DNA from: a virus
Direction: 5' to 3' (one strand)
Virus record (IMG/VR): IMGVR_UViG_3300047380_001224
Coordinates: 1 to 24,726 of that record
Length of the DNA: 24,726 nucleotides
Shown: positions 1 through 24,726 of the stretch, in pieces
Layout of the letters: each line of letters opens with the position of its first letter
How positions within the stretch are numbered: the stretch's first letter is position 1
Program-made: the position numbers and the translations under genes
The notes under the pieces: model-generated
What the model was told of the DNA's origin: nothing
What the model saw: only the letters and a program-made list of their open reading frames with translations
Databases searched by the model: none

Positions 1-3000
1 ACCATATCTAGCAACCTTGTTATTAGTGGAAATCTTACTGTTAGTGGTACGACCACTACCGTAAACACTGAGACGATCAACCTTGCTGATAATATCATTA
101 CTCTGAACAGTAATTTTACTGGTAACGACCCAACAGAAAATGCTGGTATAGAAGTAGAAAGGGGTGACCTCACTAACAAGTCATTCTTTTGGGATGAAAC
201 CAATGACAGATGGAACGCTGACTCATCTTTGATTGCGTCTTCCTTTATCAAACAAAGTAATAGTGGGGGCTTCTTAAAGGCGGATGGTACAGAGGATACT
301 AGTACGTATTTAACAGCTCATCCTACTATATCTGGAACAAGAGCAGATCAAGACAATAGTGGTAACTCTTTTATTCAGGATATTACATTTGATACAAATG
401 GTCACGTTTTAACTGTATCATCAGCGTCTGCCTCATTTACGGATACTAACTTTCATGCAATAAACTTAGGCACTGGCTATAATGCCTCTACTAAAACGCT
501 GACAATAGCAATGTCAGGAACCACAGATGTAACGGCAGACCTGACTGCTATTGATGCTGACAAATTAGACGGTCAAGAAGGCTCTTACTATAAAAATTAT
601 AATAATCTTGATAACAAGCCTGCTGTTATAGTAGATGATGATTTCACTAGTGCTGGATTTATGAAGACAGATGGGTCTGGTACGTATAGTGTTGATGGTA
701 GTACATACTTAACATCCGTTTCTTCGTCAGACGTTACACAACATTTGTCTGTTGTTACTCAATCTGCTAATGATGGCGGTGAGTTAAGTTTAGTAAATGG
801 AGAATTTAGGTTTAAACCAGCAGCAGTATCATCTTTTATAACATTAACTGATTTAAACGCTGCAAATGATACTCTTAACACATCAACTAGCGGTAGTCTT
901 AGTTATTCAAATGGTACTTTTACTTTTACTCCACCAGATTTAAGTGGTTTTTTAACGTCACTTCCTAGTCATAATCATAATGATTTATATTATACAGAGA
1001 CTGAATTAAATGCTGGTCAGTTAAATAATTTATATTATACTGAATCAGAGGTAGATGGTTTTCTTGGCAATAAAGATAATTATGAATCTTGGAGGCTTAC
1101 AGATGGTTCTAGCACTTACCTTATAAAAGGTAAAAATGGATCAGCTACTGCTAGTTTAGCGTTTAGCGGTACAAACGATGCTAGTGTAAGCGTTGCTCTT
1201 ATTCCTAATACTACAGACCAATATCAAGTTACTGTTGATGTTCAAACCCCTGCTGGTAGTAACTATTATCTTAATAGTATTACTGGTAACGGAAATAGCT
1301 CTGCATTAGAATTTGATTTTGCTGGAGACCCTAATAATTTAGCATCATTTACGCATGACTTTAGTCATAATCATAATGATATATATTACACAGAAACAGA
1401 GGTTGGTAACTTTTTTAATGGTACTACATCTATTTCAGGATACAATAAAAGTAATTGGGACACTGCATTTAACTGGGGTAACCATGCTAGCGCTGGATAC
1501 CTTACAGCAGTACCATCTGAGTTTTTGACACAGACAGAAGGTGATGCTAGATACCTTCAGCTTTCAGGTGGCACTCTTACTGGTTCATTAACTGTTCAGT
1601 CTGTAACTGCCATTAGCACAAACGCACCTAAGTTTCAGCTCAAAGAGTCGGATACTACCGACGAAAATAAAGAGATATTGTTAAGTGGTGGTGACTTCTT
1701 TATTCGTAATCTTAATGATGATGGTACAGTTCCAAGTAATGAAAATATACTAAAGATAAGCCACGAAGGTGTCGTAACCTTATTGGCTCAGGGTACTACA
1801 ACTGCTGAGAATCTTAACGCTTTGTTTCAGAATAGTGATGGTGTTTTAAAACGTAGAACACTTGGTTCTAATGCGTTTAATAGTACCACAATACCAACCA
1901 ACAATAATCAGTTGACTAATGGCGCTGGGTACACTACTAATGTAGGAGACATTACAGGTGTAACAGCAGGAAATGGTCTTAGTGGTGGTGGAACGTCAGG
2001 GGCGGTTACATTAGCGGTAGACTTTAGCGAGCTTCCTAGTAATCCACCTGTAGCTATAGATTCTACAGACCAACTTATATGGTACGAAACAGTCTCTGGA
2101 ACAGAAAATAGAACAGTTATAAGTTCATTTCCATTATCTGCTTTTGATAATGATAGCTCATTTATAAATCAAACAAGTGGTGACGCCAGATACCTACGAA
2201 GTAATGCGGATGATACTACTACAGGTAATATTACGATAGGCAAGGCAGACCCAGTATTAATACTCAATGATACTAGTGCCTCAAATTCCACTGTCTTAAC
2301 CGCATTTACAAGCTATAGGGCGCAAGGTTCTGAAAAAGGTTTTGTTGGATACGGTAGTGGAAGCAATAACTACTTGTATGTCAGGAACGGTGATGGCAGA
2401 ATAGATATACAAGGCTCAACTGGCATATATTTAAATAGTGATACTACGCTTAGCGGTGACTTAGATGTAACAGGTGCAATAGTATTGGAAGATTCTCAAC
2501 CTATAAAATGGGATACCAATAATATACTGAGTCACAACGGTACATCTACCTATTTAGGAGACGCAGCATCAGCTTCTACCTTGACTCTAAGTGGAGGTAA
2601 TGGGACTTTTGAAGGAGATTTATCTATAACAGGTGGGGATTTAACTTTAGGAACAGATTCTATTGCTTCAAATATCAATGCTGTAGGAGATGTTCTAGCA
2701 TTCAAAGTAGATTCAAATGAGAACTCAGGCGGTACGCCAAATATTCAGTTTAAAGTTGGTGCTGCTACTGAACTGACTATAAATGGGTCTAGTGCAACTT
2801 TTGCAGGTGACCTTGAGGTTGATGGTAGTTTAGGCGTTGACCAAAGCAGTCCTCAAGGGTTAATTCACATAGGTAATGGCTCTGGTGCTAGCGCTTATCA
2901 GAGTGGAAATGGTGGTCTTACAATAGAAAGAAGTGGTAGAGCCGCAATAAACCTCCTGACTCCAAATACAAGCGATGCTTATATATTCTTTGCCGACCCT

Positions 3001-6000
3001 CAAGCGTCTAATGCTGGATATATTGGGTACGAACACGCTAGTGATAGGATGGTATTTAGGTCTCAAGATGATTTTTACTTTCAGGGTAATAACGTAGGGA
3101 TTGGTACGGATAGTCCTAATTATAAATTAGAAGTAAATGGTAACGCGGAGTTTTTAGATAATGTAAATATTAAAAGTAACAGTTACGACGACTACCAAAT
3201 AGCAGTTGATTCAGTAGGATTCTCAATATATAATAGAACTGATTCTGCTTATAACATGACAATTGACCATACAGGCAACGTAGGTATTGGTACTACTAGT
3301 CCTACATCTAAAGTTTCTATTACTGACAGTGCTACAATGTATGCTGCCGTTGATGGCGTACTTCTTGACATAAAAAGAAATGCCTCTAATGGTGGCGAGA
3401 CTACTGGTAGAGTTGGGTTAAGACTAGCTAATAACAGCAATGGATTTAACATATATTATGGCGGAACAACTGATAGATTAAGATTTGTAGATGGTAGTAA
3501 TCTTGAGGTGCTGTCTTTAAAAAATGGTGGTAACGTAGGCATAGGCGCTACTAATCCTGCGCAGAAGCTAGTCGTTAATGGTGGTATTCATGCCTATGGA
3601 AACATAACTACACCAGCTTCAGGTGTGAATGGCTTGTTAATGGACTATTACATTAGTGATTCTCGTTTTTGGTCAAGAGGTACTACAGGTGGTGGTACAA
3701 GAGGTGGGTTTAAGTTTTATCAACTAGAAGCAGATGGTACTAATCAAATAACATCATTTGCATTAGACACCTCAGGTAACGCTACATTTGGTTATGACCT
3801 TGAGGTTAGTGGAATCACAGACACTACACGCCTGATAAGGTCTCACGACAGAAACAGTTCAGGTAACGCTGACCCTTCTGAGCGTTATCCTATAGGACAT
3901 CACACGCTGGGCGAAGAAGTATTTAGTATAGACCCAACTTGGTCACAAGACGAACTTAGAATATTCTTTAATTCTAATAACGTATCGTGGTTAGCAGACA
4001 GTGATGCTCCGTCAGGGTACGCCATAAAGATAGATGGCACTACAAACGTGGGCGGTCAATACGGTAGCGGGTTTCCATATATACCTGTGTACGATGGTGA
4101 CGTATTCTACATGGAATACTACATAAAAACACCAAACACCAATACTGGAATTGCTAGAGTCTATGTAGGAAGTAACGAATATAACCAATCATTTAGTAGT
4201 CTGGGTGGTAATCCTGGCTCGTTTGGATATTGGGTTAATTCGGGTACTACATTTTCACCGAATACTCCTTGGCAGAAAAGGTCAGGTTACATTAAGAATA
4301 CTGGTGGAAGCAATGTCGTTGGTGAGTTTGAGTCAGGCGTAAAATACTGGACACCACTGGCTCTTTGGAACTATCAAACAAGTTCTCAAGACATATACAT
4401 TTCAGGGTGGCGAGTTATACGAGTCAAACAAGATGGTAACAGATTTTTTTCAGGTAATGTTGGAATAGGGTTGGGTACTACTAACCCAGCAGTACCCCTT
4501 CATGTTAGTGGTGGTTCTAATGTTGCCGCAAGGCTTGAAACCACGTCTGATGTTACGTTACAACTTCTAAGCAGTAACTCTTGGACAGGGATACGGTTTG
4601 ATGATGGTGGAGGCATAAACGATACGATATGGTACAATGGGTCAAACGGTACATTTGCTATAGGTGGTGGTGGTTCTAACGTAACTGGTAAAAAACTACA
4701 CATAGATGGCGGTGTATCCATTGGTAGTAGCGCTGATAATTTATCTGTTCCATCTAATGGGTTGTATGTTGAGGGTAACGTAGGTATTGGTATTCATACG
4801 CCTGCTACTAAATTACATTTAACTGAAACTAGTTCTGCATTCCAATTTACAGCAGATACAGGAACAGCTGGAGATGGTAGATTAAATATAGGTCATTTTT
4901 CCAATGGTACGTTTATAGGTACTTACGGTGATGATGGAGGAGCAGCTGATGTACTTAGATTTGGTACCCACTCTGGTGATGAACGTATGCGCATCGACTC
5001 AAGTGGTGACGTAGAAATAGGTACTACTAATAACGTTGCTACTAGAAAGCTAACTATAGACTCAAGTACTGTATCTAAAATAAACCTTGATGTAGGTAGC
5101 GAAGGTACTGTTGGAAACTTTGAGGCTAGGTCTGGTGAAGTAAGTATAGGTGCAGACACTGCGGCTGACTTACACCTAAAAACATCAGGAACAGACCAAG
5201 TAACTATTGATTATATAGGTAACGTAGGTATTGGTACGACTTCGCCTGACAAAAAGCTACATTTAAGCGATGCTTCAAGAGTTGATATACTTTTTGAAAG
5301 AGTTGGTTCTGAAAAACACTTTATACGAAAGGATGGTGATTATTTAAGATTTAGAGGTAATGACGATTCTACTATTCTTTTTGAGTTAAGGAACAATTCT
5401 AGTGGAAATGTTGCTTCTTTTGGAGGTAATCTAGGTATTGGTATTTCTAGTCCTGCACAACTCGTTAGTGGAACAGAAAGGGTTTTACATATTCAGAATA
5501 GTAACGTTGCCTCTGTAAACCTTGATTCTACAGGTGCGTCTGGTAATACATATGTTTTATCTAGTACTGCAGCAGGAGACTTCAGGGTATATGATCATGA
5601 TGCTAACAGTGTTAGATTTCTTATAGACGAAGATGGTAGCGTAGGTATTGGTACTACTAGTCCTTCAACTGCACTGCATATTGACCAACCATCAAATAAT
5701 AGAGCTGGTGGATTATATCTTGAAAGAGATGGTTCTAATTATGGTTTATCTGCATTTGTAAACTCTGGTGGTTACGGAGTTATTGGTAGTAATGGAAATT
5801 TTACTACTGATATTATTACAATGAATTTGAATAATGGTAACGTAGGTATTGGTACTACTAGTCCTTCTGTTAAACTTGACATAAGTCAAGATGACAATAC
5901 TACTAATGATTTAGATGTTTTAAACTTGAAAAGAGTATGGTCTTCAGCTACTAGTGCAGATAGGTCTCATGGAATTAAGTTTTCTGATACAAACGCTACA

Positions 6001-6972
6001 TTAGCTAACATATATGCAGACCGTACAAATTCTGGTGCTAATTATAACGGTGATTTGGTATTTGTAACAAACAGTGGGGCTTCGGGTACAAATACATCTG
6101 AAAAAATGCGCATCGACTCAACAGGCAACGTAAACATCTATGGAACAGACAATAGACCACTAGCAATAACCTCTTTTGCTACAGTTTCTGCTGGTGCTGG
6201 CTGGGATTTAAATGCTACATCTGGCAATGGTGTAGTTACTGTTTCTACTGGCGGCACAGAACGTATGCGCATTGACTCATCATCTACAACTAAAATAACT
6301 TCAGATGGTCAAAATGTTGCTGGTACAATATTAGAATTACACTTTCCTAATAACAACACTAATGATAGATGTGCTACAATTAACCTTACTAACAATGTAG
6401 GTGGTTATGCAGCTATAGAAGGCGGTACTTCTGGAGCAAACAATAGTGGGTATATAGCGTTTAAAACTGATGATGCAGGAACTCAAAGCGAAAAGATGCG
6501 TATCCTTCCAAGTGGTGGTATTACCTTCAATGGAGATACGGCAACTGCTAATGCCCTTGATGATTACGAAGAAGGAACGTTTACACCACAGATTCATGCA
6601 GGGGCTAGTAACACTTCTTTTAACTCTAATAACTATGGCAAATACACTAAGATAGGTAACGTAGTGCATTGTTCAGGTAGATTTAGCGTAACTTCAATTA
6701 CAGCTGGAAGTTCAAGTACCAACGTAGAACTGGGTGGGCTTCCATTTGCCGCTAACACACCTCTTGGTACGAGCACAGGAGCTGTTGCAGGTAGCATAGG
6801 GTTTGCGAGTGGGTTTGCAGGCGAAGCACCAACTATGATGCAAATTAGAGATGGTGAAACAAATGCTTTCTTATATTTTCAGAACTCAAGCCTAGGAATT
6901 AGTAATTTAAAGGGCAACGACTTTGGAACTGGCGCACACTCTATTGTATTTCAAATAACTTATCACGTTTAA
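1..6972 (+). CDS. Long tail fibre / receptor-binding protein (5' end outside window)
   Basis: The frame is open from the first base, so the true start lies upstream; at least 2,323 residues are visible. It probably forms the distal tail fibre that contacts the host surface. Window residues 7-17 (LVISGNLTVSG) belong to a module common in marine phage fibres. SHNHND/YYTETE repeats lie near residues 323 and 456; HxH motifs in fibres often bind metal. An LSGGTLTGSLTV segment sits near 520. From about residue 1030 on, roughly ten copies of a GNVGIGTTSP-like motif recur, spaced about 67-70 residues apart in the last third, with MRIDSSG-type motifs between them. The C-terminal domain begins at DYEEGTFTP near residue 2188. 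No S74-type intramolecular chaperone is recognisable. Family assignment is from repeats and composition; receptor specificity cannot be read. Confidence 0.88.
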   Translation, partial: TISSNLVISGNLTVSGTTTTVNTETINLADNIITLNSNFTGNDPTENAGIEVERGDLTNKSFFWDETNDRWNADSSLIASSFIKQSNSGGFLKADGTEDTSTYLTAHPTISGTRADQDNSGNSFIQDITFDTNGHVLTVSSASASFTDTNFHAINLGTGYNASTKTLTIAMSGTTDVTADLTAIDADKLDGQEGSYYKNYNNLDNKPAVIVDDDFTSAGFMKTDGSGTYSVDGSTYLTSVSSSDVTQHLSVVTQSANDGGELSLVNGEFRFKPAAVSSFITLTDLNAANDTLNTSTSGSLSYSNGTFTFTPPDLSGFLTSLPSHNHNDLYYTETELNAGQLNNLYYTESEVDGFLGNKDNYESWRLTDGSSTYLIKGKNGSATASLAFSGTNDASVSVALIPNTTDQYQVTVDVQTPAGSNYYLNSITGNGNSSALEFDFAGDPNNLASFTHDFSHNHNDIYYTETEVGNFFNGTTSISGYNKSNWDTAFNWGNHASAGYLTAVPSEFLTQTEGDARYLQLSGGTLTGSLTVQSVTAISTNAPKFQLKESDTTDENKEILLSGGDFFIRNLNDDGTVPSNENILKISHEGVVTLLAQGTTTAENLNALFQNSDGVLKRRTLGSNAFNSTTIPTNNNQLTNGAGYTTNVGDITGVTAGNGLSGGGTSGAVTLAVDFSELPSNPPVAIDSTDQLIWYETVSGTENRTVISSFPLSAFDNDSSFINQTSGDARYLRSNADDTTTGNITIGKADPVLILNDTSASNSTVLTAFTSYRAQGSEKGFVGYGSGSNNYLYVRNGDGRIDIQGSTGIYLNSDTTLSGDLDVTGAIVLEDSQPIKWDTNNILSHNGTSTYLGDAASASTLTLSGGNGTFEGDLSITGGDLTLGTDSIASNINAVGDVLAFKVDSNENSGGTPNIQFKVGAATELTINGSSATFAGDLEVDGSLGVDQSSPQGLIHIGNGSGASAYQSGNGGLTIERSGRAAINLLTPNTSDAYIFFADPQASNAGYIGYEHASDRMVFRSQDDFYFQGNNVGIGTDSPNYKLEVNGNAEFLDNVNIKSNSYDDYQIAVDSVGFSIYNRTDSAYNMTIDHTGNVGIGTTSPTSKVSITDSATMYAAVDGVLLDIKRNASNGGETTGRVGLRLANNSNGFNIYYGGTTDRLRFVDGSNLEVLSLKNGGNVGIGATNPAQKLVVNGGIHAYGNITTPASGVNGLLMDYYISDSRFWSRGTTGGGTRGGFKFYQLEADGTNQITSFALDTSGNATFGYDLEVSGITDTTRLIRSHDRNSSGNADPSERYPIGHHTLGEEVFSIDPTWSQDELRIFFNSNNVSWLADSDAPSGYAIKIDGTTNVGGQYGSGFPYIPVYDGDVFYMEYYIKTPNTNTGIARVYVGSNEYNQSFSSLGGNPGSFGYWVNSGTTFSPNTPWQKRSGYIKNTGGSNVVGEFESGVKYWTPLALWNYQTSSQDIYISGWRVIRVKQDGNRFFSGNVGIGLGTTNPAVPLHVSGGSNVAARLETTSDVTLQLLSSNSWTGIRFDDGGGINDTIWYNGSNGTFAIGGGGSNVTGKKLHIDGGVSIGSSADNLSVPSNGLYVEGNVGIGIHTPATKLHLTETSSAFQFTADTGTAGDGRLNIGHFSNGTFIGTYGDDGGAADVLRFGTHSGDERMRIDSSGDVEIGTTNNVATRKLTIDSSTVSKINLDVGSEGTVGNFEARSGEVSIGADTAADLHLKTSGTDQVTIDYIGNVGIGTTSPDKKLHLSDASRVDILFERVGSEKHFIRKDGDYLRFRGNDDSTILFELRNNSSGNVASFGGNLGIGISSPAQLVSGTERVLHIQNSNVASVNLDSTGASGNTYVLSSTAAGDFRVYDHDANSVRFLIDEDGSVGIGTTSPSTALHIDQPSNNRAGGLYLERDGSNYGLSAFVNSGGYGVIGSNGNFTTDIITMNLNNGNVGIGTTSPSVKLDISQDDNTTNDLDVLNLKRVWSSATSADRSHGIKFSDTNATLANIYADRTNSGANYNGDLVFVTNSGASGTNTSEKMRIDSTGNVNIYGTDNRPLAITSFATVSAGAGWDLNATSGNGVVTVSTGGTERMRIDSSSTTKITSDGQNVAGTILELHFPNNNTNDRCATINLTNNVGGYAAIEGGTSGANNSGYIAFKTDDAGTQSEKMRILPSGGITFNGDTATANALDDYEEGTFTPQIHAGASNTSFNSNNYGKYTKIGNVVHCSGRFSVTSITAGSSSTNVELGGLPFAANTPLGTSTGAVAGSIGFASGFAGEAPTMMQIRDGETNAFLYFQNSSLGISNLKGNDFGTGAHSIVFQITYHV

Positions 6973-6976
6973 ACTT

Positions 6977-7231
6977 ATGCTAGAAAAAAAAGAATCATAT
7001 ACGTCTATAGACATAAAAGAACTTGGGCAAGTGTCCTTACGAAAAACGACACGAGTAACTGACGATGGAACGGTCATATCCGAAAGCCATCACAGAGAGG
7101 TTAGGGTTCCTAACCAAGACATTACGGATCTGCCACAGCACGTGCAGAACACCATCAACGCATACTGGACTCAAGATGTCATAGATGCGTGGAACGATTT
7201 ACAACAACAAATAAACGAAGAATCACAATGA
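6977..7231 (+). CDS. Small tail-fibre-linked protein A, unknown function
   Basis: An 84-residue protein starting four bases after the fibre stop codon, so translation is probably coupled to the fibre. I do not recognise a named family. The second half (DITDLPQHVQNTINAYW, residues about 49-65) closely matches TITGLPDHYQSAINAFW in the next gene, and both begin with a strand-rich part containing S(V)-R/V-x-T/S segments. The two genes are therefore paralogues from a tandem duplication. Short genes after a fibre gene often encode fibre chaperones or fibre-tip accessory proteins. That is a possible role here, inferred from position only. The stop overlaps the next start (ATGA). Confidence 0.75.
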   Translation: MLEKKESYTSIDIKELGQVSLRKTTRVTDDGTVISESHHREVRVPNQDITDLPQHVQNTINAYWTQDVIDAWNDLQQQINEESQ

Positions 7232-7500
7232 GCCATATAACCACCCAATACGAAACAGTAAGTATTGATCCTAGCGGATCAGTATCAGTACGAGTCAGCA
7301 AGATATTTGTTGACGATAATGAAGTAGAAGTAGCAACCGCTAGAGAGAAGCAATACTTTCAGAGGGATGCTACGATCACAGGTTTACCAGATCACTACCA
7401 GTCAGCTATCAACGCTTTTTGGGCAGGGTTACCTGCTATAGAGGAGCCAGTAGAAGAAGAGGCACCTGTCGAAGAGTCAGGTGATGACACTGAGGAATAA
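7228..7500 (+). CDS. Small tail-fibre-linked protein B, paralogue of A
   Basis: A 90-residue protein. The start at 7228 is chosen because it overlaps the previous stop in an ATGA and gives an N-terminus (MSHITTQYETVSIDPSG) that aligns with protein A; a GTG 39 bases upstream is less likely. Residues about 50-66 (TITGLPDHYQSAINAFW) repeat the core of protein A. The last 20 residues are rich in Glu and Asp, unlike protein A. Function is unknown. Possible roles are an accessory or assembly factor for the fibre. The -35 element of the next transcription unit lies inside its last codons. Confidence 0.72.
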   Translation: MSHITTQYETVSIDPSGSVSVRVSKIFVDDNEVEVATAREKQYFQRDATITGLPDHYQSAINAFWAGLPAIEEPVEEEAPVEESGDDTEE

Positions 7501-7512
7501 TTTTTGTATAAT
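7484..7512 (+). promoter_or_regulatory. Sigma-70-like promoter for 7550-7864 unit
   Basis: ATGACA at 7484-7489 (5 of 6 to TTGACA), a 17-base spacer, then a perfect TATAAT at 7507-7512. The predicted start is near 7519, just before the GTTAACGTTAAC palindrome and about 31 bases upstream of the gene at 7550. Seen by eye; not tested. Confidence 0.55.
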
Positions 7513-7520
7513 ACAGTAAC

Positions 7521-7532
7521 GTTAACGTTAAC
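7521..7532. promoter_or_regulatory. Palindromic operator candidate GTTAACGTTAAC
   Basis: A perfect 12-bp palindrome placed at the predicted transcription start of the 7484-7512 promoter, a classic repressor position. It is built from overlapping AACGTT/GTTAAC units, so two half-site registers exist. The cognate protein is not identifiable from the window. Confidence 0.4.
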
Positions 7533-7549
7533 TAATTTGTATAAATACA

Positions 7550-7735
7550 ATGGAAAATAAAGAAGCCGTAATTGAAGAAAACAAGGCAATATTGCAGGAC
7601 TTACTTAATCAAAGAAAGTCGTTATCAATAAAGCTGGACCAAGTATCTTATCTCGTTCAAGGGTATGAAAATACTATAAAAAACCTTGAAGAAGAAACTG
7701 AAGAACAACAAGAACCAGAGGTAGAGGAGGTATAA
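7550..7735 (+). CDS. Small coiled-coil protein
   Basis: A 61-residue protein that is almost entirely charged helix (MENKEAVIEENKAILQDLLN at the N-terminus) and ends in a Glu-rich tail. The heptad-like spacing of Leu, Ile and Val suggests a coiled coil. No family is recognised. It starts its own short transcription unit with the tiny basic protein downstream. No clear SD precedes the ATG, and the upstream sequence is AT-rich. A structural or scaffolding role is possible, but nothing in the sequence proves it. Confidence 0.6.
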   Translation: MENKEAVIEENKAILQDLLNQRKSLSIKLDQVSYLVQGYENTIKNLEEETEEQQEPEVEEV

Positions 7736-7741
7736 CCAATC

Positions 7742-7864
7742 ATGCCGTCACACTATGGAAAGATGGGTCACAAAAATGATCCTAACAAGAAAAAGAAAAA
7801 GCCAAACGCCAAGAACGGCAGAATGGCTGCAATGAAAAAGACTGGTCGTAGTAAGAAAGGCTAG
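7742..7864 (+). CDS. Tiny basic Lys-rich protein (40 aa)
   Basis: A 40-residue product (MPSHYGKMGHKNDPNKKKKK start, GRSKKG end) with more than a dozen Lys and Arg. GAGGAGG at 7726-7732, inside the end of the previous gene, is spaced suitably for an SD. Similar short MPxHYGK-type basic proteins recur in marine phage genomes (from memory, not searched), usually without a function. Nucleic-acid binding is a reasonable guess from the charge. Its end overlaps the convergent membrane-protein gene by four bases. Confidence 0.6.
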   Translation: MPSHYGKMGHKNDPNKKKKKPNAKNGRMAAMKKTGRSKKG

Positions 7865-8070
7865 TTTATACCCATTTGAGGGAAGTCGTCATAGTACCTC
7901 TTCCCTCTTTCTATTTCTGAGGCATCCATATATCCTTTGATATATCCATTCTTAAAATGTTCCTCAGCTTTTTCCCTGCTACCCTCACTTGAAACGACAG
8001 TGGATCGCCCCATAGTCCAGCCCACAAAGAAAAAAGTAGTAGCCACAGAGATAAATACTAAAATTTCCAT
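7861..8070 (-). CDS. Small single-pass membrane protein
   Basis: A 69-residue protein. Residues about 3-20 (ILVFISVATTFFFVGWTM) form one hydrophobic segment, followed by a charged soluble tail (about 22-69) with acidic and basic helices. It starts five bases after the DnaA-like gene, so the two are probably cotranscribed. Nearness to the holin and endolysin leaves open a lysis role such as an inner-membrane spanin, but the tail is short and no outer-membrane partner is seen. I do not recognise the family. Confidence 0.6.
   Translation of the reverse strand: MEILVFISVATTFFFVGWTMGRSTVVSSEGSREKAEEHFKNGYIKGYMDASEIERGKRYYDDFPQMGIN
7878..7910 (+). terminator. Possible intrinsic terminator of the 7550-7864 unit
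   Basis: GAGGGAAG (7878-7885) and CTTCCCTC (7900-7907) form a perfect 8-bp stem with a 14-base loop, followed by a short TTTCTATTT tract. It lies inside the 3' end of the convergent minus-strand gene. The weak T-tract lowers confidence. Confidence 0.4.
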
Positions 8071-8075
8071 AAAAA

Positions 8076-8420
8076 TTATTTAGTGTGTTGAACCTTTTCT
8101 AAAAAGTCTTTCATATTTAGCTTGTAACGAGCTTTCTCGTTATAGTTAAGGGTTTTACATATCCTTAATATTTTATTAGCTCTACGCTCATTTCTGTGCT
8201 TGTTGTGCGTTCTTGTGGTTAACAGGTGGATAATTGTTGAGTGATCCTTTCTTCCTAATAATTCCGCTATGTATTTGTAGGTAAATTCCATTTCTCTTAA
8301 TACAATAGCGCAGGCTTGTCTTGCGTCAACAATTTCTGATCGTCTACTTTTATCTGTTAATTGTCTCTCTGTAACGCCAAACTCTATGCACGTTTGCTTT
8401 ATAACTGTTCTTTCTATCAT
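8076..8420 (-). CDS. Stand-alone DnaA domain IV-like DNA-binding protein
   Basis: A 114-residue protein that corresponds to the C-terminal DnaA-box-binding domain only; there is no AAA+ ATPase or domain I. Residues 15-33 (FGVTERQLTDKSRRSEIVD) match the basic-loop region of DnaA, and residues 48-67 contain the helix-turn-helix with the DnaA signature (IAELLGRKDHSTIIHLL). The RKDHST core corresponds to the DHST motif whose His and Thr contact bases in bacterial DnaA. Residues 68-114 are a basic extension. The protein should bind TTATCCACA boxes but cannot unwind DNA itself. One perfect box overlaps its own promoter region and another lies beside the putative phage origin. It could be an initiator helper, a transcription regulator, or a competitor of host DnaA. 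Confidence 0.85.
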   Translation of the reverse strand: MIERTVIKQTCIEFGVTERQLTDKSRRSEIVDARQACAIVLREMEFTYKYIAELLGRKDHSTIIHLLTTRTHNKHRNERRANKILRICKTLNYNEKARYKLNMKDFLEKVQHTK

Positions 8421-8447
8421 CTATTGTTCTCATTAGTTATTGTAGAA

Positions 8448-8484
8448 AAAAATACCCCCCACTAAGCAGTCTAGCACTGGGGGG
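8448..8484 (-). terminator. Minus-strand terminator, or attenuator in the DnaA-like leader
   Basis: CCCCCC (8455-8460) and GGGGGG (8479-8484) pair around an 18-base loop with an inner CTA/TAG pairing; on the minus strand a TATTTTTTT tract follows. It can end holin transcription. It also lies between the promoter at 8547-8575 and the DnaA-like start at 8420, so transcripts from that promoter must read through it. A 14-codon minus-strand ORF (8515-8471) ends inside the hairpin. Confidence 0.7.
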
Positions 8485-8538
8485 TTGATGCTCGCTTTAG
8501 ATAAGGAAGAAGCATGAAAACAACCCTATCCTCAAGAC

Positions 8539-8575
8539 TGTGGATAAATCTAAGTAACCTTAATCAATTAGTCAA
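8539..8575 (-). promoter_or_regulatory. Promoter with overlapping perfect DnaA box
   Basis: On the minus strand TTGACT (8575-8570), 17 bases, then TAGATTTA (8552-8545). A perfect DnaA box, TTATCCACA on the minus strand, occupies 8547-8539. It overlaps the last base of the -10 and the predicted start site. The element lies upstream of the DnaA-like gene (start 8420) and downstream of the holin gene. It has the same -35/-10 pattern as the promoter at 13982. Autoregulation is an inference. Confidence 0.55.
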
Positions 8576-8593
8576 GGTTTTTGTTGTGCAGAT

Positions 8594-8989
8594 TTAAGGG
8601 TTTTTATTGGGCAAATTATCATCTTCTTTTTCTTTCTTAATCGTCTGAATAACACCAATGATGGCTAACATCAACGCTGCAATAGATTCGTATAGGTCAG
8701 GCTGTACAGTCACACCAATAGCACCAGCTATGGCGGTTACACCTTGATACGTAGAGGGTTCTTTTAATCGGGATTTTAACCAAGTCCAAGTCATAGTTAC
8801 GGCTCTTTTGTTAATTAAATATACTGTGAAGTCCATGATACCAATGATTTTGGCTCTACTCAATACCTTTTTACGAGACCGCTCAACCTTTGGCATGGCA
8901 ACTACCTTTACCTTCTTGAGTTTAGGCTCAGGAACAGTGCGGTTGTCTATAGTGATAGGTTTTATTTTCTTTCGCCTTTGTATTGCCAT
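8594..8989 (-). CDS. Holin-like membrane protein
   Basis: A 131-residue protein with a basic N-terminal half (QRRKKIK at 4-10, further Lys/Arg clusters to about 46) and a C-terminal part resembling small phage holins. RLKEPSTYQGVTAIAGAIGV (about 74-93) is followed by a second hydrophobic stretch at about 99-117 and a charged KKEKEDD tail. Two membrane helices with a short turn fit a class II-type holin that opens the inner membrane for the endolysin. The gene overlaps the endolysin gene by 28 bases, which supports the role. The long basic N-terminal extension is unusual and could be a regulatory or cytoplasmic domain. A weaker hydrophobic stretch occurs at about 48-60. Confidence 0.65.
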   Translation of the reverse strand: MAIQRRKKIKPITIDNRTVPEPKLKKVKVVAMPKVERSRKKVLSRAKIIGIMDFTVYLINKRAVTMTWTWLKSRLKEPSTYQGVTAIAGAIGVTVQPDLYESIAALMLAIIGVIQTIKKEKEDDNLPNKNP

Positions 8990-9378
8990 TTTCCATCCTC
9001 ATCCGCTTCGAATTCATGATACCGATCACCTTTGTGATCGCAATGTATAAACTTTTGATCTGGGTAGTAACATATACGCTTGTAGTCAGATGCTCTAAGC
9101 TCTTCCAAGAGTAGCTCCATGTTAGCGCACGTGTAATCTACGGCTCCTAGACCAGTAAATGTATGTTCGCTAGTTCCGCTTCTGCCGTGCGACAATTCCC
9201 AATCTTTCGAGCGATACCCACTGTTCTGAGATACTTGTACAGGTTGACCTATCCTGTGGCGTATAGGGTTAATTATGGGCTTGTGGTGCTTCTCTATCTT
9301 GTCTACTACGTGAATAGGAACACCCACCATCACTCTATCCACTAGAAATTCTTTAATGCTAAAATAATCGTAGTACAT
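8962..9378 (-). CDS. Peptidase M15-type endolysin
   Basis: A 138-residue single-domain enzyme, likely a peptidoglycan L-Ala-D-Glu or D-Ala-type carboxypeptidase/endopeptidase. SGYRS at about 53-57 precedes the zinc site. SEHTFTGLGAVD (70-81) matches the SxHxxGxAxD pattern of the M15 family with ligands His72 and Asp81. FIHCDH (110-115) supplies the last His ligand and catalytic region. It has no signal peptide, so export needs a holin, and the holin-like gene overlaps its 3' end. Its promoter lies at 9404-9432. The size is typical of M15_3-type phage endolysins. Confidence 0.85.
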   Translation of the reverse strand: MYYDYFSIKEFLVDRVMVGVPIHVVDKIEKHHKPIINPIRHRIGQPVQVSQNSGYRSKDWELSHGRSGTSEHTFTGLGAVDYTCANMELLLEELRASDYKRICYYPDQKFIHCDHKGDRYHEFEADEDGKWQYKGERK

Positions 9379-9403
9379 ACGTATTTTGTTAGTTAAATGA
9401 TAA

Positions 9404-9432
9404 AATGTAGGTAGTTACCACCAAAATATCAA
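9404..9432 (-). promoter_or_regulatory. Lysis-gene promoter
   Basis: On the minus strand TTGATA (9432-9427), a 17-base spacer and TACATTTT (9409-9402). The predicted start is near 9397, about 19 bases before the endolysin ATG. It shares the TTGAnn-N17-TAnATTT pattern with the promoters at 8547-8575 and 13982-14010. TACATTTT matches the Bacteroidota TAnnTTTG element at 7 of 8. A terminator lies directly upstream. Confidence 0.5.
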
Positions 9433-9439
9433 TACCAAT

Positions 9440-9464
9440 AAAAAACCCCACTGATCAGGTGGGG
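9440..9464 (-). terminator. Minus-strand intrinsic terminator 3
   Basis: CCCCAC (9446-9451) pairs with GTGGGG (9459-9464) around a 7-base loop; on the minus strand a TTTTTT tract follows (9445-9440). It lies just upstream of the lysis promoter. Confidence 0.75.
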
Positions 9465-9534
9465 CTACAAGTATGACTTATCAAAACTAATCTCAGCAAG
9501 AGATGTACATATAATATAGTAAAAATAAATCAAT

Positions 9535-9568
9535 AAAAAAAGGGACGTTGCTCGCACAAGTCCCCTTT
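9535..9568 (-). terminator. Minus-strand intrinsic terminator 2
   Basis: On the minus strand AAGGGGAC pairs with GTCCCTT (one bulged G), with an inner TTG/CAA pairing, followed by TTTTTTT. It lies downstream of the replication operon. Confidence 0.7.
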
Positions 9569-9631
9569 CATATCATAATAACGAGAAACTAACAAATTAA
9601 TGTTTTGTTTCATGGTATCAGGATTTTCCTG

Positions 9632-9662
9632 AAAAAAGATAGGGGCTTTCAAACCCTCTATC
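9632..9662 (-). terminator. Minus-strand intrinsic terminator 1
   Basis: On the minus strand GATAGAGGG (9662-9654) pairs with CCCCTATC (9645-9638) with one bulged A, followed by TTTTTTC. It is the first terminator after the last replication gene, 74 bases past its stop codon. Confidence 0.6.
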
Positions 9663-9735
9663 CATGTGAGAACTAATGAAAATGCTATTACATAAGTTTT
9701 TGATATAACAACTTAGCAATTTCATCGCCCTGAGT

Positions 9736-10002
9736 TCAGAAGGGCATTGCTTCTCCTTCTTTTTCAGCGATCCTAACTTCGCCTTCTGTGAATACTACTC
9801 GACCATTGCCGAGCCAAATTTTTTCCTGTCCTGCTTCTCGCTCTTCTTTGGACATACTCATAGCAACACTCGCATTGTTGCCGTATCTAGTTTCATCGTT
9901 AATAAATACGGTAACGTTGGCGTATGTGCCTTTTTTACCTTTGATTAACGCTTCTTTTGGTATTTTTGTTACGTCTATAGACGCATTGATTATTGTCGCC
10001 AT
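9736..10002 (-). CDS. Putative phage ssDNA-binding protein with SSB-like tip
   Basis: An 88-residue protein (MATIINASIDVTKIPKEALI start). I recall related INxxIDVTKI...KGKKGTY proteins of about this size, usually unnamed, from phages of Bacteroidota; this was not searched. The middle (TYANVTVFINDETRYGNNAS, about 26-45) looks like strands of an OB-type fold. The C-terminus is acidic and ends EGEAMPF, like the D-rich, Pro-Phe tip of bacterial SSB that recruits repair and replication proteins. It is the last gene of the replication operon, after the helicase. The ssDNA-binding role is inferred from the tip, size and context, and no direct sequence motif proves it. Confidence 0.6.
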   Translation of the reverse strand: MATIINASIDVTKIPKEALIKGKKGTYANVTVFINDETRYGNNASVAMSMSKEEREAGQEKIWLGNGRVVFTEGEVRIAEKEGEAMPF

Positions 10003-10064
10003 TTTTCTTGTAATTATATATTAAATGTTACTGTATGAGAATATATGAGACCATCTGAGTAAAG

Positions 10065-11315
10065 TCAAATCTTTGACTTAGCCACTTCTAAACCCATATC
10101 GCCATTATGGACCATATGGATGTAGTTGTGAGACAGTTGACCTCTCCTTGTTTTTACTAGCTTTACAAAGACCGATTGATAGTCGTGAATCTCACCATCT
10201 TTCAGTCCTTTTACGGCTAGATAGCCCTCATGATCTCTAGTTACCAGACCCTGTATCATATTAGGTCTAAACACTGAGGTCATGCAGTGAGCTACGTTCT
10301 TTATAGCTTGCGCCCATTGTGCGTCTTTGTACTTGGGTACAAGGCTCCAACCTGATCGGTTCATGGAATTAATCGTTACTTGACTAGGCACGATCACTAG
10401 CACATTGAGTTGTTTGGCTATGTCTTTCATAATTCTTGTTACGTGCTGAATCTCAAGAGTTCTACTATCAAACCTGCCTTGAGCGTACACTTCTTGGATG
10501 TAGTCTATCACCACGAAGTCAAGACCGTAATCCATCTTGTTGATCCTGCACAAACGTTTGATTTCGTCTATGTCATCCACAGAGTCAATAATTCGGACAT
10601 TATCAGCTTCGTAACCTGCCATCAGACCAAGTTGTTTAGCGGTGTTCACGTCATAATCCTCCATTTGAAACCACAGACCTTGATAACCCTGTTGAGCAAG
10701 TTTACTAGCCACAAACGTTGACCATTGCGTTTTACCATGACCAGAGTCAGCTAATACAATGTTGATGTCGCCTCTATGTAAACCCACGTCACTGTATAGA
10801 ATCTCATCAAGTTTGTGTACTCCTGTAACAAGTTTTTCCTTTTTAGGCTCGTTCATCTCACGATCAAGAATCTCAGTTGGAGTCAAGGCAATTTTCTGAG
10901 AGGTGTCATCCACCGTTTCATTGAGCTTATCAATCTCCATTAGGAGATCGTCCATTGTCGTGGTTGGACTATGGGCTATGTCATTGATGTTCTTGATAGC
11001 ATATCTAAGCCTGTTCTTGTCAGTGGTGTCTTTTAGCGTTCTAAGATATGCTCTGGTTTCTTGCTCTGAAGCCACGTGCATCATCATGAGTTCATAAAAC
11101 TCACCCACGTTCATACCCTCCATTTTAGCCACTAGGGTATCTTCATTGAAGACAACACCTTCTGAGTGTTGCTTGCAAGCCTCTAAATAAATTGGTCGTA
11201 AATAATTGAAGTACGTTGCATCTAACGTATTGAATATTAGTTCTCTATATTCTCTTTTAGAAATGAGCGTACCAATCAGCACCTCTTCTAGGTGCATCAT
11301 GTCATTTCTAATCAT
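10065..11315 (-). CDS. dnaB: DnaB-like replicative helicase
   Basis: A 416-residue hexameric-helicase homologue. Residues 1-115 form an all-helical DnaB-type N-terminal domain (MMHLEEVLIGTLISKREYRE near the start). The RecA-type motor follows: Walker A ADSGHGKT (189-196), catalytic Glu219 in FQMED, Walker B FVVIDY (267-272) and the VPSQVT sensor (309-314). It should unwind the phage fork 5' to 3'. The TOPRIM primase domain found in T7-type helicases is absent and no primase or polymerase gene is in the window. Primase and polymerase must come from elsewhere in the genome or from the host. The start overlaps the previous gene's stop. It is slightly shorter than cellular DnaB (about 450-470). 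Confidence 0.92.
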   Translation of the reverse strand: MIRNDMMHLEEVLIGTLISKREYRELIFNTLDATYFNYLRPIYLEACKQHSEGVVFNEDTLVAKMEGMNVGEFYELMMMHVASEQETRAYLRTLKDTTDKNRLRYAIKNINDIAHSPTTTMDDLLMEIDKLNETVDDTSQKIALTPTEILDREMNEPKKEKLVTGVHKLDEILYSDVGLHRGDINIVLADSGHGKTQWSTFVASKLAQQGYQGLWFQMEDYDVNTAKQLGLMAGYEADNVRIIDSVDDIDEIKRLCRINKMDYGLDFVVIDYIQEVYAQGRFDSRTLEIQHVTRIMKDIAKQLNVLVIVPSQVTINSMNRSGWSLVPKYKDAQWAQAIKNVAHCMTSVFRPNMIQGLVTRDHEGYLAVKGLKDGEIHDYQSVFVKLVKTRRGQLSHNYIHMVHNGDMGLEVAKSKI

Positions 11316-11551
11316 AACACTTCAAGCGCTTTTACTCTGCCGTAAGCAGTCAGCGTATATTTAGATGGATGTTTATTTTCGGATTGTACGACACCTGACT
11401 GTATCAAGCTACAAATTGTAGAAAACGTAGTCCAATATTTGTCGTGTCCTTTAATTTCCATTCTAGGCTCTATGTCACCATACGTAGCATGACCATTTTC
11501 TTTTAGTAATCTTAGTATTTGTTTTTCATTTTCGCTCATTTTTCTTCTCAT
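11312..11551 (-). CDS. Small winged-helix DNA-binding protein
   Basis: A 79-residue protein with the pattern of a winged helix-turn-helix. A helix (EKQILRLLKENGHATYGDIE, about 8-27), a recognition-like segment (TTFSTICSLIQSGVVQSE, about 41-58), and a wing ending KYTLTAYGRVKALEVL are visible. It lies between a nuclease and the helicase and overlaps both genes by a few bases (26 upstream, 4 downstream). It could be an operon regulator or a helicase-loading partner. The fold call rests on pattern only. An ATG two codons further in (MSENEK) gives an alternative start. Confidence 0.65.
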   Translation of the reverse strand: MRRKMSENEKQILRLLKENGHATYGDIEPRMEIKGHDKYWTTFSTICSLIQSGVVQSENKHPSKYTLTAYGRVKALEVL

Positions 11552-11963
11552 TAGGTTTATGTCTTAAATCGTTTTTTGTTACTGTTCCGTTCTTGTTAAA
11601 CGTATGCAGTACCCACCCTTTTCGGTCATACCACGTCATCGCAAGAACACGAATATACTTACTAGCAAAGGTCATTGCAAAACGAATATATGGTTTTTGT
11701 AAGGGTGGTTTATTGGTCTTGACTTGTACGAGCCATACATTAGTTCCATCCATAGCTATTAAGTCAAAACCGTCAAATTTTTGCTCTTGTGCGTGATCGC
11801 ACTCATGTTTCCAACACTTAATGCAAAGTCCAGAGAATAAATCCTTAGATTTTATAAATCGACCAGTAAGCTCTACTTCGTCAACAATCATTTGCTTGTC
11901 TCTGAAGAAGGATATTGCTTTAGTTATAGTCCTACGACCTTTTGCTCTGGCGCTCATAGGCAT
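11526..11963 (-). CDS. Mrr/Hjc-like PD-(D/E)xK nuclease with Cys-His cluster
   Basis: A 145-residue basic protein. FDGFDLIAMDGT (63-74, acidic Asp67) followed by VWLVQVKTN (76-84) gives the D...QxK form of the restriction-endonuclease-fold active site. Mrr-type enzymes use this form with Gln in place of Glu. Before it, C47-x2-C50-x2-H53-x-C55-x-H57 looks like a small zinc-binding knuckle. Possible jobs are Holliday-junction or branched-DNA resolution after RecE/ERF recombination, or a repair nuclease. The operon context favours recombination. ATGs at 11963 and 11957 are both possible starts. The C-terminal tail is Lys-rich. Confidence 0.65.
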   Translation of the reverse strand: MPMSARAKGRRTITKAISFFRDKQMIVDEVELTGRFIKSKDLFSGLCIKCWKHECDHAQEQKFDGFDLIAMDGTNVWLVQVKTNKPPLQKPYIRFAMTFASKYIRVLAMTWYDRKGWVLHTFNKNGTVTKNDLRHKPNEKKNERK

Positions 11964-12021
11964 AAGAAATCCCCACCACCACCGAAATGATGATGAGGGT
12001 CACTGTTATGGAAAAGATCAA
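11932..12021 (-). CDS. Possible 29-aa hydrophobic peptide
   Basis: A TTG-started frame covers the only gap in this tightly packed operon, between the ERF stop and the nuclease start. It encodes one hydrophobic helix (VTLIIISVVVGISYAY, residues 7-22) followed by a basic tail ending KRS. It overlaps both neighbours. Small single-helix membrane peptides are frequent in phages, but the non-ATG start and the repeated GGT/ATC triplets behind the composition leave this uncertain. Confidence 0.25.
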   Translation of the reverse strand: MIFSITVTLIIISVVVGISYAYERQSKRS

Positions 12022-12455
12022 AACGGAAGCTCATCTAGCATCGCATCCTTAACGTCTCTAGCACGTGCAGGTAGCTTTGCTTTAGGAGTTTTACTTCTTC
12101 CTTGAGCCTTATTTCCATCGTCATCCTCTTGAGCAAGCCCTAAAAGGGAAACGAGAGTATATCTGCGATAGTACGTTATACAGGATCCCAAGTCTTGAGG
12201 CTTAACATTTTCAGGCAATGGTATAAATGAGTCAATAAACTTGTTTGACTCAGTACAGAAAATTCTTGTACCCACACAACCCTGCTCAATCGGTTGTAGT
12301 AACAACAATTTTTCGGCAAGTAGGTGTGGCCTTACTACATCTATCACCTTGTCTAGGCTTACATAAGATGACTTAAAGAATGGGTTCTTCTTGTCCTTCT
12401 CTAGCTTTTCAATTTTGCTAGTTACATCTAATAGTTTTGTATATAGGTTTTTCAT
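12018..12455 (-). CDS. erf: ERF-family ssDNA annealing protein
   Basis: A 145-residue member of the Essential Recombination Function (ERF) annealing family. KNPFFKSSYVSLDKVIDVVR (23-42) and QDLGSCITYYRRYTLVSLLG (87-106) are the family's signature stretches, followed by the acidic QEDDDGNKA. It should coat and anneal complementary single strands, partnering the RecE-like exonuclease encoded immediately upstream in a Red-like pathway (the start overlaps the recE-type stop by four bases). The C-terminus is a linker of Lys/Arg/Ala and then MLDELPF, an SSB-like acidic Pro-Phe tip. A similar tip ends the protein at 9736-10002. It is shorter than P22 Erf (about 200). Confidence 0.88.
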   Translation of the reverse strand: MKNLYTKLLDVTSKIEKLEKDKKNPFFKSSYVSLDKVIDVVRPHLLAEKLLLLQPIEQGCVGTRIFCTESNKFIDSFIPLPENVKPQDLGSCITYYRRYTLVSLLGLAQEDDDGNKAQGRSKTPKAKLPARARDVKDAMLDELPF

Positions 12456-13294
12456 AAGTATGTAATTGTGTTTGCATTAGCTAGCCCACTTGTTTCGGGG
12501 CTAGGGTTCTCTTTCCATTTGCCGATACGTTCTTTTATTAGTTCTAGTTCTCGCATCGCTTTCATTTGGGTATCCTCATCCAATGAGAATACAGCACTAT
12601 TATATGGAAACTCTTTTTCTATTGCAACATAAAAGAATTGATCCATTGGAACTTCCAATAGGCTACAATAAAATGCTGCTTGTAGGTCATATCTAAATTT
12701 CCAGAAGTCTGCCCTGAAAGCTCTTTCAGAGGCATCTCTACAAGATTTCCAGTCTATAATCACCACAGGTTGTTCGTCTTTCACTAACAGACGATCTGGT
12801 CTTACTCTATAATTTAGCCCATGAAAATCAGGCTCATCTGTGAGAAAAGAATACTCATCCCATATGTCATCGTGGTCAAAGTCCTGATAGATGGATTGAA
12901 GTCCTGTGTTATCCACCGCAGATTTGTACATATACTCTATGGACTGCATCTCGTATTGAGTAATCACTGTTTGATCGTCTTTTACGCCTTGTTCAAACTC
13001 TGCCTTAAAGGTCTTGTATTCACGAGTCATTGAAGGAACAGAGATTTCTGGTCTTTGCTCTAGGATTCTCGCTACTATCTCTGTGTCATCAAACACCACG
13101 AACCTACGCACGAAGGCGAGCCTATCCTCAAAATACGTGTGCATAGCATCCCCAAAGATAAGAGCAGGAGTCGGATCAAATTTTTTCATAGCCCTTTGGA
13201 TAGAATGTTTTGCTACGGCTTTGACGAAGCTACTTGATACGTGGTCACTCATAGAGTGATAGTCTGCATTAGATAGGTCGCTATATATCTTCAT
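12452..13294 (-). CDS. RecE/ExoVIII-like PD-(D/E)xK exonuclease
   Basis: A 280-residue nuclease resembling the C-terminal catalytic part of RecE and related phage exonucleases. FGDAMHTYFE (47-56) provides the H-x3-E helix. RVRPDRLL (163-170) carries metal-binding Asp167, VVIIDWKS (177-184) carries the D-x-K pair Asp181/Lys183, and RYDLQAAFY (201-209) the QxxxY helix. It should chew 5' strands at double-strand ends to expose single strands for the ERF protein encoded next. All catalytic residues expected are present. It overlaps the preceding small gene by 14 bases. Confidence 0.9.
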   Translation of the reverse strand: MKIYSDLSNADYHSMSDHVSSSFVKAVAKHSIQRAMKKFDPTPALIFGDAMHTYFEDRLAFVRRFVVFDDTEIVARILEQRPEISVPSMTREYKTFKAEFEQGVKDDQTVITQYEMQSIEYMYKSAVDNTGLQSIYQDFDHDDIWDEYSFLTDEPDFHGLNYRVRPDRLLVKDEQPVVIIDWKSCRDASERAFRADFWKFRYDLQAAFYCSLLEVPMDQFFYVAIEKEFPYNSAVFSLDEDTQMKAMRELELIKERIGKWKENPSPETSGLANANTITYL

Positions 13295-13541
13295 AGGGTT
13301 CAGGAAAGTTTTCTATTGATATTATGGGGTGTTCAAAAGCGTCAAGAATATCTTCAATGTCTTTTATTAAGTCTTCATCGGACAATGCGATTAATGATAC
13401 AGGCACCTTTGAATATTCTAGGGGTATATCGTCAAAATCATAGCACGTTTCGTGTACGGAATAAACAGTGGCTACCCCAGATTTTTGCGCATATATCCTA
13501 TATTTAGGATAAATATCTCCGTCTTCATCACCGATTTCCAT
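13281..13541 (-). CDS. Unknown acidic protein, first gene of the replication operon
   Basis: An 86-residue strongly acidic protein (MEIGDEDGDIYPKYRIYAQK start, NFPEPYEDI end). No family recognised. Its position at the head of the minus-strand replication and recombination operon suggests an early role. Acidic small early proteins can be inhibitors or DNA mimics, but nothing beyond charge supports that here. Its start faces the divergent control region with the 22-bp dyad. Confidence 0.65.
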   Translation of the reverse strand: MEIGDEDGDIYPKYRIYAQKSGVATVYSVHETCYDFDDIPLEYSKVPVSLIALSDEDLIKDIEDILDAFEHPIISIENFPEPYEDI

Positions 13542-13552
13542 GTAAAATATTT

Positions 13553-13580
13553 TTTACTTATGTTTATGTCACAACATAAT
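13553..13580. promoter_or_regulatory. Divergent control region with perfect dyad
   Basis: In the 51 bases between the minus operon and the initiator-like gene, TTATGTT (13558-13564) and AACATAA (13573-13579) form a perfect 7-bp dyad spanning 22 bp (two helical turns). A plus-strand promoter candidate TTTACT (13553-13558), 16 bases, CATAAT (13575-13580) overlaps it. The minus-strand promoter is less clear. It is a likely operator for switching both operons. Confidence 0.45.
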
Positions 13581-13592
13581 AAATTTTTACTA

Positions 13593-13985
13593 ATGAAAAA
13601 ACCAACGTATTACGGAGTTCTACCAGCTGAGGTACGATACCATCCAGATTTAAACAGTAGCCAAAAGGTACTATACACAGAAATAGATGCACTATCAAGG
13701 AAGCAAGGGTATTGTTTCGCATCCAATAAATATTTCGCTGATCTTTATTCAATTTCTGTTAGTACTGTATCTCGATGGATCTCTAGGTTGAAGGAAGCAA
13801 GAGTCATAAAAGTTTTTTATGTGATCGAGCAAGGGAATGTAAGTATAAGAAGGATTACTCCCCTATGCAAAAATGCGCACCCCCCTACGCAAAAAGATCA
13901 ATACCCCCTACGCAAAAAGCGCAAGTATAATAATACTAAATATAATAATACTACTGATGAAATTATTTTGGGGGAAATTATTTGA
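13593..13985 (+). CDS. HTH_36-type replication initiator-like protein
   Basis: A 130-residue protein. The start at 13593 (MKKPTYYGVLPAEVRYHPDL) is chosen because it begins exactly where this initiator family begins; a possible ATG lies 27 bases upstream. Residues 24-70 contain the helix-turn-helix (KYFADLYSISVSTVSRWISR, about 43-62) characteristic of phage replication initiators and replisome organisers. The C-terminal third is low-complexity and basic and encodes iteron repeats rather than an obvious domain, so it is short for the family. Phage lambda O is a precedent for an origin inside the initiator gene. The protein probably binds the iterons at 13860-13919. A 22-bp dyad lies just upstream. 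Confidence 0.75.
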   Translation: MKKPTYYGVLPAEVRYHPDLNSSQKVLYTEIDALSRKQGYCFASNKYFADLYSISVSTVSRWISRLKEARVIKVFYVIEQGNVSIRRITPLCKNAHPPTQKDQYPLRKKRKYNNTKYNNTTDEIILGEII

Positions 13986-14001
13986 CATTGAATGTGGATA
14001 A
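13860..14001. other. Putative phage replication origin (iterons, AT 13-mers, DnaA box)
   Basis: Three direct repeats of the form CCCC(C)TA(C/T)GCAAAAA begin at 13860, about 13881 and 13904; their TA steps are 22 and 23 bases apart, about two helical turns. Next come two perfect copies of TATAATAATACTA (13926-13938, 13941-13953; period 15) in an AT-rich stretch. A perfect DnaA box TGTGGATAA follows at 13993-14001. Iterons plus an AT-rich unwinding zone plus a DnaA box is the standard architecture of theta-type origins. Function is inferred from architecture. Confidence 0.6.
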
Positions 14002-14010
14002 GTATAGATT
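13982..14010 (+). promoter_or_regulatory. Early promoter with DnaA box in its spacer
   Basis: TTGACA (13982-13987), a 17-base spacer, TAGATT (14005-14010; TAGATTTC in full). The perfect DnaA box (13993-14001) lies between -35 and -10. The start site would be near 14017, nearly abutting the ATG at 14022, so transcription could also prime or activate the origin. It has the same pattern as the promoter upstream of the DnaA-like gene. Confidence 0.55.
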
Positions 14011-14021
14011 TCATTTAACTA

Positions 14022-14237
14022 ATGATAACTAAACATACAGAACTAATGAATAAACCAGCAAAAATTACAGACATAGAAAAAGCTATTAATAGGCTAAATT
14101 TTTTAGAGATGCCATATATATACAGAGATGGTAAGATAATTGTAGATGTAACTAGCGAAATAAACTACGACTCTATAAGAGTAATTGTATCTGATGAATC
14201 AATATTAAAATTAGCGAAAGAATGGGAGGGACAATAA
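14022..14237 (+). CDS. Small accessory protein, unknown
   Basis: A 71-residue protein if read from 14022; ATG at 14046 (MNKPAKITDIEKAINRLNFL) gives 63 residues and leaves room for a leader after the promoter. Mixed alpha/beta pattern with several short strands (GKIIVDVTSEINYDSIRVIV). No family recognised. It is the first gene of the rightward accessory cluster, directly behind the putative origin, so it is probably made early. Confidence 0.55.
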   Translation: MITKHTELMNKPAKITDIEKAINRLNFLEMPYIYRDGKIIVDVTSEINYDSIRVIVSDESILKLAKEWEGQ

Positions 14238-14238
14238 A

Positions 14239-14406
14239 ATGGATCCACGAATAATTACAACATATACAAGAAAGATAAATACATCTGATGAAGAGGATAG
14301 GAATCATTTATTAAGTGTGTTGTTACACGCTTTAGATGATACAGAAAAGAAAAGGAATAAGGCTAAAGAACTAATAACTACTTTTTTATTGGAGGATCCA
14401 AAATGA
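14239..14406 (+). CDS. Small accessory protein (55 aa), unknown
   Basis: A 55-residue, mostly helical charged protein (MDPRIITTYTRKINTSDEED start, LLEDPK end). GGGAGGG at 14224-14230 lies eight bases before the ATG, a strong SD that supports the start. The stop overlaps the next ATG (ATGA). Unknown function. Confidence 0.6.
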   Translation: MDPRIITTYTRKINTSDEEDRNHLLSVLLHALDDTEKKRNKAKELITTFLLEDPK

Positions 14407-14687
14407 GCAAGCAATATACCTATAAAGAGGTTAATGACGTAATAGACACTGATGAAATCATTAAGAATGCTTTTATACGTGTAAAGGAGTGTATTTATGA
14501 AGAGATCATAAATAATATCAAGGATGCTGAACTAGACATATTTGATACACATAATGATTGTATTATTGATGAGGTGCTTAATGAGTTTACCATTCAGAGG
14601 AAGCCTAAAGAAGAATATGCAACCATGTTTGTAGACGTTGATGATATGTTATCGTTTTTGAAGATTAGACCTGATAAAGATGCCTGA
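14403..14687 (+). CDS. Accessory protein (94 aa), unknown
   Basis: A 94-residue acidic, helix-rich protein (MSKQYTYKEVNDVIDTDEII start). GGAGG at 14391-14395, seven bases before the ATG, supports the start. It overlaps its upstream and downstream neighbours by four and eight bases. No domain recognised. Confidence 0.6.
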   Translation: MSKQYTYKEVNDVIDTDEIIKNAFIRVKECIYEEIINNIKDAELDIFDTHNDCIIDEVLNEFTIQRKPKEEYATMFVDVDDMLSFLKIRPDKDA

Positions 14688-14877
14688 CTTCAAACTTGAT
14701 TTAATTAAGGATGTAGAGATAGATGACATCGACATGAGGGATTATCCCGATTTTTGCGATGCGTTTCTAGTGGGTGCTACTTACACAGGTAGAGAGCTTA
14801 CTGAGGATGAACTTGAGTACATTCAAGATTCTAACCCTGATTGGTTTTATGATCAGGTATGGAACACGTTGCATTGA
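14680..14877 (+). CDS. Acidic small phage protein (65 aa)
   Basis: A 65-residue acidic protein. The core MRDYPDFCDAFLVGATYTGR (about 19-38) followed by ELTEDELEYIQ resembles short unnamed proteins seen in several marine phages (DYPDFCDA... GRELTE pattern, from memory). Function unknown. It is the last gene before the first 33-bp repeat and a terminator. Confidence 0.6.
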   Translation: MPDFKLDLIKDVEIDDIDMRDYPDFCDAFLVGATYTGRELTEDELEYIQDSNPDWFYDQVWNTLH

Positions 14878-14889
14878 GGATTTTTACCT

Positions 14890-14922
14890 AGGGATTTTCA
14901 CTGAGGATTTTCAGGTACCCCT
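14890..14922. repeat. 33-bp dispersed repeat, copy 1
   Basis: It contains GGATTTTC twice and ends GGTACCCCT. It matches 16611-16643 at 28 of 33 positions by hand alignment. A further GGATTTT starts at 14878, so three GGATTTT units occur at 13-14 base spacing. It lies between a gene end and a terminator. Confidence 0.6.
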
Positions 14923-14937
14923 AAGCAAAACCGCAGA

Positions 14938-14972
14938 AAGCCCCCTTCTCGTTCTGAGTTGGGGGTTTTTTT
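14938..14972 (+). terminator. Intrinsic terminator of the 14022-14877 cluster
   Basis: CCCCC (14941-14945) pairs with GGGGG (14961-14965), with an inner CTC/GAG stem, followed by TTTTTTT. Confidence 0.8.
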
Positions 14973-15063
14973 ATATGATAAGGATTCGGCAGCTTTCCTA
15001 TTTTGAAAATTGAAAATATGGTATTATCATTCGGTATTAACGAGAACTAAAATTGAGGACTTT

Positions 15064-15198
15064 ATGAGATACACGATAGCCGATATTTTATATGCGTGGC
15101 ATAAATGCTACAATGAGAACTTAGCCGAAAATTATTCAGGCTTTATTGATTACTTACTAAACATGAACAAAAACAATGAGAACAATGAAAACATATAA
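15064..15198 (+). CDS. Small accessory protein (44 aa), unknown
   Basis: A 44-residue protein (MRYTIADILYAWHKCYNENL start), ending in an Asn-rich tail made by repeated AACAATGA-type codons. ATG at 15064 is preferred over an upstream TTG because GAGGA at 15055-15059 is well placed. It overlaps the next gene. Unknown function. Confidence 0.5.
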   Translation: MRYTIADILYAWHKCYNENLAENYSGFIDYLLNMNKNNENNENI

Positions 15199-15517
15199 TG
15201 AATCACAAATAATTGATGTGATGTGGGACGTGCTTAATTGCACTGAGGATGAAAAGCATGAAACAATAAAATTATTGATAGAACGAATATCAAAACTGCA
15301 ACCATGTAGTGATGAGAAGTCAGAAGTTGAAAGAGCATTTGATGAGATGGCATCTCAGGGAATATGCGTACAATTAATGGATAATAATATATATGTCAGC
15401 GCTGTATGCGATGATGATGTTACCGATAATTTCTCATATGATGTGAGTGTTGGTGAGGATTCAATTATTGAATTTAATTATTGGCACTATAAGAAAAAAT
15501 ACGAGGCGCTATCATGA
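15185..15517 (+). CDS. Accessory protein (110 aa), unknown
   Basis: Starting at 15185 (MKTYNESQIIDVMWDVLNCT) gives 110 residues; ATG at 15176 is also possible. The context AGAACAATGAAAA is the same as at the gene starting at 16837, favouring 15185. Helical N-terminal half, then an acidic strand-rich part (NIYVSAVCDDDVTDNFSYDV). No family recognised. It overlaps both neighbours by a few bases. Confidence 0.55.
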   Translation: MKTYNESQIIDVMWDVLNCTEDEKHETIKLLIERISKLQPCSDEKSEVERAFDEMASQGICVQLMDNNIYVSAVCDDDVTDNFSYDVSVGEDSIIEFNYWHYKKKYEALS

Positions 15518-16116
15518 GTGGATTTAGTAAATACTTACAAAAACAAGTTATAAACAAATCGGTAGGATTACTCGACAGAGCATACGGTACTGATATTTGG
15601 AATGAGGGCTTAGAGTGGTATGCAAAATCCAATAGTGTTATCACTCACTCCGCTCATCAGAGAAAGATAGATGTTGACATCATGGCAAAATTAGTTGCAA
15701 TCACTAGTGTAAAGGTGAGATGGAATAAAAACATCGAGATTGCAGAAACCATATTTGATGCTCACCTCGAGAAAATAGACCCTGAGCAGGTAGTTGTTAT
15801 GGGCTATAAATCAAATAAGATGAAAGCATTCAATTTTCTTGATGGGATTGTTGATTTGTTACCAACAGCACGCAAGACATACGCCTTTTATAGGAACTTA
15901 TGTCTTGACCCTGATTGGGTTACGTTCGATACATGGATGCTGAGAACGTTATTCACTAAAGAACAAGCACTCAGTAGCAGAGTCAGATATGAGCAGCTAA
16001 GAGACATATTCATTGTGATTGCTGATAAGTATAATATCATACCATATCAGGCTCAAGCGATATGTTGGTTACAAATGCAACATGAGGACATAAAAGCGAG
16101 GGTGATGTATGCCTAA
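15514..16116 (+). CDS. HhH-GPD glycosylase-like phage protein
   Basis: A 200-residue mostly helical protein, the largest of the accessory cluster. KMKAFNFLDGI (about 101-111) and ARKTYAFYRNLC followed by DWVTFDTWMLRTLF (about 134-147) recall the end of the HhH-GPD fold, where endonuclease III and MutY have VDTHVxR with the catalytic Asp. The later IPYQAQAICWLQMQ segment is shared with unnamed marine phage proteins I recall. A base-excision or DNA-modification-related role is possible. A clear catalytic Lys and an iron-sulphur cluster are not seen, so the assignment is tentative. GAGG lies seven bases before the ATG. Confidence 0.45.
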   Translation: MSGFSKYLQKQVINKSVGLLDRAYGTDIWNEGLEWYAKSNSVITHSAHQRKIDVDIMAKLVAITSVKVRWNKNIEIAETIFDAHLEKIDPEQVVVMGYKSNKMKAFNFLDGIVDLLPTARKTYAFYRNLCLDPDWVTFDTWMLRTLFTKEQALSSRVRYEQLRDIFIVIADKYNIIPYQAQAICWLQMQHEDIKARVMYA

Positions 16117-16435
16117 TAATCTAATTAAACTAATGGAGCATTGGGACATAGAACCTAAAGATATTATACGTGATACAGGAATCATTGGTTCTCGTGTCAC
16201 CAATCTTAAGGATTTTGCGCAATCTAAATTGAATCGCAAAATATACGCATGGGAACTTGAGGCTCTTGAGTCGTTATTCCCTGAGACGTGCACGTGTCAT
16301 AATTGTGATAATACATTTCCATCACGTGACCTCAAAACGTATAAAGAATATGATATGGGACACATATATCACTCCCATGATTACTGCCCTCATTGTGGTA
16401 GTGAGGATTATGAATACCTGAGGATAAAAGAATAA
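16109..16435 (+). CDS. Zinc-ribbon protein with helical N-terminus
   Basis: A 108-residue protein. Residues 1-60 are helical and end in AWELEALESLFPET. Then CTCHNC (about 61-66) and CPHCGSEDYEY (about 93-103) supply two Cys pairs of a zinc ribbon. The N-terminus (KLMEHWDIEPKDIIRDTG) has a helix-turn-helix look, so DNA or RNA binding is plausible. GAGG lies seven bases before the ATG and the start overlaps the glycosylase-like gene. Function unknown. Confidence 0.6.
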   Translation: MPNNLIKLMEHWDIEPKDIIRDTGIIGSRVTNLKDFAQSKLNRKIYAWELEALESLFPETCTCHNCDNTFPSRDLKTYKEYDMGHIYHSHDYCPHCGSEDYEYLRIKE

Positions 16436-16469
16436 TGATAATATTAACTTTAATTTTAATGGAGAACAT

Positions 16470-16565
16470 ATGCGATATTTTCGAATCGTACACGAAGCCC
16501 TGTATTTTTTTACTATGGGCGTGTTGCTATACGTAGCTTATCACATATTATTGTTTATTTATTAG
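16470..16565 (+). CDS. 31-aa single-helix membrane peptide
   Basis: MRYFRIVHEALYFFTMGVLL starts a 31-residue product that is one membrane helix with a basic N-terminus. GGAG at 16461-16464 is five bases before the ATG, and an intrinsic terminator follows 10 bases after the stop. That framing supports a real short gene. Its function is unknown; small phage membrane peptides often affect superinfection or lysis timing. Confidence 0.45.
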   Translation: MRYFRIVHEALYFFTMGVLLYVAYHILLFIY

Positions 16566-16575
16566 CAATGATTAG

Positions 16576-16601
16576 AGCCTGTATCACTACAGGCTTTTTT
16601 T
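16576..16601 (+). terminator. Intrinsic terminator after 16470-16565
   Basis: AGCCTGT (16576-16582) pairs perfectly with ACAGGCT (16589-16595), loop of six, followed by TTTTTTT. Confidence 0.88.
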
Positions 16602-16610
16602 ATTTGTACT

Positions 16611-16643
16611 CAGGATTTCCACTCAGGATTTTCGGGTACCCCT
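16611..16643. repeat. 33-bp dispersed repeat, copy 2
   Basis: Same element as 14890-14922, 28 of 33 positions identical by eye. Here it follows the terminator instead of preceding one. The GGTACC core is a short palindrome. Confidence 0.6.
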
Positions 16644-16732
16644 CAAAATTACCCCTGATTTGATAGAATCTCGAATATCACGATCCTGAGAAAAAATACT
16701 TATATAATATTATCGAATATGATATTTGATAC

Positions 16733-16763
16733 TTGAGGTACTCGCCTCGGTGTCTTACTTTAA
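16733..16763 (+). promoter_or_regulatory. Weak promoter candidate for 16837-17824
   Basis: TTGAGG (16733-16738), 17 bases, TACTTT (16756-16761). The spacing equals that of the better promoters, but the -10 match is poor (3 of 6). GAGG-tactcg-CCTC forms a small hairpin overlapping the -35. The rest of 16644-16836 is AT-rich without a gene. Confidence 0.25.
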
Positions 16764-16836
16764 TTGCGTGCGATGGGCACCAAATCAGGTCAAAATCGCA
16801 TAAGTTCAATAAAAATAATAATTAAACACAAGAACA

Positions 16837-17184
16837 ATGAAAAAATCAAGTACACAATTAACACCGCAAGACATTGATACGCATAAGGTTAGAGATTTTA
16901 TATACGGTTTCCTTATGCTATTAAATAATCATAATAGCGATTTTTGGGACGCATTTAAGGATTCATGCCACTGCGTAGAGCATGAGATGGCAGAATTAAG
17001 GCGCATTAGACTAAAACGTGATTCCATCTATTCATCCCCTCGAATCATTATCGAATGGGCCTCAAAGATGGATAATGAAAACCTTTTAGCCTTTGCCGAT
17101 GGCATGGTATCTTATTTTTATGGCATGAATCCGCAGCTGCTTGCGCATTTACCAATTAAAGATAGCAGCGAGGTGAAATCATGA
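16837..17184 (+). CDS. Accessory protein (115 aa), unknown
   Basis: A 115-residue helical protein (MKKSSTQLTPQDIDTHKVRD start). It contains a CHCVEHEMAEL stretch near residues 45-54, whose Cys/His could bind metal, though no full motif is present. No family recognised. There is no SD, but the AGAACAATGAAAA start context matches 15185. It heads a three-gene cluster with overlapping stops and starts. Confidence 0.55.
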   Translation: MKKSSTQLTPQDIDTHKVRDFIYGFLMLLNNHNSDFWDAFKDSCHCVEHEMAELRRIRLKRDSIYSSPRIIIEWASKMDNENLLAFADGMVSYFYGMNPQLLAHLPIKDSSEVKS

Positions 17185-17558
17185 TTTATTGTGAGATGAA
17201 CAAGAATCAATTTTTTGATACGCTGCTAAAGATTCATGGCAGCGAACGAATGCCATACTCTGCAGTCGGATGCGATTTGATTTATAATCATATTAATGAG
17301 ACCAATAAATCATTCAATTTTGACGCTGCAGCGATTCGAGGCGAATATACTGAGTATTTAAGCGAGCTTGATTTGATTCTTGATACGTGCGGTCAAAATC
17401 GTGAGGCTGCTCAGGATTTGTACGTGGAATATCAAGAGCACTTGAGTGATAATTATTGCGAATCTGCAGCGCTTGAATTAACGGTACCATGCAAAATACA
17501 CGAGTATTTTTTTGACCTTAATACCAATCGAGTGCACATAATTGCGAGGCTGTCATGA
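17181..17558 (+). CDS. Accessory protein (125 aa), unknown
   Basis: A 125-residue acidic protein (MIYCEMNKNQFFDTLLKIHG start). GAGG seven bases before the ATG supports 17181 over the internal ATG at 17196. Mixed helices with a C-terminal strand region (VPCKIHEYFFDLNTNRVHII). Function unknown. Four-base overlaps join it to both neighbours. Confidence 0.58.
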   Translation: MIYCEMNKNQFFDTLLKIHGSERMPYSAVGCDLIYNHINETNKSFNFDAAAIRGEYTEYLSELDLILDTCGQNREAAQDLYVEYQEHLSDNYCESAALELTVPCKIHEYFFDLNTNRVHIIARLS

Positions 17559-17824
17559 TTCATAAATCCGATAACAGTATCAAATTTCTCACTAGGGATT
17601 TGGATATAAGACCTATCGACATCCGCACCGCATATTTTGAGGTGCATGGGCATGAGATAAATAAGGACAGATTCAGCAAGTTATATCATATGCCTGATGA
17701 GTGGCTTATTTGGAAATCTTACTACGCAGAATTGCAGGCGATATCAGCTGCAATCGAGCACGCAAGATATCAGCGGATTGGAGTGGAGTATTCCGAATCT
17801 AATCTGCTCGAGTTGCTGCCATAA
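17555..17824 (+). CDS. Accessory protein (89 aa), unknown
   Basis: An 89-residue protein (MIHKSDNSIKFLTRDLDIRP start). The first 60 residues (DIRPIDIRTAYFEVHGHEIN then KDRFSKLYHMPDEW) could form a helix-turn-helix similar in layout to the N-terminus of the zinc-ribbon protein at 16109 (DIEPKDIIRDTG...). Distant relatedness is possible but unproven. GAGG lies five bases before the ATG. It is the last gene before a strong terminator. Confidence 0.55.
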   Translation: MIHKSDNSIKFLTRDLDIRPIDIRTAYFEVHGHEINKDRFSKLYHMPDEWLIWKSYYAELQAISAAIEHARYQRIGVEYSESNLLELLP

Positions 17825-17864
17825 TCTGCCCAATCTTTACAGCTGCGCAGCCACTGCGATTAAT

Positions 17865-17895
17865 GCCCCTTATGATACCGTAAGGGGCTTTTTTT
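17865..17895 (+). terminator. Intrinsic terminator of the accessory cluster
   Basis: GCCCCTTA (17865-17872) pairs perfectly with TAAGGGGC (17881-17888), loop of eight, followed by seven T. Confidence 0.9.
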
Positions 17896-18048
17896 ATGCC
17901 TATGGATCAGGTACTTAATGAAATAGGCTTAAATTTCGGTTTTAAGCTGCCTATCTCTACCCCTAGCCATATATCTAGTCGAATAATATATTCGAACGCC
18001 TTAGAAGATAAATTTTATGCCCTAGAATTGATTTCTAGTATATTTTGA
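17896..18048 (+). CDS. Possible 50-aa protein directly after the terminator
   Basis: An ATG abutting the terminator T-tract opens a 50-residue frame (MPMDQVLNEIGLNFGFKLPI start, ALELISSIF end) with protein-like composition. There is no SD or clear promoter, so it may be chance. Confidence 0.25.
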   Translation: MPMDQVLNEIGLNFGFKLPISTPSHISSRIIYSNALEDKFYALELISSIF

Positions 18049-18311
18049 CCCTGTAGATTTTTACGTATCTCAGTCGGAGCCATTTAAATTATTATATAAT
18101 TGAATTGATAATTATATAGATTATTATATGGATTATTATATCACGCTCTCGAGACCAAACTAAAATATACGATTATTATATCATTAAATGGATTTTGGGA
18201 TAGATTTCTAGCCATATTAGGCACAGGGGCTATATATTAAATTATACGTAAAAATGTGCGAAGCACCCTCCCTTCCGCATAAAATCAAATTTTTACTAAA
18301 GGTGTCAATAT
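18049..18311. other. AT-rich non-coding region with GATTATTATAT repeats
   Basis: No gene seen. GATTATTATAT occurs at 18119-18129, 18131-18141 and 18171-18181, in a stretch of overlapping ATTATATAAT sequence. It lies upstream of the terminase operon, where a packaging (pac or cos) site or upstream activating elements would be expected. TTTTACTAA followed by TGTCAA occurs at 18291-18308 and again at 18348-18367, flanking the late promoter. Confidence 0.4.
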
Positions 18312-18340
18312 TTGCTATTTAAAAGATTTCTAGGTATAGT
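18312..18340 (+). promoter_or_regulatory. Late (packaging/head) operon promoter
   Basis: TTGCTA (18312-18317), 17 bases, TATAGT (18335-18340). The start would be near 18347, about 21 bases before the first gene. It is flanked by direct repeats TTTTACTAA...TGTCAA, possible regulator sites. Confidence 0.55.
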
Positions 18341-18367
18341 CTGTCAATTTTACTAAGTTTTTGTCAA

Positions 18368-18538
18368 ATGGGCTGGCACAGAAAGAAAAAGATACTAACC
18401 AAAGAAGAGTTGCAGGAGGAGATAAAAGTAATCATAAAGAGTCTTTATGAGATACCCTCTATGTCTGATAAGTTGCCCAACTATATTTATAACCGCATAG
18501 AATCCGTAATTGAGTATGTCAAAGAAAAGGGCTGGTAG
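18368..18538 (+). CDS. Small basic protein (56 aa), first late gene
   Basis: A 56-residue helical protein (MGWHRKKKILTKEELQEEIK start, VKEKGW end). The ATG lies about 21 bases after the predicted late start site, and the 3' end overlaps the terminase small-subunit gene by 23 bases, so the two are probably coupled. No family recognised. The basic N-terminus would allow DNA binding, so a packaging accessory role is possible. Confidence 0.55.
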   Translation: MGWHRKKKILTKEELQEEIKVIIKSLYEIPSMSDKLPNYIYNRIESVIEYVKEKGW

Positions 18539-19073
18539 CCACGATTTTTCACCTGAACAGAAAGTTGAAATCCTGAAGGATATAAGTGTCATTGGCAATG
18601 TGTCAAAAGTGGCGCAAAAATGGGGTGTGTCCAGACAAACCATTTACAACTGGAAAGCGGAGCGATCGAAGATAGATGATGAGATCATTTTAAGGGAGAA
18701 TAAACCTGATCTGGATCATAGTAGCATACTAGAACTAGAGAAATACAGAAACGTATTGTCCGACTTGGGTACGTTGGAGCAGCGCAAGGAAAAGATGTCG
18801 GCAAAAGTAGAGTTCATGCTGATGAAGATAACTACGCTACTAGAGAATCATCCAGACTTGGATGCGATTCACCCAAAGGACTTGAGTAAGATTATGAAGG
18901 ATTTACATGACGTTCGTAAGGAGCTGAGCAACGAGCCGACTATCATCATTGAGTATAAAAACAAGGTGCGAGAGCAAACACTGCAAGTTCTACAAGACTT
19001 CCTTAATCTGGATCAGCTTAGAGAGTTTGCGCAAAGGATGGAGGCAATAGAAGCGGATTATGAACTCATTTAA
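18516..19073 (+). CDS. terS: Terminase small subunit (TerS)-like protein
   Basis: A 185-residue protein; ATG at 18516 (MSKKRAGSHDFSPEQKVEIL) is preferred over a TTG two codons upstream. Residues 12-46 form a helix-turn-helix (VSKVAQKWGVSRQTIYNWKA) of the type that recognises pac or cos DNA. Residues about 60-150 are helical and suit the oligomerisation core of a small terminase. It should select phage DNA and stimulate the large terminase encoded three genes later. The sequence is not a close match to one named TerS family; the call rests on HTH plus helical core plus position. Confidence 0.72.
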   Translation: MSKKRAGSHDFSPEQKVEILKDISVIGNVSKVAQKWGVSRQTIYNWKAERSKIDDEIILRENKPDLDHSSILELEKYRNVLSDLGTLEQRKEKMSAKVEFMLMKITTLLENHPDLDAIHPKDLSKIMKDLHDVRKELSNEPTIIIEYKNKVREQTLQVLQDFLNLDQLREFAQRMEAIEADYELI

Positions 19074-19566
19074 AGGGATACAACAAAAACAGTATAAAGA
19101 ATCTCAAAAGTCAGAAGAGTTATTTTGCAGGGTTACAGGAGCCGTAAAAGGCACGAAGCAAGATGACTACAATCACATTGACGCTCGTATCGGAGATGTG
19201 ACCTATGACGTTAAGGGTATTAAGGCGTGTCACAGCAAGGGGTATATCCTTGTGGAGTTTAGGAACGTTCAGGGAAAAAATGGATGGTGCGGTCCTCATG
19301 GTGCGGATAAAATAGCCTTTCAGTTTCAGGGGGAGTTTGTGGTCGTGGACAATAAGGCTCTGTATGGATACGTACAGAAAAAGATGATTCCCAAAATAAA
19401 CAATAAGAAAGGCGTGTTACGAGGCAATAGTCTCCATAAAAAATATGGGTTCAGCGCCATTGCTTACACACTGATGGGAAGGAATAATAGAAAGGACATT
19501 TTTGTATATATACCGAAGGAGGACTTGATGGAGCTGAAAGAGGAGGTATATACCTATGAAAATTAA
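19060..19566 (+). CDS. PD-(D/E)xK-type nuclease of the packaging cluster
   Basis: A 168-residue protein. HIDARIGDVTYDVKG (39-53) supplies a restriction-endonuclease-fold core with Asp50-x-Lys52, with Glu20 and Glu66 as possible extra acidic ligands. VEFRNVQGKNGW (65-76) then GADKIAF (81-87) resemble phage-encoded nucleases I recall near terminase genes. Such an enzyme could trim packaging intermediates or resolve branches before packaging; here that is inferred from location. It overlaps terS by 14 bases and the zinc protein gene by 11. Confidence 0.62.
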   Translation: MNSFKGIQQKQYKESQKSEELFCRVTGAVKGTKQDDYNHIDARIGDVTYDVKGIKACHSKGYILVEFRNVQGKNGWCGPHGADKIAFQFQGEFVVVDNKALYGYVQKKMIPKINNKKGVLRGNSLHKKYGFSAIAYTLMGRNNRKDIFVYIPKEDLMELKEEVYTYEN

Positions 19567-19717
19567 GTTGTTCAAGTTTCCTATATTTAAGACGAACTTC
19601 TTTGTGAGGTTATGGAACAAAACAAAACCCTTTAAATGTTTGGGTGCTATTTCTCATGGCAGGAAGTGTGAGGTACAATGCACCCTGTGCAAGCGAGCGT
19701 ATGCCCCAAAAAAGTAA
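19556..19717 (+). CDS. 53-aa Cys-rich putative zinc-binding protein
   Basis: A 53-residue basic protein whose last half reads CLGAISHGRK-CEVQCTLC-K (Cys28, Cys38, Cys42, Cys45, plus His34), a likely zinc site. AGGAGG at 19541-19546, nine bases before the ATG, is one of the best SD sites in the late region. It overlaps the nuclease gene (11 bases) and the terminase gene (17 bases). An SD plus both overlaps support a real gene. Function unknown. Confidence 0.5.
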   Translation: MKIKLFKFPIFKTNFFVRLWNKTKPFKCLGAISHGRKCEVQCTLCKRAYAPKK

Positions 19718-20504
19718 TTGGTCTGATTTATTGGTAAATGTGGTGGGACACGATCCACCTGCTGACTCTTTGGAACTCAGGAACTCATTTATCGAGAATT
19801 GTCTAGCGGATCAAGATGGTAACAAAGTCAGTCAAGCTGATATACACCTCACGATGCAGAAGGGAATTTATAATTGGGAGCAAGAAGCGCTATCTAAGAA
19901 CGCTCGTCTTAATGGCTTGATTCGTGCGCCTTATAACACTGGTAAGTCTCAGCAAGTTCCCATTGGTCTATCAGCTTACATGACCACGAGAAAACACGAA
20001 CTAGAAACATTGATTGTATCTGCTGACGGTGGCATCTCTACTAAAAGGATATTGTCTTTGCGTGCGATGTTCATGAGTGATATGTACCGATACTGGTGCA
20101 GGGAACATAACTTCAATCCTGTTGAGTTTGACCGCACCGATACAGGTTCGACCCAACGTATAATTGTGAAGAGTCGAAACCGTACAGGTAACCCCACCTA
20201 TGAGGCGTATGCAGTTTTGACTCAAACTACAGGTCAACGTGCTGGTGTATTAATTCTTGATGACGTGTGCAATGACGAGGATCGTATATCCACTGCTCGT
20301 AGAGAAACCGTATGGAACAAAGTGTCTAACACATGGATTAAGCGTGTTCACGATAAAGGTATTGTTTTAAGCGTTTGTACGCCTTATCATCCGAATGATG
20401 CTAATAGTCGGCTCATGAAGTCGGGCATCTTTAACGTATTACAAATATCGGTAAAGGAAGATAAAACAGGCTACAAAGTAGAAGAATGGAACAACCTAAA
20501 GTAG
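19701..20504 (+). CDS. terL: Large terminase, ATPase half (TerL-N)
   Basis: 267 residues from ATG 19701 (MPQKSNWSDLLVNVVGHDPP); in-frame GTG and ATG starts lie 57 and 45 bases upstream but would extend deep into the zinc-protein gene. It is the packaging motor ATPase: Walker A RAPYNTGKS (75-83), Walker B VLILDD (183-188) and a coupling motif LSVCTPYHPND (223-233). The chain ends at KVEEWNNLK, exactly where an intact TerL passes into its linker and nuclease domain. The nuclease half is a separate gene at 20827-21612, and a resolvase-like gene fills the gap, starting 19 bases before this stop. All ATPase motifs look intact, so a functional two-chain terminase is likely. Confidence 0.85.
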   Translation: MPQKSNWSDLLVNVVGHDPPADSLELRNSFIENCLADQDGNKVSQADIHLTMQKGIYNWEQEALSKNARLNGLIRAPYNTGKSQQVPIGLSAYMTTRKHELETLIVSADGGISTKRILSLRAMFMSDMYRYWCREHNFNPVEFDRTDTGSTQRIIVKSRNRTGNPTYEAYAVLTQTTGQRAGVLILDDVCNDEDRISTARRETVWNKVSNTWIKRVHDKGIVLSVCTPYHPNDANSRLMKSGIFNVLQISVKEDKTGYKVEEWNNLK

Positions 20505-20830
20505 TGATATACGCTAGATTTACAACAGACGTTGAGCAAAAACAAGTAAACTCAGTTAAGAACAAGATTAACTCTTTTGCACGTATGATTGACGCTAAAG
20601 TGGTGAAACAATGTTGGGAAATAGTCCAGAAAGGAGCCTCTTCTGAAAAGTTCAATCCTTTATTCGATGATTGCATTAAAAATGGATGGGGCATACTCAC
20701 TTACGACCTTAAAACATTACACGAACACCGTTCAGGTGGATTACATATAGTAGAGGAGGGTGCAGAAATGGGTGTCCCCATTTTTTTTGTTGATTCTGAA
20801 AGTGCGTTTATATCTATATTTAATATATGA
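20486..20830 (+). CDS. Degenerate serine-recombinase-like protein inside split terL
   Basis: A 114-residue protein with the layout of a resolvase catalytic domain. KVVIYARFTTD (5-15) corresponds to the family's YARVSTD, NSFARMIDAKVV and ILTYDLKTLHE (70-80) to the later core, and GAEMGVPIFFVDSE (92-105) to the final strand. The nucleophile Ser is Thr (Thr13), and the DRxSR arginines are replaced by DLKTLHE, so strand cleavage is unlikely. No DNA-binding tail is present. The gene fills the whole interval between the terminase halves, overlapping the first by 19 bases and the second by four (ATGA). It may be a decayed mobile gene or a domesticated terminase subunit. Reading frames step by -1 at each junction. 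Confidence 0.65.
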   Translation: MEQPKVVIYARFTTDVEQKQVNSVKNKINSFARMIDAKVVKQCWEIVQKGASSEKFNPLFDDCIKNGWGILTYDLKTLHEHRSGGLHIVEEGAEMGVPIFFVDSESAFISIFNI

Positions 20831-21612
20831 GAGAACCTGACAAGACTTGGGAAATACCCTTATGGGAAACCAACCATAGCAAACAACGTTTATTCCAAGA
20901 GGAGGCGATGGACTTTCTGTCGTATAAATTGGGATATGAAATGAGCGAGGAAACAGATGACCCAACTAGAAAAGCTTACAAACACTTTGACGGATATAAT
21001 CACTACCCTGATGGGAATCTTACGGCTCTTGATTACGATAGTAGCCATCCTGTCTGGCTTTGTGCTGATTTCAACAGGTCTCCTCATTGTTGGGCTTTGC
21101 TCCAAGTTAAAAAGGCTCGTAACGGTCTTAAAAAATATGTTATTTTCGATGAAATCTTCTCCAGAGAAGCGTTGACTACTGAACAGGCTCTAAAAGCAGT
21201 GGAATTACTCAATAAATGGGGTATTTCAAAGGTTTTATTGGCTGGAGACAACACATCTAACCAAAAAAGTGGTAATTATGGTCGTGTAGGTAAAAACGAC
21301 TGGGACTACGTGAGAGAAGTGTTCGATGAACACGACATTTCGTATAAAAACGAGCTAGACATCCAAAATCCGAAGCGAAAAGTGCGTGTAGACAAGGTAA
21401 ATAACGTTATTTTTGCTGGAAAGAACGGAGAAAGACGTTTATTGGTCAACACGAGGTGCGATCACGTCATAAAAGACTATATGTACTCCATCGTGAACGA
21501 TAAAGGGCTAAAAATCGACAATGGGGATCGTGGGCATATGTCAGATGCGACAGATTATGCTATTTGGCGTAATGAAAAAGGTAATAACGCTCCAATGTAC
21601 GTGCTGCGCTAG
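20827..21612 (+). CDS. terL: Large terminase, nuclease half (TerL-C)
   Basis: 261 residues. The first 30 (REPDKTWEIPLWETNHSKQR) are the usual linker after a TerL ATPase. The RNase H-fold nuclease follows: CADFNRSP with Asp81, YVIFDEI with Glu109, LLAGDNTS with Asp141, and GHMSDATDYAIW with Asp240 and Asp243. These are the metal-binding acids that cut concatemers during headful or cos packaging. The gene has no ATPase motifs; those are in 19701-20504. Its start overlaps the resolvase-like stop in an ATGA, so all three are translated in series. Its stop shares the CTAG at 21609-21612 with the convergent gene. Confidence 0.88.
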   Translation: MREPDKTWEIPLWETNHSKQRLFQEEAMDFLSYKLGYEMSEETDDPTRKAYKHFDGYNHYPDGNLTALDYDSSHPVWLCADFNRSPHCWALLQVKKARNGLKKYVIFDEIFSREALTTEQALKAVELLNKWGISKVLLAGDNTSNQKSGNYGRVGKNDWDYVREVFDEHDISYKNELDIQNPKRKVRVDKVNNVIFAGKNGERRLLVNTRCDHVIKDYMYSIVNDKGLKIDNGDRGHMSDATDYAIWRNEKGNNAPMYVLR

Positions 21613-21995
21613 TCTCTTTTGATGGCTTTGGTGCGTTTACCCATTCCTACACGTTTTTTCTCTCTGATAGCCTCAGAAGCCTTGCCTTTCGCTCTCAGTT
21701 CTTTCCAAGTGACAGGAGTTTTGGATGAAACGCGCACAGTGGGTCGGCATTTTTTTACGCCTTTGAATTTAGCTGATCCACAAGCCTGTCCGTCTTGAGT
21801 AGTCCATTTTTCTTTCATCCATCGAGCTACACCTGTCTTACCAGACTTTTTACCCTTGTAGGTTCCACCTCTTTTCTTATATTCCTTTACAATCCACGCA
21901 GAAGCATACGCGCTAGGGAATATTTTAAACTTTCGTTTAGCTTCAGATTTGACTCTGCTGTATAGAGCTGGTTTTGCTGGTTCGTTTTTTGCCAT
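21609..21995 (-). CDS. Basic DUF5872-like phage protein
   Basis: A 128-residue very basic protein. KPALYSRVKSEAKRKFK (8-24), PSAYASAWIVKEYKKRGG (27-44) and CRPTVRVSSKTPVTW (83-97) match what I recall as DUF5872, a family of unknown function found in many phages and some large viruses. Cys72 and Cys83 might pair or bind metal. It is the only minus-strand gene in the late region. Candidate promoter elements precede it on the minus strand (TATTTTTTG-like element ending four bases before the ATG), suggesting a near-leaderless transcript. DNA or RNA binding is plausible from charge. Confidence 0.7.
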   Translation of the reverse strand: MAKNEPAKPALYSRVKSEAKRKFKIFPSAYASAWIVKEYKKRGGTYKGKKSGKTGVARWMKEKWTTQDGQACGSAKFKGVKKCRPTVRVSSKTPVTWKELRAKGKASEAIREKKRVGMGKRTKAIKRD

Positions 21996-22083
21996 AGATC
22001 AAAAATAAAAGAAAATATCACTACAAATCAATACTTTAATTTGGTATTGAATCAAAACATAAATAGTAAGTATTTTGTCGCCA
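21996..22083. promoter_or_regulatory. Divergent intergenic region with TCAATAC dyad
   Basis: TCAATAC (22028-22034) and GTATTGA (22044-22050) form a perfect 7-bp dyad with a 9-base centre. It sits midway between the divergent starts at 21995 and 22084. It could be an operator or hairpin for both genes. No strong plus-strand promoter is evident. Confidence 0.35.
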
Positions 22084-22358
22084 TGAAAGGAGTAACTAGA
22101 CTTAGCGGTGGTCGTATCAAATATAGGGGTAACACCTTTGCTGGCTTCAACAAGCCTCGTAACAGTTGGAGAGATGATAAAAAGTTTGTAGTTTTAGCTA
22201 AGAAAGGCGACAAAGTAAAGATTGTCCATTACGGTGACCCTAATATGCCCATACGCAAGAACGAACCTGCTCGCAGAAAGTCGTTCAGAGCTAGACATCG
22301 TTGCTCCACAGCAAAAGATAAATTTAGCGCACGCTACTGGTCGTGTAAAAAGTGGTAA
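22084..22358 (+). CDS. Basic phage protein of a widespread unnamed family
   Basis: A 91-residue protein starting at 22084 (MKGVTRLSGGRIKYRGNTFA). KKFVVLAKKGDKVKIVHYGD (33-52), then RRKSFRARHRC (64-74) and ARYWSCKKW (83-91), is a pattern seen in many phage genomes, commonly near portal or head genes; I know no function. The two Cys and basic C-terminus suggest nucleic-acid or metal binding. The start is chosen by family length; upstream in-frame codons look non-coding. Confidence 0.68.
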
Positions 22359-22365
22359 TCAAATA

Positions 22366-22641
22366 ATGGCAATTTCACAAGAACAGCTCAATAAAGATTT
22401 AAAATTCGAAGTAAAACAGTTACATTCTGTCATTGAGTTAATAACCAAAGACATTCAAGATATGAAAGAAGCACTGTTAGGTAACGAGTTCAACAAAGAA
22501 GGTCTCGTGTTCAAAGTCGAGAATAACGAGAAACAAATTGAAGAACTTGTAAAGTTCAAGCAAAAAATAATTGCGTGGGCTACTGGAGCTGGATTAGGTT
22601 CAGGTACATTAGTTAACTTGTTAATGGACTTAATGAAGTAA
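22366..22641 (+). CDS. Coiled-coil plus C-terminal membrane helix protein (XhlA-like)
   Basis: A 91-residue protein (MAISQEQLNKDLKFEVKQLH start). Residues about 5-66 are a coiled coil, then IIAWATGAGLGSGTLVNLLM (69-88) forms a single membrane helix at the C-terminus. This layout resembles haemolysin XhlA-type and related small phage proteins linked to holins or membrane anchoring. It sits just before the portal gene rather than with the lysis pair at 8.6-9.4 kb. It could be a second lysis factor or a head-assembly membrane anchor. Two bases separate its stop from the portal start. Confidence 0.55.
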   Translation: MAISQEQLNKDLKFEVKQLHSVIELITKDIQDMKEALLGNEFNKEGLVFKVENNEKQIEELVKFKQKIIAWATGAGLGSGTLVNLLMDLMK

Positions 22642-22643
22642 TT

Positions 22644-24203
22644 ATGATTGATTCATCTAAACTCTACTCTGTACCGAAGGATGTCGTTGAAGACATCGTA
22701 ATGAAAGAAAGCCGTCACCCATACTATAGTGTGGTGTTGGACAGGGCTAAAATCATGAATAGTTGGTTTCAGGCGGAGTACGATGAATACACAGCTATAT
22801 CTAGTACTGTGTTTTCTGACAAGTCCTATATCATTGCTCAGTCCACGATAGAGAGTAATGACGAGTACAAGGAAAGACTTGCTCGTATGAAGTTGTTTCC
22901 GCTAGAGCAGAAGTTCTTCTCAGCACAGCAGCGCATTTATGACGAAAACAACGTCAATAGGAGCTATCCTCAGAACAAAGACTTTTGGATGTACAAAGAA
23001 TCCAACTTTGATGATGCAGGGTGTTCCATTACTGAGTTCTATAGAGATAAGGTTCTATTCGTAAAAGAGGTTTTGGGTTTCGGGGCGGTAGTCACAGACC
23101 TAATGATGGATGGAGAGGGAAATCCTGTTACTGATACAGATGGTAACGTGGTTCCTTACAACTTTGTGGTTAGACCTCATGAGATATGGAACTTTGAAGT
23201 CAAGCAGGGCATATTAACGCTACTTGTAACTCGTCAAATGTATTATGACATACATAACGTAAAAAAACACAAGTGGACTGCTTATACTCCTGAATACATT
23301 TGTGTGTATACCGAAGAAAACGGAATTAAAAAGAAGACGCTTGAGATACCCAACCCATTTGGTGAGGTTCCAGCTACGCTACTCAAGGGTCAAACCGATG
23401 CTAACAGCTCGTTTATTGTTGGCAAGCCTCGTAGATACTCCTTGAAAGGTATGTACCTTGCAGCCTCAGAATTGTTCTATGACCTCAAGAAAGGTTCTGA
23501 GCTGTTTGGTCACCCTATTCCTGTACTTACAGACTCTATCGTTCGGTCTCTAGCTGGGGTCGCTGATGACGATCAATACGACTCTCGTACTATCAAAGAG
23601 GGTGTAGGTATGGCTATTATCATTCCTGATGAGCAGCAGATACCCAACAATATGTTGTATCAAGCGGATATGCAGGGTCTTCAGCATCTTAGAGATGTTA
23701 TTTTCGGTGATTTGATGTCGTTGATATTCTTGATGGCTCAAGTCAGAGACAAGTCCATTGTTAAGAGTAACGTATCAGGATCGTCTAAGAGATTTGATAA
23801 CGTAGACGAACAAGGCTTACTAGCGTCTACAGCTATGGACATGGAAATGGTAGAAATGCAAGTCCTGAAAAGAATGGCTAAGGTTCGTGACGAAGACCCT
23901 ATGGATTATAACGTTACCTACTCTAAACACTATGACTTATCTAGTGCTGCTGAGATATTCTCAGATATTACAGAGGGTATGCAATATCACGTATTGCCTC
24001 TACCGCTACTCAAGAAACTTACTGGCGAATACATGAGAAAGCGTTCTATGCCGCAAGAAGATATACAAGCGGTAATGGATCATTTTGATGAGTTTGGTAT
24101 TCCTAGAACAAGTGGTGATCTTAAAAATCTTATTGATATATTACCACAAGAAGAGCTTCAACGCCAAGCGGAACTTGGTATTGATTTAAATAGCGAGCAA
24201 TAA
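22644..24203 (+). CDS. Portal protein
   Basis: A 519-residue protein that should form the 12-subunit ring at the head-tail vertex through which DNA is packaged and ejected. Residues 1-120 are helical. KEVLGFGAVVTDLMMDGEGN (about 146-165) and EIPNPFGEVPATLLKG (about 235-250) are in the wing and stem region. IIIPDEQQIPNNMLYQADMQ (about 328-347) and the following long helix are typical of the portal core. Size, position after the terminase and before a scaffold-like gene, and these patterns support the call. No close named relative can be given without a search. Confidence 0.82.
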   Translation: MIDSSKLYSVPKDVVEDIVMKESRHPYYSVVLDRAKIMNSWFQAEYDEYTAISSTVFSDKSYIIAQSTIESNDEYKERLARMKLFPLEQKFFSAQQRIYDENNVNRSYPQNKDFWMYKESNFDDAGCSITEFYRDKVLFVKEVLGFGAVVTDLMMDGEGNPVTDTDGNVVPYNFVVRPHEIWNFEVKQGILTLLVTRQMYYDIHNVKKHKWTAYTPEYICVYTEENGIKKKTLEIPNPFGEVPATLLKGQTDANSSFIVGKPRRYSLKGMYLAASELFYDLKKGSELFGHPIPVLTDSIVRSLAGVADDDQYDSRTIKEGVGMAIIIPDEQQIPNNMLYQADMQGLQHLRDVIFGDLMSLIFLMAQVRDKSIVKSNVSGSSKRFDNVDEQGLLASTAMDMEMVEMQVLKRMAKVRDEDPMDYNVTYSKHYDLSSAAEIFSDITEGMQYHVLPLPLLKKLTGEYMRKRSMPQEDIQAVMDHFDEFGIPRTSGDLKNLIDILPQEELQRQAELGIDLNSEQ

Positions 24204-24219
24204 CTAACTTATAAACATT

Positions 24220-24726
24220 ATGAGTGAAGAAAACATAGAGTCCGTTGACGCTCCTGAGTCAACAACGGAAGAGACAACTTCTCAAAACGTACAACAGCAA
24301 CCTGAGTTCGATAAAGACAAGTTCTTTAGGGGCGCTTACAACGAAGGTAAGGGCAAAGTCGAACGAGACATGATAAGTAAATTCTCTGAAATATTAGGTG
24401 ATGATGTCAATACTCTCGATGATGCGTTCTCTTTATTGTCAAATAAAATGCAACCTGTGCAAGAAGATAAGGGGGAAGCAGACCAGTTGCGAGAATTGTT
24501 GCAACAATACCAAGAACAAGCAGAGGCAGCCAAAGAGCAATTAGCACTGAATCAAATGGAGAGTCGTATAGGCTCTGAGTTTAATTCTGCTTTTAGCGAT
24601 TTAGAGCAAGACAACGAGCTGACGCTCAGAAAAGATTACATAGAACAACTGTTCTACAACGAATATGAAATTGAGGAGAGCAATGGTCAGTTTTATGCCA
24701 CCAAAGGTGGTGTACCTGATTTAGAT
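24220..24726 (+). CDS. Scaffold-like protein (3' end outside window)
   Basis: The first 169 codons of a gene that runs past the window. The protein is highly charged and helical (MSEENIESVDAPESTTEETT start), rich in Gln and Glu, with a long coiled-coil-like stretch (LRELLQQYQEQAEAAKEQLA, about 88-107). It sits directly after the portal, where tailed phages usually encode the head scaffold. The downstream major capsid gene is presumably just beyond the window. Confidence 0.7.
   Translation, partial: MSEENIESVDAPESTTEETTSQNVQQQPEFDKDKFFRGAYNEGKGKVERDMISKFSEILGDDVNTLDDAFSLLSNKMQPVQEDKGEADQLRELLQQYQEQAEAAKEQLALNQMESRIGSEFNSAFSDLEQDNELTLRKDYIEQLFYNEYEIEESNGQFYATKGGVPDLD

Follow-up and report, generated by a model that had tools for sequence, protein, structure and literature searches.

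The window analysed here is the 24,726-base record of an uncultured virus (IMGVR_UViG_3300047380_001224; 38.6% GC), which encodes a DnaB-like helicase, an Erf annealing protein, an exonuclease, and an HTH_36 initiator. Sequence search located perfect copies of TTATCCACA at 8539-8547 and 13993-14001, both on the minus strand, with no third copy across the record. Both sites fit the DnaA box 9-mer TTATnCACA. These are the positions reported in an earlier, sequence-only reading of this DNA, and the TTGAC(A/T)-N17-TAGATT promoter that it had described at each box was also found, with its hexamers and 17-nt spacer. The same reading had put the number of perfect copies expected by chance at ~0.2; dinucleotide shuffles of the record gave a higher value, 0.37. 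Because of this expectation, and because 4 of 100 shuffles reached two copies, the pair of boxes is mildly unusual and, by count, weak evidence. The features surrounding the boxes are listed below; related IMG/VR loci carry L numbers.

8076-8420, minus strand: stand-alone DnaA domain IV (Bac_DnaA_C) gene, 114 aa, start codon at 8420, assigned by Pfam and fold
8446-8484, minus strand (the gene's strand): intrinsic terminator CCCCCCA-GTGCT-AGACTG-CTTAG-TGGGGGG-TATTTTTTT, whose loop is predicted to pair with the 5' element
8486-8495, minus strand: conserved linker GCGAGCATCA, unpaired, also present in L070, L177, L178, and L204, which were found without the linker in the query
8499-8531, minus strand: optional leader hairpin formed by GGATAGGG (8531-8524) and CCTTATCT (8506-8499), assigned by covariation
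8535-8541, minus strand: 5' element ACAGTCT, predicted to pair with the terminator loop, with complementary change in L070, L168, and L204
8539-8547, minus strand: DnaA box 1, TTATCCACA, sharing its first base with the end of the -10 and overlapping the expected start
8547-8575, minus strand: putative promoter 1, TTGACT-N17-TAGATT (-35, 8575-8570; -10, 8552-8547), called from sequence, with TTGAC.-N17-TTAGATT kept in relatives
13593-13985, plus strand: HTH_36 replication initiator gene, 130 aa, assigned by domain match
13860-13922, plus strand: three iteron-like repeats of the CCCC..TACGCAAAAA type inside the initiator gene, from sequence and the alignment of relatives
13923-13972, plus strand: AT-rich stretch, a candidate unwinding element, its DNA nearly invariant among relatives
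13982-14010, plus strand: putative promoter 2, TTGACA-N17-TAGATT (-35, 13982-13987; -10, 14005-14010), facing the rightward early genes
13993-14001, minus strand: DnaA box 2 (TGTGGATAA on the plus strand), inside the promoter 2 spacer, 7 nt past the initiator stop codon

We examined the product of the gene at 8076-8420, which had been called DnaA-like from the sequence. The 114-aa protein matched Pfam Bac_DnaA_C (PF08299) with an E value of 2.5e-15, and its AlphaFold2 model (mean pLDDT 89.6) was matched by Foldseek to the DNA-bound DnaA structures 3pvp and 1j1v with a probability of 1.00, a TM of about 0.6-0.7, and an E value of only 0.003-0.01. The box-binding helix-turn-helix of domain IV is present according to both the Pfam and the fold search. 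The protein consists of domain IV plus a helix only, and the AAA+ domain III and the N-terminal domain I are absent; because it has no AAA+ domain, it is not a DnaA-type initiator. Three residues, R26, H60, and T62, are invariant in the proteins of 19 relatives. In the profile alignment to 1j1v, they fall on R399, H434, and T436 of E. coli DnaA, with the residue numbers counted back from its C terminus. L164, L168, and L154 have S or N at the position matching D433. In E. coli DnaA, R399 reads TTA in the minor groove, and the helix 434-451 reads TnCACA (PMC5742627). Domain IV as a stand-alone protein is common in environmental phages. An upstream box as a general rule for viral DnaA_C genes was rejected, since none of 35 others (from L006-L067) had TTWTNCACA within 250 nt upstream, where 1.0 was expected.

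The gene is preceded by a leader of 60-96 nt. From promoter 1 to the gene, the order is the box, GTCTT, the optional hairpin, GCGAGCATCA, and then the terminator CCCCCCAGTGCTAGACTGCTTAGTGGGGGGTATTTTTTT. The sequence-only reading had placed a DnaA-box promoter before the gene; the putative promoter is there, but the terminator at 8446-8484, missed in that reading, intervenes. It shows the marks of an intrinsic terminator, a conserved GC-rich stem (CCCCCCA/TGGGGGG) and, after it, the U run of TATTTTTTT, and was also missed by the scan program, which allowed loops of up to 8 nt. Scans with the leader pattern detected >20 IMG/VR contigs, and a DnaA_C gene was located downstream in 28 of 30 loci with the leader core. 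Of the two exceptions, L156 is cut off by the contig end at 57 nt, and the gene is absent from L150. Protein alignment was also used as the sole query, which avoids the bias of searching by leader. It yielded 21 loci, including the new L204, and the leader was found upstream in all 21, despite protein identity down to 29%. In L203, which belongs to the same record as L165, the leader lies ~300 nt upstream of the gene. The relatives' proteins are 29-96% identical to that of the window, whereas the leader is nearly constant.

The much stronger conservation of the leader than of the protein would also suit a mainly trans-acting phage small RNA, with the box tuning its synthesis and the DnaA_C gene expressed by other routes. 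The complete promoter-RNA-terminator unit with its conserved, unpaired GCGAGCATCA is consistent with such a role. However, the location of the leader directly before the DnaA_C gene in 28 of 30 loci would be unneeded for action in trans, and a search of the rest of the window gave no full complement to the linker. We consider a trans-acting RNA a possible but less likely explanation. A known RNA family was rejected for the leader, since Rfam gave no match even at E values up to 5, with the HMP-PP riboswitch included; elsewhere in the window, Rfam returned weak matches only, below threshold.

Next, the conservation of the boxes was analyzed. The sequence-only reading had named conservation of both boxes in related phages as a check. 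Box 2 (TGTGGATAA) was intact in all 12 contigs carrying promoter 2, while the adjoining spacer bases vary, and the 7-nt distance from the initiator stop codon was the same in the relatives whose initiator gene was examined. Box 1 matched TTATNCACA in 21 of 25 leaders and in 20 of the 23 relatives whose sequence includes the gene. Its position 5 takes any of the four bases, as in a true DnaA box. The check went partly against the reading: the three remaining gene-keeping relatives (L003, L154, and L158) carry a C6->T change shared by a fourth leader (L150); in L003, box 1 is broken although the protein is 96% identical to that of the window. Because of these three relatives, box 1 appears to be usual in the leaders but not obligatory. 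Both boxes are present in seven contigs (the window, L155, L068, L070, L071, L073, and the record of L159/L188). A 4-nt shift of box 1 away from the -10 is seen in L070 and L168. The proteins of L204 and L161 are 94% identical with the leader exchanged (38% identity), and the box is still kept in L204, which gained a second box, TGTGGATAA, within the promoter spacer. An additional promoter in L165 has an inverted box immediately 3' of its -10 TAGATT, and L161, L177, and L178 have a third noncoding box in common. The count in the window is compatible with a chance origin of the boxes, but conservation among relatives rules against it. It is this conservation in related IMG/VR contigs that carries the case for the boxes.

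At both putative promoters, the -35 and -10 hexamers and their spacing are present and conserved in relatives; the last T of the promoter 1 -10 is the first T of box 1. A generic consensus scan of 7500-14600 returned 33 promoter-like sites versus 24 expected, and the promoter calls therefore rest on conservation rather than on the consensus match. We also considered a promoter of the Bacteroidota type, as TAGATTTA resembles TAnnTTTG, the element of that type. This candidate was rejected since conservation at promoter 2 does not extend 3' of TAGATT, and a sigma-70 type is preferred for the putative promoters.

Box 2 lies beside a candidate iteron origin, whose repeats and AT-rich stretch are conserved in relatives. 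With its iterons, AT-rich DNA, and single DnaA box, the layout is similar to that of plasmid and phage theta origins relying on host DnaA. Host DnaA might possibly read both boxes, with the promoters sensing the host DnaA level. With similar reserve, the origin might use host DnaA together with the iteron-binding initiator, while the domain IV protein competes or acts elsewhere. Host DnaA as the box reader is the main rival explanation because the sites match the bacterial consensus TTATnCACA (PMC5742627) and are constant while the phage protein diverges, without drifting along with the fast-changing phage proteins. The boxed leader is, however, tied to the domain IV gene, and extra boxes occur at leaders of this gene in L204 and L165. 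In addition, no box was found near the initiator gene in ~45 more distant HTH-initiator relatives, which argues against host DnaA as the reader and also against the box as a general rule for HTH-initiator phages. The initiators of these relatives are mostly 200-300 aa, versus 130 aa in the window, and in many of these relatives a distinct DnaA_C gene is located 0.7-1 kb ahead of the initiator gene.

The structure of the leader RNA was then investigated by comparison. In the optional hairpin, 100% of cells are paired in 16 sequences, with compensatory changes at three pairs. Its covariation score was reached by 0 of 500 shuffles, a comparison that is somewhat favourable in that the structure was chosen from the same sequences. 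The hairpin is missing from L003, L148, L151, L153, L154, L156, L167, L070, L168, and L204. The pairing between the 5' element and the terminator loop is CAGTCT/AGACTG in the majority type, ACATTTTAT/ATAAAATGT in L070, ACATTTTAC/GTAAAATGT in L168, and ACATTTTAC/GTGAAATGT, with one G-U, in L204. Cross-pairing of the majority type with the L070 and L168 types yields 2-3 bp. L2 and L3, which flank the pairing, are 5 nt each in all four types; in L151, one more pair would leave 4 nt. The pseudoknot was counted on the sequences directly, as the MAFFT alignment of all leaders displaced the pairing columns. These comparisons indicate that the leader is an H-type pseudoknot with the terminator as its second stem, and they strongly support a structured RNA motif that is absent from Rfam.

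The ACA of box 1 lies inside the RNA pairing element, C6->T is tolerated in four leaders, and finding two copies in the window is no great surprise by count; the boxes could accordingly be by-products of conserved promoter and leader sequence, without binding by any DnaA-type protein. TTAT and C6 are nevertheless outside the pairing, and position 5 is free while the remainder of the box is kept. The box also sits 4 nt farther from the -10 in L070 and L168, is found in inverted or duplicate form at L165 and L204 promoters, and, in the case of box 2, lies outside any known RNA element. We regard the by-product explanation as quite improbable.

The box, the promoter, the RNA pairing, and the link to the gene are all conserved among the relatives, and the box conservation, the leader-gene linkage, and the extra boxes in L204 and L165 fit an operator. 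We give about even chances to a mechanism in which the lone domain IV protein acts as a repressor of both its own leader and the promoter next to the origin, and read-through of the terminator adds a further level of control; here we infer the binding protein, the repression, and the control of read-through. The phage domain IV protein would bind canonical DnaA boxes at both sites. With box 1 lying across the end of the -10 and the expected start site, and box 2 between the -35 and the -10, the bound protein would block RNA polymerase at both, repressing its own leader and origin-linked early transcription, respectively. It could also promote or restrict initiation at the adjoining candidate iteron origin. 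Leader transcripts of 60-96 nt would normally end at the terminator ahead of the gene. Pairing of the leader 5' end with the terminator loop might form an attenuator that sets read-through or might yield a stable small RNA, and we slightly favour the attenuator. Since a terminator and a pseudoknotted leader RNA are present, the regulation is probably not a simple repressor loop.

The small DnaA-type regulator of itself and of origin-linked early transcription that the sequence-only reading had proposed agrees with the gene type and with the conservation of both boxes, but less well with the broken box in three relatives. Three further points weigh against the repressor mechanism: the contigs are related, with overlapping ancestry; the residue matching E. 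coli D433 is replaced by S or N in three relatives; and the box, which equals the host consensus, does not change even where protein identity drops to 29%. A broader role seems unlikely, though conceivable, in which the lone domain IV protein acts as a DnaA mimic at the leader promoter, the phage origin, and host oriC, switching replication from host to phage, with the pseudoknotted terminator setting its amount. If the protein does also bind host oriC, this would be a simple form of phage interference with host replication. The lone DnaA DNA-binding domain comes here with likely targets at two promoters, making its function directly testable.

Prophage scans of genome contigs with the leader core and by initiator alignment gave no host match, and the phage collection contained no close cultured relative by portal, helicase, leader, or domain IV protein. 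In the open-access literature, we found nothing specific on phage DnaA-like or domain IV proteins and no role assigned to the lone domain.

Compared with known systems, the phage protein shares with bacterial DnaA domain IV (1j1v, 3pvp; PF08299) the domain, the predicted fold, and the positions of the box-reading arginine and helix. It differs in a long additional C-terminal helix and in lacking domains I and III, and thus would neither melt an origin with ATP nor load a helicase as DnaA does. Other viral stand-alone DnaA_C proteins (L006-L067; L080-L146) likewise consist of domain IV alone, but no such leader was seen there, and the 35 tested from L006-L067 were without an upstream box. As at the bacterial dnaA promoter, where DnaA autoregulates dnaA (PMC5742627), a DnaA-box promoter precedes a gene for a DnaA-box protein. 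In the phage, by contrast, the product is limited to the DNA-binding domain, and promoter and gene are separated by a pseudoknotted terminator. Iteron theta origins, of plasmids or of the lambda type inside the initiator gene, resemble the phage in having an HTH initiator with internal repeats, an AT-rich stretch, and a DnaA box, whereas the phage box is inside a promoter spacer and a DnaA-box-type protein is phage encoded. The closest design found for the leader is the HMP-PP (thiS) riboswitch (PMC6478431), which likewise combines a compact terminator leader with a possible pseudoknot and a terminator loop of unusual conservation. Its logic is different: the phage leader differs in sequence, gene, and layout, and its 5' end is predicted to pair with the loop while the terminator stem is formed simultaneously. 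The parts are of known kinds, and their combination and the RNA motif appear to be new in the sources searched.

The iterons inside the initiator gene (window positions 13860-13922; related loci L068-L076) differed in sequence from phage to phage, and despite this change their inverted arms remained complementary (TTCGTAAAAATACGAA, TTAGTAAAAACACTAA, and TTATGAAAAATCATAA). From these sequences, it looks as if origin specificity were diversifying jointly with the HTH of the initiator.

Beyond the two main DnaA boxes, copies of TTATCCACA were observed at position 6798 of the related locus L165 and in noncoding regions of L161, L177, and L178. The copies in the latter three loci are common to them and resemble a promoter with a box, which would be the third of its kind. 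In addition, a AAATCTGCACAATAAAAACC-type repeat adjoins promoter 1 at 8579-8593 (loci listed with it: L162, L165, L158, and L160) and sits between the terminator and the gene in some relatives. This repeat may be an additional operator or a site of recombination.

Two other regions of the window contain the following features.

9379-9735, minus strand: noncoding region preceding the endolysin gene (8962-9378)
9444-9466 and 9540-9567: terminator-like hairpins within this noncoding region
20486-20830, plus strand: ORF that matches the Resolvase N-terminal family weakly (E 0.001)

When more than 20 related loci were compared, two blocks of the noncoding region were kept (~9384-9445 and ~9617-9735), with variable sequence between them. 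The region is possibly another regulatory RNA, besides the leader. The ORF is flanked by ORFs 19644-20504 and 20827-21612, which have no family match and which we guess to be the two halves of the large terminase; the ORF is possibly an insertion between these putative halves.

In many HTH-initiator phages (L080-L146), the initiator gene is preceded, at a distance of 0.7-1 kb, by the gene for a different stand-alone DnaA_C protein, and some of these proteins have a longer C-terminal region.
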